From Ancylomarina subtilis (GTDB lineage Bacteria; Bacteroidota; Bacteroidia; Bacteroidales; Marinifilaceae), in assembly GCF_004217115.1 (NCBI RefSeq), contig NZ_SHKN01000001.1, forward strand, positions 1,181,781 through 1,245,780: 64,000 nucleotides of DNA. Reading direction: 5' to 3'. Made by a program: the position numbers and the translations under genes. Below, in pieces: positions 1 through 64,000 of this stretch. The notes beneath the pieces were generated by a model, which had not been told where the DNA came from, did not search any database, and saw only the letters and a list, made by a program, of their open reading frames with translations. Each line of letters starts with the position of its first letter. Position 1 is the first letter of the stretch.

Positions 1-605
1 TGTTTGCATATTTTAATTAAATCTTCTTCTTTTTTGTCTCTGAAAATTTCTGAAAACTCATTAACTTTTTTATCAAATTCTTTAGGAGTCAAATATTGCT
101 CACCTAACCTTCTATTGATGAAAGGAACATTAGTGTAAATCATATTTGGCTTTAATCTTAAGAAAGTAAGTATCTTATCGGGCTTGCAAAGAAAGTTTGT
201 TATGAATACCCGCCTTCCTCCTTTAAGAACTATCAAAATATATTCGAATTCTGAGAATTTATATCTTAATCCGTTATGCTCATCAACTTTCACGTGGTAT
301 GAATCAAGTATCTCGGCCCTATTTATTATGAATTCTTCATTATTATTTTTGATGACAATCTTATTTCCATTTTCATATAGAGTTACAGACTTCTTGAATT
401 CTTCTAAATAATAAGTTATTGTCATAAAAATCGGTGGTCCTAAAACAAAAAGGACGAATATAGATGCAAAGATATATCTAGCATCAGTCATATCTTCCGG
501 TCTTGTAATTGCAAAATAAATTCCATATCCCAACAATCCTCCAGATACAAAGATGCTTGTGATAAAAATCAAAACTATATATGTCTTTAGCTTAAGTGTC
601 TTCAT
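1..605 (-). CDS. Hypothetical membrane protein, cut by the window edge
   Basis: An open frame begins with ATG (complement of 603-605) and runs without a stop to base 1, so at least 201 residues are present and the C-terminus is missing. The start MKTLKLKTYIVLIFITS leads into a hydrophobic segment at about residues 8-30, and a second one lies at about 45-65. The rest is soluble, charged and beta-rich (about residues 70-130), the two-helix plus PH-like layout common in small uncharacterised inner-membrane proteins. I do not recognise a named family. No operon partner is visible, since the next gene downstream lies outside the window. The open frame and start are well supported; the function is unknown. 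Confidence 0.78.
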   Translation of the reverse strand, partial: MKTLKLKTYIVLIFITSIFVSGGLLGYGIYFAITRPEDMTDARYIFASIFVLFVLGPPIFMTITYYLEEFKKSVTLYENGNKIVIKNNNEEFIINRAEILDSYHVKVDEHNGLRYKFSEFEYILIVLKGGRRVFITNFLCKPDKILTFLRLKPNMIYTNVPFINRRLGEQYLTPKEFDKKVNEFSEIFRDKKEEDLIKICK

Positions 606-1049
606 AATATTACTGCCAACTTGTTTATGTATTCACAAAACCTGTACTATATTTCCATTAGAAACATATATTATACAGCTTTGTGGTATTCTATTATACC
701 TTTCTCAAACTTAGTAAATATTAAGCATAAATAATTTATCATTCGCTTAAAATCATCAAGATGTTTATAACAGTATAAGAGAATCCCTGTATATCACGCT
801 TAGGCTGCTTCGAGCTTGCATTTCAGCACAGAAAATCGATTTTCAGTAGTGAATCGTATTCTTTTTGGGACTTGCAGAAGATTGTTTGATGCAGGGGTGA
901 AGAAAAACCTTACCCCCTCCCCTAAAGGGGGGACTGAATTTCAAAGACTTCCCTTAAGGGCATTTAAGGGTAAAAGGTGTTGAAGCGTATTATGCAAGGA
1001 ATGCGGGGAGTTCAGCGGATCTAGTCCCTACTAGCGGGAGGAACGTTTT
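606..1049. other. Intergenic region with a dispersed repeat
   Basis: No convincing gene on either strand. The first half is AT-rich and holds the upstream region of the minus-strand gene that starts at 605. The second half contains a GC-richer repeat (909-982) that recurs at 1741-1803. No clear terminator with a U tract follows the gene ending at 1050. Confidence 0.6.
909..982. repeat. Dispersed hairpin repeat, copy A
   Basis: A run of C's and a run of G's (914-932) can pair around TAAA. It is followed by CTGAATTTCAAAGACTTCCC and then a second imperfect CCCTTAAGGG palindrome and ATTTAAGGGTAAA. The same order of parts with matching spacing occurs at 1741-1803, so this is a repeated intergenic element rather than chance. 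It flanks the TrmO-like gene together with copy B. Confidence 0.6.
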
Positions 1050-1529
1050 TTATTCAAATCTACTATCTGATTTGGTTTCGTTCAAATTATCGGTCTTATT
1101 TTCAGTCCATCCATTTTTTTCTGTTTTGTGAATATCAAAATCAGGAATGTATGGTTTTATATCTAAAAGAGGTGTACCATCAAGCATATCAACATTCTCA
1201 ATATCAAGTATATTATTTTCAATTTTCAATAATCGAACAACTGAAATTCCAATCGAATTAGGTCTTTGGGGTGCTCTTGTCGCAAAAATTCCACGTTGAT
1301 GATTGTCAAGAAAAGGTGTCGCCAGCAAATCGAACCCTTTCGATTTATGAAAATTATAAATCAAAATTACATGTGAAAATCCATCAAGATCTGTCAATCC
1401 AGGAACAAGTTCATCTTTTAACTTGATTTGCCCTTTTATTCCCTTCGCTCCCTTTGATTGAATTGGCATGCCTTCCTTTGTCTTAAAAGGCGTATGAATT
1501 ATCCCTATTGGTTCTATGATAATCGACAT
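1050..1529 (-). CDS. trmO: TrmO/TsaA-family tRNA methyltransferase
   Basis: Belongs to the TsaA/UPF0066 family, whose studied member TrmO uses S-adenosylmethionine to N6-methylate t6A37 of threonine tRNA. The 159 residues cover the single beta-barrel domain: an N-terminal IIEPIGIIHTPFK strand, the family signature FATRAPQRPNSIGIS at about residues 83-97, and DMLDGTPLLDIKPY at about 114-127. The protein ends soon after the domain, so it lacks the extra C-terminal domain of the long enterobacterial form, as is usual outside that group. Cytoplasmic and probably monocistronic. It is flanked by two copies of a dispersed repeat. The family call is firm; the exact tRNA substrate is taken from the family. 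Confidence 0.88.
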   Translation of the reverse strand: MSIIIEPIGIIHTPFKTKEGMPIQSKGAKGIKGQIKLKDELVPGLTDLDGFSHVILIYNFHKSKGFDLLATPFLDNHQRGIFATRAPQRPNSIGISVVRLLKIENNILDIENVDMLDGTPLLDIKPYIPDFDIHKTEKNGWTENKTDNLNETKSDSRFE

Positions 1530-1884
1530 TGTTCTAAAATTACATCTTTATAAATTCAAATAGTCGTTTATTTAATTGCCAGATTGCTGTTTGACAATTT
1601 TCGCTAACGATCCCCCTTATAATGCTAGTTGATCGCTCGTTCGGGCATAATTAACTCAAACGAACGAGGAACTTATTTAAGACTACTCAAAATATGCATT
1701 AAAAAAGAGAGAATCCAAAATAAAATTCATTCTTACACTCTTTCCCTAAAGGGAAGCTGAATTTCAACGACTTCCCTTTAGGGAATTTAAGGGTAAAGTC
1801 GTTGACTAGTAGCCTATTTTACTATTTGAACAAGCTCTTAATTATGAACTGATTATCTATTTTAGACAATCACACAAAATAAGA
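1530..1884. other. Intergenic region with inverted repeats
   Basis: No gene seen. It holds an 8-bp stem, CTCGTTCG (1636-1643) with CGAACGAG (1661-1668), repeat copy B at 1741-1803, and a CGCTAACG motif near 1601 that resembles the ends of the inverted repeats around the ATPase gene at 61-62.8 kb. Confidence 0.5.
1741..1803. repeat. Dispersed hairpin repeat, copy B
   Basis: Starts with TTTCCCTAAAGGGAA, a short hairpin, followed by CTGAATTTCAACGACTTCCC, CTTTAGGG and ATTTAAGGGTAAA in the same order as copy A at 909-982. The first stem differs in sequence from copy A but keeps pairing. Confidence 0.6.
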
Positions 1885-4188
1885 TTAAAATTGTGAACTA
1901 TACAGTCTGAAATAGCTACACTCTTTGATAATCATTTCATGAAACCTGGTATCAGAATACGATTCTTTCAGAATCTTAAAACTTTTATAATTCGGTAATT
2001 TCAAATCGTAATACTTCGATATTTTAAAGCTGAGCTCATCCTTGCTACCCAAATTGTAATAGGTATTTAACTCACACTTGGCCATCAGATACAAACAACG
2101 GGCATTCAACTCCTTATCAGTCGACATATCAATCACATTCTGATAATACTGCATGGCTGTGCTGCTTAAATCGAAATACTTTTCACCATAATAACGAATA
2201 TCCAACAGATTATAACCTTTCCTTTGTGCAATAATCTCCTTGCTGATTTTTCTCTCTGAGTAATAAAAATAATGCATGTAGTTATACTGACAACAATTCC
2301 CCTTATTTCTTAATAAGCCCCTGTAATAACCCGTATTTGAAATATTAAAATAGTAGTTCCCCAAGAGGTAATTGGCAAGTTTGGCTTTCCATTGCTTTTC
2401 GTTATGCGTCAATTTTTCCAATTCGATTAAATTCCTGGCCAGATCCTTTCTTGAAAAGTTGGTTTGTATAAACGAAAACACATCGGCTTTATACACCTCA
2501 TCTTTCATGATATCTTCAACAGGACAACTAAAGCATTCTTTAATATTATTACTGAAAATGCTGGCGGGAATCATCGAACGACCTTCATAGGTTTCGTTTT
2601 TATTGAAAAATTCGAGTGCCGATTCCGGGTCTTTTTGATATAAATAATAGATCCCCTTCTGATCATTCACATAATCCATAAAATTGGTAGATGCATTTGC
2701 TTTATGATTCAACAAGACTTCTTCATACGCACTTTTATCGCTTTGATTATAAAAGCCCTCTAAAGCATCGAGCAGTTCTATGGAATTAATCTGATTCACA
2801 TTCTCTAGCGTATTATGAACCAAAAATGCTTTGGCGAGCTTGTTGTTTTTATAATAGGTATGCGCAACTTTCGCTAAAATCATACGACGCCAATCATTTT
2901 CATTTTCATATCTCCAATCCGTATTTTTAGGATGATCTGCTAATATTTTAGCCAAGACGTTTTCATTCTCAGCGGTCAAATTGTCCCAACTGAAAACCTC
3001 GTAAATAAGGGCTAATTTTTCCTTCTGTTCAGGAAAAGCATCAACTTTAGCGAGCTTTGCTTTTGCAGTTGCGATATCTTGTTTAATAAATGACAAATAG
3101 GAACTTGACAGTTGCCAAAAGGCTTTATTCTTAACCCTTGGATTAACCACCTGCTGCTCGGCAATTCTTAACAGATCCATATGGATGTTCGTGTTTCCGT
3201 AAAAGGGCAAACTTTGATCTCGCACACCAATATCTTTGGGCCACACCTCGCGTTCCACATTATTTAGGGCACGCATAAAAAGAAGCTCCACTCTTTCGTC
3301 TTGAGCATCCAGTTCAATAAAACGGTTTATATTGCTAATTTCATCCGTAAAATTGCGCAAACTCGTTATGAGCAAAAGGTCCTTCTCATCATCTATACCC
3401 TTAAAAAGAGATTTTCCCTCGGCATGCTTATACGTACAAAAATTATAGCTTGAGAAAGCTGCTTTTTTCCTGTCCCTACTCTTATTTAAAACTTTGGTAA
3501 ACAAATAGGCCGCCTTTTCGTAATTTTCGAGTGAGTAATAACAGCCGGCTGCCTGATCGCTGATATAATAATACATCTCGTTCTTAGGCAATTGGTTTTC
3601 AACTTGTCTTTCGTAAAAACTCACAGCAGATGACCAGTCTTTCGAATAATGCATAATTCGAATCATCTGGTAATAATAACGCATTCGCAATTGCTGATTG
3701 CTCACCTCACTCAATAGTAAATTCGCCTCTTCAAGCAAAGCGGCTTCGTCAACCGTTTCTTTCTCCAACACCTCATCGTAATCCCACGAATTCAATCGGG
3801 TTCTGTAGCTGAAGGCATTAGAACACTTATTGGCAAAGGCCAGATAAGTTTTCGCACTCGTCTCTATTTCCGAAGTCTTGTTCGACCAATCAAATTTATC
3901 GAATTCGTAAACCGCCTTTTCAATATCCCGGGTATCCCAACCAATCAACACCTGTTGCCATAAATCCACATTCCCTTTGGGATAAACAATCGGCTTATCT
4001 TGTCCATAATAAAAATCCTCGCCGTAAAAAGCGCTGTATTCACTTCTCAGGAAAGGATAAAATTCCTCTGCTGCAATATTGGTTTGCTTAAATAAGTTAT
4101 AAAAACTCATTCCCTCCCAAGCGCCGCCTCCACAGGCAAAAACATGGGATGAAATCAATAGGAATATATAAGTTAGGAGCTTTTTCAT
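1885..4188 (-). CDS. Large secreted protein with TPR-like helical repeats
   Basis: 767 residues. A signal peptide (MKKLLTYIFLLISSHVFA) is followed directly by a CGGGAWEG motif, so the mature protein begins at or near a cysteine-glycine patch. The rest is rich in alternating aromatic and alanine positions typical of TPR-type helical repeats (for example around residues 195-245, 355-400 and 515-560). I know no enzymatic domain here. The start codon overlaps the stop of the preceding gene (4185-5198) by 4 bases, so the two are translationally coupled and probably act together in the periplasm or outer membrane. Secretion is well supported; the function is unknown. Confidence 0.82.
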   Translation of the reverse strand: MKKLLTYIFLLISSHVFACGGGAWEGMSFYNLFKQTNIAAEEFYPFLRSEYSAFYGEDFYYGQDKPIVYPKGNVDLWQQVLIGWDTRDIEKAVYEFDKFDWSNKTSEIETSAKTYLAFANKCSNAFSYRTRLNSWDYDEVLEKETVDEAALLEEANLLLSEVSNQQLRMRYYYQMIRIMHYSKDWSSAVSFYERQVENQLPKNEMYYYISDQAAGCYYSLENYEKAAYLFTKVLNKSRDRKKAAFSSYNFCTYKHAEGKSLFKGIDDEKDLLLITSLRNFTDEISNINRFIELDAQDERVELLFMRALNNVEREVWPKDIGVRDQSLPFYGNTNIHMDLLRIAEQQVVNPRVKNKAFWQLSSSYLSFIKQDIATAKAKLAKVDAFPEQKEKLALIYEVFSWDNLTAENENVLAKILADHPKNTDWRYENENDWRRMILAKVAHTYYKNNKLAKAFLVHNTLENVNQINSIELLDALEGFYNQSDKSAYEEVLLNHKANASTNFMDYVNDQKGIYYLYQKDPESALEFFNKNETYEGRSMIPASIFSNNIKECFSCPVEDIMKDEVYKADVFSFIQTNFSRKDLARNLIELEKLTHNEKQWKAKLANYLLGNYYFNISNTGYYRGLLRNKGNCCQYNYMHYFYYSERKISKEIIAQRKGYNLLDIRYYGEKYFDLSSTAMQYYQNVIDMSTDKELNARCLYLMAKCELNTYYNLGSKDELSFKISKYYDLKLPNYKSFKILKESYSDTRFHEMIIKECSYFRLYSSQF

Positions 4189-5198
4189 AATTTCTCAATT
4201 GTATTATTTAAGTCATAATTTGATAAAGAAAGGTCATCCAAATGATAAAAAATGATGCCTTGGGTATTCAGCTTACTCGCTTTAATCAGCTTGTAGGAAT
4301 CGCTTATTTCAGATGGCTTAACATCTTCCAATTTCAGATTGTAGCCCTGGGCAAGATAAAAGCCTTTGTAAAGCGTATCTGCCATAACTTTAAAATTATT
4401 TGAATTGATTTGCTTAAAATGCGGATCATTTTCCAACACCTCTCTGTGGGTATTTTTAATCAGCTTGATCTTATTGTTATTGTTGGTGACAACCGTCTGC
4501 GAAAATAAGGGTAAGGCTATTTTTAATGCCATCGGGTATGTACTTTCTGCATGGATATATTGACCTACAATAGAACTTTCGAGAATCGAATTCTGAGCTT
4601 TATTTCTCAAATCACCCATATTATACAACATCAACGTTCCTGCATTTACGGGTGGGACACCTGTTCGCTCTTTAAATTTGATTTGATGCAAACGTATTGT
4701 AACATCAATTGTAAAGTCGTTTTTCAGTGTTCTTAATAGTTCGAAATAGGAAGCACGTGTTGTTTCTGTCCAATCACAATCAAGCTGAATGTGTTTAATT
4801 TTTCTATTGAACTGTTTTTGACTGATTTGATCGATAAGCTTCGCAATCTTTTTAGATAGTTTTGAGACATCTAAATCGTCCGTTTTAAAAACAGGGTTGG
4901 CAATGTACACAACAGGTACAATATCCATATGTTGATAGTCTTTTGCTACCGATTTCAAGACATAAGTTGGATAGATACCATCATCGTACCAATTGACTTT
5001 TGCTAAAGGCTCAATATCAAAATAGTGCATATAAACCGTATTCGCTTCTGTCGATTCAATCGCCTCGCTATACGCTTTTGTAAAATCAGCTTTTGCTTTC
5101 CAATGGTAAAAAGCAATATCCTTTTTGATCACCTTTTCTTTGGAGCAAGAAATGGCAAGCAGTAAAAGGATGAAAATGTAAAACGTATTTCTTTTCAT
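4185..5198 (-). CDS. Lipoprotein with TIM-barrel-like fold (DUF3142-like)
   Basis: 337 residues with a lipobox at LLLAISC (Cys18), so a lipid-anchored envelope protein. The middle contains IKHIQLDCDWTETTRASYF followed by a leucine-rich helix and a strand ending in VTIRLHQIK. This resembles the 'leu-x-ile-Asp-x-Asp ... Tyr ... leu-leu' pattern of DUF3142, a predicted TIM-barrel family, and the N-terminal FYHWKAKADF also fits. First gene of a two-gene unit: its last bases overlap the start of the 767-residue secreted protein. The lipoprotein call is solid; the DUF3142 link is from memory of the pattern and no catalytic role can be assigned. Confidence 0.8.
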   Translation of the reverse strand: MKRNTFYIFILLLLAISCSKEKVIKKDIAFYHWKAKADFTKAYSEAIESTEANTVYMHYFDIEPLAKVNWYDDGIYPTYVLKSVAKDYQHMDIVPVVYIANPVFKTDDLDVSKLSKKIAKLIDQISQKQFNRKIKHIQLDCDWTETTRASYFELLRTLKNDFTIDVTIRLHQIKFKERTGVPPVNAGTLMLYNMGDLRNKAQNSILESSIVGQYIHAESTYPMALKIALPLFSQTVVTNNNNKIKLIKNTHREVLENDPHFKQINSNNFKVMADTLYKGFYLAQGYNLKLEDVKPSEISDSYKLIKASKLNTQGIIFYHLDDLSLSNYDLNNTIEKL

Positions 5199-5341
5199 TG
5201 TTCAATTTATTAAGGCATTCTGTGTGAACCAAACCCAGGACTACAGCAAAGTCTGGCGTATCGTATTGGAGATATCCAATTAGACTTGCAAATTTATGAA
5301 AAGTAGAATAACAAACAATGCTTCCAGCCAATTCCTCCACA

Positions 5342-5372
5342 CAAAAAAAGCTGTGCTTGATCAAGCACAGCT
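5342..5372 (-). terminator. Intrinsic terminator, perfect palindrome
   Basis: A perfect 24-base palindrome at 5349-5372 (AGCTGTGCTTGA and its complement) is followed on the minus strand by seven T's (5343-5349). It lies 43 bases past the stop of the minus-strand gene ending at 5416 and should terminate it. Confidence 0.85.
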
Positions 5373-5415
5373 ATATTCTTTATCGTATCAGAACCTAACG
5401 AAGCAAGCAGGTCCC

Positions 5416-6411
5416 CTATTTATATTCACTCATCTGCTTCACAACAAACCGTCTGCATGCCTCACCATCTACAAGTTCGTAAGCAATTTGTCTCATTCCT
5501 CCAGTCGGATTGGCATTGGAATCGCCATCCTTGTATATAGGGAAACGCTGTACCAATGAACGTTCAACAAGAGCAAACTCATCATGCCCCATATACCCTA
5601 GCTTGATTTTCGTATTCTGAGCAACGGGTTCAAAATAAATTCGACTCATCGATTTTTTATTATTCACCGAATAAGCAATCACATCACCATAACTTCCACT
5701 CCCATCTGAACAGGTATAGATTAACACTTCCGGCGAACCATCTGAATTCAAATCTTCAATTTCAGCATCAATCACTCGCCCGTCAATCTCTATATTTTCA
5801 ACACTATTGTCCAGTTCCAATCCCAAAGGGACAATGCTAAGCATCCGGCACGAATCATTTTGTACCGATGAGATTCTAAATGCAACACCTTGCAATTCGA
5901 GGAATTTTGAAAACAAAGTTTTATCAATCTGACTGCGATCCAGCTCTCCATCTATTTTGGTATACTCACCTGCGAGGCTTGCACCTCCCGAGCAATAAAA
6001 AAACAAAACACCACTATCCGCGGGATCTTTAGTATTCAGCTTTATGCTTTGATTCTGAATCGTGAGCAACACCTCTTTCCCGTCAACACGAGTTTGGTAG
6101 AGATTATCGTTCTGCTTGAAAAATATAGCATCAAACGTACAGGTCGGATTCTTTTTATCAGCTCGTGAACGAACTGATAGACTAATCTTATTTTCTCCGG
6201 CTTGCTTTATCGAAACAGCCACCCAGTCGTAACCTTCATTTCTATTGACATAACCATCCGAAACATAATTCCCGTATATATTTGCACTTTGCTCCTTATC
6301 AGTCTGATTTTCAAACTTGCCTTTTCCTTTCTTTTGAACTGTATTTTTACATCCACCAAGAACGACTAGGCCTAAAGCTGTCGTCACAACAATTGTTTTT
6401 AATCTTATCAT
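5416..6411 (-). CDS. Lipoprotein with C-terminal PliI-type lysozyme inhibitor domain
   Basis: 331 residues, lipobox VVLGGC (Cys21). The region around residues 40-165 is a small beta-rich domain ending in GEYTKIDGELDRS. The C-terminal part, about residues 195-331, matches the PliI family of i-type lysozyme inhibitors: DAEIEDLNSDGSPEVLIYT, then GSGSYGDVIAYSVNN, then LGYMGHDEFALVE and QRFPIYKDGDSNANPTGG. A shorter paralogue with only this domain sits at 59272-59919. Probably outer-membrane or periplasmic, protecting peptidoglycan from host or competitor lysozymes. Monocistronic, followed by a strong terminator. The domain call is by pattern memory; inhibitory activity is inferred from the family. 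Confidence 0.8.
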   Translation of the reverse strand: MIRLKTIVVTTALGLVVLGGCKNTVQKKGKGKFENQTDKEQSANIYGNYVSDGYVNRNEGYDWVAVSIKQAGENKISLSVRSRADKKNPTCTFDAIFFKQNDNLYQTRVDGKEVLLTIQNQSIKLNTKDPADSGVLFFYCSGGASLAGEYTKIDGELDRSQIDKTLFSKFLELQGVAFRISSVQNDSCRMLSIVPLGLELDNSVENIEIDGRVIDAEIEDLNSDGSPEVLIYTCSDGSGSYGDVIAYSVNNKKSMSRIYFEPVAQNTKIKLGYMGHDEFALVERSLVQRFPIYKDGDSNANPTGGMRQIAYELVDGEACRRFVVKQMSEYK

Positions 6412-6570
6412 AATCCGTTCTATTTGCTAATGAAGTTAATATCTAAGCCGAAACTTATTTCCCCTCAAATTTAAACATTATTCGAACTTATTCTCATGGA
6501 TAAATTCGCAATTAAGGCTTTTACACGATTCAATTCCTGCCATTCGATATATTCAAGACGTAGCTTTTTC

Positions 6571-7446
6571 TCATCGTGATTTTTGAATGGCTTCCTCAAG
6601 ATTTTCAATGCGCTTGCTATCCATTACTTTTTGGTAACTATCCAACGAAACGTCTATCTTTTTATCCCGGATGCGTTTCAAATTTTCGAGGTTGCGCGTC
6701 CATCTATCCAATACCTCTTGCGAAACCTTATAAGTTGTGGATGGCGTAAACATTCGCGGGGCTATTAGTGCATCAATTCCCAAAGCTTTCAGTTGGTGTT
6801 GCAATTGCGGGACATGATCAACACCAAAAACAAAAACGATTGTACGGGCATCTCCCCTATTAGCCAAACCATTCTCAACGGCACGTCGGTTACGTTCGTG
6901 CCAGCTCCCGGCAGCAATTTCGGCAAGAGCATCAGGTCCAATAATTTTTTCATACAGGGAGTCTAATAAACTTAAAATAGCCTGATCGTGCAAAGTATCG
7001 TAAAACGAAGTTTTTTTCGAAGCCTTCATTCTATCTTTCAACTCATCCACCAATTGTAAGCGTTGCTGTTTTACTGAAGGAGGATAATGATTATAAGCCA
7101 TTGTCTGAGTCGCAAAATCGAGCCTCCAATCAACAGGTATAAAACGATAGTTCAACTCACTTGCCATCTCTGCCAAAAATGCCGCCTCAGGAGGAAAGTA
7201 GCCTTCCATAGCTTGATTAAATGCATCAGGCGTTATCTCTCCACATACTAAATCTGGCTTTAGCGAACGAATTTGTTCCAACAAATCATTAAGAGAATAG
7301 TTCTTATCAGGATTGAAATGCATATTATGAATGGATCCAATCAGGTACACTCTGGGTTTTATAGTTCGTGTATCTTTCCCAATTATTTGTGAAAAGATAC
7401 AGAATGGGAAAAAAATTAAACTGATTAATAAAATCTTTTTAAACAT
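6571..7446 (-). CDS. Secreted TraB/GumN (TIKI-like) family protein
   Basis: 291 residues with a signal peptide ending near FCIFSQ. Two histidine motifs of the TraB/TIKI fold are visible: GSIHNMHF at about residues 37-44 and FGVDHVPQL near residue 210, plus the family's ERNRRAVENGLA segment just before the second motif and a PDLVCGE strand at about 64-70. Members of this family are thought to be metal-dependent hydrolases, but most bacterial ones are uncharacterised. It stands alone between the PliI-type lipoprotein and the MFS exporter. Secretion is clear; the family call is moderate. Confidence 0.75.
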   Translation of the reverse strand: MFKKILLISLIFFPFCIFSQIIGKDTRTIKPRVYLIGSIHNMHFNPDKNYSLNDLLEQIRSLKPDLVCGEITPDAFNQAMEGYFPPEAAFLAEMASELNYRFIPVDWRLDFATQTMAYNHYPPSVKQQRLQLVDELKDRMKASKKTSFYDTLHDQAILSLLDSLYEKIIGPDALAEIAAGSWHERNRRAVENGLANRGDARTIVFVFGVDHVPQLQHQLKALGIDALIAPRMFTPSTTYKVSQEVLDRWTRNLENLKRIRDKKIDVSLDSYQKVMDSKRIENLEEAIQKSR

Positions 7447-7945
7447 CTTTTATTTGTATTAACTAAAATTACTTTTTCATTTCTACAGGATTGTCCTCTT
7501 ATTTCTTTTCTCGACATCCCCATAAGTTCCCCAAAGGGATTCCACAAAACCTATCTCAACCCCATACAACTTATATATTGTACGGCTTTAATGAATTAGA
7601 TATCATTGAACAAATCCCATTCTCATTACCTGACTAAAGTGTTGAGAACACTCATAAATGAAATGCTATCAAAAATAAAAATTATATGAATTAAACAGTA
7701 TTTATACAAGAGGTAAAACGACAAAGCAAATCAAAATAGAAAGACTCTACATAATAAAACAAGAAAGGCTCATTTACAAACCAAAGACACAAGGCTAGCA
7801 AGCTTTATATAAGAAAATTTGAAGCACAAAAAAGAGGAGACCTCAACTTAAGATTTCCTCTTCTTTTTGATTTAACCCCACACCCTTCCCTTAAACAGGA
7901 CTCATCGATTTTGTCATTTATGACAATCAGTCGGCACTAAATCAA
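7447..7945. other. Intergenic region, no gene
   Basis: About 500 bases between two minus-strand genes. It holds the terminator of the exporter gene (7827-7868), a perfect 6-bp stem TTGTCA/TGACAA at 7911-7926, and AT-rich sequence that should carry the promoter of the gene starting at 7446. I see no coding potential. Confidence 0.6.
7827..7868 (-). terminator. Intrinsic terminator of the MFS gene
   Basis: The stem AAGAGGA (7832-7838) with TCCTCTT (7856-7862) is followed on the minus strand by a run of T's. It sits about 80 bases beyond the stop of the exporter gene at 7946. Confidence 0.65.
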
Positions 7946-9331
7946 TCATTGCGCCTCTCTATTTATTTTACCCCGATTGAAGGAGAAGTAGATGCCGGCA
8001 AGGCTAATCAGTGAGAAACTCACAAAACCCCATTTCATCGCAGTCATAAACAGGGTGTTGGGCACCTCCAAAATAGACTGATTGCCAAACATGGCGGCAA
8101 AAAATAAGGTGGCAATGGTCATGCTTACAATTTGGCCAATCACCCGCATGGTGGCCGCAGATCCCGAAGCTAAACCGTATTGGTGTTTTCCCACAGAGCT
8201 CATAATGGTATTCATATTGGGTGATGAAAAAAAGGCAAAGCCAAGCCCAACCCATATCAATATGGCAACAATGAACCCAATAGGCGTAGTGTCCGAAAGA
8301 AATGCAAAAGCAACCAGTCCCAGTGTGCACATAGCCATTCCCAGACTGGCTAGATAACGGGATTGAATGCGGTCGGAAAGACGGCCAGCCAATGGCGAAA
8401 ACAGGGCCATCACAATAGGCTGAGCAATTAAAACCATGCCCGCATCCCGGGGTGACAGTCGTTGTATCTTTTGAAGATATAAACTTAGTAAAAAGATAAT
8501 GGCAAAGGTGGCACTGTAGTTAATTAGAGCCGCCAAATTTGAATAGGCAAACAAGCGATTACGGGTATACAGTCGGGTTTCGATAACCGGCCTTGCAGAT
8601 TTATTTTCAATTAGCCAGAAAATAATAAGAGCCAATATCCCACCCCCCTGCATCAACCATCCGGATACCGAAGGAATAAATGACGAACCATAAACGAGTA
8701 AGACCAGCCCCAGCATGTAAAAAAAAGTCCCTTTTAGGTCTGTTCTTTTACCTTGGGCCTCGAAAATTGTGTCTTTCCCCAGGAAGAAAAAGGTTAGTAA
8801 AGAAGTGAATAAACCCAATACCGAAGCCACAAAAAATATGGATCTCCAACCTATAAATTCTGTCAAAAAACCACCTGCGAAAGGGCCAAATGCAAGCCCT
8901 AGATAAACTGCAGATACAGCTATACCTAAAACCCTTCCCCGGTTTTTGGGCGAAAAAGCCGAGACCAAAATGGCGGGCCCGGTAGTACTGGTTAGGGCTG
9001 CGCCCATGCCCTGAATGTAACGGAAAAAAATAAGCCAAAATCCCGAAGCGGATAAACCACAAGCCAGTGACGAAAGAGTGAAAATAAGCACGCCCATTTT
9101 AAATAGTCGCCGAATGCCTTTCAGATCGCCCCAACGACCAACAGGTAATAAAAACATAGCCGTAGAAAGCAAAAAAGCCGTAACCACCCAACTCAATGCC
9201 ACAGCATCAAGATGGAAACTTTCTTCAATAGCAGGCAAGGCAATATTGACCGACGAGATCAGAAAAGTCCCCATAAATGAGGTCACCGCGACGATACCCA
9301 TTATCGAAATTTGATTTTTGGTCCAGAGCAT
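7946..9331 (-). CDS. MFS drug exporter of the DHA2 (EmrB/QacA-like) type
   Basis: 461 residues, almost entirely hydrophobic helices; the length and helix count fit the 14-TM DHA2 proton antiporters. The DHA2 pattern is visible: helix 1 with NIALPAIEESF, then LSWVVTAFLLSTAMFLLPVGR, the loop 2-3 motif GRWGDLKGIRRLF (about residues 65-77), and motif C in helix 5 (AFGPFAGGFLTEFIGWRSIFF, broken here by the natural helix turn). Inner-membrane efflux of amphiphilic drugs or metabolites is the family role. Monocistronic: no membrane-fusion or outer-membrane partner is adjacent, so the substrate cannot be guessed. Confidence 0.92.
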   Translation of the reverse strand: MLWTKNQISIMGIVAVTSFMGTFLISSVNIALPAIEESFHLDAVALSWVVTAFLLSTAMFLLPVGRWGDLKGIRRLFKMGVLIFTLSSLACGLSASGFWLIFFRYIQGMGAALTSTTGPAILVSAFSPKNRGRVLGIAVSAVYLGLAFGPFAGGFLTEFIGWRSIFFVASVLGLFTSLLTFFFLGKDTIFEAQGKRTDLKGTFFYMLGLVLLVYGSSFIPSVSGWLMQGGGILALIIFWLIENKSARPVIETRLYTRNRLFAYSNLAALINYSATFAIIFLLSLYLQKIQRLSPRDAGMVLIAQPIVMALFSPLAGRLSDRIQSRYLASLGMAMCTLGLVAFAFLSDTTPIGFIVAILIWVGLGFAFFSSPNMNTIMSSVGKHQYGLASGSAATMRVIGQIVSMTIATLFFAAMFGNQSILEVPNTLFMTAMKWGFVSFSLISLAGIYFSFNRGKINREAQ

Positions 9332-9698
9332 TCTTTTAAATCAATCAGAAATGAATGAAATTAAATGGTCATAATTTAGAATCAATAACAAATTAAATAA
9401 ATATAAAATAGAAACAAACCGCTCAGGCCTGAATCTCATAAAGCATTGACAATCTGACAAAAGATTCGTAAATTGAGGATTAGACTCAAAAAAGCCTGCC
9501 TCTTTATGCGATCAATATTAGGACATAATGCCTAATAAAATCGCCAGACCTCTCAATTATAAATCATAAACAAAACTCACAAGCTAATCATCAGAACCTA
9601 AAAACCATGTCTTGATAATCAACTGCGGTTTTTATCCCTCTAATGTCTCCCACTCAGTGGCGGACATCTTTTCATTATCATTTTTAAATTCAACTTTT
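9332..9698. other. Divergent intergenic region
   Basis: Separates the exporter (minus) from the NTF2-like gene (plus) and must hold both promoters. I see no clean TTTG/TAnnTTTG pair and no structured element. A TTG-initiated extension of the plus-strand gene back to 9612 is open but is not favoured. Confidence 0.5.
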
Positions 9699-10613
9699 AT
9701 GAAAGCTTTTAGTATTTTATTGTTGTGTGTGTTTCTAAGCACCACTTCTTTTTCGCAGAAAAAAAGTGGAACCGTGTATTCCGACCATGAGGCCATAACC
9801 AAAACCAGAGAACTCTGGAAAGCATTTGAAGCCGGAGATGCCGATGCTTTTTTAAGTTTTATGTCGGATACGGTTAAGGTATTTGTAAATGGTAAAATGG
9901 TTAATTCTTCGAAAGAACAAACTGTAAATTATATCAATTATTACCGGGATAATTATGACCATGTTATGATTCAGGATGACAAACCCGCCTATCCCGATGC
10001 AATCGATTATAAAGGATCGGGCCTTTGGGTACAGGATTGGGTCAAACTTACAGGCACACATCGTGAAACCGGAATTAATCTTGATTTACCTGTGCATCAT
10101 TTGTATAGTTTTAACAAGGATGGTAAAATTACTTCGCTTCATTATTATTTTAACAATGATGTGTTCGAAGAAATTCGAAACAGCCAAAGAACAATAGAGA
10201 ATGGGAAACTCTACATCAATCACCCTTATATTGTAACAGTTCGAAAGTTGATGAATGCTTTCAGGGAAAAGGATCTGGATAAATGGGCGAGTTTTTTCGA
10301 TCCTAAAGCGCGTTTTGGCAATTCAGCAATGAAATTTGGGAAAACACTTGATTTGGAAAACCAGATGGAAATGCTGAAAAAAAGCAGGTTTCTTCAACCC
10401 GAAACGAAATTCAAAATTACACAGATTGGCTACCCCGATTGCATGTATTATGCAAAAAATGATCAGTATGTGGTGTATTCCTGGTGGCTCTACACCGAGT
10501 GGGATAAAGATAAAAAAATTGAGGTCCCCTACTTGCTGGATTATACCTTTAATAAAGAAGGTAAAATCATCAGAGAGTTTGTTTGGTACAGCAGCAATCA
10601 ATTTAATGAATAA
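9699..10613 (+). CDS. Secreted protein with two NTF2/SnoaL-like domains
   Basis: 304 residues from the ATG at 9699. The preceding 29 codons back to a TTG are open, but they would bury the clear signal peptide MKAFSILLLCVFLSTTSFSQ, so the later start is chosen. The mature protein has two repeats of a cone-like NTF2 pattern: 'ELWKAFEAGDADAFLSFMSDTV' style helix-then-acid at about residues 32-55 and 'LMNAFREKDLDKWASFFDP' at about 185-203, each followed by strands rich in Trp and Tyr. Such domains bind small ligands or act as isomerases; no specific activity can be assigned. Ends at a bidirectional terminator. Confidence 0.82.
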   Translation: MKAFSILLLCVFLSTTSFSQKKSGTVYSDHEAITKTRELWKAFEAGDADAFLSFMSDTVKVFVNGKMVNSSKEQTVNYINYYRDNYDHVMIQDDKPAYPDAIDYKGSGLWVQDWVKLTGTHRETGINLDLPVHHLYSFNKDGKITSLHYYFNNDVFEEIRNSQRTIENGKLYINHPYIVTVRKLMNAFREKDLDKWASFFDPKARFGNSAMKFGKTLDLENQMEMLKKSRFLQPETKFKITQIGYPDCMYYAKNDQYVVYSWWLYTEWDKDKKIEVPYLLDYTFNKEGKIIREFVWYSSNQFNE

Positions 10614-10645
10614 GGTTTGATAGATTGTTACACCCCTGTTATAAT

Positions 10646-10674
10646 AAGCCCCGCAACAAACTGTTGCGGGGCTT
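10646..10674. terminator. Strong hairpin between convergent genes
   Basis: A 13-bp perfect stem, AAGCCCCGCAACA (10646-10658) with its complement (10662-10674), and a three-base loop. It lies between two genes that point at each other and can serve both, though a long U tract is missing. Confidence 0.8.
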
Positions 10675-10694
10675 ACTAAATGTGCTAAACCTAG

Positions 10695-11807
10695 CTATCG
10701 GGAGGCATTTAAGCGTTCTAATCGCTTTGCTCGTCTCGCTTTTCGTTTTTTCTTTCTTCTCTCCTTTGCAATTTGAGCTTTGCTTTTAAGTTTAAGCTTC
10801 TCCCGGGGGAAAGTGACAAAGGAATCTTCATCACTTGAATTCGCTTTTGAATCCACGAGTTTTATACTCATATCAGCTGCAGGAACCATCACCGATGAAT
10901 GATGTACTCGAACGGCCTTATTCGTATCCTGAGCATTTACGAACAATTTATTGCTTCTATTCTGAATATCAGACTCAGACCAGTCGCGACTTTCAACAGG
11001 TCCGGTCTCGTATTCAAGATCGATATCCGATATGGGATTATCCTTATAAAGGGGATTGATCTTTTGCTTACGACTCCCGCCAAAAGAAATTCGCACACCA
11101 AAATTCACATTAAACATCGATAACGAAAGATTTTCATTCTGAAGAGGGAGTTTGTTCGCTGCATCCAAATCAAGAATTCCATCGGCACTGATCGCTTCAG
11201 ATAAATCCCGGGTCTGATAATTCATATCACTATTTATGCTGGTAAGGTATTCCGAACTGAAATAAAGATTAAGCCCCTGAGCAATATTGGCGGTCATGTT
11301 AGCACCCAAACGGGTCATAAGCGCAGTGCTCTTGTAGGCCTCTAAACTGGTAATCATGATATCCGTTTCGGGATACATCATAAAAGACTGTGGGGAATTC
11401 ACAATTGACAAACCGGAACGTCCATAAAATTCCAAAGAAAATCGGCCCAAATTCAAATTGTATTGAGGACCAATATCAAAAGAAGTTGTACTTAACTCGT
11501 GACGACTGGGAGTTTGATCAAGCCCGATACGCTGTTTGTGATTGTATTGACTGTAGTTGGCACTTAAACCGATTGATAACTTTTTACCAAACCGCTTATG
11601 AATTAATATACCACTATTAAACCCATCTTTTAGAAAGATATTCAATTCCCCTTGAGGAAAACTCAATCCATTAAAAAAACCGATGGTGTAGGGTTCAGCC
11701 TTTCGCAAACTCATATTTGGCCTTATATCCCGAGTTAGATTATTGTCTTGCCCGAATACAACGCATACAATCGTGACCAGTACTAAGATGAAGAAGATCT
11801 TTTTCAT
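10695..11807 (-). CDS. Outer-membrane beta-barrel-type protein with a very basic C-terminal tail
   Basis: 370 residues. Signal peptide MKKIFFILVLVTIVCVVFG, then alternating strands of the OmpA/PorT-like barrel type: YTIGFFNGLSFPQGELN, LSIGLSANYSQYNHKQ, FDIGPQYNLNLGRFSLEFYG, and a closing FNVNFGVRISFGG at about residues 228-240. After the barrel comes a non-barrel region of about 130 residues that ends in a lysine/arginine-rich tail (roughly the last 30 residues, including KERRKKKRKARRAKR). Such a tail is unusual for an outer-membrane protein and could face the periplasm or be cleaved. No partner gene; function unknown. Confidence 0.75.
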   Translation of the reverse strand: MKKIFFILVLVTIVCVVFGQDNNLTRDIRPNMSLRKAEPYTIGFFNGLSFPQGELNIFLKDGFNSGILIHKRFGKKLSIGLSANYSQYNHKQRIGLDQTPSRHELSTTSFDIGPQYNLNLGRFSLEFYGRSGLSIVNSPQSFMMYPETDIMITSLEAYKSTALMTRLGANMTANIAQGLNLYFSSEYLTSINSDMNYQTRDLSEAISADGILDLDAANKLPLQNENLSLSMFNVNFGVRISFGGSRKQKINPLYKDNPISDIDLEYETGPVESRDWSESDIQNRSNKLFVNAQDTNKAVRVHHSSVMVPAADMSIKLVDSKANSSDEDSFVTFPREKLKLKSKAQIAKERRKKKRKARRAKRLERLNASR

Positions 11808-11992
11808 AGTTCAGGATTTAGAAGAAAAGGCCAAAGTCTTCATCATCAAGATGAAGGGGGTTCTCGGTATTCCTTAATATAGTAAAAATCTTCTTAATCA
11901 AGAAAAAAAACACCTGCTAAGAACTTAATAGATAAGACTCAAACAAGTTCATTCCAACAAAAAAAAACATGTGATCAGAAATCGTATTTTAC

Positions 11993-12026
11993 AAAAAAAC
12001 GCTTCATATTATTACTATGAAGCGTT
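11993..12026 (-). terminator. Intrinsic terminator
   Basis: An 11-bp stem AACGCTTCATA (11998-12008) with its complement (12016-12026), a 7-base loop, and a run of T's on the minus strand. It is placed 54 bases past the stop of the small secreted protein gene at 12080. Confidence 0.88.
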
Positions 12027-12079
12027 GAATTCATTCTATATAAGCAGGTACAGAAATCCCGAACAGACGTTCAACTTTC

Positions 12080-12475
12080 CTATTCACTATTTCGTCCACC
12101 ACTGTTTCGGGCAATATCATCTATAGCTCTAACTTCGGGTCCTTTTTTGAGTCTCATACTGAAATCCGTAGCGAGTCGGCCTTCGCTCTGCTTGCCGTCA
12201 TTGTTTCTGGTGATAAGCGCAAACGGACAGATACATTGGCTTTTGTCAAGACTTTTGCTGTAAGCTGTTGGCAATCGTCCCTCCCCATGTTTACCTCCGC
12301 TATTTCTCGCGATATCAAAAGAATCTGAACTTGAAATTTGCTTACCAGAAACCCTCTGATCATTCTGATCGGTAACAGGCTGTTTCGAGCTAAGCTCGTT
12401 GGGATGATTTTGCTTTTGGGCAAAACTCATCTGAAGACTCAAATACAAGACTAAAATTAAGGCGATGTATCTCAT
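12080..12475 (-). CDS. Small secreted protein made of short repeats
   Basis: 131 residues. A signal peptide (MRYIALILVLYLSLQMSFAQ) is followed by a hydrophilic region and three related units: DIARNSGGKHGEGRLPTAYS (about 54-73), LITRNNDGKQSEGRLATDFS (about 87-106) and a truncated DIARNSGGRNSE that ends the protein. A CIC motif lies between the first two. No known domain. An alternative frame is open across the same DNA, but only this frame has the signal peptide and periodic repeats. It has its own terminator, so it is an independent gene. It could be a precursor of short secreted peptides or an adhesive or processed surface protein; both are guesses. Confidence 0.7.
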   Translation of the reverse strand: MRYIALILVLYLSLQMSFAQKQNHPNELSSKQPVTDQNDQRVSGKQISSSDSFDIARNSGGKHGEGRLPTAYSKSLDKSQCICPFALITRNNDGKQSEGRLATDFSMRLKKGPEVRAIDDIARNSGGRNSE

Positions 12476-12821
12476 AACTATAAGATTTAGTTAACTATAA
12501 CGATGGTAAAATATTCGATTAAAGGGGTACTGATACTATCTTCCAAGATAATAAAAACACAGTACTAAAAAAAACAATAGAAACACGAATATCCTTATCA
12601 GTAAGCTACAAATATCGTCTTACTCACCAGATATCAGTTTTCAAGTCATTGAGGGCTATAAAAATTTGAAAATATCCCGAATAGTCGCATCTTAAAAACT
12701 AAGAAAAGAAACGCCTAAAATTTACCGACAAGCCTTCTTACAAATCCATATAATACTTCATTGTTTTTTATGGATTTAGAAAAAACTTTTCGATTTTTGC
12801 AGAAAATAAATCAAGCTTAAC
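12476..12821. other. Divergent intergenic region
   Basis: Between the small secreted protein (minus) and the DUF493 gene (plus). AT-rich. A TTTTCGATTTTTGC stretch about 20 bases before the plus-strand ATG resembles a -7 box only loosely. Nothing else seen. Confidence 0.45.
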
Positions 12822-13094
12822 ATGGATCAGGAAAAATATCAGAAATTACGCGAACAACTTATTGAGTCAACCCAATGGCCATCACTATATATGTTTAAAT
12901 TCATCATTCCCAATAAGGATGAGAAACTTGACGCTGTGAAAGCTATGTTTCCAAAAGGAACAAAGTTTGCTTTTAAAACATCTAAGGATATCCGTTTCAT
13001 TAGCATTACCGTTAAGATAAAAATGAAAAATGCCGATGAGGTCATCGATATCTATAGTCAAGCCAATAAAATAGAAGGTTTATTAGCTTTATAA
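12822..13094 (+). CDS. DUF493 (YbeD-like) small regulatory-fold protein
   Basis: 90 residues. It matches the DUF493/UPF0250 layout: a beta strand YMFKFIIPN, a helix with DAVKAMFP, a strand FAFKTSKDIRFISITVKIKM and a final helix with DEVIDIYSQA, giving the ferredoxin-like/ACT-like alpha-beta fold of E. coli YbeD. The central pattern of a strand repeating 'S-x-x-x-x-F-x-S-x-T' is kept. Cytoplasmic; a proposed allosteric regulatory domain with no defined ligand. Its stop is followed by a terminator shared with the convergent cobalamin operon. Confidence 0.85.
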   Translation: MDQEKYQKLREQLIESTQWPSLYMFKFIIPNKDEKLDAVKAMFPKGTKFAFKTSKDIRFISITVKIKMKNADEVIDIYSQANKIEGLLAL

Positions 13095-13111
13095 AAGTCA
13101 TAAATTCAAAG

Positions 13112-13149
13112 AGTCAAAAGGTCAGAAATACAGACGTTTTGACTTTTTA
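13112..13149. terminator. Bidirectional terminator between DUF493 and cbiO
   Basis: The stem AGTCAAAA (13112-13119) with TTTTGACT (13137-13144) is followed by T's on the plus strand. It overlaps the last codon of cbiO, so it can also cap the long cobalamin transcript from the other side. Confidence 0.65.
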
Positions 13150-13944
13150 TATTTTTAAAAATGCCTCCATAGTTTCAGGTGTTGAATCCAAACTCAATTT
13201 CCTTGTCAATTGCAAAACCAAAGGCATTTCCAATCCGGCCTGTTCGAGCAAGGCCTCATCCTTTAAAAGTTCGTGAGGATGACCTGTAGCCAGAATTTGC
13301 CCCTCTTTCATCACCACCAATTTATCAGCCCATTCGTACACAAAATTGATATCGTGAGTCGAAATGACAAGGGTCTTTTCTTGTTGATGCAATTGATCTA
13401 AAATCTGAATGGTATTTTTCTTTTGCTGTGCATCCAACCAGGCAAAAGGTTCATCCAAAAGCAAAACTTCAGGCTTGCAAGCCAAAACTCCTGCAATGGC
13501 AACCCGCTTTTTTTGCCCGTAACTCAACTGATGCGGAGGCTTGTTCTTTAACTCCTGCGTTTGTGTCATAGCCATCACCTCATTCATACAAGCGTCCAGC
13601 TCCTGACCTTTCATGCCTGCATTTATGGCACCAAATGATATATCCTTTTCAACAGTTGAAGCAAAGAGTTGCACTTCCGGATCCTGAAATACATAGCCCA
13701 CCTTAGTAAACAGTTTGTTTCTCCCCTTCCGTTTGCACTTTTGTACGTCACCATCGAAAATATAGCGTCCGGTTTGCGGAAAATGAATCCCACACAGACA
13801 TAAAAACAGAGACGATTTTCCCGAACCATTCTCTCCTACAACTGCAAGTCTTTGTCCTTTTTCCACAGTCAGACTAACCCGATTAAGAGCTAATGTTTGA
13901 TTGGGATATTCAAAACTGACATTTTCTAGTTCGATATAAGCCAT
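13147..13944 (-). CDS. cbiO: Cobalt ECF transporter ATP-binding protein CbiO
   Basis: ATPase of the cobalt-specific energy-coupling factor importer; it powers Co2+ uptake with CbiQ, CbiM and CbiN. 265 residues with the full ABC set: Walker A GENGSGKSS (about 37-45), Q-loop VFQDPE, signature LSYGQKKR, Walker B VLLLDEPF and switch histidine STHD. Last gene of the cobalamin operon, 67 bases after cbiQ, so cobalt import is made together with the enzymes that insert it. Confidence 0.93.
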   Translation of the reverse strand: MAYIELENVSFEYPNQTLALNRVSLTVEKGQRLAVVGENGSGKSSLFLCLCGIHFPQTGRYIFDGDVQKCKRKGRNKLFTKVGYVFQDPEVQLFASTVEKDISFGAINAGMKGQELDACMNEVMAMTQTQELKNKPPHQLSYGQKKRVAIAGVLACKPEVLLLDEPFAWLDAQQKKNTIQILDQLHQQEKTLVISTHDINFVYEWADKLVVMKEGQILATGHPHELLKDEALLEQAGLEMPLVLQLTRKLSLDSTPETMEAFLKI

Positions 13945-14011
13945 TTTGATTTACTGATGTGTTAGTGTGATGATTTGATAATTGGATAAAATCTATTTTT
14001 AAGTAAAAAAG

Positions 14012-14779
14012 TCACAATTTTAGTTGCCCCAGCACAATCAAGCCTATCATTAAAATCGCAGGAAAAATGAATCGTTTTGCCTGCAAAGAACCGTGTTTGT
14101 CGATAAAGCGCATTTCTCCTTTATACCCTCTGTTGAGCAAGGCCTGATGGGAAAAATCGGCATGTATGAGGGACTTTATTAGTACGGATGAAACCAACAT
14201 GCCCAATGCCCGAATAGATGAGCCAAAACTAAGATAAGCCATTCGCTTCTTTTGAGACAAATAACATTGTTTGGAAAAAGACAGTAAAATGGTGATAAAA
14301 CGAAAAGACAAGACAAAAAGTTCAATCAACAAATCAGGCAATCTCATTTTCCTCAGCAAATATTCGATCTCATCAATGGGACAAGTAAGTATCAGAAAAT
14401 AGAACGCAAACATAGCCCCCATCGCTTTTCCCATGATGTGAATTCCCTTCGCCAAACTTAAATCGGAAAAGCCTATGTAGTAGCTGCCAATCTCAATTGA
14501 ATAAATCGCCTCAAAGTTTTCACTGCTAATGATACAAACGATACTAAAAACTGCCACCAACATAAAACTCATGGGCAATGCAGCTATCTGTAACAGATCT
14601 TTTAATGATAAGCCCTGATAAAAGAAAAAAGCTGAAATACCTCCCAGAATCAAAAAGGGCACAACAGGGTTATGCGTCAACAAACTACCCAAAAGAAAAG
14701 CCACGAAGAAAGAGAACTTTTCGAAAGGATGCCAGGTGAGTTTGGCTTGTAGCAGATTGTATTTTTCGCTTATAAACAC
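14012..14779 (-). CDS. cbiQ: Cobalt ECF transporter membrane protein CbiQ
   Basis: T-component of the cobalt importer. 255 residues with about five to six membrane helices and the coupling-helix area containing FVLSFRFITILLSF and a LLNRGYKGEM segment typical of CbiQ ('alpha-x-x-x-R-G' motif, about residues 215-225). It connects CbiO to the substrate-binding CbiMN pair. It lies between cbiN and cbiO in the usual MNQO order. Confidence 0.92.
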   Translation of the reverse strand: MFISEKYNLLQAKLTWHPFEKFSFFVAFLLGSLLTHNPVVPFLILGGISAFFFYQGLSLKDLLQIAALPMSFMLVAVFSIVCIISSENFEAIYSIEIGSYYIGFSDLSLAKGIHIMGKAMGAMFAFYFLILTCPIDEIEYLLRKMRLPDLLIELFVLSFRFITILLSFSKQCYLSQKKRMAYLSFGSSIRALGMLVSSVLIKSLIHADFSHQALLNRGYKGEMRFIDKHGSLQAKRFIFPAILMIGLIVLGQLKL

Positions 14780-14857
14780 GCTAAGTAGTGAATTATGAGT
14801 TAAGATTTAAACGTTCAGATTTTAGATATCTCATTAGAATTCAAAAATCACAAAGCA

Positions 14858-15145
14858 TTATTGCAATGCTTTCTTCTTGCCTTTATAGTAGCCAATGACA
14901 TAGGCAACAACTCCTGTTCCTATAGCAGCCTGCAAAGAAAACAAAAGACTCTCAATTTCGCCACTTGGTGGTTCCCAGATATTCGAAAACCAGGGCTTGT
15001 AATCCGGTTGTGCTTGTGTGATGTAATCCTCCGCCAAACCATCGGCTCCCATAAAGTCAGCATGAGGTAAAAAATATAGGGTTAGCACCACAATTAAGAT
15101 TATAGCGCATATCAAAAGCAGGTTGCTCGTTTTATTCGTCATCAT
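14858..15145 (-). CDS. cbiN: Cobalt transport protein CbiN
   Basis: 95 residues with two membrane helices (about 8-26 and 71-87) around a periplasmic loop with the family pattern F-x-GADGLAEDYI and YKPWFSNIWEPPSGEIES. CbiN works with CbiM to load cobalt into the transporter. 31 bases downstream of cbiM. Length and motifs are normal. Confidence 0.93.
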   Translation of the reverse strand: MMTNKTSNLLLICAIILIVVLTLYFLPHADFMGADGLAEDYITQAQPDYKPWFSNIWEPPSGEIESLLFSLQAAIGTGVVAYVIGYYKGKKKALQ

Positions 15146-15176
15146 ATCTAATTTACATTATCATCTCTTCAACACA

Positions 15177-15899
15177 TTAACTTCTCTTCTTGTATTGACT
15201 TAAAAAGTCGAAACGCGTGGGCACATGATCGGACAATAAATTCAAAATCACGACGGTTAGCAAGCCTTCGATTATTGCAATTGGAATTTGTGTGAGTCCA
15301 AAAATGCTCACAAACTTATAGAAGGCTGTGGTCACACCATTTACCACATCGGGGTGTGCAAAAGCCAGCTGTGCCGATGTGCACACATAGGTTGCCATAT
15401 TCCCTACAAAAACGGCAAGGAAAACAGCCACCTTTTTATTCAAACCCATCTTATTACTGAGGAAGAAGATCAACCAGGTAAATACGGGTCCGATAAAGGC
15501 CATTGAAAAAGCATTGGCTCCCAAAGTGGTGATCCCACCATGGGCCAAAAGTAAAACCTGAAATAAAAGCACCAGAACACCAATAACCGACATCACCCAG
15601 GGACCAAAAAGTAAAGCCCCTAAACCCACGCCTGTTGGATGCGAACAGGAACCACTCACCGATGGTAATTTCAGAGCTGACAATACAAAGGCAAAAGCTG
15701 TGGCCAATGCTAAAAGCAATTTCAACTCCGGTTTCTCAACAAGTAGCTGCTTGATCTTTCTAAAACCCAGAATAAATATGGGCAAGTAAACCACCGACCA
15801 AAACAGTGACCAGAAAGCAGGTAAAAAGCCCTCCATTATGTGCATGCTAAATGCAGGTAAAGGCGATAATATCGCTAGTATTATTAATAATTTCTTCAT
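15177..15899 (-). CDS. cbiM: Cobalt ECF transporter S component CbiM
   Basis: Substrate-capture subunit for Co2+. 240 residues. The family places metal ligands at the very N-terminus of the mature protein, and here a cleavable signal (MKKLLIILAILSPLPAFS) exposes MHIMEGFLP, giving the expected M-H-I-x-E-G motif with the metal-binding histidine. Seven helices follow, and the loop SCSHPTGVGLGALLFGP is diagnostic. First of the transporter genes, 232 bases after cbiJ-cbiD; the gap holds a hairpin shared with two other gaps in this operon. Confidence 0.94.
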   Translation of the reverse strand: MKKLLIILAILSPLPAFSMHIMEGFLPAFWSLFWSVVYLPIFILGFRKIKQLLVEKPELKLLLALATAFAFVLSALKLPSVSGSCSHPTGVGLGALLFGPWVMSVIGVLVLLFQVLLLAHGGITTLGANAFSMAFIGPVFTWLIFFLSNKMGLNKKVAVFLAVFVGNMATYVCTSAQLAFAHPDVVNGVTTAFYKFVSIFGLTQIPIAIIEGLLTVVILNLLSDHVPTRFDFLSQYKKRS

Positions 15900-15961
15900 T
15901 TTTTTAGTTTAACTCAGCCTTGATCTCTTAGGCTAATCATATACTGTCTGATATATGTCGC

Positions 15962-15985
15962 TACCCTTCGACTCCGCTCAGGGTA
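15962..15985. repeat. Operon-gap hairpin, copy 1
   Basis: TACCCT pairs with AGGGTA around the 12-base loop TCGACTCCGCTC. The same loop, with different but still paired stems, is found at 18008-18029 and 19974-19995. Lies in the cbiJD-cbiM gap. Confidence 0.7.
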
Positions 15986-16131
15986 CCACATCTTTTTTCT
16001 AAACGTATACAGGTGCAAGCACTCTGTCAGTTTATATATTATATTTCAGCTTAACATTTAAGATGTACCTTGATATTCGAACTCCAATCAGGGGTCAATT
16101 AACACATCATCATATCGACGCATCAACTATC

Positions 16132-17958
16132 TTAAATTATTTCCCCTTTGATATTCATCAGGATCAATTCTATTTTGTAATCTGCAATTTCTTTTTCAAG
16201 CACTTCATAACACTTGCCTTTCAGATATTTGTAAAAAAGCTCCATTTCAGTAAAAGGGAAAATTCCTTCCAGATCCCGAGCCATATTCACCTCTCTAATC
16301 TGATCGATATATGACGCGTCGTAATTGGCTTCCTCAGCCATCCGAATCAGAAAATCCTTATTAAAAACAACCTTCTGACTGTGCGTATCCAAATGACCTT
16401 CGGCTAACTTTACGGCCTTGCCCATCATAATTCCCATTCTCACCTTTTCAATACCGCTCCCATTTATGGCATGTAGGGTATCACCAATAAAATTCCCGTA
16501 TTGAATGTAGCCATGCTGTGGCATTTCAGGGAATTTCTGCTTCAGATAACGCTCACTACGGCCGCCCGAATTAATAATCACCTCACGACTGCCATTTTCA
16601 ACGGCAAAACGCACATGCTTTTTAATTGTCTGAACGTAAGCTTCTGCAGAGAACGGTTTCAAAATCCCCGTAGTTCCAATAATTGAAATGCCTCCCTCAA
16701 TTCCCAAACGTGGATTAAAGGTTTTCTTTGCAAGTCTGGCTCCCATGGGTACAAAAATTGAAACATCAAGGCCTTTCGTTAATTGATATGTGTTCAATAT
16801 CTGATTTAGCTCATGTTCAATGATCTTACGAGGCGTTGGATTGACTGCTGGTTCACCCACAGGAATTTCCAAACCCGTCTTCGTCACTAGACCAACACCT
16901 TCTCCCTTAATAAATCGAATTTCTCCTGTCTCATTAAAGCTGATTCGACAACCAATCTCTGTTCCATCTGTCACATCCGGATCGTCACCCGAATTCTTAA
17001 TCACCGTACAAATTCCATATTCGGGGGTAAACTCTGTACAATGTATAGGCATCATGGCTTCCCTGTTATTAGGCAAATCAACGCGCTCCCATCCTATTTC
17101 TTTCTGATCAATTAAAGCTTTCAGTGCTGCTTTCGCCGATATCGCTGCACAAGTACCTGTGGTATAACCATGGGCCAGATCCAGTCGTTTTATACCAAAA
17201 ACAACATCCAAATAGGATTGAAACTCCGATCGGGTTTTGATTATTTTATCGTATTCCGGCAAATCTGGTCGCTGCACGATGAACAGTGGAATTTTATGCT
17301 TTATGGCCAGCTCCATCTTTTTATCAAGTAAACCCGAATAACCACTCTCTTTGGTTAGGATAGCCTGAATACCATGCGCTTTTATTAAGTCTTCTTCCTC
17401 TAACAGATTTTCAAAACGAGACGAAACGATCAATCGCTCCACTCTTACCTTTGCCTCATTTGCTATACGAATAGATTCCGGAAAGTTGAGAATACGAAAC
17501 CAGATGTCGCATTCAGGTAGTGCTTTCTTTATTTTTGGAAGATTTTTAACCCCAACCAAAGAAAGTACCCGTTCAATAGGTCTCTTCTGTATCTCTTCGA
17601 TACAAGCATCCATCGATGGCAAATAATGAATGTGTTCATCATCTAACCTTTCGACAAATTCACGTTCTATTCGAACGATGGCAATATCCAATTCACTCGC
17701 AACACGATGCAGGTTACAATGCAAGTCTGCTGCAAAAGGATGCGCGGCATCGACAATTAATTTAATCTCCTGCGATCGGCAGAATTCGATCATCTCCCCC
17801 TCATTCATACCAGCTGACAAACACACAGCCATCTCCGAAATAAGAGGGTGGCTATTGGTCTTGGTCGAATAATAAAATGGCTGCTTCAGGTCGCTCAACC
17901 AATTGGCAACTTTGCGTCCTTCTGTCGTTCCTCCAAATATTAAAATCTGCCTTTTCAT
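16132..17958 (-). CDS. cbiJD: Fused precorrin-6A reductase CbiJ and cobalt-precorrin-5B C1-methyltransferase CbiD
   Basis: 608 residues covering two pathway steps. Residues 1 to about 250 are CbiJ/CobK: N-terminal ILIFGGTTEGRKVANWL nucleotide-binding turn, VDAAHPFAADLH and a SLVGVKNLP strand. From about 258 the CbiD domain begins with DLAHGYTTGTCAAISAKAA, followed by VIKNSGDDPDVTDG and IIGTTGILKPFSAEAY; the latter two are CbiD hallmarks. CbiD methylates C1 of cobalt-precorrin-5B and CbiJ then reduces precorrin-6A. The two steps are consecutive, so the fusion can channel an unstable intermediate. CbiD marks the anaerobic, early-cobalt route. Confidence 0.93.
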   Translation of the reverse strand: MKRQILIFGGTTEGRKVANWLSDLKQPFYYSTKTNSHPLISEMAVCLSAGMNEGEMIEFCRSQEIKLIVDAAHPFAADLHCNLHRVASELDIAIVRIEREFVERLDDEHIHYLPSMDACIEEIQKRPIERVLSLVGVKNLPKIKKALPECDIWFRILNFPESIRIANEAKVRVERLIVSSRFENLLEEEDLIKAHGIQAILTKESGYSGLLDKKMELAIKHKIPLFIVQRPDLPEYDKIIKTRSEFQSYLDVVFGIKRLDLAHGYTTGTCAAISAKAALKALIDQKEIGWERVDLPNNREAMMPIHCTEFTPEYGICTVIKNSGDDPDVTDGTEIGCRISFNETGEIRFIKGEGVGLVTKTGLEIPVGEPAVNPTPRKIIEHELNQILNTYQLTKGLDVSIFVPMGARLAKKTFNPRLGIEGGISIIGTTGILKPFSAEAYVQTIKKHVRFAVENGSREVIINSGGRSERYLKQKFPEMPQHGYIQYGNFIGDTLHAINGSGIEKVRMGIMMGKAVKLAEGHLDTHSQKVVFNKDFLIRMAEEANYDASYIDQIREVNMARDLEGIFPFTEMELFYKYLKGKCYEVLEKEIADYKIELILMNIKGEII

Positions 17959-18007
17959 TCAATTATAGTTAGCAATCAATAATTATCAATTGATGATAGT
18001 TGTAAAT

Positions 18008-18029
18008 TGCCTTCGACTCCGCTCAGGCA
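18008..18029. repeat. Operon-gap hairpin, copy 2
   Basis: TGCCT pairs with AGGCA around TCGACTCCGCTC. Two stem positions differ from copy 1 on both sides, so pairing is kept. Lies in the cbiGF-cbiJD gap. Confidence 0.7.
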
Positions 18030-18066
18030 CCAAATCAACACATCACCAAATCCCCATATCATCGAA

Positions 18067-19893
18067 TTAGCTCTTCTCTCTAAAAATATGTCTGAACGTC
18101 GGATCGTAGAGTTTCGAACGGTTCTTTCTATTGTCAATGGCCTCTCCCACAACAATCATGGTGGTTAAAGTCAATTCATTTTCTTTTACAATTTTGGCTA
18201 AGTCTTTCAATTTCCCTCTCCAAATTTTTTCTTCCTGCCAGGTTAGTTTGTAACAAATCGCAACCGGGGTTTCCGGTGGATAGGCTGCCAGCAAATCAGC
18301 TTGTACCTGATCCACCAAAGTCGCGCTTAAGAACAGACAAATGGTCGACTGAAACTTTGCCAGTTCGGTCAATTTCTCTCTCTCCGGCATAGCCGTGCGC
18401 CCTTCCCCACGAGTTAGAATAATAGTCTGTATACGATCAGGAATGGTAAATTGTGATTTCAAACGAGCTGCTGCTGCCTGAAATGAAGAAATGCCCGGAA
18501 CAATTTCATAAGACATCTGATGATGATCAAAATAATTCATCTGTTCCTGAATGGCGCCATAAATACAAGGATCGCCCGTATGCAAACGAACAACCGAATG
18601 CCCCATTTTATAATGTTCATGCATGATATCGAATTGCTCTTCAAGCGTCATCGAAGCTGAATTTCGAACCACACAACCTTCTTTAGCATACTCTGTCAAA
18701 CGACGAGGAACCAAGCTGCCGGCATAAAGAATCAAGTCAGCAGTCTGCAAAAGCTTCTTTCCTTTCACCGACACCAATTCCGGATCGCCAGGACCAGCCC
18801 CAACAATCGTTACAAAACCCGCTTCCCTTTCCTGACGAACATCCATTGCCAAGGCTAGAGTGAAGTGCTTACCCAAAGAATCCACATGTTTCGATTTCTC
18901 AACCAAGAGACTATTTGCTCCCGATGCCAATAGGGCTGCTGCCTCACTCACATTATTTGCCCCGGTTGCCGCATGTGCTGCTTCTGAAAACAATAAATCT
19001 GCCTCTATCTCATTCAGATCTTCAGCTTGATAACAATTGAATGCCAAATCGTATTTTTCACTCAGAGCTTTATAAGCCGCTTCATCCTTTTTCAGATCAA
19101 CCGTATTGATAGCCACCAATGAATGCTTTGAGTAATCCTTTTCTTCAAGGAAATTTAAAACTTGCTCTTCGTATTCTTCAGGATTGATATTTTTTTGTGC
19201 ACCTGTTCCCAAATGCAAACATTTGGGGCGAAAAAATAAGATTGGCAGAGTGGTCTCGTACAGCTTTGGGGTCACCGCAATAATTAAATCAAATTGCTGA
19301 GGATTGATTGCTGAAAACTCATAAAAGACCTCAACAAAATCAGGAAGCGTTCTTTCCAACTGTTCGGTTCCCTCATCCTTAATATCGAGAAACAAAGCCG
19401 TTCTCTTACCATTTACGAAAGCTGCGATAAAATCATTTTCTGTACTGTTGAAATACTCATTGGTCCATTTATATTTCCTACCGATAATATCCAAAGCCCA
19501 TAAATTAAGCGTATCACTAGCAGTGGTAATCAGTGCTATTCCACCCGATATATTGGCAATGGTTTTAGCCAAATGATTCGCACCACCTTTATGCCCGGAC
19601 AAAACGGATTGAACGTACTGTCCCTTCACATCCATATTAATAATGCCCGGGTCAATCTGTTTGTCCCGAATAAATGGGGCTATAGAACGGACACATATTC
19701 CCAGTGCGCCTACAAATACAAAGGCCTTATATTGATTAAAATCTTTTTCAAGAAAGCCGTTTATCGACTCAATTTTTGTTGTTCCCTCATAGGCTCCAAC
19801 CGAAAAAATCTCAACCTGATCCAGTTCTTTACGAATTGTATCAGCGACTTCAAGCGATTGCTTATTATTTATGATTATGGCTATTTTGTCCAT
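18067..19893 (-). CDS. cbiGF: Fused cobalt-precorrin-5A hydrolase CbiG and precorrin-4 C11-methyltransferase CbiF
   Basis: 608 residues from the ATG at 19893; 14 more codons are open upstream, but only this start gives the normal CbiG opening MDKIAIIINN. Residues 1 to about 345 are CbiG, with FVGALGICVRSIAP and the SGHKGGANHLAK motif; CbiG opens the delta-lactone and releases acetaldehyde. From about 362, FVTIVGAGPGDPELVSVKG starts a class III SAM methyltransferase of the CbiF/CobM type, with LHTGDPCIYGAIQEQ as its D-P-x-x-Y-G motif. CbiF acts just before CbiG in the anaerobic pathway. Confidence 0.92.
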   Translation of the reverse strand: MDKIAIIINNKQSLEVADTIRKELDQVEIFSVGAYEGTTKIESINGFLEKDFNQYKAFVFVGALGICVRSIAPFIRDKQIDPGIINMDVKGQYVQSVLSGHKGGANHLAKTIANISGGIALITTASDTLNLWALDIIGRKYKWTNEYFNSTENDFIAAFVNGKRTALFLDIKDEGTEQLERTLPDFVEVFYEFSAINPQQFDLIIAVTPKLYETTLPILFFRPKCLHLGTGAQKNINPEEYEEQVLNFLEEKDYSKHSLVAINTVDLKKDEAAYKALSEKYDLAFNCYQAEDLNEIEADLLFSEAAHAATGANNVSEAAALLASGANSLLVEKSKHVDSLGKHFTLALAMDVRQEREAGFVTIVGAGPGDPELVSVKGKKLLQTADLILYAGSLVPRRLTEYAKEGCVVRNSASMTLEEQFDIMHEHYKMGHSVVRLHTGDPCIYGAIQEQMNYFDHHQMSYEIVPGISSFQAAAARLKSQFTIPDRIQTIILTRGEGRTAMPEREKLTELAKFQSTICLFLSATLVDQVQADLLAAYPPETPVAICYKLTWQEEKIWRGKLKDLAKIVKENELTLTTMIVVGEAIDNRKNRSKLYDPTFRHIFREKS

Positions 19894-19973
19894 GACTCTA
19901 TATTTTTTTGAAGATCTCAGTGATCTAAAAACCACCTCCCCTGTCCCGATAAATCGAGCTCGGGTACCCTCCT

Positions 19974-19995
19974 TCCCTTCGACTCCGCTCAGGGA
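19974..19995. repeat. Operon-gap hairpin, copy 3
   Basis: TCCCT pairs with AGGGA around TCGACTCCGCTC, the same loop as copies 1 and 2. It is preceded at about 19945-19965 by another short pairing, CCCGA with TCGGG. Lies in the cbiET-cbiGF gap. Confidence 0.7.
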
Positions 19996-20052
19996 GCTGG
20001 AGGAGAAATCAAATTACTTATTAGTAATATTTTAATTTTCTAATTCAACACA

Positions 20053-21249
20053 TCATCGCATCTCTTTTATTGCCTTTAATATTTCAATTGGGTTAAAATC
20101 ACCCAATTGTATGCGACTTGATTTTTCCAATCTCATCCCTAAATCAAGGGCTGACTCCTTAAATTTTGAAAGGGTTTCATCGCTCACAGCATTGAATACG
20201 ATACATCCATCAGGCTTTAAAATCGTGTACAGTTTTTGCATCATTTCACTCAGTCTGCCACCATGACCACCAATAAAAATGCGATCTGGCGCTGGCAAAA
20301 GGTCAAGATCCTGTTCAAAGAAATCGCCATTATGAATCTCAATTCCCGGAACATGGAAGTTTTTCATGTTATCCCGAATGATGGCATCGGATTCTGTTCG
20401 TTTCTCAAAAGCAAGCACCTTCAGCTTGGGAAATGCTTGCTTGGCTTCAATAGAAACCGAACCTGTACAATAGCCCACATCCCAAAGTACCGAAGCCGCA
20501 TCCAATTGCAGACTCGACAAACTGGCCAGACGAATCAAACTTTTGGTCATCATCTTAGGACGCCCTTCAAGTCTTCGGAAGGCCTCATCCGGAATACCAA
20601 ACTGTCGAATAATCGGTTCTTTCTGAACAAGAATCATACAATTGGGATGAACGAAATCGACCTCTAAAAGTTCTTCAATGCTTAACTTCTGACAGTTCTG
20701 ATTGGGGCCACCTAGCTTTTCACCTAAATAGTAATCGTAGTTATCAAAACCGTAATCCAATAAATATTGTGCAATGGTATTGGGTGTTTTTTGTCTGTCA
20801 GTTAAAACCCCAATCATCTGCTCGCCCCTGATGAGTGGCAAATCAATCTCCGCCCAATCGCGCCCCGTTAAGGTGGCAATATGCATTTTACCATATTCCA
20901 ATTGATAATGATGTGCCAAAAGTTGCAGACTATTGTGTGCCGGAAAAACCTTAAGCTCAGCATCCGGGAATTCACGTTTTATTGTATTCCCAATGCCGTA
21001 GAATAGTGGATCGCCCGATGCTATGACCACAATGGTCTCATCAATTTGTCTGTACTGATCGAAGACATCAGTCAAAGGCACCGTAATATCAATCCACTCA
21101 GAATTCTCAGGCAAATAGTCCTGAATCAACTCTTTATGACGTATACCTCCCGAAAAGAAACGTGACTCAGCTATATACTGAATCGCCTCTCTGTTCAGGT
21201 TGGGATGTGGCATATCGGTAATGCCTATGATTACAAATTTAGACATCAC
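20053..21249 (-). CDS. cbiET: Fused precorrin C5,15-methyltransferase/decarboxylase CbiE-CbiT (CobL-like)
   Basis: 398 residues. The N-terminal half is CbiE, a class III methyltransferase with VVIASGDPLFYGIGNTI at about residues 73-89. The C-terminal half from about 225 is CbiT, a class I SAM methyltransferase: VLWDVGYCTGSVSIEA is its glycine-rich motif I and DRIFIGGHGGRLSEMM follows. Together they methylate C5 and C15 and remove the C12 acetate carboxyl. The start overlaps the end of cobJ-cbiC by 11 bases, so translation is coupled. Confidence 0.93.
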   Translation of the reverse strand: MMSKFVIIGITDMPHPNLNREAIQYIAESRFFSGGIRHKELIQDYLPENSEWIDITVPLTDVFDQYRQIDETIVVIASGDPLFYGIGNTIKREFPDAELKVFPAHNSLQLLAHHYQLEYGKMHIATLTGRDWAEIDLPLIRGEQMIGVLTDRQKTPNTIAQYLLDYGFDNYDYYLGEKLGGPNQNCQKLSIEELLEVDFVHPNCMILVQKEPIIRQFGIPDEAFRRLEGRPKMMTKSLIRLASLSSLQLDAASVLWDVGYCTGSVSIEAKQAFPKLKVLAFEKRTESDAIIRDNMKNFHVPGIEIHNGDFFEQDLDLLPAPDRIFIGGHGGRLSEMMQKLYTILKPDGCIVFNAVSDETLSKFKESALDLGMRLEKSSRIQLGDFNPIEILKAIKEMR

Positions 21250-22636
21250 GACCCGGTTTTAATTCTTTAGCATCATCCAGACTTAATACCGAATTAACGA
21301 TAGTTGCTGCCAATGTTGATCCCCCTTTTCGGCCTTCGATAATGACAGCTGGCAATTTTGCGAAACTCTTCACGCGATGTTTCGATTCCTGTACATTTAC
21401 AAAACCAACCGGCGATGCAATAATACCCATAGGGGCGAAATTCTTCGAACGCATTAGGGCTGTGAGTTCGATAAGCGCTGTTGGTGCATTGCCAAAGACA
21501 TATAAAGCATCGGGATGATCTTCAACCGCAAGGCGAATACCCGCTTGTGTGCGAGTAATCTTGTGCTTTTCGGCTAAGTCAGCCACACGAGGATCGTGTA
21601 AATAACACTTCACTTCGATACCCATTCGCTCGCAAGCTGCCTTTCGAATACCGGAAGTTATCATGGTGACATCCGTAATAATTACTCCGCCATTTTTCAA
21701 CTTATCATACCAAACATTCATGGCATCATTACGCACTTTCAACAAATCAAGCATTTGAAAATCGGCAGACGTATGAATCAAATGCAATAGAGCCCACTTG
21801 GTCGCCAAAGGCAGATCTTTTCCTTTTAACTCCTCAGCAATAGTTGCAAAACTTTTCTGCATGATTAGCGGTCCCGGCTTACCATTCTCACTGTATTTGC
21901 CGTAATAGCCCCGTGGGGTTATAAATTTATTATTCTTCGATATATAAGATTGTGAGTTCCCAATCACAACCAAGCTGAACATATCCACTTTTTCAAGATC
22001 AACATCAGCTAGTGTACTCATCTCAATATGCTCCTCATCACGTCCAACCTGACGCACAATTGCAACAGGTGTTTCAGGGCTGCGCTCCTCAAGAAAAATT
22101 TCCTGTAAACGATAAATTTGCCAGTATCTCCCCTTACTTTTGGGGTTATATAAAACTGTAACAAAATCGCCAAAAACAGCAGCTTTTATGCGTTTTTCGA
22201 TCAGTTCCCAAGGCGTTAGCAAATCGGATAAAGACAAAATAACCGTATCGTGACCAATAGGGGCTCCCAGTTTTGCAGCAGCAGCCTGAAAAGCAGAAAT
22301 ACCCGGAATCAATTCGATTTCAACATTCGAATCACGCTTTTCAGCCATCTCGTAAATCAGTGGCGACATGCCATAAATACCCGCATCTCCTGAGCTAATC
22401 ACAGCCACTTTTTTGCCTTGCTCTGCATATTCAAAAGCGATCTCAGCACGTTGGGTTTCTTGTTTCATACCCGTATCCAAACACGCCGTTCCCTCTTGAA
22501 GAAAGCTTTGAATAAATTGGAAGTAATACTTGTAACCAATTACCACATCTGCCTCTTTAATGGCATTGATAGCTGGGTTTAAAAACATATTGGGATCACC
22601 CGGCCCCAAACCAACGATATATATTTTTCCTTGCAT
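21239..22636 (-). CDS. cobJ-cbiC: Fused precorrin-3B C17-methyltransferase (CobJ/CbiH) and precorrin-8X methylmutase (CbiC)
   Basis: 465 residues. The first ~245 are the ring-contracting C17-methyltransferase: IYIVGLGPGDPNMFLNPA at the start and AVISSGDAGIYGMSPL at about 74-89. From about 250 the CbiC/CobH domain begins (MQKSFATIAEEL), with LIHTSADFQMLDLL, DVTMITSGI and ASPVGFVNVQESK; the histidine in LIHTSAD fits the catalytic His of the methylmutase. CbiC moves the C11 methyl to C12 to give (cobalt-)cobyrinate. The two steps are not adjacent in the pathway, so this fusion is about co-production more than channelling. Confidence 0.92.
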   Translation of the reverse strand: MQGKIYIVGLGPGDPNMFLNPAINAIKEADVVIGYKYYFQFIQSFLQEGTACLDTGMKQETQRAEIAFEYAEQGKKVAVISSGDAGIYGMSPLIYEMAEKRDSNVEIELIPGISAFQAAAAKLGAPIGHDTVILSLSDLLTPWELIEKRIKAAVFGDFVTVLYNPKSKGRYWQIYRLQEIFLEERSPETPVAIVRQVGRDEEHIEMSTLADVDLEKVDMFSLVVIGNSQSYISKNNKFITPRGYYGKYSENGKPGPLIMQKSFATIAEELKGKDLPLATKWALLHLIHTSADFQMLDLLKVRNDAMNVWYDKLKNGGVIITDVTMITSGIRKAACERMGIEVKCYLHDPRVADLAEKHKITRTQAGIRLAVEDHPDALYVFGNAPTALIELTALMRSKNFAPMGIIASPVGFVNVQESKHRVKSFAKLPAVIIEGRKGGSTLAATIVNSVLSLDDAKELKPGRDV

Positions 22637-22795
22637 AATTCAATTTTTGATCTGTGATTTGAGATTTCTAACACCCCTCTGTCCTTCGAATATTTGCTCA
22701 CTCTTTAATTTTTAACAATAGCGTTCGCGATCCATCGGATTTCACTGGAAGGGAGAGTTAAAACCTTCACACTTTAACCTTTTTACTTGTTCTCT

Positions 22796-23515
22796 TTATC
22801 CTTTTTTAAGCTTCTTCAGAATAATGATGGTGAAATAGGGAATTCTTCTATCACGAATTTGTTCAACATCATCGGTGATAAATTCCTTATCGGTTCCCAA
22901 ATATTCTCCATAAAATAATTCAGGCTTGTGCTCTAAAATAAAGTCTGCGATCCATGTCTTTACTTTCGACACTTTCATCAACACGATGGTGTCATTTTCG
23001 TTTAAACGCTTCAATAAATCTTCACGGCTATCCACATTCGGATCAACCAAAACTTTATCGCTTAAAGTGCAAATGGGTCGTTTTGATTTAGCTCCTGCCA
23101 GAATAAAAGCTGGTACACCCGGAATCATTTCATATGGAATCCCATTTGCTTTCAGATGTTTTAAGAGATAGGCGAATGTGCTAAAGAAAGAGATATCACC
23201 CTCACTCACTACTGAAACATGAAGATCCTGTTCAATATCAGACTGAATTTTCTGAAACAATTCAAAATAAACGCCCTCAGCTTCCGATCTGTCGTAAGAC
23301 ATTTTCAAAGGAATCGGGTGTAATTGCAAATCGTTCAAGCCTAATTCTTTCAAAATAGGTAGGGAAAAACTTGAATTCCCTTTTGTCTCAGACACACTAG
23401 CCGGGTAATAAATCTTATCCGAATGCTGGAGTGTTTTAAGCGCCTTTATTGTAATCAATTCTGGGTCGCCTGGTCCTAAGGAAACCCCATATACTTTACC
23501 TTTTATCTTTGACAT
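22796..23515 (-). CDS. cbiL: Precorrin-2 C20-methyltransferase CobI/CbiL
   Basis: 239 residues, class III SAM-dependent methyltransferase that adds the C20 methyl to (cobalt-)precorrin-2. It opens with GKVYGVSLGPGDPELITIKA, and VSVVSEGDISFFSTFAYL (about 103-120) is the CobI-type version of the GDP motif; MIPGVPAFILAGA follows. Single domain, normal length. It is separated from cbiX by a tandem heptamer repeat. Given the anaerobic setting, the cobalt-precorrin substrate (CbiL) is more likely than the metal-free one. Confidence 0.92.
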   Translation of the reverse strand: MSKIKGKVYGVSLGPGDPELITIKALKTLQHSDKIYYPASVSETKGNSSFSLPILKELGLNDLQLHPIPLKMSYDRSEAEGVYFELFQKIQSDIEQDLHVSVVSEGDISFFSTFAYLLKHLKANGIPYEMIPGVPAFILAGAKSKRPICTLSDKVLVDPNVDSREDLLKRLNENDTIVLMKVSKVKTWIADFILEHKPELFYGEYLGTDKEFITDDVEQIRDRRIPYFTIIILKKLKKG

Positions 23516-23553
23516 ATTCTTATTACTTGTCGGTCTTCTGTTGTCAGGAGTCG

Positions 23554-23588
23554 CCTTTATCCTTTATCCTTTATCCTTTATCCTTTAT
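23554..23588. repeat. Tandem heptamer CCTTTAT x5
   Basis: Five perfect copies of CCTTTAT followed by CCTTA in the 78-base gap between cbiX and cbiL. On the transcribed strand it reads as repeated AAAGGAT, which resembles a string of weak purine-rich ribosome-binding sites upstream of cbiL. Confidence 0.85.
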
Positions 23589-23593
23589 CCTTA

Positions 23594-24448
23594 CTAATGC
23601 TTATGATCGTGAGAATGTCCGTGATGATGGTGATGGCCATGAGAATGATGGTGGTGGTGGTGATGAGAACAAGCCGAAGGATCTCTACTCTCTATCAAAT
23701 CAACTTTCCCATCTTCAACTTCTTTAAGTCTCAACATCAGAATATCAATCAACCTATCACTCTCGCCAATTTTAGGGCATAGAATAAATTCCTTTTCAGG
23801 ATGTTTCAATTTGAATGCCTCTATGCTTCTGATGGCATTATCCAGATAAACGCCCGGGAAGAAAATGTAGGGTAAAGCGATAATTCGCTTGAATGATAAT
23901 TGATCCAAAATTGACAGGGCTTTGTCAACCGATGGAAAGGTCATACGGGAAGTGAAGGCATTGATCATGAATGGCATTTTCAATTCTTCCTGAGCCAGTC
24001 GGGATAACTTGAGCATATCACCATTGGAATCAGCCATAGATGCACCAATACCAATTGGGAAGAAAACCGTATCGCTCATATCTTCATCAGAGATGCTATT
24101 CTTAATCAGATCAATTGACAAGTCAACCATCTCCTGACAGACGCCAATATAGTTGGCCAATTTAATACTCACCTCATGCTTTTCCTGAAGCTCATGCAGC
24201 ATATTCGGAATATCAGAAGCAATATGCACGCCATTGAATAAGAAAACCGGCACGGCAATAATTTCCTCTACACCTTTAGCTTTAAGCTTGCTGATGCCCT
24301 GCTCAAAGTTAGGTTCCGAAAGTTCCAAAAAACCATATTCAACTTCGTAATCGGTGATTGTGTTTGCAAATTTCTCTGCAAATACTTTAAATGCTAATTC
24401 TCCAACTTGAACGCGCGTCCCGTGTCCGCACAGTAAGATTCCTTTCAT
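23594..24448 (-). CDS. cbiX: Sirohydrochlorin cobaltochelatase CbiX with a histidine-rich tail
   Basis: 284 residues. It inserts Co2+ into sirohydrochlorin, the committed step of the anaerobic route. The chelatase fold is recognised by LLCGHGTRVQVGE (catalytic His9) and the VFLFNGVHIASDIP segment with the second His at about 76, plus a second half with PFMINAFTSRMTFPSV and FFPGVYLDNAI. The last ~25 residues are mostly histidine (blocks of seven and five His, plus SHGH and HSHDHKH), a putative metal store. I see no CxxC iron-sulfur motif, unlike some long CbiX proteins. Third gene of the operon. Confidence 0.9.
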   Translation of the reverse strand: MKGILLCGHGTRVQVGELAFKVFAEKFANTITDYEVEYGFLELSEPNFEQGISKLKAKGVEEIIAVPVFLFNGVHIASDIPNMLHELQEKHEVSIKLANYIGVCQEMVDLSIDLIKNSISDEDMSDTVFFPIGIGASMADSNGDMLKLSRLAQEELKMPFMINAFTSRMTFPSVDKALSILDQLSFKRIIALPYIFFPGVYLDNAIRSIEAFKLKHPEKEFILCPKIGESDRLIDILMLRLKEVEDGKVDLIESRDPSACSHHHHHHHSHGHHHHHGHSHDHKH

Positions 24449-24547
24449 AATTTTAGATTTGAGTTGTGAGCCATGAAATAATTAACTTGACTCATTCACT
24501 TTTCACTCTTTAACTTTTAGACCTTTCGACTTTTCAACTTTCAGACC

Positions 24548-25309
24548 TTAATAAGTCATCTGAGCTTCTTCAGCTACAGCCATCAGTTTATCTGATATAG
24601 AAACCACTTCGCCTACAACCATAATGGCTGGCGGACGAAAATCCAATTCTTCCATTTTTGCAACGATATTATGCAACTCGCCTTTCACAACTTCCTGTTC
24701 GGGACAGGTGCCCCATCGAATTAGAGCTACCGGAGTTTCTTTTGAGCGTCCGTGTTCCATCAAATTGTTGACGATAGTTGGCGCATTGGTAATACCCATA
24801 TAAAAGACAAGGGTATCGATGCCTGTCGAAATTTTATCCCATTGCAAATCTCTTTCGCGGCTTACCGGAGGGTGTCCTGTGAAAAAAGCAACTGATGAAG
24901 ACACATTGCGAGCCGTAACCGGAATACCGGCATAAGCAGGCGCAGCAATCCCCGAAGTAATCCCGGGAATCTCTTCAAATTCAATTCCGTTCTCAAGCAA
25001 TTTAATCGCCTCCTCGCTCCCTCTTCCAAATACGTAGGGATCGCCACCTTTTAAACGCACAACCGTTTTTCCCATCTTGGCATAATCCACAATCATTTGA
25101 TTAATGTCTTCCTGCGGACAGGTGTGTTTCTTGTGTTTTTTACCCACATAAATGCTTTCACAAGCGTCTTTGCAATAGTCAAGCAATTCAATATTTACCA
25201 GGTAGTCGTAGAATACGACATCGGCAATTTTTAAGGCTTCAGCAGCCTTTACGGTTATTAAGCCCTTATCTCCCGGGCCCGCGCCGGTTATATATACTTT
25301 TCCGTTCAT
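24548..25309 (-). CDS. cobA: Uroporphyrinogen-III C-methyltransferase
   Basis: SumT/CobA: two SAM-dependent methylations of uroporphyrinogen III to precorrin-2. 253 residues, with the class III motifs VYITGAGPGDKGLITVKA, VVRLKGGDPYVFGRGSEE (about 82-99) and IPGITSGIAAPAYAGIPVTAR, followed by VAFFTGH. Single-function protein, not a CysG-type fusion, because the dehydrogenase is a separate gene just upstream. It feeds both cobalamin and, possibly, sirohaem. Confidence 0.94.
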   Translation of the reverse strand: MNGKVYITGAGPGDKGLITVKAAEALKIADVVFYDYLVNIELLDYCKDACESIYVGKKHKKHTCPQEDINQMIVDYAKMGKTVVRLKGGDPYVFGRGSEEAIKLLENGIEFEEIPGITSGIAAPAYAGIPVTARNVSSSVAFFTGHPPVSRERDLQWDKISTGIDTLVFYMGITNAPTIVNNLMEHGRSKETPVALIRWGTCPEQEVVKGELHNIVAKMEELDFRPPAIMVVGEVVSISDKLMAVAEEAQMTY

Positions 25310-25346
25310 TGTTCTTTTCTTAATATCTCAAAAGTGTTTATCAGCT

Positions 25347-25958
25347 TTATAATTCCCAGGTATGTCCATCAATCTTATCCAAAAAGGCTTCCACCTTCTC
25401 CAGTAGATTGTCTTTCATAAATGCCTTCTTTTCCTTTTCACTTAATCCGGTAGTCTCTTTGACGAACTGATTTCTCAGACGTCCCAATTCCATAACCTCT
25501 TCTTTCAAAGAGTTATCAAATTTCTGATCGAGATATTTACGGATTTTCTTAGCTAAATAGGGGTTTTGGCCATTTGAAGAAACAGCTATTTGAATATCGC
25601 CACACTGGCTTGCTGCAGCCGGATAAAAATTGGAATAAGCCCTTGAATTAACAGAATTAAACAGGATCGATTCTGCCTCGGCATCAGCACCTATTCGAGA
25701 ATTGGTTTGGGAACAATCGGTTGCTGCAATCACCAGAAAAAAACCATTCACATCATTTTTCTGATAGGTACTTTTCAAGTAATGAAACGTCCTTGCCTCA
25801 TGCATGGTCTGTAATTCAACACTCAAATTTGGGGCAATAAGCGTCACCTCAGCTTCTGCCTTAATCAAAGACTTCAACTTTCGTTCAGCAACTTTACCTC
25901 CGCCTACAACTAAACAATTTCTGCCCTTTAAATTCAGGCTTACAGGGTACCAGCTCAT
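25347..25958 (-). CDS. sirC: Precorrin-2 dehydrogenase (SirC/CysG N-terminal type)
   Basis: 203 residues. NAD+-dependent oxidation of precorrin-2 to sirohydrochlorin. It opens with the Rossmann turn NCLVVGGGKVAERKLKSLI and VTLIAPNLS, then FFLVIAATDC and NSRAYSNFYPAA, which are CysG/Met8 features. A C-terminal helical dimerisation region follows. No obvious chelatase function is assigned, since cbiX is present. First gene of the operon, about 150 bases after the B12 riboswitch. Confidence 0.92.
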   Translation of the reverse strand: MSWYPVSLNLKGRNCLVVGGGKVAERKLKSLIKAEAEVTLIAPNLSVELQTMHEARTFHYLKSTYQKNDVNGFFLVIAATDCSQTNSRIGADAEAESILFNSVNSRAYSNFYPAAASQCGDIQIAVSSNGQNPYLAKKIRKYLDQKFDNSLKEEVMELGRLRNQFVKETTGLSEKEKKAFMKDNLLEKVEAFLDKIDGHTWEL

Positions 25959-26108
25959 CGTGCATTTGTATTAATGAATAATTCGATCTTAAAAAAAATC
26001 GATAGCACGGTAATCGAACGTCTACGAATTGGGGTGTAAAAAACTATTGCAGATGATAACATATCAACAAACAACTCCCTTCCCCAAGAGTTTTAGGTTT
26101 GATTACCA

Positions 26109-26288
26109 TTTTGGCAGGTTTCCTGACTTGTTTCGTAGATCGAATGATCGGTTTCTTTCCTTCCCATCCGCGAAATGCGAACAGTGGATGTGGTAAAAAC
26201 CATAAAAAACTTACAGTAGCGGGGGCTGTCCCGGATTTTAACCGGATTCCCTTTTAAAGCTCAATCGAAGATGAAGCTTTCACCAAAA
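26109..26288 (-). promoter_or_regulatory. Cobalamin riboswitch
   Basis: On the minus strand the B12-box core AAGTCAGGAAACCTGCC occurs near 26113-26129. The upstream part has GGGAATCCGGTTAAAATCC and GGGACAGCCCCCGCTACTGT (about 26210-26250), which are standard cobalamin-riboswitch elements. The ends TTTTGG (5' side, 26283-26288) and CCAAAA (3' side, 26109-26114) pair as the closing P1 helix. It leads into sirC and should shut the whole operon down when cobalamin is abundant. A weak 5-bp stem followed by eight U's (about 25990-26017) could be a terminator form of the expression platform; that part is uncertain. Confidence 0.96.
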
Positions 26289-26294
26289 CTGTGT

Positions 26295-26324
26295 CAAATG
26301 TAGTGGTTTTTTATTCGCTCCAAA
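26295..26324 (-). promoter_or_regulatory. Promoter of the cobalamin operon
   Basis: TTTG (complement of 26321-26324), an 18-base spacer, then TACATTTG (complement of 26295-26302), a perfect Bacteroidota -7 box. Transcription would begin near 26289, exactly where the riboswitch P1 helix starts. Confidence 0.85.
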
Positions 26325-26526
26325 ATGAATTCAAGATTTTTTTAGGCTTATTCATACTTGTTATAAAACAGCAAGCTTCTGTTTAGAAATTGAAGAATAC
26401 ACTAGAACATAATAAGCCTGCTTCATTCATAAGGAATTCAGCCAATTTAGAAGCACTTCTTTTATCATTCCATCATAAATTGCTTATCTATGCAGAATAA
26501 ATCCATAAAAGAAACTCAAACAGCAC

Positions 26527-27978
26527 ATGCCTTCACTTCAAATATTATCCATTGCCCTTTTAAGCCTTTATGTCATTCTCATTGTCGGTTCATCCCTCTT
26601 TTCGAAAAAGAGTGACTCAGTAGAAGGCTATTTTCTGGCCAACAGATCCCTCTCATTTGTAGCACTCGCAATCACCTTTATCGCTTCGTGGTGGGGAGCC
26701 GGATCAGCAATTGAAACAGCCGATCATTCCTATCAAAATGGGATCAGTGCTTTTTGGATATACGGCATGCCTGTCCTGTTTTCAACCGGACTACTCTTTG
26801 TATTTGCCAGAGCCATCCGAAAAGTGGGCAGCATCACCCAACCCCAACTTCTGGAAGAACGCTATGGCAAAGCTCCTGCTTTAATGCTTTCAGTTCTGAT
26901 CTTTCTTTTCATGACCATTACGGCAGCCTCCCAAATTGTGGGTATTGGTATTTTCTTCGAAAAATTTCTGCACTTAGATTATAAGTTATCGGCCATTATA
27001 GGAACAGCTATTGTCCTCCTTTATTCCTTTTTTGGAGGATTTAAGGCTGTGGTTCGAACTGATATTATACAATTTGTCTTTCTTTTGTCCGCTTCAGTAT
27101 TGGTTTTCGGATATGCTTACTATTACTCCGGAGGCGTATTGGCTATCGAGAATATTGCAAAAAACAAACAATTAACACACTACTTTTCATTCAGTTACCA
27201 GCTCTCAAACAATATGGTTTATATTATCACCTTTGGCAGCGCCTGGATGATACAAGCCAATGTTTGGCAACGCATATCAGCGGCGCGTTCTCCCCAGGAT
27301 GCGCGTAAAATGATTGGACTCAGCTTTCTGGTCTATATTCCGCTTTATCTGATGGTCACTTTTACAGGGATGCTCGCTCTTGGTTTGTTCGATGAAATGC
27401 CACAAGGTGGCGTTATTTCAGGCATCATCAATAATTATATGCCTCCCTTGCTTGGAGCATTGATATTTGTGGGCATTTGCTCAGCCATTATGTCCACCAT
27501 GGATTCATTGATTAATACAGGTGCTATGGTACTCTGTGTCGATATTTATAAGAATAAATTCAAACCGAATGCCAAACAAGACCAACTCGTAATTATTGGA
27601 AAACTAGGAACTATTGTAGTCACTTTTATCGCTCTGTTAATCGGTCTTGAAATTCGTTCGATACTTAAAGTTTCCTGGCTGGCCGCCGACCTGCTTTCAA
27701 CCGGTGCTTTTGTGCCTTTAATTCTGGGCTTTATCTGGAAAAGAGGAACAACCATTGGAGCCATGTCATCTATGGTTTTCGGGACTGTTTTCTCTCTATA
27801 TAATCTGTCTGTGGCTTTGGGAGCCAAACTACCCTTGCCTTGGGAAATTGGGACAGCCAAACACGTTTTGGTGGGAATGCTCGGCTCAGCCTTAGTTTAT
27901 TTCATTGCCAGCTGTCTCAGCAAAGCTGAGACAGCTAAATCAGCATTATTTATTGCTAAAGCTGCGCTTAAAGAGTAA
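26527..27978 (+). CDS. Sodium/solute symporter (SSS family)
   Basis: 483 residues with about 13 membrane helices in the LeuT-fold SSS pattern. It opens with a periplasmic start and LLSLYVILIVGSSLF, then SVEGYFLANRSLSFVALAITFIAS broken by WWGAGSAIETADHSY (the helix 1-2 region), IVLLYSFFGGFKAVVRTDIIQFV (helix 5) and ICSAIMSTMDSLINTGAMVL (helix 8), which holds the Na2-site Ser/Thr residues. The substrate cannot be told from the sequence. It starts on the opposite strand from the cobalamin operon, whose riboswitch lies behind it and points away. Convergent with the cysteine-desulfidase-like gene. Confidence 0.9.
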   Translation: MPSLQILSIALLSLYVILIVGSSLFSKKSDSVEGYFLANRSLSFVALAITFIASWWGAGSAIETADHSYQNGISAFWIYGMPVLFSTGLLFVFARAIRKVGSITQPQLLEERYGKAPALMLSVLIFLFMTITAASQIVGIGIFFEKFLHLDYKLSAIIGTAIVLLYSFFGGFKAVVRTDIIQFVFLLSASVLVFGYAYYYSGGVLAIENIAKNKQLTHYFSFSYQLSNNMVYIITFGSAWMIQANVWQRISAARSPQDARKMIGLSFLVYIPLYLMVTFTGMLALGLFDEMPQGGVISGIINNYMPPLLGALIFVGICSAIMSTMDSLINTGAMVLCVDIYKNKFKPNAKQDQLVIIGKLGTIVVTFIALLIGLEIRSILKVSWLAADLLSTGAFVPLILGFIWKRGTTIGAMSSMVFGTVFSLYNLSVALGAKLPLPWEIGTAKHVLVGMLGSALVYFIASCLSKAETAKSALFIAKAALKE

Positions 27979-28017
27979 GAGGTTATGAGAGGGAGGTGCT
28001 TATAAAGAAGAGGGAAA

Positions 28018-28056
28018 TAAAAAAGGAGCCGACAAGAAAAAATCCTTATCGGCCCC
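28018..28056 (-). terminator. Terminator of the UPF0597 gene
   Basis: An imperfect stem, GGAGCCGACAAG (28025-28036) against CTTATCGGCCCC (28045-28056) with two mismatches, followed on the minus strand by TTTTTTATTT. It lies between two convergent genes. Confidence 0.7.
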
Positions 28057-28091
28057 GGAATAAAAACAAATGAATTTGTCTCTTTATAGTC

Positions 28092-29372
28092 TTAAGAAGC
28101 CTTATTCATCTTCTCTAACATCGTTTTTAAAATCACATCGTCTGTTACCTCCATACCTTCGGTGGCCAAACGACCTATATTACGTATTGTCGCTTCAACA
28201 TCTTCATCAACAATACCATCCACATTACTTAAACATTGACTGTTTAAAGCCAATAGCGATGATTGAATTCCGGCACTCACACTGGCTGAAATTTTATGAG
28301 CACAACTCGAGTTGGCTCCATCACAAATCATCCCCGTAACACTACCCGTCATATTCTTTAAGGTCGAACTCAAATGGGTCAAATCGCCTCCCATCATGTA
28401 AGTGATACCACAAGCAGCTCCTGAAGTCGACAACAACACGCCACATAAAGCCGACAATTGTCCGATGAAAGATTTCATATGTATTGAAATCAACAAGGCC
28501 AATGCCAATGCTCTTAATAAAGTCTCTTCATCAACCTTAAGTTTCTCTGCAACAACCATAATGGGTAAAGTCAGACTCATCCCCTGATTACCACTACCAC
28601 AATTAGACATTACGGGCATAGAACAGCCAGCCATTCTGGCATCCGAACCCGCTGCAGCCATCATAACCGACTTATTAATGATATCCTCAGAAAGAATGCC
28701 TTTCTCGATACTCGTCAACATCGATTTACCGACCTGCAAACCATAGTTCCCTTTAAGACCTTCCTCTGCAATTTTCTTATTCAAATTAACACCTTCAAGT
28801 AGAAACTGAAGCTCAGAAATATCAACCGTCTTTATGAAATTATAAATAGATTGAACACTCCAGTCTTCTTGCTCTTCGGTAATTTCTTCTGCTGTTTTTA
28901 ATTCCTTCGTAAAAATCACCTCACCATTGCGTTCTACTAAAACGATATTCTCATGTCTGTCCTGAATAACGACACGACTTGTATCATCGCCATTATAACA
29001 AATACACTCGACGTGAAGCTTAGGCACATCATGCAGCATATGGATTTCCACCTTACCTTCACGCACAAAACAGTTAGCCTGACTTGCTATTTCTTCGCTG
29101 ATATTTGTAAAAATCTCCAAGCCATTTTTAGAATCACCACCCAGAGCTCCCAAAGCAACCGAAATGGGTAATCCCACCATATTGGATCCTGGTATGCCGA
29201 CTCCCATTACATTTTTGAAAACATTGCCACTCACCTTCATTTCTACGCGTTCAGGTATAGCATTCAATGTTTCTCTTGCCTTGGCAGCTGCCAAAGCAAT
29301 TGAAGCAGGTTCTGTGCAACCAGCGGCTGGCACAAACTCCTTTTTTAATTTTTGTAAGTAAACGTCCTTCAT
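28092..29372 (-). CDS. UPF0597 / L-cysteine desulfidase-like protein
   Basis: 426 residues, related to the [4Fe-4S] L-serine dehydratase alpha fold; characterised relatives degrade L-cysteine to pyruvate, sulfide and ammonia. It opens with VPAAGCTEPASIALAAA (Cys at about 18), then VGIPGSNMVGLPISVALGALGG, PVMSNCGSGNQGMSLTLPI (about 247-265) and MICDGANSSCAHKIS (about 340-354). These cysteine motifs match the expected cluster ligands. Cytoplasmic and monocistronic, ending at its own terminator. E. coli CyuA is a likely functional analogue, but a serine or other beta-eliminating substrate is possible. Confidence 0.9.
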   Translation of the reverse strand: MKDVYLQKLKKEFVPAAGCTEPASIALAAAKARETLNAIPERVEMKVSGNVFKNVMGVGIPGSNMVGLPISVALGALGGDSKNGLEIFTNISEEIASQANCFVREGKVEIHMLHDVPKLHVECICYNGDDTSRVVIQDRHENIVLVERNGEVIFTKELKTAEEITEEQEDWSVQSIYNFIKTVDISELQFLLEGVNLNKKIAEEGLKGNYGLQVGKSMLTSIEKGILSEDIINKSVMMAAAGSDARMAGCSMPVMSNCGSGNQGMSLTLPIMVVAEKLKVDEETLLRALALALLISIHMKSFIGQLSALCGVLLSTSGAACGITYMMGGDLTHLSSTLKNMTGSVTGMICDGANSSCAHKISASVSAGIQSSLLALNSQCLSNVDGIVDEDVEATIRNIGRLATEGMEVTDDVILKTMLEKMNKAS

Positions 29373-29630
29373 TGTTGTTGTTTATTAAAAGCAAGTAATC
29401 ACTTTTAAATTAGGTTAATAATGATAATAAATGCCTATTGGCATTTCTATCAGCTTTTAATCTCATACCTGAGATTTAAGTTCGACAAAAATGTTCTTTT
29501 TTTTTAGAATAAGATGCCCCTAATACATCAAATATTCTCCTTTGTCTGTTTAATAAATTCTATAAAAGAGTGGATCAACCAGTTTATAAAAACGGATCGA
29601 TCCACAACTAACACAAACTAACAATCAAAA
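29373..29630. other. Intergenic region
   Basis: Separates the M16 peptidase (ends 29631) from the UPF0597 gene (starts 29372), both minus strand. AT-rich. A short inverted repeat, TGCCTATTGGCA, lies at about 29431-29442. No gene seen. Confidence 0.4.
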
Positions 29631-32432
29631 TTATTCTGCAGGGTTCATAATCACCTCTACAGTATCTACTTTCTTGAAAAGTTTCTTTGCGAACTTCTTA
29701 ACAGCAGCCGCATCGATACCTTCAACTAATTTCTTATAATCTTCCTTTGATGTAAATTCTGATCCTAACATCTGATTATTTTTAAGCACTCTTAACCAGA
29801 AAGAATTTTGCAATTCAGCTTCTTCTCTACCTTTAATGAAGTTGTTCTTAATTTCATTTAGGTCAGTCGCATCACAAGTTTCTTTTTGAATCTTTGCAAT
29901 CTCGTTTTCAACAATCTCAACCAGACGGTCACGTTTAGCAGGATCACAGTCAAACTGGATATTCAATGAGAATTCAGGACTTGGTAACTTAGATGCAGAA
30001 GGACTCACGCCTACACCATATGAACCACCTTCTTCTTCACGAATAGTTGTCATATAACGCTTTGAAAGAAGTTGAGACACCACATTGAGCATCAACCTAT
30101 TCTTTAAAGTATAATTAAAATCACCTTGCAAAGCATAAGTCACGGTTGTTTTAGGCACAGCCATCTTACGATCGAAACTCTTGCTTGTTTTTCCTTTGGC
30201 AGGACCGACTTTATGGTCTACAAAAGATTCTTTTCTATTAGTCGAACTGATATGACCAATATACTTCTGAATCATTGGCAAATGTTTCTCTTCATCGATA
30301 TTACCAACAAAAATGAACGTAAAGTCACTCGCATCAGAGAAACGCTCTTTATAAATTTCAGATGCTCTATTGAAATCAATCTTATTAATGAATTCTTCTC
30401 CAAAAAGTAATGTCCGTGGAGAATAGTTCGTTTTTGCCAAAGAAATCGTATCCTTAAGTGCTTTATTATTATCCACACCAATGTTTGCTACGTAATTTCT
30501 CATACGAGCCATCTGTGCATTGTATGGCGCTTCGTCGAAACGTGGCGCTTCAAAATTCAAATAAAGCAACTGCATGAGTGTCTCAAAGTCTTGAGGAGAA
30601 GCAGATCCGGAGAACCCTTCAGTCAACTCGCCCAGATTGGCACTTAAACGAACAATTTTACCCGCAAGTTTCTTCTGCAATTGAGTTGTATTGAACTCAC
30701 CAACGCCTGACATTTGAACGATACCAGTTGCCATATCAGCAGAAGCAAGATCTTTATCAGCAATTAATGAACTACCACCAAAACTAAATGAAGACATTGA
30801 AATGTTATCCTTGGAATAATCTGTAGGAAGAATAACAACTTTTGCTCCATTTTCAAGGACATAACCTTTGGCATCAATTCCTTCAATTTCGAATTGTTTT
30901 GTAATCTTGGCAGGATTTAATTCTTTAGCAACAAGAGGCTGATCACCGGCATCATCCTTATAAGCTTCGATATTTGAAGCTTTCACTTTAGCAGCAACAG
31001 CTAATAATTCCGCTTTAGTTGGGTAATATTGTGTTGTATTCTCAGGGCCTTTTAATATCAATGCAGAGTTAGCTTCATTAGAATAAGAAGAAACAAATGC
31101 ATTGACCTCTTCCAGAGTAATTGCAGGAATTGTTTTAGCAGCAAATGCCATCTCCCAATCAATTGAAGGGAATGATTTTGCCTTAAGGTATAAATCACCC
31201 AATTGCTTCGCCCAGGAGTCATTACTAATCTTGCTACGATTCGCATAATAAGACTCATATGATCTCATAGTCTGAACCTTTGTTCTTTCCAATTCCGAAT
31301 TTGTAAACCCATGACGTTTAACTCTTTCAAGTTCTGTCAGAATCTCAGAAAACGCCTCCAGTTCTTTACCTCGTTTAGGTGCCACATAAATGTAATCAGC
31401 GCCTTTGGTTCTGGCCATATCAAATCCGCCAAACTCCATGCCTACTGATGAACACTCAAGCTTTTTGCTTAACTCAGACAAACGCGAGTTTAGCATACTA
31501 TTGAACATCCCTTTAGCCATTGCATTTCTTTCAGTGGCTTCGGTTTTAACCGCATCCAAATCACGACGGAACAGCCACATGATACTAAGGCTATTTTGTT
31601 CTTTATCCTTGGCAGCAACATAGCCTAACTCTTTTGAATCTTCAACCTGACAATAAGTACGCTCAGCAGCATTCTTCTTCGAAGGTATCTTTGAAAACAA
31701 AGCTTTGACTTTTGCTTCCATCTTCTCTGCATCAATATCACCAACAATAACGACTGCCTGAAGATCCGGACGATACCATTTATGATAGTAATCACGTAGG
31801 GCCTGATGGTCGAAATGATCAATCACATCTAAAGATCCAATTACATCACGATCAGCATACTTAGAGTTATTATACATTACATGTGAAGTTTGATCACCTA
31901 AACGCTTACGAACATTTCTTCTTGTACGCCACTCTTCGTGAATAACCCCTCGCTCCGACTCAATTTCATTGCCTTCCAACAATAGTCCTCCAGACCAATC
32001 ATGCAGGACCAATAAAGCCGAATCCAATAAATTCTCGCTGGCAACCGGGATATTACTTAGGTTATAAACCGTTTCGTCCTGAGCGGTGTATGCGTTGATA
32101 TCCCGACCAAAAAGAATCCCATTCTTCTCCAGGTAATCAAGCATATTCTTACCTGGGAAGTTTTTAAGACCATTAAAAGCCATATGCTCCAGAAAGTGAG
32201 CCAAACCATTTTGAGTATCATTTTCGAGAATGGCACCTACATTCTGAACAAAGTAAAAGCTTGCTCTATCCTTAGGTTCCTCATTGTGCATGATATAATA
32301 AGTCATACCATTCTCCAACTTACCCGTCTTTACTGCCTCATTGGTAGGCACAGTTGTAGTAAACTGAGCAAACGAACTCAAACCTAATACGCTAAAGCAC
32401 AATAGGAGAGAAAATTTTAATTTTGAAGTCAT
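29631..32432 (-). CDS. Secreted M16-family zinc metallopeptidase
   Basis: 933 residues. Signal peptide (ending near SSFAQ) and two M16 halves. The inverted zinc motif HxxEH is present as HFLEHMAFNG at about residue 83-92, and the distal glutamate is probably in ESERGVIHEEW (about 159-169). A YGVGVSPS segment in the C-terminal half, near residue 790, fits the inactive half that completes the clamshell. Pitrilysin-type enzymes degrade medium-sized peptides; in Bacteroidota such secreted copies are often near SusCD loci. It is the last gene of the long minus-strand block. A structured RNA element lies in the gap upstream. Confidence 0.93.
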   Translation of the reverse strand: MTSKLKFSLLLCFSVLGLSSFAQFTTTVPTNEAVKTGKLENGMTYYIMHNEEPKDRASFYFVQNVGAILENDTQNGLAHFLEHMAFNGLKNFPGKNMLDYLEKNGILFGRDINAYTAQDETVYNLSNIPVASENLLDSALLVLHDWSGGLLLEGNEIESERGVIHEEWRTRRNVRKRLGDQTSHVMYNNSKYADRDVIGSLDVIDHFDHQALRDYYHKWYRPDLQAVVIVGDIDAEKMEAKVKALFSKIPSKKNAAERTYCQVEDSKELGYVAAKDKEQNSLSIMWLFRRDLDAVKTEATERNAMAKGMFNSMLNSRLSELSKKLECSSVGMEFGGFDMARTKGADYIYVAPKRGKELEAFSEILTELERVKRHGFTNSELERTKVQTMRSYESYYANRSKISNDSWAKQLGDLYLKAKSFPSIDWEMAFAAKTIPAITLEEVNAFVSSYSNEANSALILKGPENTTQYYPTKAELLAVAAKVKASNIEAYKDDAGDQPLVAKELNPAKITKQFEIEGIDAKGYVLENGAKVVILPTDYSKDNISMSSFSFGGSSLIADKDLASADMATGIVQMSGVGEFNTTQLQKKLAGKIVRLSANLGELTEGFSGSASPQDFETLMQLLYLNFEAPRFDEAPYNAQMARMRNYVANIGVDNNKALKDTISLAKTNYSPRTLLFGEEFINKIDFNRASEIYKERFSDASDFTFIFVGNIDEEKHLPMIQKYIGHISSTNRKESFVDHKVGPAKGKTSKSFDRKMAVPKTTVTYALQGDFNYTLKNRLMLNVVSQLLSKRYMTTIREEEGGSYGVGVSPSASKLPSPEFSLNIQFDCDPAKRDRLVEIVENEIAKIQKETCDATDLNEIKNNFIKGREEAELQNSFWLRVLKNNQMLGSEFTSKEDYKKLVEGIDAAAVKKFAKKLFKKVDTVEVIMNPAE

Positions 32433-32597
32433 ATAAAAAGTATTTGATTCAGATTGAATTAGAGATAAAACGGATCTTTAAAGTGGTGTTCGAAACAAAA
32501 TTATCGCTATCTGAATTTGATTTAAAAGTTAAACATATAGAGGTTTAACTGGTTTTTGTCGACTTTGAAATTCTTCTACTAGTTGTAAACGCCATCT

Positions 32598-32737
32598 AAA
32601 AAAGAAAGGACAGAATCCAAGAGCTCGCTTTCAATTTCCATAAAATCAGATCCGACCAAAGATGATTTTAAAGAAGGTTGTGTCTCTTAGACACCAAACG
32701 ATTCTATACGGATTCTGCCCCTCTACCGACTAACTAA
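32598..32737 (-). ncRNA. Candidate structured RNA, copy 1 of a two-copy element
   Basis: Read on the minus strand: an outer stem GGGCAGAATCC (32710-32720) with GGATTCTGTCC (32608-32618) encloses a GTGTCT/AGACAC hairpin and an AAAATCA/TGATTTT stem with a 14-base loop TCTTTGGTCGGATC. It is followed by a T-rich tail, as in an intrinsic terminator. Copy 2 (57671-57810) keeps the loop and the outline while the stems change in a compensating way. A promoter-like TTTG-N17-TATTTTTT (32736-32764) would start an RNA of about 135 nt. Independent small RNA is favoured; a leader of the M16 gene is the alternative. Not matched to a named family. Confidence 0.6.
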
Positions 32738-32814
32738 AAAATAATTTAAAAAACTATTTGCAAACATCTAAGAACACGTGCGTTGCAAAACATTGCCTTA
32801 TTTACCCTTGAAAA

Positions 32815-34887
32815 CTAGAGAGCAACGCTTTTCCCGTTCTTAAAATTCTTTATCCCTTCATCAAGAAACTTAACAAATGCATCTACATCCAAATCATAAG
32901 CTCTTGGGGTATGCAATGCCTTACCTTCATTGTCCAAAAGCACATAGTAAGGTTGAGCATTTACATTATAATTTTCGATTTGATAATTCGCATTCTTTTT
33001 TCCCAATGTCTTTTTGGTTTTTCCATCGTAGTTCGAAACGATCCATTCCTCTTCGGGTAATTGTTTCTTATCGTCAACATACATGGCTACAATCACATAA
33101 TCATCTCTCAGGCGTCTCAACACCTCCGGATCAGACCATACATTCGATTCCATTTCACGACAGTTTACACAACCGTGACCCGTAAAGTCAATAAATAAAG
33201 GTTTATTCTGAGCCTTAGCTGCTGCTTTAGCTTCATCCATATCAAAATAACCTTGCAAGCCATGAGGTAAGTGTAGGAAATCGCTATACTTCGCATTAAT
33301 CTTCTCATGCTTAACGCCTGAACCTGCATTCTCTCTCACTAAAGACTGGATATCAAAATCCAAACTTGCTTTGGGTGGAATATAGCCCGATAAGGCTTTA
33401 AGTGGTGCTCCAAATAAACCTGGAATCATATACACCACAAAAGAGAATGAAGCAATGGCTAACATTAATCGAGGAACACTAACATGTTTAACAGGACTAT
33501 CATGAGAGAACATGAGTTTTCCTAACAAATAAAATCCCATCAGCGTAAAGATCACAATCCAAATGGCTAAGTAAATCTCTCTATCTAATATTCCCCAATG
33601 GTATGTCTGATCGGCAATACTTAGGAATTTCAAACCTAAAGCCAATTCTAAGAAACCTAAAACAACTTTTACAGAGTTCAACCAGCCTCCGGACTTTGGC
33701 ATATTGCTTAACCAACCCGGGAAAATAGCAAACAAGGTAAATGGAAGTGCAAAGGCCAATGAGAAACCTAGCATACCAATAATTGGCATCAACACTTCAC
33801 CACCTGCTGAAGCAACCAAAATAGATCCTACAATGGGTCCTGTACATGAGAATGAAACCAATACAAGTGTAAAAGCCATAAAGAATGAACCCATAAAACC
33901 GCCTTTATCTTCATTGGCAACAGACTTGTTCACCATCCAGCTAGGCATTGTAATTTCAAACATTCCAAAAAAGGAGAATGCAAACACAACAAAAATGATG
34001 AAGAATAATAGATTCGGAATCCAATGTGTACTTAAAAAGTTGGCAAAAGCGGGCCCCATTACAACGGCTAGAATTGTTCCAATCACCGTATAAATTGCAA
34101 TAATTGAAAAACCATAGAAGAAGGCATTCATTCTACCCTTCGCTTTATTGCCACCACCACTATGCATAAAATAACTCACCGTCATCGGGATCATTGGGAA
34201 TACACAAGGGGTTACAATAGCAATTAATCCACCCAGAAAAGCTGCAATAAAAATAGTCCAAAGACCTTTCTTAGCGCTATCTTTCTTTTGAACAGGAGCT
34301 GCTTCTTTTATTTCAGCCTTAACATCATCCTTTACAACAGCAGCAACGTCTTTCTTTTCTTCTTTTACAACTGGCTTGGCAGCCGATTCTGTTTTAGCAA
34401 GCGCATTTGACTTTGCTGTTAAAGACAAATCAAAATCTTCTTCACCCGTTACACAACGACCTGACACATCAGAACAAGCCTGATAGTCGAAAGAACCTGC
34501 AACTCTTAAGTTTACTTTAAGAACTTTAACTGTTTGACGGAATTCAGCTTTTTTCTCAAAATAACTGACGTCTCCTTCCCAAACTTCGTCGAAGTGCTTT
34601 ACCGGTTTAATTGGGATGACTTTACCAACCAATTCGTAAGAATCATTTTTAGTAAAATTAAACGATGCCACTATGGGACCCAGATCCGGATCAAAATCGT
34701 TGGAATACACATGCCATGTATCCTGGATATCTCCCTTAATCAATACTTCAAGAGTCTCTCCAACTTTCACATCCTTCTTCGAAAATTCAACCTTCCATTT
34801 TGCCGGCTGAACAATCTGACTAAATGCACTCAAAGTAATCATGCTGCTCATTATAAAAAATAGAGCAAACTTAAAATTCAATTTCAT
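32815..34887 (-). CDS. dsbD: DsbD-family protein-disulfide reductase
   Basis: 690 residues. Signal peptide, then an N-terminal immunoglobulin-like DsbD-alpha domain (about 25-155), a charged linker rich in Lys/Glu/Ala (about 160-205), the central membrane domain with eight helices (about 206-515), and a thioredoxin-like C-terminal domain (about 545-690) with GHGCVNCREM as its CxxC. The membrane domain carries the reactive cysteines in VTPCVFPMIP and FSCTGPIVGS. It moves electrons from cytoplasmic thioredoxin to periplasmic thioredoxins. Its clients could include the TlpA-type lipoproteins encoded just upstream. The function is firm as a family; the clients are inferred. Confidence 0.92.
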   Translation of the reverse strand: MKLNFKFALFFIMSSMITLSAFSQIVQPAKWKVEFSKKDVKVGETLEVLIKGDIQDTWHVYSNDFDPDLGPIVASFNFTKNDSYELVGKVIPIKPVKHFDEVWEGDVSYFEKKAEFRQTVKVLKVNLRVAGSFDYQACSDVSGRCVTGEEDFDLSLTAKSNALAKTESAAKPVVKEEKKDVAAVVKDDVKAEIKEAAPVQKKDSAKKGLWTIFIAAFLGGLIAIVTPCVFPMIPMTVSYFMHSGGGNKAKGRMNAFFYGFSIIAIYTVIGTILAVVMGPAFANFLSTHWIPNLLFFIIFVVFAFSFFGMFEITMPSWMVNKSVANEDKGGFMGSFFMAFTLVLVSFSCTGPIVGSILVASAGGEVLMPIIGMLGFSLAFALPFTLFAIFPGWLSNMPKSGGWLNSVKVVLGFLELALGLKFLSIADQTYHWGILDREIYLAIWIVIFTLMGFYLLGKLMFSHDSPVKHVSVPRLMLAIASFSFVVYMIPGLFGAPLKALSGYIPPKASLDFDIQSLVRENAGSGVKHEKINAKYSDFLHLPHGLQGYFDMDEAKAAAKAQNKPLFIDFTGHGCVNCREMESNVWSDPEVLRRLRDDYVIVAMYVDDKKQLPEEEWIVSNYDGKTKKTLGKKNANYQIENYNVNAQPYYVLLDNEGKALHTPRAYDLDVDAFVKFLDEGIKNFKNGKSVAL

Positions 34888-35428
34888 TGGACTTAATTTT
34901 TGTTAGTTGTTGTGTGTGACAATCGCTTATCACTGATTTTTATTTTTATCATCCTTTAAAAAGGATCGTCTTTTTGTTTTCCTACATCCATAAGACCCCT
35001 ATTTCATTAAAAAGGGTGAATCAGATTTCATTTTTTTTGTCAAAAAAATGTTAAACTCAGCAAGATAGCTCCCATATTAATAAACAATCACCACAAGTGT
35101 TTTGTTAATATAAGATCCGACAAAAAGCTGATTTGTCTACAACTTACACTTTCAGATATAATCCAGATTAGATAAAAATAGGAAATGAATAGATACCGAA
35201 AAAAAATATCCTTTTCACCTTTCATTATAATTCTGGCATCTTTAAAACCATAAGTTCAGGTAAAATTGAAAAAATCAAATTAAAATAAAGCCTATTTCGC
35301 TCGTTTTTTGTCCTCAGTTCCTTTCTTTTAACAAGGAGTTAACAATTGCAATCTTAGAATTTCATCAAAAAACAGAAGCCACCCCAAACTGCACTGCCCA
35401 AAAAAATTCAAACAATCAAAACTACTCT
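34888..35428. other. Intergenic region, no gene
   Basis: About 540 AT-rich bases between dsbD and the TlpA gene, both minus strand. A perfect 7-bp stem ATCCTTT/AAAGGAT with a 2-base loop occurs at 34951-34966. No U-tailed terminator for the TlpA gene and no clear promoter was found. No open frame of interest. Confidence 0.5.
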
Positions 35429-36787
35429 TTACAAAGATTTTTGTATCAATTGCTTAAGTTTCTCATCCGAGGGACGGGGTGCAAAGGCATCAATGATTTT
35501 CCCATCCTTGTCGAATACCATAAAACGAGGAATGCCATTAATCAAATAGTTTTGAAACTCTGATCTATCGGCCATGTATTGCAAAGACGTTTTTTCATGC
35601 TTTTCAAGATATTTCCTCCAAATTGACTCTTTGCTATCTATACAAACTGATATAAACGCAACCTTATCATTGGCAAACTCTTTAGCCAATGCTTCGAAAT
35701 AAGGCGATTCGGCCTTACAAGGTCCACACCAGGTGGCCCAGAGATCAACCACTAAAATCTTGCCTTCAAAATCCTTCTTAGACACCGATTTACCTGTTAA
35801 ATCGGTTAGCTGAAAATCCGGGGCATTCTGGCCTGGAAGCAAGCTATTGTACTTTTCAAATGCTTTGTTCAAAACCGATTTATAGGCATCAGTTTTTAAT
35901 CCCTCTGCTACCTTTACTTTCTCATTCAGCACCTGCTGTACTGGCCCTTGATGACCTAATTTCTGAGTGATACTGTAAACTTTAATAAAATCGTCTGTCT
36001 CAACAGTTAATTCCATATCCTTTTCTTCTCTGAGACGCTTAAACAGCATATATCGAAACTCTTCCAACTGTAAAAATTCCGAACGAAATCCTGCTAAATT
36101 CACATATCTCTTAAAATCGTCATTAAGAATTGGTTTAACAGAATCAGAAACAGCCTTAGCTTCCTCGTAGCTTTTAAATTTCCCCGAAAAAGTTAGATAA
36201 GTCGGATAGGATTTTAATGAGATGGCAGCATTTAGGTAGTTTCTTGTCTTTTCTAATTCAACAAAATTCGGTGGTAAATTCGGGTAGAGCTTTAGCGAAT
36301 CCATTAATCCACTCATTTTTTTCTCTATTTCTTCTTTCACAAATTCGTACGAATGGTTCTCTTTTAGCATTTGACCAGCCTGTAAAAAAGATCCTGCTTT
36401 GGGGAATGGCTTATCTTTGAGATACCTGTTGGGTTCAACTCCGATGCCCTTAAATTTGGCATTAGTAGGAGAATCTTTATCAATGTAAACCTCCAGGTTG
36501 TAGCCCGGTTGCAAGTACAATGTATTTCTGCCCAACTTAAAATAAGTCGGCTGTGTCAAATTCAATTCTATTTCAAAACAGCACGAATCATCAGTCTGTA
36601 TTTCTACACCTTCCTTTAAAAGAATAGCCTCAGGGCTTTGATTTACCAAGGTAACTATCTTGTCAAAATTCACTAGTCGTCCCTTAAATTTAACTGATTT
36701 ACTCTGATATTGGCTACAGCCAGTAAATACCAGACAGAATAAAATAACGACACCATATATATATTTGTTAAGATTTTGAATACTCAT
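35429..36787 (-). CDS. TlpA-type thioredoxin lipoprotein with a DUF4369-like N-terminal part
   Basis: 452 residues, lipobox LVFTGC (Cys24). The N-terminal ~110 residues (KGRLVNFDKIVTLVNQS, then YLQPGYNLEVYIDKD) look like the DUF4369 beta-sandwich typical of Bacteroidota TlpA proteins. A helical middle follows, and from about 310 an AhpC/TSA-TlpA thioredoxin domain: NAPDFQLTDLTGKSVSKKDF, then VDLWATWCGPCKAESPYF (catalytic CGPC) and GIPRFMVFDKDGKI (cis-Pro loop). Periplasm-facing disulfide reductase. Last member of the downstream Sus-like locus; dsbD is next and may reduce it. Confidence 0.9.
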   Translation of the reverse strand: MSIQNLNKYIYGVVILFCLVFTGCSQYQSKSVKFKGRLVNFDKIVTLVNQSPEAILLKEGVEIQTDDSCCFEIELNLTQPTYFKLGRNTLYLQPGYNLEVYIDKDSPTNAKFKGIGVEPNRYLKDKPFPKAGSFLQAGQMLKENHSYEFVKEEIEKKMSGLMDSLKLYPNLPPNFVELEKTRNYLNAAISLKSYPTYLTFSGKFKSYEEAKAVSDSVKPILNDDFKRYVNLAGFRSEFLQLEEFRYMLFKRLREEKDMELTVETDDFIKVYSITQKLGHQGPVQQVLNEKVKVAEGLKTDAYKSVLNKAFEKYNSLLPGQNAPDFQLTDLTGKSVSKKDFEGKILVVDLWATWCGPCKAESPYFEALAKEFANDKVAFISVCIDSKESIWRKYLEKHEKTSLQYMADRSEFQNYLINGIPRFMVFDKDGKIIDAFAPRPSDEKLKQLIQKSL

Positions 36788-36863
36788 GTTTAATTGTTTT
36801 AATATTTTTTACAATATGAAAAATTTCTTCTGCCCCAAGCTCCCTGATTAAAAAGTATCAGTA

Positions 36864-38180
36864 TCATTTCTGAATATACACCCAAACAAAACCTCCCACG
36901 TAACTATTTTGTGTTTTAAAATCAGACAAGAAAGCCCATTTCTTTTCACTCTCCTGCAAATATTTCTGAAACCCCATAAGCATTTCATCAGGTAAATTAT
37001 TCCATGCCAACCCCTTTGCTTCAACCTCGGTTAAATCGGTATTGGCATTCATCAGCTTTACACATTCTTTATCCACAAAATCATAATAGGTTTTAAAAAA
37101 GGCTCTTCTCTCTTCTTTACTTCCTTTCGCAGCCGTTTCTTTTTGCTTTTTAAGCATCATTTCTTCGGATGATAACTCCCTAAAAATCTCTCTTTCTGTG
37201 TACACATCACCTACCAGAATATCTAACTTACCATCACCATTATAATCATGCACAAATAGCTTTGATCGATATCCGTGTGGCTGATTTTCTCCCACCAGGG
37301 CTTTTGAATGATTTCGTTTGTTCATAATTAATACTTCAGGTTTTGAATCAAATTTTGGTTCTTTAGCAGTTCCCGTATTCAGGCAAACAAACACATCGCC
37401 CGACTCGCTGCCACATACCAAATCGAAACGCCCGTCACCGTTCCAATCAACAGGAACAGTATGACTCGAAACTTTTTCATAACCTTCAGTATAAGGCATT
37501 ATATCGATGAATTCAGGAACTAAAAAAGCAGCTTGTTTTCGGGTTCCAACATTTCGCGACACGGCTACTCCTTTAAAGCGAACACCCCATACCAAATCTA
37601 GCAACCCGTCGCCATCCCAATCGAAAGGGGCTACGGTAGTTGTATGCCCGGGGTTTAAAGTATTTCCTAAAGTATCTCTGATAAATACAAAGGGTTCGAA
37701 GTTACCGTCTTCTTTACCTTTAAAAAAGTATGCCTGACCGGGAAACGATCCCGAAACCAAATCATCAATGCCATCGCCATTAATATCGGCCAAACCCGGC
37801 ACAAAGCCGACGCAACAATCGCATGGCACAAAAGCTCTGTCGTTACCGGCCTGTATTTCTCCATGGTAGGTATATTCGGGTTTGATGTTATCTCCATTAT
37901 TCAAATATATTTTACAAGCCCCTTTGGTCAGGCAATGTCCAGAACGAACTGTATCAGTTTCAAGCCGTTCACGTCCATAATAACCCAAAAGTAAATCAAG
38001 CTTTCCATCCTTGTTTATATCATACAAATAAGGGGCGGAGTGCCCCGACTCATGAACATTAATAAATTCAGCACCTGTTTTTAACCGAAATGGTTCCTGA
38101 AATGATCTATTTTCCACCTGTGCTCTCACTCCCTGAACGAACAACATAGATATTAAGAATGCATATATTGTAAATTTCAT
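36864..38180 (-). CDS. Secreted VCBS/FG-GAP repeat protein
   Basis: 438 residues with a signal peptide (ending near GVRAQ). At least five calcium-loop repeats of the D-x-[DN]-x-D-G-x-x-D-[IL]-hydrophobic type are visible: DINKDGKLDLLLG, DINGDGIDDLVSG, DWDGDGLLDLVWG, DWNGDGRFDLVCG and DYNGDGKLDILVG, enough for a beta-propeller. A CDCC motif and a SGHCLTKGACK stretch give several cysteines, which suits the redox neighbours. The C-terminal 90 residues are helical. Sits 7 bases from the DsbD-alpha-like gene and 76 from the TlpA gene, so co-transcribed. Binding or scaffold role is likely; ligand unknown. Confidence 0.85.
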   Translation of the reverse strand: MKFTIYAFLISMLFVQGVRAQVENRSFQEPFRLKTGAEFINVHESGHSAPYLYDINKDGKLDLLLGYYGRERLETDTVRSGHCLTKGACKIYLNNGDNIKPEYTYHGEIQAGNDRAFVPCDCCVGFVPGLADINGDGIDDLVSGSFPGQAYFFKGKEDGNFEPFVFIRDTLGNTLNPGHTTTVAPFDWDGDGLLDLVWGVRFKGVAVSRNVGTRKQAAFLVPEFIDIMPYTEGYEKVSSHTVPVDWNGDGRFDLVCGSESGDVFVCLNTGTAKEPKFDSKPEVLIMNKRNHSKALVGENQPHGYRSKLFVHDYNGDGKLDILVGDVYTEREIFRELSSEEMMLKKQKETAAKGSKEERRAFFKTYYDFVDKECVKLMNANTDLTEVEAKGLAWNNLPDEMLMGFQKYLQESEKKWAFLSDFKTQNSYVGGFVWVYIQK

Positions 38181-38187
38181 TGTCTTT

Positions 38188-38742
38188 TTATTTTTTTCTT
38201 AGTTTTAACTCCTTCTGAATCCCATCGTAGAAGCAATTCTTCTTATTTTCTCCTGTCACAATTTGAGTTTCTAAACTTGCTTCGCCCAGCATACATAGGT
38301 CGGAACTACACACTTGAAAAGAAGCATTAACACCTATTTTCGAAGGATTTATTTTTTTATTTGCACATAGCTTATACAAGACCATAAAATCGGAATCATA
38401 AATCATATTTGTCCCTCCTTTACTGCTTTCCACAACAACCGGACCTGGCCAGATCGTATCGTTAACCACTATGCCATCGGGCAATGATAGAATAATTGAA
38501 GTAGGTCTGTTCTTTCCCGTATTCATGGCTGTGTAGGTGTGCCAGTCTTCTTCCAGATCAAAGCAAACTGCTAAAACAAATTCGCCTCCTATTTCAATTT
38601 TATCATAATCGGTGAATATTCGAATATTTAATTGTTCCATACCATCAGATGACAGATCATAGAAGTTACGATCAAATGACTGACCTTTTATATGAACATG
38701 AACAAAAAATAGGATACCTAACAAGCAAATTAAATTCTTCAT
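38188..38742 (-). CDS. Secreted DsbD-alpha-like (disulfide corrector) domain protein
   Basis: 184 residues: signal peptide (ending near HIKGQ) plus one beta-rich domain resembling the N-terminal domain of DsbD: FVLAVCFDLEEDWHTYTAMNTG, IILSLPDGI and IWPGPVV, a cysteine in YKLCANKKI, and FQVCSSDLCMLGEAS. These parallel the W-x-x-Y and C-x-x-x-x-C features of the DsbD-alpha fold, including the paired cysteines. A free-standing alpha domain could carry electrons from a DsbD membrane domain to envelope thioredoxins. Immediately upstream of the VCBS gene (7-base gap). Confidence 0.7.
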   Translation of the reverse strand: MKNLICLLGILFFVHVHIKGQSFDRNFYDLSSDGMEQLNIRIFTDYDKIEIGGEFVLAVCFDLEEDWHTYTAMNTGKNRPTSIILSLPDGIVVNDTIWPGPVVVESSKGGTNMIYDSDFMVLYKLCANKKINPSKIGVNASFQVCSSDLCMLGEASLETQIVTGENKKNCFYDGIQKELKLRKK

Positions 38743-38778
38743 TTCTTAATCTTTTTTAGTAAATCAAACACTTGTTTT

Positions 38779-39891
38779 TTAGTTGCCTAAATATTTTTTC
38801 AAAGTATTAATCATCTCTTCTCCTCTTAACCCCCGAGCGACTATTTTCCCCTGAGAATCGAGCAAAATAATATGAGGAATCCCACTAAAAGCATAAGCAT
38901 TTTTAATTTGGTTCATCTCCTCTTGTGTAACCAATAATTGATTCCAATGACTCTCATCCTCTTCTATAGCGGCACGCCACGACTTTTCCTTACTATCAAA
39001 AGAAACACCAAGCACAGCCAATTGATTATCATCATATAAATCAATCGCTTTTTTAAAATAAGGCGTTTCCAAACGGCACCAATAACACCAGCTAGCCCAA
39101 AAATCAACCAAAACGTATTTCCCTTTGAAGTCACTTAATCTTTTGGTTATCCCTAACGTATCGGTTCCTGAAAAATCGGGCGCATTTTTCCCTACAACAC
39201 TCTTTTCAAATCTTGTTAAGGTTTGTTCAATTTTTTCAGCCCATAGTGACTCTAATGCTTTTGCTCCTAAACTTTTATAATTATGTCGAATTTCATCAAT
39301 TTTTTCCTGAGTATAGAAGTTTTTAAAATAGACGAACCGCTTATAAAACAGGTATAAACCAAAAGGAGAATTCTGATTCTTTTCAATCAATTGCTCGGTT
39401 TTACGATTAACCATTTGCCAATATTCTGCATTGAGCTGAGAAACCAATGAATCATTGGACTTTTGTTTTGCTTCATTAATCCTTTCGTCGCAAACCTGCA
39501 AACGTTCCGCTTCTTTTGATTGGCTCAGTTCCTTTTTATAGGTCTCAAGCATTTGATGCTCTGGTGATCCGGAAACATCCATGGCGATTTTTCCATTGGT
39601 AACAATTAAGGATGTTTTAATGAGAGCCGGAATCACAAAAAGGGGAACCTTATTTTTTGCTCTTCCGATATAACAGATTTGGCTTTTCAGATTTCTGGTA
39701 TTTATTTTAAACCGGTTATTATTAACCATAGCCGAATCTAGTGGTTCCCTACTACTTTCAGAATAAAGATAAATTTTTTCCCAGTTTTCACCAGAGATGC
39801 ATCCTTCGATACAAGGTCTTTTTACGTTACAGGAATAAATACAAATGAGAACAAATAGTGGCACTAATTGCCTAAAATACTTTCGTTGCAT
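38779..39891 (-). CDS. TlpA-type thioredoxin lipoprotein with a CYWC active site
   Basis: 370 residues from the ATG at 39891; five codons upstream of it begin with TTG and are rejected because MQRKYFRQLVPLF already gives a complete lipoprotein signal (lipobox ICIYSC, Cys21). N-terminal DUF4369-like part to about residue 120, a helical middle with KQKSNDSLVSQLNAE, and a thioredoxin domain from about 230: NAPDFSGTDTLGITKRLSDF and VDFWASWCYWCRLETPYF. The active site is CYWC in place of the usual CGPC, which should change redox potential or partner choice. First gene after the susD hairpin in the downstream locus. Confidence 0.9.
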   Translation of the reverse strand: MQRKYFRQLVPLFVLICIYSCNVKRPCIEGCISGENWEKIYLYSESSREPLDSAMVNNNRFKINTRNLKSQICYIGRAKNKVPLFVIPALIKTSLIVTNGKIAMDVSGSPEHQMLETYKKELSQSKEAERLQVCDERINEAKQKSNDSLVSQLNAEYWQMVNRKTEQLIEKNQNSPFGLYLFYKRFVYFKNFYTQEKIDEIRHNYKSLGAKALESLWAEKIEQTLTRFEKSVVGKNAPDFSGTDTLGITKRLSDFKGKYVLVDFWASWCYWCRLETPYFKKAIDLYDDNQLAVLGVSFDSKEKSWRAAIEEDESHWNQLLVTQEEMNQIKNAYAFSGIPHIILLDSQGKIVARGLRGEEMINTLKKYLGN

Positions 39892-40116
39892 AATTAATAA
39901 ATTCAATAGTTGTATATATGATCAATTACAAACAATAGTACAAGCCTGCATGATCGATTTGAAGAATACCACATCATTTTAAATTAACATCTCGTTATGG
40001 AAGACGGCCAGATGAATTTGTATTCTAAATGCCCTTTCTAAACAATAGTCTAATAGCCTAAAAAAAGCAGAACAATCCCATTTGCTGCCATATCATTAAT
40101 GATACAGTAGCATGAA

Positions 40117-40158
40117 TTCGGTAGAACTCCGTTTGTAAAAAAACCGAGAACTACCGAA
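40117..40158 (-). terminator. Large hairpin in the susD-tlpA gap
   Basis: TTCGGTAG (40117-40124) pairs with CTACCGAA (40151-40158), with a second stem CTCcGTTT/AAACcGAG nested inside. It begins 11 bases after the susD stop. No U tract follows on the minus strand, so it is more likely an mRNA-stabilising or partial-termination hairpin than a full stop. The other locus has a similar hairpin at 50339-50367 in the same place. Confidence 0.65.
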
Positions 40159-40168
40159 CTTTTTCTTT

Positions 40169-41671
40169 CTAGTAAGTGTTTTGCTTAATCACGCCTAAAC
40201 TTGATTCCACTTCGGTATTAGGAATTGGTCTGGCCCATTTTCTGTCCCCTTTTCTTAGTTCGTAGGTTACAAGTGGCTCTCCACTTAACACGGCAGAACT
40301 ATTATATGGGTAAAATTCTCTTGACAGATTTACATCATCATAGCTCACCTCATTGTTATTATAGCGTCTGTAATCGTACCAGGTAAATACAAAAGGTCTT
40401 TCGATTCTTCTTTCACGAATGATTAGTTTCACAGCTTCTTCCTGAGTATTTGCAACCAGTTCGGTATACATATCAGAATCAATTCTTTTTACACGTAGCT
40501 GCTCCACCACATTCATGGCATCCTGCCAACTGCCGGTTCTAGCCAAGGCTTCTGCTTTTATCAAAATCATTTCAGAAGTGGTTGGTCCGGAAGGTATATT
40601 ATACGTTCCCATAGCAACATATCCGGGATAACTAACTCCAGTTCGATCACGGGTATAGGAATAGTTTTCCACAAAATTATACTTGTATCTTAAGTCAGAT
40701 TGCTGATCATACAAATCCATTAACTCCTGACTTGGTACATACCATGCATAGCCGTGATAAGCCAACCTTGTGTAATAGAATTCCTTGTATGAAAGAACCT
40801 CCGATGTCGTAACATAATATGTATCAGGGTAATTTACCTCAAGCTGTTCGTTGTTCACAGTTACGGTTGATTCATAAAATGCCATTTCGCTATTGTAATC
40901 GAATAGCTCGGAATAGTCGCCCAAAGCTGCATTGGCGTATTGCAAGGCTTTCGTATAGTTATTCACACTTAAATAATAGCGTGCAGCAAATGCTTTAGCC
41001 GCCGATGAACTTCCCCGCCAGGGTCTGAAAGTTCCTGCCTTAATAATTGAATTTTCCAACTTTAGAGCTTCCTCAAGGCAATTTTCAATTTCAATGTAAG
41101 TCTCTTCGAGAGTGCTGCGTGCTATCGACTCCTCAAAAGAAACCGAATTTTTCAGAGATATTCCCAATTCATTCTTTGTTGATTCATCGTATGGCAAGCA
41201 AAAATTATTAACCAACATCCAGTAACTGTATGCCTTAATCAAGTAGGCTTCAGCTTTAAGTTCTGCCTTTTTCTCTTCCGATCCGCTTACAGCATCCAAA
41301 TAATGCAAAACCATATTGGCATAAAATATTTTAGTATACTCACTACTCCAAAGGGTTTCTTTTCCATCATAGGCTGTATATTCCACATCCCAGGTCGCAA
41401 CCTGTACCAGATCCATAGATCGGTAAGCACTTGCGTTGAAACCATTGTATAAATCAGCTGACACTTCCCAATCATCGGTGCACAAAACAGCGTTCCTGCT
41501 TTTATCTTGGTAGAAATAAGAGTAATTCCCAAGTAAAGCATCCAACTGTTCTATCGTCTCAAGTGGTAAATTAGTCGATTTTGAGGGTACTTCATCCAGA
41601 TAGGAATTACAACTTCCCAATAGGGTACCTATTATTAAGATTAAAATATATCTTTTCATTTTTTTCATCAT
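40169..41671 (-). CDS. susD-like: SusD/RagB-family nutrient-binding lipoprotein (downstream locus)
   Basis: 500 residues, lipobox LLGSC (Cys21). The SusD fold is recognised by the N-terminal LDEVPSKSTNLP and LDALLGNYSYFYQ, the TPR-like helices with LKAEAYLIKAYSYWMLVNNFC, and the C-terminal LIKAEALARTGSWQDAMNVVEQLR plus LIIRERRIERPF with FTWYDYRRYNN. It sits on the outside of the outer membrane and covers the SusC pore. It follows susC by 8 bases. The ligand is not evident; no glycoside hydrolase is nearby, so a non-glycan substrate is quite possible. Confidence 0.93.
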   Translation of the reverse strand: MMKKMKRYILILIIGTLLGSCNSYLDEVPSKSTNLPLETIEQLDALLGNYSYFYQDKSRNAVLCTDDWEVSADLYNGFNASAYRSMDLVQVATWDVEYTAYDGKETLWSSEYTKIFYANMVLHYLDAVSGSEEKKAELKAEAYLIKAYSYWMLVNNFCLPYDESTKNELGISLKNSVSFEESIARSTLEETYIEIENCLEEALKLENSIIKAGTFRPWRGSSSAAKAFAARYYLSVNNYTKALQYANAALGDYSELFDYNSEMAFYESTVTVNNEQLEVNYPDTYYVTTSEVLSYKEFYYTRLAYHGYAWYVPSQELMDLYDQQSDLRYKYNFVENYSYTRDRTGVSYPGYVAMGTYNIPSGPTTSEMILIKAEALARTGSWQDAMNVVEQLRVKRIDSDMYTELVANTQEEAVKLIIRERRIERPFVFTWYDYRRYNNNEVSYDDVNLSREFYPYNSSAVLSGEPLVTYELRKGDRKWARPIPNTEVESSLGVIKQNTY

Positions 41672-41679
41672 TTTATCAG

Positions 41680-44600
41680 TTAAAAGTCAACATTAATACC
41701 AAAAGTGAATTCAGGTTCAGGTTTATAAGAGCCCAAAGGGTATTCAGGATCTTCATTATACTTATTCGCATAGATAGAAAACACATTATTCACCTGCGAG
41801 TAAATTCTAACGCTTTCCAAGCCTGTTTTCTTTAAAAACTTCGAAGGAAGATTATAAGTTAAATTCACTTCCTGCATCCTCACATGATTAGCACTTTCTG
41901 TCAGATAAGAGAATGATCTCCAAAAACGATCCCAAAAATAGTAACGGCTTTCGGTATCATTTTGAGGCAGTGGCATCATTTTATCCGCATCGGCATTCAA
42001 CACCTCTGAGAATCTTGAATTAGGAACCAATGCATTGTAATTGTACGAAGTCCTTCTAAACACATGCCCAAATTTACCGGTCATAATACATGAAATATCG
42101 AAATCATGAATTTTAAAACCGAATGACAATCCCATTACCCATGGGGCCACGGTTGTTCCTTGGGAATAGGCATAATTCATCACATCATCGGCCGGCCAGG
42201 TTCCAAACCCATACAATGTACCATCTTTACCACTTATTTGTGGCTGCATATTTGGCTTTGCATCTGTTCCCATATTATGTAAACCAGCATAATGACTGCC
42301 AAAAATTGTATTTGCATTTTCACCTTCGACAAAAGCAGTAGTTTCACCTGCTCTCATTGGCAGCAAATCATTGTGATGAAACTTATCTCTATAGAGTTTT
42401 GTTACTTTATTATGGTTGTAAGACACATTAAAGTTGCCATAAAAATCCACCTTGTTTGCAATAGGTAACCTGGTTCCAACTTCAATCTCAATTCCTTTAT
42501 TGATCATGTCGGCCGCATTCATCTTTTGAGAAACAACACCATTAACCGCAGGAATAGAAACACTTGCTACAAGATCCTTTGCTGATTTATGGTACACATC
42601 CACCTTCCCAAACAACTTTCCTCTAAACAATGAATAATCAATACCCAAGTCCAGAGTACCGGTTTTTTCCCATCTTAAAGTTGGATTACCATAGCTTGAT
42701 ATACGGGCATAGGGTTCATTTGTATAAGTATTGTTGTTTGGATACATGCTTATTAAAGGCAGGAAAGAAGTCGAACGATCCACATTTCCGTTGTATCCAT
42801 AAGTCGCACGCAGAGCTAATCGATCTACCCACGACACATCCTTCATAAAATTCTCTTTCGAGATTTGCCAACCCCCACCTATCGACCAAAAAGGTGAATA
42901 TCGATAAGAGGGATCATCGGTAATTAAATTTGAAGCATCTGTTCGGGCACTTCCCGATAGGGTATATTTATCGTTATATGTATAGGCTGCATTAAAATAA
43001 GCTGACACATATTTATCGGTATTATACCCAAATTCATGAACCTTGTTTTTGTATATGGTTGTTTTGTATCCATACCAATTGTAAATGGCCAGGTTACTAT
43101 TTGTATAACTACCTAAACCGTTGGGTAAAGTCCCTACGGTTAGTTTATCATCATCATAACCGTAAACTCTTGGCTCAGTAAAAGTTTTAGTTACTCTTTT
43201 GTTGAGCTCCATACCCGCTATGGCATTGAAAGAATGTTTCCCAAAAGTCCGGTCAAAATTTAATTGATTTCTAAAGGTTAAACTTCCGATTTCACTCCTA
43301 TTCTGATCCAGATAATTACCATTTGGAATATTTGGGGTTAACTTATTATCTGCCCGATTCCACTGAGTGTAATAATTAATTTCCGATCTGACAGCATAAG
43401 TGCCCTCTCCCAAAATGTTTTTATTTGAGCTATTAAAGCTCTCATATTGAATTTGAGAATTAAATTTCAAGCCCTCAAAAGGCTTAAAAACCAAGGCTCC
43501 CTGAAATCTTGTTTGAATTTCCTTATTTGTATAATCTGTATTCTCCATTTCTGTAATGGGATTGTAAGACAAATCGGAGTAAGGAAAACTCTCTTTCGGC
43601 CAATATCGGTCAAAATTTGGCATATACATTCCTTTGTAAACAGGAAGTCGATTCCCCGATTCATCCAACAACATCTCATATGGAGCAATACTTTTGATAT
43701 CTGCCAAGGACGCATTATTGGAAGATTGTTTGTATCCATACATCCCACTAAAACTAAAATCCAGCCATTCAAAAATCTGGGCAGAATTTCGATAGTTAAT
43801 TAAAACCCTCTTATTTTCCTTCCCCTTTAAATAGGACTGATTGCCTTCATACATAATTGAAAGGCTATTATTAAACTTCTCAGATCCAGAGGAAATTTGC
43901 AAATTGTGCTGATGAATAAAAGGATTTTTCATCAAATGATCTTCTATCTGTTTTTGATTGTTCTGGGAGGCATACTTAGTAAGTCTGGCATCAAGTTCTT
44001 CATCCGACAAATAACCCAGATTATGCTCATTCAAAGCAACTCTACCTGGTGTTAAAGAAGACATAATTGACATTTCCTGATCTATCATTTTGTGAGAACC
44101 AGCGCCCCATTTACCAAAAGACATTTTCTCATAAGCAACAACATCTTCAGAAGAAGCTCTATCCAGCAGATAACTGAGATCAGGCTTAGAAGAAAATTTG
44201 ACAAAAGAATTAACAGATACTTTTAATTCGCCTTTTTTCAGGTTCTTCCCGCTTTTTGTTGTCACTACAATGACTCCATTCGCAGAACGGGCTCCCCAAA
44301 TTGAAGCCGCCGAAGCATCTTTTAGAACAGTTACACTTTCCACGTCATTGGGATTGATAGAAGAGAAATCGCCTTCAATGGCAAAACCATCTACCACAAT
44401 TAAAGGTTTCGAGTTTGCAAACAAACTACTTTTACCACGAATTTCAAAAGTTGGATTTCCTTCATCATCAAATGTCGCCTGAACCCCAGATACATTACCT
44501 ATCAACCGAGAGCCTATGTTGGTACTCGGTTTATCAATTTGATCTTTGGATACCAAATTAAAACTACCTGTTGCCCGCTCTTTAGAAATTGTCTGGTAAC

Positions 44601-45243
44601 CCGTTACCACAACTTCACCTATGATTGCCGCATCTTCCTCAAGCGTCACATTAATTACTTTTTGTCCCGTATAGGTCAATTCCTGCGATACCATCCCAAC
44701 AAAAGAGAACACCAAAACAGCATTATCACCTTCAATTTTGATACTGTACTTACCATCAATATCGGTAGCAACTCCAGAGGTGGTTCCTTTTACAACTACA
44801 GAAACACCAGGAAGGGTATTGCCATCGGCATCGGTAACGGTTCCTTTGACTTCTTTTTCCTCTTGTTTTACTTCTTTCTCAATTACAATGGGTTTCTTCG
44901 TAATCAAAACATAATCATCTACAATTTCGTACTGCAAAGAAGCCTGATTACAAATTTCTTCCAAAGCGTCTTCCAAACTCACATTTAAAAAATCAACATC
45001 AACCGTCAAGTCACTGTCAATCTCATCTTCACTATACATGAAAAATGTCCCCGTCTGAACTTTAAATTCCTTAAAGACGTCTCTCACAGACATCCTTCCC
45101 GACTCAATACTAACCTGCTGCCCCATCACCGATGCTGACAGTTGCATAGAACAGGCTAATATTAACAATACACTTATCTTCATAATACGTGCGATTTTAC
45201 TAATGGTAGGTGATAAACACCTCCACTTTCCTAATTTTTTCAT
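41680..45243 (-). CDS. susC-like: SusC/RagA-family TonB-dependent transporter with STN domain (downstream locus)
   Basis: 1187 residues. Long signal region with MKISVLLILACSMQLSASVMG, STN domain (about 45-110, e.g. VRDVFKEFKVQTGTFFMYS and LEDALEEICNQASL), a carboxypeptidase-regulatory-like beta-sandwich (about 130-210, KGTVTDADGNTLPGVSVVV), a plug with SLFANSKPLIVVDGF and ASIWGARSANGVIVVTT (about 265-330), then a ~22-strand barrel to the C-terminal EPEFTFGINVDF. The STN domain fits trans-envelope signalling to the FecR protein encoded next to it. A putative antisense RNA starts at its first codon. Confidence 0.95.
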   Translation of the reverse strand: MKKLGKWRCLSPTISKIARIMKISVLLILACSMQLSASVMGQQVSIESGRMSVRDVFKEFKVQTGTFFMYSEDEIDSDLTVDVDFLNVSLEDALEEICNQASLQYEIVDDYVLITKKPIVIEKEVKQEEKEVKGTVTDADGNTLPGVSVVVKGTTSGVATDIDGKYSIKIEGDNAVLVFSFVGMVSQELTYTGQKVINVTLEEDAAIIGEVVVTGYQTISKERATGSFNLVSKDQIDKPSTNIGSRLIGNVSGVQATFDDEGNPTFEIRGKSSLFANSKPLIVVDGFAIEGDFSSINPNDVESVTVLKDASAASIWGARSANGVIVVTTKSGKNLKKGELKVSVNSFVKFSSKPDLSYLLDRASSEDVVAYEKMSFGKWGAGSHKMIDQEMSIMSSLTPGRVALNEHNLGYLSDEELDARLTKYASQNNQKQIEDHLMKNPFIHQHNLQISSGSEKFNNSLSIMYEGNQSYLKGKENKRVLINYRNSAQIFEWLDFSFSGMYGYKQSSNNASLADIKSIAPYEMLLDESGNRLPVYKGMYMPNFDRYWPKESFPYSDLSYNPITEMENTDYTNKEIQTRFQGALVFKPFEGLKFNSQIQYESFNSSNKNILGEGTYAVRSEINYYTQWNRADNKLTPNIPNGNYLDQNRSEIGSLTFRNQLNFDRTFGKHSFNAIAGMELNKRVTKTFTEPRVYGYDDDKLTVGTLPNGLGSYTNSNLAIYNWYGYKTTIYKNKVHEFGYNTDKYVSAYFNAAYTYNDKYTLSGSARTDASNLITDDPSYRYSPFWSIGGGWQISKENFMKDVSWVDRLALRATYGYNGNVDRSTSFLPLISMYPNNNTYTNEPYARISSYGNPTLRWEKTGTLDLGIDYSLFRGKLFGKVDVYHKSAKDLVASVSIPAVNGVVSQKMNAADMINKGIEIEVGTRLPIANKVDFYGNFNVSYNHNKVTKLYRDKFHHNDLLPMRAGETTAFVEGENANTIFGSHYAGLHNMGTDAKPNMQPQISGKDGTLYGFGTWPADDVMNYAYSQGTTVAPWVMGLSFGFKIHDFDISCIMTGKFGHVFRRTSYNYNALVPNSRFSEVLNADADKMMPLPQNDTESRYYFWDRFWRSFSYLTESANHVRMQEVNLTYNLPSKFLKKTGLESVRIYSQVNNVFSIYANKYNEDPEYPLGSYKPEPEFTFGINVDF

Positions 45244-45250
45244 ACTTTTG
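45243..45250 (+). promoter_or_regulatory. Antisense promoter box at the susC start (downstream locus)
   Basis: TACTTTTG on the plus strand, a perfect TAnnTTTG -7 box, begins at the last base of the susC start codon. No good TTTG is seen at the -33 spacing. The same box position recurs at the other susC (55401-55408). Confidence 0.6.
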
Positions 45251-45256
45251 GGTTTA

Positions 45257-45336
45257 GGTTACTTAATGCCATTGCTTCAACAATGGTTTTTAATTATCAC
45301 TAGCGGGAAATACGGCAAATATTTCCCGTTTTTTTT
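45257..45336 (+). ncRNA. Putative antisense RNA of the susC leader (downstream locus)
   Basis: Predicted RNA of about 80 nt from the box at 45243-45250. It has a 6-bp hairpin CCATTG/CAATGG (45269-45286) followed by T's, then a 9-bp hairpin CGGGAAATA/TATTTCCCG (45304-45328) with eight T's, a textbook terminator. It is opposite to the susC leader between fecR and susC. The upstream-locus copy at 55414-55493 has the same layout with unrelated sequence. Similar cis-antisense RNAs (DonS-type) are known in Bacteroides polysaccharide loci, where they repress susC. Confidence 0.7.
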
Positions 45337-45414
45337 GTCTGCAGTTCAACTCCAGTCGATATCCGACTTCCTTTTATATGTTCTACGCATAAGTAAGCCC
45401 AGAACGACTTTAAG

Positions 45415-46593
45415 TTATTGACGTCCAACAACGATATACTTCCCTTTGATTGCAAAATCAACATCTGCAATGCGTTCTATCATATTAAGAGCATATTCAA
45501 ATGAATTCTCTTTCTCAAAGGCCCCGGTAAAACGGATATGTTTGTATTCTTCATTCATAAAAAAGAAATCAACATCATACCATCGTCCCAATTGAATCAT
45601 AATATACTCAAGCTCCATATCCTCAAATTCATAAACGCCACTCACCCAAGACGTATACAAATCAGCATCCACTTTTTTAATCATGATCTGATCTTTCCCT
45701 CTTAGAATGGTTGATTGATACCCCGGCTTCAATATTTCAGTTTGATTTAAATTGTTGATCTGCACAGATCCTTCGACAAGTGTTGTCGCTATAAAATTCT
45801 GATCATCATAGCCCGATACATTAAATTTGGTTCCCAAAACTTTCACTTCTGAATCATGAGTATGGACAATAAAGGGAGCTTGCTTATTGTGCGCGACCTC
45901 AAAATAGGCCTCTCCAGTCAAATACACATCTCTTTTACCTTTCAAAAACTTAACCGGGTATCGCAATTTGGTATCAGCATTCAACCATACTTTAGTACCA
46001 TCGGTCAGGGTTAATGAATACTCCCCTCCTCTAGGCACATCAATTGTATTGTAAAGCAGTTCTATTTTCTTTGTTGTTTTTGAAGTATAGGCCAGATTAT
46101 TAGCTGAATCTTTAGAAATCTGAGTTCCATCTTTTTCAGATATCAGCTGTTCAATATTATCTTGTAATTTAACTTTTGAACCATCAGCTAAGGTTAAAGT
46201 CGCTTTTTTATTTCCTGCATGAGCAAATTCAGCAAAATTATAAGCCTTTGAAAAATCAACCTTTTCAACTTGATTCTTTAAAACAAGAGTACTCACAACA
46301 GCAATAATCAAAACGGCAGCGGCATAAGGAAGCCAGGTAGATAGCTTCCAGGTTTTCGTTTTTTTCTTTGTGATATTTGATGCAATACTATTCCAGGCCT
46401 TTTGCTGATCAAGCTGATGATAAAAAGCTATTGAACGCCCCTTAAGATAAAGTTTACGATAATGATTAAACAGACGTCTGTTTGCCTCATTTTCTGAAAG
46501 AAAATTATCTAAATCTCTTTTTTGTGTATCAGACAACTCTCTTTTTGAATAGTCGATTGCCAGATTAATAATATATTCCTCTTTTAATTTCAT
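45415..46593 (-). CDS. FecR-type anti-sigma factor (downstream locus)
   Basis: 392 residues. A cytoplasmic N-terminal segment with YSKRELSDTQKRDLDNFL, a single membrane helix WLPYAAAVLIIAVVSTLVLK (about 84-103), the periplasmic FecR domain with IDVPRGGEYSLTLTDGTKVW and LNADTKLRYPVKFLKG (about 190-220), and a C-terminal DUF4974-like secretin/STN-type domain (about 320-390). It should hold the sigma factor and release it on a signal from SusC. Placed after sigma and before susC. Confidence 0.93.
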   Translation of the reverse strand: MKLKEEYIINLAIDYSKRELSDTQKRDLDNFLSENEANRRLFNHYRKLYLKGRSIAFYHQLDQQKAWNSIASNITKKKTKTWKLSTWLPYAAAVLIIAVVSTLVLKNQVEKVDFSKAYNFAEFAHAGNKKATLTLADGSKVKLQDNIEQLISEKDGTQISKDSANNLAYTSKTTKKIELLYNTIDVPRGGEYSLTLTDGTKVWLNADTKLRYPVKFLKGKRDVYLTGEAYFEVAHNKQAPFIVHTHDSEVKVLGTKFNVSGYDDQNFIATTLVEGSVQINNLNQTEILKPGYQSTILRGKDQIMIKKVDADLYTSWVSGVYEFEDMELEYIMIQLGRWYDVDFFFMNEEYKHIRFTGAFEKENSFEYALNMIERIADVDFAIKGKYIVVGRQ

Positions 46594-46810
46594 GCTATGA
46601 TATATTCGTCGGATAAGATGTCATAAATCCTTCCCTTTATTATTAGGATTGATGAAATGCAAAATGGGTGACAAATAAAAAGAGAATTTTTACGACAGGC
46701 TTAAAAAAACACCCCAGGGATAAGATAATCAAAGTTCTCCATGAATACAAAAAGGATAAAAAATGAGAATAGCAAAGGTCAAATAAAGAGCTTAACTTTA
46801 AACTTAAAGA

Positions 46811-47362
46811 CTACAGAAACATAAACAAGATGATAACATCCAAAGAATTACGAAGTTGTTTCAATGCCCGTGCGAAATGGGTTTTAACGGTATTAACCGA
46901 AATATTTAAATCCTCAGCAACATCCTTGTATTTCATATTCTGAAAGATAATCGCTTCAAATACGTTTCTGCTTTGTTGTGAAAGGTTTTCTAACTCCTGA
47001 TAAAGTTTTACTTTCATTTGTTCTAAATCTTCAGGATCAAAAGAATCATCCATCAAGATATCAAACTCATCATTCATGGTTTCAATTTGATAGCTCTTAT
47101 TTTTACGAATGTAATTCAGAGCATTGTTTTTTACTGATGTAAAAAGGTAGGATTTTAATGAAACATTCAACTGTTTAACTCTGTTATTTTCCCAAAAACC
47201 TATAAATATATCTTGAACCAAATCTTCAGCCAAATCGAAAGAATCAATATATTTTAAAGCGAACACACAGAGAGGAGAATAATAAATATCAAACATTTGG
47301 CGCAAACCAGACTCGTCGCCATTTTGTAATTTCTGTATAATTAATTGCTCCTGATTGTTCAT
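46811..47362 (-). CDS. ECF sigma-70 factor (downstream locus)
   Basis: 183 residues. Region 2: YYSPLCVFALKYIDSFDLAEDLVQDIFIGFW (broken by the natural 2.1/2.2 boundary), region 4: LSQQSRNVFEAIIFQNMKY then DVAEDLNISVNTVKTHFARAL as the helix-turn-helix. It is the Bacteroidota-type short sigma that pairs with FecR and switches on the adjacent susCD. A TTTG-N19-TATTTTTA promoter lies directly in front of the ATG, so the message is almost leaderless. Confidence 0.93.
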   Translation of the reverse strand: MNNQEQLIIQKLQNGDESGLRQMFDIYYSPLCVFALKYIDSFDLAEDLVQDIFIGFWENNRVKQLNVSLKSYLFTSVKNNALNYIRKNKSYQIETMNDEFDILMDDSFDPEDLEQMKVKLYQELENLSQQSRNVFEAIIFQNMKYKDVAEDLNISVNTVKTHFARALKQLRNSLDVIILFMFL

Positions 47363-47371
47363 AGTAGGTGC

Positions 47372-47402
47372 TAAAAATAGAAAAGGATATTGATTTTACA
47401 AA
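47372..47402 (-). promoter_or_regulatory. Promoter of the sigma gene (downstream locus)
   Basis: TTTG (complement of 47399-47402), 19-base spacer, TATTTTTA (complement of 47372-47379). The last base of the -7 box is A where the consensus has G, as in the upstream locus (57525-57555). Confidence 0.7.
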
Positions 47403-47683
47403 AAAACTCCCCTTGAGAACCTTAAAACACAACTAATTTCTATAAAGCCTGAATCCGCCTGTTAATTATACTCTACACATACGAATCTTGCTTTTTATAA
47501 GTCCAAGTTTGATAAAAAAAGAACATATATTCCTACAAATCAAGCATCAGACAATCCACCTTAGGTTTTAGGTAGATATATCAGTCCCCATACAAGCATC
47601 TTTAAAGTACAGCTAAAACAGAATGGTTTGGATCAATAAACCCATCTTTAACCTAACTTGTAAAAGACTTTAGAGGTAACCTT

Positions 47684-47780
47684 AATATTATGTTTTAAAA
47701 ACCCAATAAAGCTTACCCGAAGTTAACCCGAAGAAAGACCAAAGTTACAAGCCTGATTAATTGAATTTATTATTATTAAC
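47684..47780 (-). promoter_or_regulatory. Conserved far-upstream block of the sigma locus, copy 1
   Basis: Contains a 23-base stretch (47684-47706, AATATTATGTTTTAAAAACC plus CAA) identical to 57880-57902, then ACCCGAAG twice (47715, 47726), AGCCTG and TATTATTATT in the same order as copy 2. It lies about 280 bases upstream of the sigma promoter. Role unknown; a shared operator or a promoter for a longer leader is possible. Confidence 0.55.
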
Positions 47781-47839
47781 AAAACAAACTTAAGGTTTAT
47801 TTTTTAGTACAGAAGATCGGGTATTATGATGTAGAAACA

Positions 47840-47867
47840 GAAAAACCACCCCCGTTGTGGAGGTGGT
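47840..47867 (-). terminator. Terminator of the upstream Sus-like locus
   Basis: ACCACC-CC (47845-47853) pairs with GG-GGTGGT (47859-47867) with one mismatch, followed by five T's on the minus strand. It ends the transcript that finishes with the thioredoxin gene at 47922. Confidence 0.85.
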
Positions 47868-47921
47868 ATATTAATTGGTTTTCCGTCCATAATTATGCTC
47901 TCATTCAGATGACATCATTCC

Positions 47922-49124
47922 CTACAGGAGATCAATGGCATTCTTTACAGTACTAACTGAAGGATGTGTATTATTCCCTCCTGCCTTTTCATTATTATCA
48001 AAAAACAATTTAAAGTGTTTTAAAGCTTTTTCCTTATTTTCAATTTTCAAATAAAGCTTAGCTAATAAGAAATTACCCATAATCACTCCGTTATCAGTAG
48101 CTGCCAAATCATGACCTATTTTCAAGGCTCTATTTATTGATTCCTTAGAGTCTTTAAATTTAGGATTTCTCACAACCTCATCACCAATACGAAGTAACAA
48201 GAAGAACTTTTGATTTTCATCGTACTGTTCAGCTTCCTGCAACTTTGAATCAAACCATTTTCTAAATTGCCCCTGTGCGAGATAATAGGAATAACTAAGA
48301 TCTTTTCTTAAAGCCTCAATTTGAGGGTACATATTGTCTCTTTCACACAGGTCAACCTCCTTATTCAAATCAGAAAGACTTTTGCATATGTTAGCATATT
48401 GACTCAAGTGAGTTCTTATTGCATTTTTAAAAACATTTTTATACTCTTTCTCATCAACCTTATCTAATATGCTCTCTTTATTTTTTAATAAGTACTGATA
48501 TTCCTTACTTCCATATTTTATCATCGAACCACTTACGACATAAAACAAATCCCTGGTTAAGAATTTTTCAAGAGAATATGTTTCAATTAATTCATTTGAT
48601 ACCACCGCAACATTCACACGGTCATATTGTCTTTTTAAGGCAGTCAAATAGGTCATTAAAAAATCATATTCTCTATTCCCATTTTTGTATTTTTCCTTTA
48701 GTGTTCCAATTCTCAAATCGGGATCAATGGCACATTTTGCTCCGGCAATCAATTCTTCTGCAGGCTTCCCACCTACCATTTTGTGAACTTCATTACCCTC
48801 ATAATCTAAAAAAAGTAAGGTTGGAAAAGACTTAACCAGATACTTTTTACAGAGTTCAATCCCTTCACCCTTTTCCATGTCTATTTTAAAACTTACGAAA
48901 TGCTGATTAAAATAGTCACCGACTTCCTTTTGAGGGAAAATAGTCTTCGATAAATACTTACATGGACCACACCAACTTGTGTAGCAGTCCATAAAGATCA
49001 ACTTGTTTTCTTTTTTTGCTTTTGCCAAAGCTTCCTTAAAAGTTCCATGTTCGAACTCAATACCTTGAGCAAACAAGCCACTACAGATAAATGTAGCTAC
49101 TATTAGTACTAAAACCTTTTTCAT
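47922..49124 (-). CDS. Secreted thioredoxin-fold protein with helical C-terminal part
   Basis: 400 residues. Signal peptide MKKVLVLIVATFICSGLFAQ, thioredoxin domain about 25-130 with MDCYTSWCGPCKYLSKTIF (CGPC) and KSFPTLLFLDYEG (cis-Pro), then ~270 residues of helices ending in TPR-like LAKLYLKIENKEKALKHFKLFF. Unlike its neighbours it has no lipobox, so it is soluble in the periplasm. Last gene of the upstream locus, 57 bases after the TlpA lipoprotein, followed by a strong terminator. Confidence 0.88.
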   Translation of the reverse strand: MKKVLVLIVATFICSGLFAQGIEFEHGTFKEALAKAKKENKLIFMDCYTSWCGPCKYLSKTIFPQKEVGDYFNQHFVSFKIDMEKGEGIELCKKYLVKSFPTLLFLDYEGNEVHKMVGGKPAEELIAGAKCAIDPDLRIGTLKEKYKNGNREYDFLMTYLTALKRQYDRVNVAVVSNELIETYSLEKFLTRDLFYVVSGSMIKYGSKEYQYLLKNKESILDKVDEKEYKNVFKNAIRTHLSQYANICKSLSDLNKEVDLCERDNMYPQIEALRKDLSYSYYLAQGQFRKWFDSKLQEAEQYDENQKFFLLLRIGDEVVRNPKFKDSKESINRALKIGHDLAATDNGVIMGNFLLAKLYLKIENKEKALKHFKLFFDNNEKAGGNNTHPSVSTVKNAIDLL

Positions 49125-49180
49125 TTTTATCTTTTTTAATGATTATATGAAAACTATATATACCCTATCACACCTGGTTT

Positions 49181-50230
49181 CTACTTTAAAACCTCTTCAA
49201 TTCTATTTCGTAAATTTTGACCGTGTAGACCTTTATCTATAATTTTTCCATTGGGATCAAGCAGGAAAATAGCTGGGATAGATGTAATATTATAAGAATC
49301 ACTCACTGATTTGGTATCGCGAACTTGCTTCCATAGCATTTGTTCTTTATCTACAGCTTTAAGCCAGGCCTTTTCATTAGCATCAGTACTTACAGACAAA
49401 ATCTGCAATCCTTTTGATTGATAATCTTTGTAAATCTCTTTCAGATTTGGGATTTCTGCACGACATGGACCACACCAGGATGCCCAAAAATCTACTAAAA
49501 CAAATTTTCCCTTATACATCTCTAAAGAAACATCCTCTCTACTCACTGACTTTAGCGTGAATGCAGGAGCTTGCTTACCAATAGAAACTCTTAACTGATT
49601 GGCTCTTCGCACAATCAGTTTTTGCAGGTAATAGGATTGATGTATATCCTTTGAGAAAGCATTTACTATCTTATTTAGAGTCTCGACATCAGCTCCCCAG
49701 TATTTTTCGTAGAATAAGCGACTTAATGGGATACTTGCAGAATAATCTTTGACTAAATCCCATAGTTTGGCAATATAGTTATCAACTATTCCCTGCTCTT
49801 CCGGAGAAAGGTCATGCTTATACTTCAATTGATTGTAAGCCTCATAATCCAGCTTTGCTAATAATTCATGGTATTCATCATTAACAGCGGAACCTTCTCC
49901 TACGATCACGCCATCTTTTTCAAAAATTCTTATGATTCCAGGCTCAGAAAAGACGGTGTACCTTTTAGAATCATCACCTATTTTAATATAAACGGGTCTG
50001 CAGGCAAGCTCTGTATCCATTTCTATTTCAAACTTACCATCGATTACTTTAGCCTTATAGCTTAAGCTATCCGATTCCTTTTGTGAGTGAACCTCTTGGT
50101 AGGGATAAATAACAACTTCACCATCACCACCAGAAAGCTGGCCTTTAATAATGCACTTATCACTTACTTTGCTGCACGAGAATAGCATTACCAATGCCAT
50201 AAAGGCAAATAGTTTAAAAAACTTCATCAT
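49181..50230 (-). CDS. TlpA-type thioredoxin lipoprotein (upstream locus)
   Basis: 349 residues, lipobox MLFSC (Cys19). DUF4369-like N-terminal part (KCIIKGQLSGGDGEVVIYPY to about 110), helical middle, and thioredoxin domain from about 220: QAPAFTLKSVSREDVSLEMY, VDFWASWCGPCRAEIPNLKE and SIPAIFLLDPNGKI. First gene after the susD hairpin, the same position as the CYWC paralogue of the other locus. Confidence 0.9.
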   Translation of the reverse strand: MMKFFKLFAFMALVMLFSCSKVSDKCIIKGQLSGGDGEVVIYPYQEVHSQKESDSLSYKAKVIDGKFEIEMDTELACRPVYIKIGDDSKRYTVFSEPGIIRIFEKDGVIVGEGSAVNDEYHELLAKLDYEAYNQLKYKHDLSPEEQGIVDNYIAKLWDLVKDYSASIPLSRLFYEKYWGADVETLNKIVNAFSKDIHQSYYLQKLIVRRANQLRVSIGKQAPAFTLKSVSREDVSLEMYKGKFVLVDFWASWCGPCRAEIPNLKEIYKDYQSKGLQILSVSTDANEKAWLKAVDKEQMLWKQVRDTKSVSDSYNITSIPAIFLLDPNGKIIDKGLHGQNLRNRIEEVLK

Positions 50231-50338
50231 AAAATAAATTATTAATTAATTGTATTACGATCACCTCAAAGTATCGAAATAGACTCCTCTGGCTCAATAA
50301 AAATTCCAACCGAGGTTTTCAATAAATGGAGATAGAAT

Positions 50339-50367
50339 AATAGCCCCGGAATAATTCCAGGGCTATT
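50339..50367 (-). terminator. Hairpin in the susD-tlpA gap (upstream locus)
   Basis: AATAGCCC (50339-50346) pairs with GGGCTATT (50360-50367); inside, GGAA pairs with TTCC around TAA. Only a weak T-rich stretch follows on the minus strand. Its position just after susD matches the hairpin at 40117-40158. Confidence 0.7.
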
Positions 50368-50400
50368 TAATTGTAGGGCTTTACCCTCTCTGATTATAAA

Positions 50401-51774
50401 CTAACGCGGGTTTTGTTCTATTTCCGGATTCTTAATCATATACTTTACAGCAATTGGGTACACCCATCTCTCACTGTTTGGTTCAAGTACATAATTATCT
50501 CCATTTACTGTTCGCTGCAAACTAATATTTGCATTATCATTAGCATTATAACGCTTCAGATCAAACCATCTTAAGCCCTTAAAGGCCAGCTCACGTCTTC
50601 GTTCATCCTTTACCAACTGTAAGGCTTCATCTTTATTTGAGGCAGTTAAAGGCACGTATGTATCTGTATCGTATCTTTTTTCACGAATCAAATTTAAATC
50701 GTCAATTGCCAAATTATAATCACCCACACGAGCAAGACACTCAGCACGGTTCAATATCACTTCACTAACACTTAGCCCAATCTCTCTACCACTTAAGTAC
50801 TCAACAATATATATCACATCAGCAAAAGGCGGAAACCACTCAAGCTCCATCATCCCCTTCCATCGCAAATCTGAATCTACATCATATAGATTTTTTAATT
50901 CCTCGCTGGGATAAATAAGAGAATATCTATTGGAAGCCCCCTTATTCAAAAGTACTTCCTCATTAAATACATTTTCTGGCAGATCAATCACATTAGGATA
51001 CCAGGCATTCTTCTCGAGCGCTTTATAATCATACAAAAAGTCATTAATTTCCAAACATTTATCCGCAGCAATTAAAGCATTTGCATAATCGGCTTTGTAC
51101 AAATTCACCCTTGATAGAAGAGCATAAGCCGATGCCGTAGTTGGTCGATGATTAAACTCACTTGTTTCGGGAAGCAAATCGATAACTTCATTAACATCAT
51201 CTTCAATGAATTTATAAATTTCGGCTACAGTTGCACGGGGAATACTTCCTTCTATTCTTGGTACGGTTATCAGAGGCACAGCCAGATCAAGATCAGCTGT
51301 CGCTTTATTATAATGCTTTCCGTAAATATTAGTGAGTATAAAATAGGCAAAAGCCCTTTGAATTTTAGCCTCAGCATATAGTTGCTTCTTTTCCTGCTCG
51401 TCGCCCTCGGTAGTCAGTACCTCGGAGATAACTACATTACAAACATAAATCTGACTGTATAAAGACTGCCAATCAGCATCTTCCTCCTCGTCCAGATAAA
51501 ACTTTTCGGCCCAGGTGTAAACAGACTGTGATGTCTTGCCAAAATTTTGATCGTAACCACTATCCGGAATTTTAACATCGTCGGTACTATAAAGAACATT
51601 TCCATACGATTGAACAAAACCACTGGATCCAGATTTGAAGAGAGTTTGATCCATTAATAATCTATAATCTTCGACCTTAACAGGAATAATTTTTCCCTTG
51701 GGTTTTATATCAAGCCATTCGTCCGAACAGGAAGAAAAAACCACAAGTACCATTAAATAATATATATATTTCAT
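50401..51774 (-). CDS. susD-like: SusD/RagB-family nutrient-binding lipoprotein (upstream locus)
   Basis: 457 residues, lipobox VVFSSC (Cys16). SusD marks: EWLDIKPKGKIIPVKVEDYR at the N-terminus, AEAKIQRAFAYFILTNIYGKHY, and at the C-terminus VILNRAECLARVGDYNLAIDD, LVKDERRRELAFKGLRWFDLKRYN. Partner of the SusC at 51883-55401. The overall sequence is well diverged from the SusD of the other locus, so the two probably bind different ligands. Confidence 0.93.
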   Translation of the reverse strand: MKYIYYLMVLVVFSSCSDEWLDIKPKGKIIPVKVEDYRLLMDQTLFKSGSSGFVQSYGNVLYSTDDVKIPDSGYDQNFGKTSQSVYTWAEKFYLDEEEDADWQSLYSQIYVCNVVISEVLTTEGDEQEKKQLYAEAKIQRAFAYFILTNIYGKHYNKATADLDLAVPLITVPRIEGSIPRATVAEIYKFIEDDVNEVIDLLPETSEFNHRPTTASAYALLSRVNLYKADYANALIAADKCLEINDFLYDYKALEKNAWYPNVIDLPENVFNEEVLLNKGASNRYSLIYPSEELKNLYDVDSDLRWKGMMELEWFPPFADVIYIVEYLSGREIGLSVSEVILNRAECLARVGDYNLAIDDLNLIREKRYDTDTYVPLTASNKDEALQLVKDERRRELAFKGLRWFDLKRYNANDNANISLQRTVNGDNYVLEPNSERWVYPIAVKYMIKNPEIEQNPR

Positions 51775-51882
51775 CTGTTTATAATTTTAAATTTTTACCA
51801 TATGAAAGTCCCCAAAAATAAGCCTCCTGTGTATTGAATGCTTTAAACATGGCTCGTTTCATAATTTATGCGTCACTTGAAT

Positions 51883-54800
51883 TTAAAATGTACCTTTTAA
51901 GCTGAATGTAAACTCAGGTTGATTCAGGATTCCGCCACCTGTGGTAGCGATATCTAAGATATCTGGGATATTTTCCGGGTCGATATTTTGACTGTTAAAA
52001 ACGATTACGCCCAAATTTCTTGCCTGAACAGAGAATTTCAGTTTAGATAGTGAAAGGGGCTTAATTATTTTAGCAGGCATGTCGTATGATAAAATAACTT
52101 CCTTAATTCTGATATGAGAAGCATCGAGAACCGTATTGCTACTGTTGCTGGTATAAGCATCAAAGTAAGAAGACAACATCGAAGAATTGCCAGGGAAAAC
52201 AGGCACGTCAGTCGTTAATTCATCACCTGGATTCTGCCATCTTTTTTCATAATCTTCATGAATCCAATTTCTCTCAGTAGAAGATGTGAATTTTCTGTAA
52301 TTCAAGGTATTTCTTCGGAAAACATGTCCCAACTTATAGGTCATAAGAAGTCTTAAGGAAATGCCTTTGTATGCAAAATTATTTATTACACTTCCATAAA
52401 ATTTTGGGGTCGTCGTTCCTTCATACTTTAGTGCATCAGCATCTTCAATTGCATCAGATGAAGAAACAATGTCGCCATTTTGGTCATATACCTGAGGTAA
52501 ACCTTCTGAAGACAGACCAGCCCATTTGTAACTGTACATATAAGCATAAGGTAAACCAACCTTAGGCTTCATGTTTAAGTAAGAAGATGGAGTCTCATCA
52601 GGCATCTCAATCTCCTTTACCACATTTTTGTTATGAGAAAAATTAAGGCCAACATTCCATTTAAAAGCTTTGTCGATAGCCAGTGCATTCAGACTGAAAT
52701 CGAGTCCCTTGTTTGAAATCTCGGCAACGTTCATTTTAGCTTGCGAAAAACCATATGTAGAATTCAGCGATACAAAACCTAACAAACCATCACTGTACTT
52801 ATTGTAATACTCAATGCTACCCGATAGTCTATTGCGAAACATCGAGAAATCAAGACCCAGGTTTGTAACTGAAGTTCTTTCCCATCGCAGTTTTGGATTG
52901 CTTGGATTATTGACATAAGCAAATTGATTTTGTGTATTGTAATCTTTTGCAACCAAAGCAATCATGTAGGGGCTGGTTGTTTTATCAACATTCCCATTCA
53001 AGCCATAAGTTGCTCTTAAACTTAACTGATTAATAAAATCAAAATCAAAAAAATCTTCCTTATGTATTTGCCAATTACCACCAAGCGACCACAGAGGTAC
53101 GTTACGATATTCAGAATCAGCACCAAAAAGATTTGAATCGTCCAAACGGGCACTGGCAGTCAGCGTATATTTTTCGGCATATGTATAAGCCATATTTCCA
53201 TAGTAGGAAATAAAACGATCTTCTATATCTTCAAATTGTGTATTATCCCCAATCGTATATTTTCGACCACTAACAGCATTCGGAAATCCTTCATTTAAAT
53301 TAATATTCTTGTACTGGAGGCTTTGAGGATCATAACCATATTTTTTCATACCCTTGGATGATTCGCGCTCAAATTTTCGAACTTCGATACCTGCCATGGC
53401 TGTAATATTATGCAAGTTATTATTAAACGATTTATTAAAATTTAATTGTCCTCTGGTAGTAAAGGCCTTATAATTTTTATAGGATTCACCAAGAATTGAC
53501 CCTTTGGGTACATAGGAAACAACCTCTCCATCTTCAATTACCGTTCTGTAATTAACAAAATTCCTTACATAATAAATTTCTTCATTGTTAAGGCTTCTTC
53601 CTTTGTTATCGCCCCATTCGTACTGGTAACGCCCATCAAAATCAAGCCCTTCGAGAATTTTATAATTAAAACCAACTTTTAATTTCAAATCAACATCTTT
53701 CTCATAATTATCCTTATTATCGAATTCTCTTTTAAGATTGTAATCCCAATCGTAAGGGTAGCCCTGATCAACCAAATTCTCCTTGAAATCTTGATAATAA
53801 CCCTTAGGCTGGTTTACGTAATTACCATTTTCATCCAATATCTTTTGGTACTGAGAAGTGCTAGTAATACTTGAAAGACCAATTCCATTGTTCTTTTGAT
53901 TTCGAATCGTCGCATTAATTCCAACATTAACAGTCAATCGGTCATTCAATTTAGAATTTAAACTTAAATTGGAAATAATTCTTTCATTAGCAGATTGCTT
54001 GGAATAAGATTGATTGTCATCATAATTAACTGAAGCATAGTAGGAGTTCCTTTCACTATTCCCACTAATAGCCAGACTGTATTGTTGTCTGACTGCTTTT
54101 CTTAAAAACAAATCAGAAAACTCATCTCTTACATCCGTATTTTTCAGTCCATTAACAACAGCATCAGTTTGCTCCTGAGTATAAATACCATCTCTTAGTT
54201 TAAGAAAAGCATCCATACCAACTGTCAAAGGGTATTGATTAGCACCTACAGGCAAGTTGGTATACTTATTATTCGCCAAAAACTTCTCCGCCTCTAAAAA
54301 TGATTCGGTAGATGCAAAAGGTAAATCATATAAATCAGGCTTTTGAGTTAAGGACAATGAAGAGGTGAATTCAATATTAGTCTTCCCTTTGCCAGTTCCT
54401 CTTTTCGAAACAATAACAATGACACCATTTGCAGCTCTGGCTCCCCAAATAGAAGCAGCGGCAGCATCTTTCAACACTGTAATACTTTCAATGTCATTGG
54501 GGTTTATTGTTTCCATATCTCCTTCAATCGGAAAACCATCGACAACTATAAGAGGTTTTTGATTGGCAAAAAGTGTGCTTCTACCACGAATCTCAACATT
54601 CCCATCCTTGTCGAATAAAACACCGGCAGTCTGGCCCTCCAACTTATCCAGAATGTTCACACTCGACTTTTCTTCGAGTACTACGGCATTTACTTTCTCG
54701 AATGCACCTGTTGCTCTCTCTCTGGAAAGGGTTTGGTAACCTGTTACTACAACTTCATCCAAATTTGCTGTATCATACTTCAATACAACATTCAAATCAA

Positions 54801-55401
54801 CTTGTCCCCTATAAGCAATCTCCTGCGATATCATCCCAACAAAAGAGAACACCAAAACAGCATTATCACCTTCAATTTTAATGTTGTAATTGCCATCAAT
54901 ATCAGTAGCAACACCATTGGTTGTTCCTTTTACCACCACAGAAACACCAGGCAGGGTATTGCCATCTGCATCGGTAACGGTTCCTTTAAGCTCCCTCTTT
55001 TCCTGTTCACGATCTGATTCTTCAGGCTGATTACTTTTCTCAGCTTTAAATATCACAATCACTCCATCCTGCACTTTATAATCCAGGTCCGTTCCTTCCA
55101 GCGCATCACCCAAAATTTCCTGTACACTGGTGTTTTCCACATTCATATCCACTCTAATCTCAGGATTAATATCCTGTATCTTGTAGAGAATACCATAACC
55201 TGTTTGTACTTTGATATCTTCAAACACCTCTATTAGCGTAGCATTCTCGTATCGGGCTAAAGAAACCTCCTGTGAAAGTCCGTTAGCCAAAACACTTAGG
55301 TTGAGTGCAAAAAACAGAATAATAAAATTTCTCATAAGCCAGTAGCTTTTCAGCCATTTCCCCCTCATCGGAAGGAAGTGACAATTCCAGTTTTTTTTCA
55401 T
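51883..55401 (-). CDS. susC-like: SusC/RagA-family TonB-dependent transporter with STN domain (upstream locus)
   Basis: 1172 residues. Signal region with NFIILFFALNLSVLANG, STN domain (about 45-115: TLIEVFEDIKVQTGYGILYK, VQEILGDALEGTDLDYKVQD), carboxypeptidase-regulatory-like domain (about 135-215), plug with STLFANQKPLIVVDGFPIE and ASIWGARAANGVIVIVSK (about 265-335), barrel to the C-terminal QPEFTFSLKGTF. The regulatory-like domain is about 90% identical at the DNA level to the other susC over 160 bases. An antisense box and hairpins sit at its start codon. Confidence 0.95.
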   Translation of the reverse strand: MKKNWNCHFLPMRGKWLKSYWLMRNFIILFFALNLSVLANGLSQEVSLARYENATLIEVFEDIKVQTGYGILYKIQDINPEIRVDMNVENTSVQEILGDALEGTDLDYKVQDGVIVIFKAEKSNQPEESDREQEKRELKGTVTDADGNTLPGVSVVVKGTTNGVATDIDGNYNIKIEGDNAVLVFSFVGMISQEIAYRGQVDLNVVLKYDTANLDEVVVTGYQTLSRERATGAFEKVNAVVLEEKSSVNILDKLEGQTAGVLFDKDGNVEIRGRSTLFANQKPLIVVDGFPIEGDMETINPNDIESITVLKDAAAASIWGARAANGVIVIVSKRGTGKGKTNIEFTSSLSLTQKPDLYDLPFASTESFLEAEKFLANNKYTNLPVGANQYPLTVGMDAFLKLRDGIYTQEQTDAVVNGLKNTDVRDEFSDLFLRKAVRQQYSLAISGNSERNSYYASVNYDDNQSYSKQSANERIISNLSLNSKLNDRLTVNVGINATIRNQKNNGIGLSSITSTSQYQKILDENGNYVNQPKGYYQDFKENLVDQGYPYDWDYNLKREFDNKDNYEKDVDLKLKVGFNYKILEGLDFDGRYQYEWGDNKGRSLNNEEIYYVRNFVNYRTVIEDGEVVSYVPKGSILGESYKNYKAFTTRGQLNFNKSFNNNLHNITAMAGIEVRKFERESSKGMKKYGYDPQSLQYKNINLNEGFPNAVSGRKYTIGDNTQFEDIEDRFISYYGNMAYTYAEKYTLTASARLDDSNLFGADSEYRNVPLWSLGGNWQIHKEDFFDFDFINQLSLRATYGLNGNVDKTTSPYMIALVAKDYNTQNQFAYVNNPSNPKLRWERTSVTNLGLDFSMFRNRLSGSIEYYNKYSDGLLGFVSLNSTYGFSQAKMNVAEISNKGLDFSLNALAIDKAFKWNVGLNFSHNKNVVKEIEMPDETPSSYLNMKPKVGLPYAYMYSYKWAGLSSEGLPQVYDQNGDIVSSSDAIEDADALKYEGTTTPKFYGSVINNFAYKGISLRLLMTYKLGHVFRRNTLNYRKFTSSTERNWIHEDYEKRWQNPGDELTTDVPVFPGNSSMLSSYFDAYTSNSSNTVLDASHIRIKEVILSYDMPAKIIKPLSLSKLKFSVQARNLGVIVFNSQNIDPENIPDILDIATTGGGILNQPEFTFSLKGTF

Positions 55402-55408
55402 AAATTTG
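55401..55408 (+). promoter_or_regulatory. Antisense promoter box at the susC start (upstream locus)
   Basis: TAAATTTG on the plus strand, a perfect TAnnTTTG box, begins at the last base of the susC start codon, the same position as 45243-45250. No clear -33 TTTG. Confidence 0.6.
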
Positions 55409-55413
55409 TAATG

Positions 55414-55493
55414 ATTAAGGTTAAATTAAGAATACCGCATGTATTCTTTTAACTGCCCGAAAAGTGTTGTCGCATTTTTCGGGTTTTCTTTTT
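55414..55493 (+). ncRNA. Putative antisense RNA of the susC leader (upstream locus)
   Basis: Predicted RNA of about 80 nt: hairpin GAATAC/GTATTC (55430-55446) followed by TTTT, then hairpin CCCGAAAA/TTTTCGGG (55456-55483) followed by TTTTCTTTTT. Same order, spacing and length as 45257-45336, with different stem sequences. It ends 8 bases before the fecR stop codon region. Confidence 0.7.
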
Positions 55494-55501
55494 AGGTTCT
55501 A

Positions 55502-56701
55502 TTATATTTTTTGATTAACAATTAATACATCTCCTTTTACTTCAAACTCAACATTTGATCCCAGTTCCAACAAGTTAAGAATGGTCGAAAAATCCTCAAA
55601 ACGTTTCATTTCACCTGTAAAGCGTATATTTTGAATTGAAGGATTCTGGAAAAAAACTTTCACATTATACCAACGCGAAAGCTTTCGCATGATACTTCCC
55701 AGGTCTTCGTCGTTAAATTGGAATCGTCCATCTTTCCATCCGGTATACAAACTGGTCTTAACCGTTCGAAGCTCCCCTTTCAACGCACCCTTATTATAAG
55801 CAACCTGCATATTGGGTTCCAGCATCATCTTCTCAACAATACCACTTTCATTTTTCAGATGAACCCCAACACTCCCCTCCACAAGGGTTGTTTGTGTTAA
55901 TTCTTCATCGTCATAAGCCATCATATTAAACTCAGTACCATAAACCTTAACATCCATCCTATTGGTTTGTACAATAAAGGCATGTTCCTTATCCTTTGCC
56001 ACATCGAAATAAGCCTCTCCCTTGAGATACACAATTCGATCTTCCCCAATAAATCTGTCAGTGTATTTTAATTCGGAATCAGAATTTAGCCAAACTTGCG
56101 TTCCATCGGACAACTGGAGTTGATACTCTCCGCCTTTGGGAACCACCAAGCGATGCCACTTTGTACTCATTTCAGCCAAATGTTCACGATCATAGGAAAG
56201 TTTATGATCGCTGTTTTTTAACTGATCCCCCTCTGTAGTTTTTATCAACTGATTCTGCTGATCTTCAAGATCTATTGTCTCTCCATTAGACAAAATCAAA
56301 GTCGCTTTTTGTGTACCCGGAGTGATATTATCCACCCAAACTTCATCATAGGTTTCAACAGAATCGATGGCATTATAAACCAAATACCCCCCAATGGCCA
56401 AAGGCAAAATTAAAATAGCAGCATAACGGACAAACTCTTTAAAAAGCGTTCGCACTTTTGTTTCTGTTTTTAATTGTGGCTCCAATTTTTTCCAGGCTTG
56501 TTCCGAATCGATTTGATTGTATTCCTTTTTTTTAGAATCGAGATCCAAATCCTGAACAAGTCTCTCATAAAGAGATCTATTTTCTTCAGACTCATGCTTC
56601 CATGCATTAAGGATATCGGATTCCGATTCGTTCAACAAATCGGTTTTCTCCTTGTAAATCAGCTTTGATATTTTGATATGTGCTTTGGTCGTGCTCATCA
56701 T
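55502..56701 (-). CDS. FecR-type anti-sigma factor (upstream locus)
   Basis: 399 residues. N-terminal helical cytoplasmic part (to about 85), membrane helix FVRYAAILILPLAIGGYLVY (about 88-107), FecR domain with VVPKGGEYQLQLSDGTQVWL and YLKGEAYFDVAKDKEHAF (about 190-240), and a C-terminal DUF4974-like domain (about 325-398, DEDLGSIMRKLSRWYNVKVFF). Paired with the sigma factor at 56928. Confidence 0.93.
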   Translation of the reverse strand: MMSTTKAHIKISKLIYKEKTDLLNESESDILNAWKHESEENRSLYERLVQDLDLDSKKKEYNQIDSEQAWKKLEPQLKTETKVRTLFKEFVRYAAILILPLAIGGYLVYNAIDSVETYDEVWVDNITPGTQKATLILSNGETIDLEDQQNQLIKTTEGDQLKNSDHKLSYDREHLAEMSTKWHRLVVPKGGEYQLQLSDGTQVWLNSDSELKYTDRFIGEDRIVYLKGEAYFDVAKDKEHAFIVQTNRMDVKVYGTEFNMMAYDDEELTQTTLVEGSVGVHLKNESGIVEKMMLEPNMQVAYNKGALKGELRTVKTSLYTGWKDGRFQFNDEDLGSIMRKLSRWYNVKVFFQNPSIQNIRFTGEMKRFEDFSTILNLLELGSNVEFEVKGDVLIVNQKI

Positions 56702-56927
56702 TTTAATTGGCTTTTGTACTTGTAATACACCCGAGCCAAAGAAAAGGACAGTGGAGAATGAATTTTTTTCTTAAAAAAAAATTAAACCAAAACTCCTTAA
56801 ACTCAGACTCACCTATTAAGTTAGAGCTTTTAGCACGAGAAAACAAAGGAGAAAAAAATATATCCTTGATAAGCTGAGGCTCAACGATTGAACCTTTAAT
56901 AAGTATGCAGTCTTACTCTTGGGTTTC

Positions 56928-57494
56928 TTATAAATCGAGAAGATAAGCCAATAAAGGCAACAGGAATAGTTGATTCTTAAGGCGTTCTCGCAAAATGCTT
57001 AAAGCCTGATTTTTGTGGTATTTTACGGTACTGGTTGATAAGTCGAGTTCTTCCGCAATTTGTGCATTCTTAGCGCCATTCATACTCAAAGCACAAACCT
57101 TTCGGGTTTGTTCGGGCAAACTATCAATGGCTTGTATCAGCAAACGGTAGGTTTCCTCCTCAATCACGTGATTCTTAAAAAAAAGCGCATTCGATTTATC
57201 TTGCAATATTTCTTTCTGATGAGCATCAATAACTTTTTGATGACGGAAATGATTCAGGGCTTTATTCTTCACACTCATGTACAAGAACGCTTTTATAGTT
57301 GAAGCATCCTCTATCGTACGTCTCTTTTCCCAAAGTTTCACCAAAACCTCTTGCACCAAATCTTCAGCCAAATCATTATCCTGCACATATTTTTTTGCAA
57401 AAATCAACAAGGCTTTATAGAACGTATTAAAAATACATTTGAAAGCTTGTCTGTCTCCTTTGCGAAATAATTCAAAGTCTTGTGAGGTAAACAT
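56928..57494 (-). CDS. ECF sigma-70 factor (upstream locus)
   Basis: 188 residues from the ATG at 57494. A longer frame to 57575 is open but would start upstream of the promoter found at 57525-57555, so it cannot be on that message. Region 2: FNTFYKALLIFAKKYVQDND and LAEDLVQEVLVKLWEKR; region 4: LPEQTRKVCALSMNGAKN and QIAEELDLSTSTVKYHKNQAL. Regulated by the FecR gene that follows. Confidence 0.93.
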   Translation of the reverse strand: MFTSQDFELFRKGDRQAFKCIFNTFYKALLIFAKKYVQDNDLAEDLVQEVLVKLWEKRRTIEDASTIKAFLYMSVKNKALNHFRHQKVIDAHQKEILQDKSNALFFKNHVIEEETYRLLIQAIDSLPEQTRKVCALSMNGAKNAQIAEELDLSTSTVKYHKNQALSILRERLKNQLFLLPLLAYLLDL

Positions 57495-57524
57495 ATTTGG
57501 GTTTAAGGGGCGATTAGAATGGCT

Positions 57525-57555
57525 TAAAGATATTTTTTTCGGACGATAATACAAA
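57525..57555 (-). promoter_or_regulatory. Promoter of the sigma gene (upstream locus)
   Basis: TTTG (complement of 57552-57555), 19-base spacer, TATCTTTA (complement of 57525-57532). Same spacing and same A in place of the final G as at 47372-47402. Confidence 0.7.
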
Positions 57556-57670
57556 AAATTGATGAATTCAATCAAAAATACCTCACTCTGTTTAGATGGA
57601 TTGAATAGGTGTTTTTTATTATAGCATGTCTGCTAATAAAGGGTAGAATGCCAAAAGATGGCTTTCACAA

Positions 57671-57810
57671 ACAAGAAAAAGGACAGAATCAGGAAACCTT
57701 TTACATTTCATAAAACCTGATCCGACCAAAGAAGATTAAATAAAAATTTGTGAGAGACCTCACCCAAGCATTCCTTTAGGGCTTCTGTCCTTTTATCTAC
57801 TAACTAAAAT
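57671..57810 (-). ncRNA. Candidate structured RNA, copy 2 of a two-copy element
   Basis: Read on the minus strand: a TATACTTG box (57812-57819), then AGTTAGT, an outer stem AAAAGGACAGAA/TTCTGTCCTTTT (57783-57794 with 57677-57688), a GTGAG/CTCAC hairpin, the invariant TCTTTGGTCGGATC loop, TTTTATG, and a T-rich tail. The stems differ from copy 1 at 32598-32737 but still pair. An RNA of about 135 nt is predicted. It lies 177 bases before the sigma gene; copy 1 lies 166 before the M16 gene. Confidence 0.6.
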
Positions 57811-57879
57811 TCAAGTATAAAACAGTTTAAAATAAAAGGGCATTCAAATTATTTTACATAAAACACCAACCTCGACTCG

Positions 57880-57985
57880 AATATTATGTTTTAAAAACCC
57901 AAATATGGCTTATACGAAGGAACAGTGAAGGAACAGTGAAGGAAGCCCGAAGCTACAGGCTTGCCAAACCGTGTATATTATTATT
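57880..57985 (-). promoter_or_regulatory. Conserved far-upstream block of the sigma locus, copy 2
   Basis: Shares the 23-base core (57880-57902) with 47684-47706. Then come GAAGGAACAGT twice in tandem plus GAAGG, GCCCGAAG, and TATTATTATT. Located about 325 bases upstream of the sigma promoter, beyond the structured RNA. Confidence 0.55.
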
Positions 57986-58058
57986 CAATAAAGGAGTGAT
58001 TAAGATTACTTGACTTGCTTTGTAATATTGGCTAATTTTAAGTAAATACATAGAGGTT

Positions 58059-58436
58059 ATGAAAAAAAAGTTATTAATTGGATTGGGATTAGTCGTGATG
58101 CTCTTGTTCGCCTTTCCATTTGGTATGATCATCTCCCTGGCATTTTGGATCTATTGGGGAGTGATGACTAGAAAAAGGGAACGTATTTTCCACGAAGAAA
58201 TTGAACCGGAATTTGCCAGAAAGCAATTGAAAAGATTGAAAATATTAAGTCTTACAGCCAGCATATCATTCACTATTGCTATAGTCGGTATAATCATGCA
58301 CAATGTGCAATCAGGCCTATCGGGAACTGAAGAATCTTTCTATTTTTTCATTGGAATAGTCGCTTCTTACTTATTTATTTTGGCATCTGGAGGTGGTCTG
58401 GTTATATTTATCGAAGGAAGGCAAAAACCAATATAG
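58059..58436 (+). CDS. Small inner-membrane protein of unknown function
   Basis: 125 residues, basic N-terminus MKKKLL, and three to four hydrophobic segments: about 5-36 (long, probably two helices), 61-82 and 92-116. A charged cytoplasmic loop, TRKRERIFHEEIEPEFARKQ, lies between helices 2 and 3. No family recognised. It starts on the opposite strand from the Sus-like block; TAATTTTA at about 58030 is a possible -7 box. Confidence 0.72.
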   Translation: MKKKLLIGLGLVVMLLFAFPFGMIISLAFWIYWGVMTRKRERIFHEEIEPEFARKQLKRLKILSLTASISFTIAIVGIIMHNVQSGLSGTEESFYFFIGIVASYLFILASGGGLVIFIEGRQKPI

Positions 58437-58638
58437 TACAAGTTCAGCTGTACATAGAATATAATCTTTCCCCCCGCTACCGCAGAAATCCTTTCCTGTG
58501 GCTTTTATCTTTATCTTAAGGATCGCGATACAACCGTGCACCAACAAAACTCAACAACTCACACTTAACAAGTACATTAACACGTACTAGCCGTGATTCC
58601 TATTGCCTGTTATTACTGAGCTAGCTGTATATGCATCC

Positions 58639-59262
58639 TTATTTATGAAACTTATCCTTTTCCCATTTTAATGGATTGCTTTTGATATAATCTCTGATTC
58701 GGAATAAGGCTTCATCATTCCGAATAATATGATCGTAAAAACGGGCTTGCCACATAAATTCGGGATTAATTATTCTCGCATTTTTACTGACACCACTTTT
58801 AAATCCCCGAATGATAGATGCCAGATTTTTGGATTGCGCTCCAAAACGATTCTTTTGCGCAGATGCTATGCAATTTCCCTTTGCTGATGCAATGCTATTG
58901 CCCTGTACAGACGCAATGCATTGCGTCTCTACGTTATATTTATTATCACCAATACCAATGATGGCATGAAAATGATTGGGCATAATGATATATTCATCCC
59001 TTTCTAAATTCATATCCTCACGCATCTGAAATGTTTTCAACCATTCCTTCTTCGCGATTTGACCTATTTCGGACAATTGCATTTTCCCATTTTCCACCTC
59101 GCCAAAATAATGCTGTTTATTGCCCGTACAAATGGTAATAAAATACATGCCACTACCGGCATAATCCCAATTTTTCAAACGGGCGGATTCTATTCGATAT
59201 TGACCCTTGTACTTTTCTGACATGATAATGAAATGGGCGTACTGCTCATCGTTTTTATTCAA
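58639..59262 (-). CDS. REP-associated tyrosine transposase (RAYT, Y1_Tnp)
   Basis: 207 residues. Single-stranded DNA nickase of the HUH Y1 family: YRIESARLKNWDYAGSGMYFITICT, the metal-binding EYIIMPNHFHAIIGIG (HxH) at about residues 93-107, and FYDHIIRNDEAL near 178 with the candidate catalytic Tyr. A later in-frame ATG at 59223 gives the start usual for the family and may be the real one. Unusual: about 110-140 encodes three 8-residue units (IASVQGNS, IASAKGNC, IASAQKNR) made from tandem DNA repeats, and the first of these overlaps a REP-like palindrome. Confidence 0.88.
   Translation of the reverse strand: MNKNDEQYAHFIIMSEKYKGQYRIESARLKNWDYAGSGMYFITICTGNKQHYFGEVENGKMQLSEIGQIAKKEWLKTFQMREDMNLERDEYIIMPNHFHAIIGIGDNKYNVETQCIASVQGNSIASAKGNCIASAQKNRFGAQSKNLASIIRGFKSGVSKNARIINPEFMWQARFYDHIIRNDEALFRIRDYIKSNPLKWEKDKFHK
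58905..58932. repeat. REP-like palindrome inside the RAYT gene
   Basis: A 28-base palindrome with one mismatch, centred at 58918/58919, whose central 20 bases (AGACGCAATGCATTGCGTCT) are perfect. Degenerate partial copies follow at about 58860-58900. It lies in frame in the transposase gene and codes for ETQCIAS. Confidence 0.8.
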
Positions 59263-59271
59263 TCACTTGTA

Positions 59272-59919
59272 TTAATACTCACTGATTTTATTTATCACGA
59301 ACAACCTGGATGCTTCACCATCTTTGAGTTTATATTGTATTTGGCGAGTCCCTCCTGTTGGTTTATTATTGGTGTCGCCATCCTTATAAATTGGAAATCT
59401 GCGTACTAAACTGGTCTCTACAATAGCAAATTCATCGTGGCCCATATAGCCCATGCTGGCCTCTTTATTTTCGAATAGTTCCGGGAAGTAAATTTGACTG
59501 ATGGACTTGCCATTGTTTACAGAATAACCAATCACATTGCCATAACTGCCGCTTCCTGCCGACACTGTGTAAATCAAAATTTCAGGAAAACCATCTGAAT
59601 TTAAATCTTCAATTTCGGCATCCACAACTTGCCCATCTACTTCCATGGCAATTTTTCGATTATCTATTTCCAAACCTTTGGGTTGAATTGTAAGTTGACT
59701 GATAGATCCTTCTCCCCTGGTTTTTATATCAAACGATATGTTTTGCAATGTCAGTGTTTTTTGAAAAACAATCTCTTGTTCTTCAGGAATAGAATGCTCT
59801 ACTTTTGAAACCTCATCAATCCCACTTTTTTCTGTATTTGATTTGCCCTCTTTGTTCTTACATGCAATTACACTTAATGTTAGCAGTATGCTTATGAAGA
59901 TTGTCTTAAACTGTTTCAT
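59272..59919 (-). CDS. Lipoprotein with PliI-type lysozyme inhibitor domain
   Basis: 215 residues, lipobox LSVIAC (Cys20). After a charged linker with KNKEGKSNTEKSG, the domain from about 65 carries DAEIEDLNSDGFPEILIYT, GSGSYGNVIGYSVNNGKS, MGYMGHDEFAIVETSLVRR and FPIYKDGDTNNKPTGGTRQ. This is the same domain as the C-terminal half of the lipoprotein at 5416-6411. Likely protects the cell wall from i-type lysozymes; the inhibitory role is from the family. Confidence 0.8.
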   Translation of the reverse strand: MKQFKTIFISILLTLSVIACKNKEGKSNTEKSGIDEVSKVEHSIPEEQEIVFQKTLTLQNISFDIKTRGEGSISQLTIQPKGLEIDNRKIAMEVDGQVVDAEIEDLNSDGFPEILIYTVSAGSGSYGNVIGYSVNNGKSISQIYFPELFENKEASMGYMGHDEFAIVETSLVRRFPIYKDGDTNNKPTGGTRQIQYKLKDGEASRLFVINKISEY

Positions 59920-60032
59920 ATCTATTAGGATTACATATTCATTTTATATACCGGGATATTGTTTATGCAGGCCCGCCACCACAAGGAAAAATGACTTCAA
60001 GAAAGCTTGTTTTTAACTTGCGAGGGAGTCTT

Positions 60033-60881
60033 TCACAAATTTTTCACAATCCAATGATCAGGGTATTTGACTTTTATTTTCTTCAGGTTTTCTTCTGATA
60101 GTTCAACATTCTCCTCAAGTTGACAGATATACACTAGTGCTGGAATAAAATTTTCATCGGCTTTTATAATTTTCTTAAACTCTATTAGTGCATTGTCATC
60201 CTGACCCAGATTCATGAATGTTTCTCCTTTATATAAATTTATTAGAGGATGGTTTTTATTAAATCTATCATTATAAACCATCTCGAACTTACTAATAGCA
60301 TAGATGGCTAATTCGGGCCTATTGGCATTTACGATGTAAAACTCCAGCATACCAACTAAATCCCTATTGGTCATAGTCGTGTCTTGATAAAAACTCTTTA
60401 ATGACAAAAGTGCCTCAGTCATTTTAGGGTTTGAGGGGCCAAGATTAGAATTGAATGATTCATACATCAATGCCATCACAGAGGATAGGTTATTTTCCTG
60501 ACTACGATTGGGCGAATTCGCTTCTATGACCCAGCTTGGTAAGACAAATGTATCAGTCTTGTAATCAAGAACGCTATCGCCATCCATGTCAAAAATATAA
60601 TGAGACTCTGGACTAACACCTTGTAAAATGCCAAATAAGAACTTTCCCCCACAAGTATGCAAAATATAAGGCTTATTTGTTTGTCCGCCTTTAGTGTATG
60701 AATACAAGCCAATATTGCCTTCAATCCAATGACACATTTTATTGTTGGGATTATTATATTTTATCGGGTTTTCTTGTAGGTATGAATAGATATTATCGCC
60801 TACTTTTAATAAGTCTTGTCCCAATGATATTTTCATTAACAGGACTAAAACAAAACTTAATAATATATGTTTGATTTTCAT
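60033..60881 (-). CDS. Secreted protein of unknown function with TPR-like end
   Basis: 282 residues, signal peptide MKIKHILLSFVLVLLMKISLG. The first half is beta-rich (GNIGLYSYTKGG, FDMDGDSVLDYKTD) with a single Asp-rich loop; the second half is helical with LYKGETFMNLGQDDNALIEF and FKKIIKADENFIPALVYICQ, a TPR signature. No family recognised. It lies between two accessory genes and is flanked by one end of the ATPase inverted repeat. Confidence 0.72.
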   Translation of the reverse strand: MKIKHILLSFVLVLLMKISLGQDLLKVGDNIYSYLQENPIKYNNPNNKMCHWIEGNIGLYSYTKGGQTNKPYILHTCGGKFLFGILQGVSPESHYIFDMDGDSVLDYKTDTFVLPSWVIEANSPNRSQENNLSSVMALMYESFNSNLGPSNPKMTEALLSLKSFYQDTTMTNRDLVGMLEFYIVNANRPELAIYAISKFEMVYNDRFNKNHPLINLYKGETFMNLGQDDNALIEFKKIIKADENFIPALVYICQLEENVELSEENLKKIKVKYPDHWIVKNL

Positions 60882-61005
60882 TGTATATTTTTCCTTTGGA
60901 TTACTTACGATAAATTATATGAGTAGTGGCAGATTGCGTGGTACTTTCCTATCAAATCGCTATACAGTTTGAGCGGATGTCGAACTTTTGTATTTAGCAC
61001 TTTCC

Positions 61006-61036
61006 CTGCCATTATTTATACAAAATGTTAGCGGTA
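61006..61036. repeat. Inverted repeat beside the ATPase gene, left end
   Basis: Ends in GTTAGCGGTA (61027-61036), an exact 10-base complement of TACCGCTAAC at 62850-62859. The adjoining 21 bases are similar with gaps. It directly follows the ATPase stop codon. Confidence 0.6.
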
Positions 61037-61037
61037 G

Positions 61038-62819
61038 TTATTCAATATTCATCATAGTTTTAACAATTGAATCAGGTACAAAATCAGGGTGATCATTAAT
61101 TACTTTTTCAATCACATCCTTCTTTAAAGCATCTTCTCTTCTATATGCATTTAAAAATGGATACTTAGTCTTAAACAAAGCCTCAAGTTCATGTCCTTGA
61201 TGCTCATTAAAATCTTGCGTTATTTGAAGTTCCCAATTATTAAATGTTTTATATGTGAGTTTATTGTCAGTATTTAATCCTAAATCTGTTAGAACTTTAT
61301 CTATAATTAATTGTCCGTCCTCTGGTGTCAGATTTATCATCTGTGAATAAGCCGTGATACTTAATCCACCAAAATCGCCTATTGAAATTTTATTTTCTCT
61401 AATCATCAGAATACCCATTAGCAAAGGGTCTAAAAGGTAGTTCTCAATTGCATATCTTTCATTTTCTCCAAGAACTAGAATGCGGTCAGTAGGTTTGTTA
61501 TTCATATCCCAATCTATTATACCATAAATTTGGTCATTCCCATTCGAGTACAGATTAGTTACAACATCTATTACATCTGTGCAATTAGAACCATTTGATG
61601 TTCTTGCTGGAATAAATATTGGTTCCGAAGGAAGTGAAATTAATCGACCGTAAATATTCTGTAGTAGTTCATAATAAGCAACATCATATTTACTCTCAAC
61701 AAATACTTGCCTTCTCCGCTCAGTTGAAATTTTTAAAAATGGAATATCTGCAGAAAGAATTTCAACAGCTTTTTGAACTGGTATTTTAGAAGGAATATTA
61801 GTTCCTCTTTCTAGTTGATAAATAGAAACACCTTCACTTGCAATTACAGTAGTTGGTGAGTGGGTTGAAATGATGGTTGGGATATGGTTTTGCCCTACAA
61901 TATTTTCTTTCAAAACCTTTACCATCATTTTTGACATAGATGGGTGTAGACCAGCATCTGGCTCATCTATCAATAAAATATCTGGTTTTCCTATATCTCC
62001 TCCAGTATTGTATATTGCTAACGCAAGTGACATAAGAACTTTTTCGCCAGTTGATAAATCTGCCGAACTAATTTCAAAACCTTCAGTTCTATCTCTTAAT
62101 TTAAAAACAAAGCTTGCATCTATTCTATCTCCTTCAGGATTGTTTACCTCATATGGAATGTTTGTTTCTTCCAATATTTTATTAATGAATTCCCAAGGAG
62201 GTTCGCCGTAGTTTCTTTTAAACTCATCATCACTCAATACAGGTTTTGTAATAAGCTTACCCTTTGATTGATAATATTCATTAATAGCATTTTCTTCTTG
62301 ACGCCTGTGATAGTTCTTAAAAATCAAGGCAAATTGAGCTGTGAAAAAATCATTTTGACCCATAAAAGAAATATCAAAACTATCAGATAAGTCGTTTTCT
62401 GTTAACTGACTCGTTGATTTTCCAGAATCCTGTAATGCCTTTCTAATAAATCTTTTCATGTTTTCATCAGGCACATAATTTAGAATCAGATTTATATTAT
62501 CCTCTTGGTTTCTTCTTTGAAGTTGTTGTCTTCCAGAATGATATTGGTTCCAAACATTTTTCACATGTTGTGAGATAGAATTTGGGTCACAAGTTTCTTC
62601 AATTGTTGGGTTTAATCCATTAAATCCTATGTATCTTACATTTTGAATTAAATTACCATTGATATTAACTTGAGACTTATCCCTATTTGACATTGCTTCA
62701 AGAAGGTGAGTTTTTCCACTCCCATTTTTTCCAGTTAAGACACAGAAAGTAGGCAATTCAAATTCACATGGTGGATTTATTGATTTATGTTTTTGGTTTA
62801 TTGTAATTTTAATGCTCAT
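61038..62819 (-). CDS. AAA/ABC-type ATPase fused to a DUF4435/TOPRIM-like region, possible defence protein
   Basis: 593 residues from the ATG at 62819. A longer frame to 62930 is open, but its extra codons cover the inverted repeat and give no sensible start. ABC-type ATPase motifs: Walker A TGKNGSGKT (29-37), signature SADLSTGEKVL (about 255-265), Walker B ILLIDEPDAGLHP (about 285-297), and ISTHSPTTV. From about 365 to 480: VFVESKYDVAYYELL, YGIIDWDMNNKPTDR and ERYAIENYLLDP, which resemble the acidic nuclease region of OLD and DUF4435 proteins. ATPase plus this region is the make-up of OLD/PARIS-type anti-phage proteins. Family by motif; biological role inferred. Confidence 0.85.
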   Translation of the reverse strand: MSIKITINQKHKSINPPCEFELPTFCVLTGKNGSGKTHLLEAMSNRDKSQVNINGNLIQNVRYIGFNGLNPTIEETCDPNSISQHVKNVWNQYHSGRQQLQRRNQEDNINLILNYVPDENMKRFIRKALQDSGKSTSQLTENDLSDSFDISFMGQNDFFTAQFALIFKNYHRRQEENAINEYYQSKGKLITKPVLSDDEFKRNYGEPPWEFINKILEETNIPYEVNNPEGDRIDASFVFKLRDRTEGFEISSADLSTGEKVLMSLALAIYNTGGDIGKPDILLIDEPDAGLHPSMSKMMVKVLKENIVGQNHIPTIISTHSPTTVIASEGVSIYQLERGTNIPSKIPVQKAVEILSADIPFLKISTERRRQVFVESKYDVAYYELLQNIYGRLISLPSEPIFIPARTSNGSNCTDVIDVVTNLYSNGNDQIYGIIDWDMNNKPTDRILVLGENERYAIENYLLDPLLMGILMIRENKISIGDFGGLSITAYSQMINLTPEDGQLIIDKVLTDLGLNTDNKLTYKTFNNWELQITQDFNEHQGHELEALFKTKYPFLNAYRREDALKKDVIEKVINDHPDFVPDSIVKTMMNIE

Positions 62820-62849
62820 ATATTTGATTATAAATTCTTCCAGGTTAAT

Positions 62850-62880
62850 TACCGCTAACGTATGGATAAACGTCATGGTA
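62850..62880. repeat. Inverted repeat beside the ATPase gene, right end
   Basis: TACCGCTAAC (62850-62859) mirrors the left copy. The next bases, GTATGGATAAACGTCATGG, align to the left arm with one gap. It lies 31 bases upstream of the ATPase start. Confidence 0.6.
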
Positions 62881-63090
62881 TATATTTTTATTAATCTTGC
62901 ATTTACGCCACATATGGGCAGGTAAAGCACAGCTATCGTGATGGCTTTATTCTAATATTCTTATTAAAATGAAGGCATCATTTTCGAGCCTATCAAATTT
63001 ATGAAAAACAAGCAGCAAACAATAAATTTAAAAGAAGTAAAACATCTGGTGTACATAAAACAGAATTGGTCTATATAGTTAGGGTCATGC

Positions 63091-63120
63091 TTCGGCATTT
63101 CGACAAGCTCAATGACCGAA
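63091..63120. repeat. Hairpin related to the operon-gap hairpins
   Basis: TTCGGCATT (63091-63099) pairs with AATG-CCGAA (63111-63120, one bulged base) around TCGACAAGCTC. The loop resembles TCGACTCCGCTC in the three cobalamin-operon hairpins. Confidence 0.6.
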
Positions 63121-63330
63121 AACTCAGTGCGGCGGCTTAGTGTCTGAAAACACATAAGAAATACGCCCATTGAGCGGAGTTGAAAAAAAACACCACCCCG
63201 TCGAGCGAGCTCGACACCCCTCCTCTAAAAAAAGGAGGGGAAACTAGTTTAAATCATATCAGTTTGGATTATATTTTATAATTTTCATAATTAAGGAATC
63301 CTGTTTCATTCAAATACGACAATAAAATCT

Positions 63331-63338
63331 TATTTTTG
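63331..63338 (+). promoter_or_regulatory. Promoter box of the lipoprotein gene
   Basis: TATTTTTG, a perfect TAnnTTTG -7 box, 53 bases before the ATG at 63392. A matching -33 element is not clear. Confidence 0.5.
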
Positions 63339-63391
63339 ACGTTTATTTCTGATCAACCCAATAAGAGTATTCATAAACAAATTAGATATAA

Positions 63392-63760
63392 ATGAAACGG
63401 TTTACATTAATCCTTTTAAGCCTGGCATTCGCAGCGCTATTCACAAGTTCATGTTCTACAGACGAAGAAACGAAACCCAGTTTTGATGAGTCATTAATCA
63501 TTGGAAAATGGAAGAGTGGGACTTTATTCGAAAGATACGATGCAGATAAATCGGGTGCGACCTGGGATACGGCTGATGACGTAGAGGAAAAAGAAGCACA
63601 GGAATTTACCTGGACCATAGACAAAGATCAGTTGGAGCAAATTCACATCATCGTGAATGGTGGTCTAGTTCCTAAAAGATACACCATTACAGATTTAACG
63701 GAAACGACAATGAAATATGAAGACGATTTCGGAGTAACAAAATCATTCAGCAAACAATAA
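63392..63760 (+). CDS. Small lipoprotein, lipocalin-like
   Basis: 122 residues, lipobox LFTSSC (Cys21). The mature part starts with an acidic linker and then LIIGKWKSGTLFERY, which resembles the G-x-W opening of small Bacteroidota lipocalin-like lipoproteins, followed by strands EFTWTIDKDQLEQIHIIV and YTITDLTETTMKYEDD. Short for a full lipocalin barrel, so only part of the fold or a simpler sandwich. It starts 4 bases before the next gene's ATG and may be co-transcribed with the AsmA-like gene. Ligand unknown. Confidence 0.72.
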   Translation: MKRFTLILLSLAFAALFTSSCSTDEETKPSFDESLIIGKWKSGTLFERYDADKSGATWDTADDVEEKEAQEFTWTIDKDQLEQIHIIVNGGLVPKRYTITDLTETTMKYEDDFGVTKSFSKQ

Positions 63761-63764
63761 TAAG

Positions 63765-64000
63765 ATGCGAATATTAAAAAAAGTTGGAATCGCTTTACTG
63801 GCATTGGTTTTTGTATTGATCATCGCTGCCTCAATAGGCATGTGGTATCTTTTTACGCCAGAAAAATTAAGTCCCATCGTTAACAAACAGGCCAAAGATT
63901 ATTTAGCCTGCCATACGATGATTGAAAAAGTTGAGCCCACTTTTTTTAGTAGCTATCCTTTTTTTGGGCTTGAGATTACGAATCTCTGTTTGACAGAGAA
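63765..64000 (+). CDS. AsmA-like protein, N-terminal part
   Basis: ATG at 63765, open to the window end (78 residues). N-terminal membrane anchor MRILKKVGIALLALVFVLII, then FTPEKLSPIVNKQAKDYLACH and VEPTFFSSYPFFGLEITNLCL, which fit the start of AsmA-family inner-membrane proteins that face the periplasm and are linked to phospholipid transport or outer-membrane assembly. Cut by the window edge. Confidence 0.75.
   Translation, partial: MRILKKVGIALLALVFVLIIAASIGMWYLFTPEKLSPIVNKQAKDYLACHTMIEKVEPTFFSSYPFFGLEITNLCLTE

Follow-up and report, generated by a model that had tools for sequence, protein, structure and literature searches.

Cao et al. in 2016 reportedly described DonS, a type of PUL-associated cis-antisense RNA of Bacteroides. 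In B. thetaiotaomicron, ten PUL antisense RNAs were counted at first and 32 later, with five and then two detected on Northern blots, and those of Bacteroides measure 78–128 nt (PMC7366714, PMC10994844). For B. fragilis, 15 such RNAs have been published. A primary-sigma-type promoter precedes 52% of the cis-antisense RNAs of B. thetaiotaomicron, and TAnnTTTG is the −7 consensus of the primary sigma factor (PMC7366714). Repression of the cognate locus has been published for one B. fragilis RNA, its mechanism being unknown (PMC11697453, PMC10994844), and among the antisense–susC pairs of B. thetaiotaomicron inverse and positive correlations both occur (PMC10994844). In Flavobacterium psychrophilum, a member of the same phylum as Ancylomarina subtilis, 287 transcribed regions lie antisense to coding sequences; the authors draw attention to PUL antisense RNAs of B. 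fragilis, although the accessible part of their report does not single out a FecR–SusC class (PMC9723704).

Here we describe a comparable unit in A. subtilis, in a stretch of 64,000 nucleotides (the window, to which all coordinates refer unless stated otherwise). The window contains two loci in which genes for an ECF sigma factor, FecR, SusC and SusD follow in that order, on the minus strand throughout, each with a plus-strand unit opposite the start of susC (Table 1). DonS-type RNAs, which the sequence-only reading had named as the closest known parallel, hold up as such: they too are divergent to susC, as is the A. subtilis unit between fecR and susC–susD, and the 80–83 nt predicted for the A. 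subtilis RNA, with ends placed from the sequence, fits the published range. A promoter of its own may be marked by its perfect copy of the conserved −7 box, but a −33 element was looked for and not found. The unit differs in belonging to another lineage and in having locus-specific hairpins. By position and plan, the unit appears to be a further DonS-type RNA.

Layout of the antisense unit

Table 1. Features of the two window loci; RNAs and antisense units are predicted.
Feature	Position	Strand	Remarks
susC-type TonB-dependent receptor	41680..45243	-	Plug, carboxypeptidase-regulatory-like domains; leader covered by predicted antisense RNA
TAnnTTTG box (−7 box, primary sigma factor)	45243..45250	+	letters TACTTTTG, perfect match
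Predicted cis-antisense RNA, ~80–83 nt	45255..45336	+	51.5 bits over 45243-45336
Hairpin 1, 6 bp	45269..45286	+	CCATTG-CTTCAA-CAATGG, then TTTTT
Intrinsic terminator	45304..45336	+	9-bp hairpin, 7-nt loop, eight T
fecR-type anti-sigma factor	45415..46593	-	FecR, FecR_C
ECF sigma factor	46811..47362	-	
Second susC-type receptor	51883..55401	-	STN domain present
Second antisense unit	55401..55490	+	box 55401-55408, hairpin, terminator; 52.8 bits
Second fecR	55502..56701	-	
Second ECF sigma factor	56928..57575	-	

The sequence-only reading had proposed a unit of about 80 nt within the fecR–susC gap, made up of a perfect TAnnTTTG box opposite the susC start, a 6-bp hairpin with T's and a second, of 9 bp, that leads into eight T's. 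The box and both hairpins can be read directly in the letters, hairpin 2 as CGGGAAATA-CGGCAAA-TATTTCCCG (45304-45328) followed by its T's at 45329-45336, and the predicted RNA sits inside the 171-nt gap. The reading had also placed the start of the box at the last base of the start codon, which is right along the plus strand, where the codon reads CAT (45241-45243), but not in the sense of susC, in which the first base of the box pairs with the A of ATG. Placed from the box, the 5′ end of the RNA would lie at about 45254-45257, and the terminator would set its 3′ end. A terminator scan of 44900–45700 returned three sites, all on the plus strand and two of them hairpins 1 and 2, against a shuffle mean of 0.2. 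The downstream SusC also gave an STN match below the curated cut-off (E 5.4e-5). Some 78 bp (45337-45414) separate the antisense terminator from the fecR stop, and the gap, 173 nt long in the ortholog L096, measures 90, 94 and 121 nt in L104, L088 and L117. Nothing in Rfam scored above its gathering score at the antisense unit (the only match, to frnS, reached 16 bits where 60 are required, at a chance-level E of 2.4); the sole Rfam match above gathering score in the window is a cobalamin riboswitch at 26096-26302 on the minus strand.

The second locus is arranged alike, as had been claimed for it, with its box (TAAATTTG) in the same register as at the downstream locus and a predicted RNA at about 55413-55490 (fold z −5.9); the two units have their layout in common and differ in their hairpin sequences.

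FecR-linked loci, controls and the box at the start codon

Twenty relatives were searched with FecR_C, and the 80 stretches fetched were the top ones among the matches listed and are thus a non-random sample. Together with A. subtilis itself, 13 relatives yielded 115 FecR-linked downstream ORFs, some of them not SusC; six stretches lie outside this set (L027–L029, of unknown strand, and L012, L013 and L020, with no usable downstream ORF). Starts were called blind to the box, taking the first ATG with A/G-rich codons after it or, failing that, the first ATG of all, and terminators were sought in the 140 nt upstream of the start, with six dinucleotide shuffles each. As controls we used 30 SusC genes with no FecR within 1.6 kb upstream, 13 from the A. 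subtilis genome and 17 from named loci (defined below) whose match started beyond the STN region; L042 and L043 are included.

Conservation of the hairpins upstream of other SusC genes had been set in advance as a test of the sequence-only reading, and a strong terminator (hairpin and T-run) was present on the antisense strand at 69 of the 115 FecR-linked loci and on the sense strand at one, where shuffles gave 1.8 and 0.2, compared with 2 antisense and 3 sense among the 30 controls. The box stood perfect at register −7 in 73 loci (74 with two corrected starts) and with one mismatch in 17, versus none and five of the controls; the differences from controls are significant by Fisher's test (box 1.6e-11, terminator 6e-8), in which relatedness is ignored. 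Box (at most one mismatch) and antisense terminator occurred together at 63 of the 115 loci, while 46 had no antisense terminator at threshold and 25 no register −7 box even at one mismatch. Within the A. subtilis genome, nine of 13 FecR_C matches (L001–L009) precede a SusC above the TIGR04056 cut-off, and in each of the nine an antisense hairpin leading into a T-run passes one or the other of two thresholds, in L004 only weakly (−5.5 kcal/mol); six of their boxes are perfect at −7, those of L001 and L006 have one mismatch and that of L009 is perfect at +8. Of the 22 SusC genes of this genome, the other 13 have no upstream FecR; these gave no perfect start box, three boxes with one mismatch and one antisense terminator (L043).

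One A. subtilis SusC (L240 1480-1620; ~124996-125107 of contig C1) shows no STN match within its first 500 residues, and the search upstream of it found no FecR, yet it carries a strong antisense terminator and a box with one mismatch; its unit may have been left behind when the sigma/anti-sigma pair was lost. L114 and L115 (both in genome G008) have near-identical SusC N-termini and different plug regions, while L088 and L117, with which L007 is listed, have nearly one plug behind differing N-termini, as though SusC exchanged its regulatory front end and its barrel as modules.

Read on the sense strand, the box is CAAAnnTATG, which bears on a rival reading in which only the terminator matters: it would keep stray antisense transcripts that arise in the long susC out of fecR and the sigma gene, and the box would be A-rich translation context in a phylum nearly without Shine–Dalgarno sequences. 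The strand and place of the terminator fit such a role, and in F. johnsoniae adenines upstream of the start aid translation, with A at −3 a main positive signal (PMC6847099). In the A. subtilis genome CAAANNTATGRARAA has 15 occurrences, six of them at FecR–susC starts, so the box alone is unspecific and was rejected as a stand-alone detector; five of the 30 controls, moreover, are one mismatch away from it. Against this reading, C at −7 is found in 69% of the 115 unselected loci (67% of 78 deduplicated) versus 20% of controls; the adenines at −6, −5 and −4 are present in 88, 87 and 83% versus 53, 47 and 63%, while A at −3 is unenriched in both sets (29% of the 115 loci, 37% of controls). The rarity of both features at SusC genes without FecR (perfect box 0 of 30, antisense terminator 2 of 30) also speaks against this reading, as does the retention of the box sequence at three registers: −7 in 105 loci, −3 in eight named loci and +8 in five loci, where the start codon may have been misread. 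The register −3 box, CAAATGTA, has the ATG inside it; seven of its eight loci are Sphingobacteriales by title, and six have an antisense terminator. We consider the terminator-only reading unlikely.

Because its sequence stays constant while the start codon shifts, the box behaves as expected of a promoter element. A search for a −33 TTTG or TTG at a fixed distance from the box found none, which weakens the promoter claim; published work likewise did not find this element in F. johnsoniae but did in B. thetaiotaomicron (PMC7366714).

Strand polarity and breadth across the phylum

An alignment of 58 of 66 deduplicated units (A2; eight were left out) paired 88.7% of its terminator-stem cells versus 68.9% when shuffled and 55% or less when the partner was slid by one column, figures that are favoured by the preselection of its units for an antisense hairpin. 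Two-sided changes affected all nine terminator pairs, with 122 such cells versus 38 in shuffles. Across ten ortholog groups (48 sequences, grouped by eye or from titles), RNAalifold showed compensatory changes at 20 pairs and broken pairing in 51 cells, of which the group of the downstream locus contributed one compensated pair and no broken cells. The consensus fold was better on the antisense strand in all ten groups, G-U cells there numbered 174 versus 30 on the opposite, sense strand, and hairpins found blind to strand held 94 G.T versus 16 A.C appositions, where composition predicts an estimated ratio of about 1.5 to 1. The stems covary, and the G-U polarity favours the antisense strand.

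This polarity bears on whether the hairpins instead act in the susC mRNA, as an attenuator, a protein-binding site or a stability element, with the plus-strand T-run incidental. At the downstream locus the sense strand does fold (z −3.0, versus −3.9 for the 82-nt antisense RNA), and in its ortholog group the strands are indistinguishable by fold (antisense −21.9, sense −21.8). Yet the sense fold is the weaker in 10 of 10 groups, if by 0.1 kcal/mol in that one, and the excess of antisense over sense T-runs (69 to 1) together with the G-U polarity makes a sense-strand leader element, in our judgement, very improbable.

Terminator loops contain GTTG or CAAC in 23 of 99 units versus 6 of 97 other terminators. 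Recurrent loops, among them GTTGGCGC, GTTACAGC and GTTGCAGC, are shared by unrelated loci and genera in either orientation, and the loop is inverted between the orthologs L003 and L075. We rejected the recurring loop as a specific signal on account of its mixed orientation (among 73 units, 29 AAC, 11 GTT and 33 neither or both) and of a similar loop 3′ of a ribosomal protein S20 gene (L260).

A covariance model of 83 positions (R1) was built from 58 units with the terminator stem as its only structure; the A. subtilis genome was absent from it and same-genus orthologs were included. In the 4-Mb A. subtilis genome it gave six matches at E ≤ 0.01, all in FecR–susC gaps, both window units among them and five with ATG at the box. 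Six weaker matches followed (E 0.38–3.9): L009 (E 1.8), the lone SusC L043, the opposite strand of the L005 gap and three elsewhere; at E ≤ 10, two of the nine units of this genome (L001 and L004) went unreported. Over 198 genomes of the phylum, A. subtilis included, R1 returned 15 matches at E ≤ 0.01, namely these six and nine in six other genomes. Each of the nine sits in a FecR–SusC interval with ATG at the box, in families other than that of A. subtilis, and Pfam confirmed both FecR and receptor for five. With matches in seven of 198 genomes, its own included, under strict filters, R1 is insensitive as a phylum-wide detector. In 11 further scans, of genomes picked because a named locus there showed the unit, R1 gave 62 matches at E ≤ 0.1; 30 were examined as loci, and 28 are FecR–SusC junctions, 27 of them with ATG at the box. 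False matches are L260 (E 0.008, the terminator of the ribosomal protein S20 gene) and L272 (E 0.099).

SusC N-termini were also matched to public genomes, giving at least 596 stretches, of which the best 80 were kept as named loci, 79 with a usable start (L214 had none) and with orders assigned by eye or from titles. Among these 79, the −7 box was perfect in 31 and within one mismatch in 45, an antisense terminator was present in 36, and both features occurred in 29, with hosts including Bacteroides fragilis, Parabacteroides chinchillae, Pedobacter nyackensis, Chitinophaga, Dyadobacter, Larkinella and Flagellimonas. The nearest match among the best 80 of at least 596 was Marinifilum breve, and Flavobacteriales contributed three of the 80, one with the box, so small are the counts per order. 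In the B. fragilis strain (L213), a SusC start is accompanied by both box and antisense terminator, and three R1 matches in its genome, examined as loci, are all FecR–SusC junctions. A DonS-type class outside Bacteroides, or a fusion of box and start codon, was not found in the literature searched, a weak negative given that few subscription papers were covered; what appears new here is the breadth across orders and a putative promoter box with one base common to the start codon.

Proposed action and implications

Sequence establishes that the unit exists, on which strand it lies, that it is conserved and that it goes with FecR–SusC. Position, strand and comparison strongly support a dedicated antisense transcription unit, and we hold a gene to be likely; its transcription in A. 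subtilis we infer. With good confidence, we propose that 45243-45336 is a short antisense RNA gene in the ECF sigma–FecR–SusC module, whose product, about 80 nt long and the complement of the susC leader, most likely lowers susC expression. From the −7 box, one base of which belongs to the start codon as well, a plus-strand transcript would begin a few bases upstream of ATG and end about 80 nt later at the intrinsic terminator. Since it would start upstream of the ATG and run to the terminator, it would cover the leader up to just before the ATG, with perfect complementarity, and exclude the start codon. TTAA is enriched in the first part of the RNA (53 of 73 units, shuffled mean 28), making its predicted 5′ end A+T-rich opposite the ribosome-loading region. 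When the inducing glycan is absent, susC could be lowered by pairing of RNA and leader, through blocked ribosome loading or RNase III cleavage, and/or by head-on transcription into the susC promoter. A search for a sense-strand ECF promoter did not locate one: the motif search gave only the terminator arm and alignment on the loop AAC gave no −10. With the susC promoter not located in this way, overlap of the RNA with the real susC 5′ UTR is assumed.

The RNA could also be made and act solely by promoter collision or occlusion, with no RNA–RNA pairing. This is a version of our best explanation, and its odds overlap with those given above; taken as the sole mode of action, we regard it as possible but doubtful. 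In its favour, the antisense and susC promoters must share the short gap, or else the susC promoter lies within fecR. Nothing decisive stands against it: cognate duplexes of eight A. subtilis units reach −136 to −152 kcal/mol versus a non-cognate median of −31, but perfect complementarity is imposed by the geometry. Because repression has been published for one such RNA and correlations are mixed, we regard the antisense RNA gene as likely and susC repression as probable, with pairing and collision as candidate routes.

A wider proposal, to which we give even chances, is that the Bacteroidota ECF sigma–FecR–SusC module has the antisense RNA as a standard, ancient part, one locus-specific RNA per module, with an antisense promoter that is merged with the start codon of susC (CAAAnnTATG; CAAATGTA in Sphingobacteriales). 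Start codon and −7 box would then evolve together as a single element, and the same dozen base pairs would serve both ribosome and RNA polymerase. The sequence rule used here, a box on the start codon plus an antisense terminator between fecR and susC, would allow PUL antisense RNAs to be listed and tested phylum-wide without RNA data, and would pinpoint the sites at which mutations could separate antisense transcription from protein sequence.
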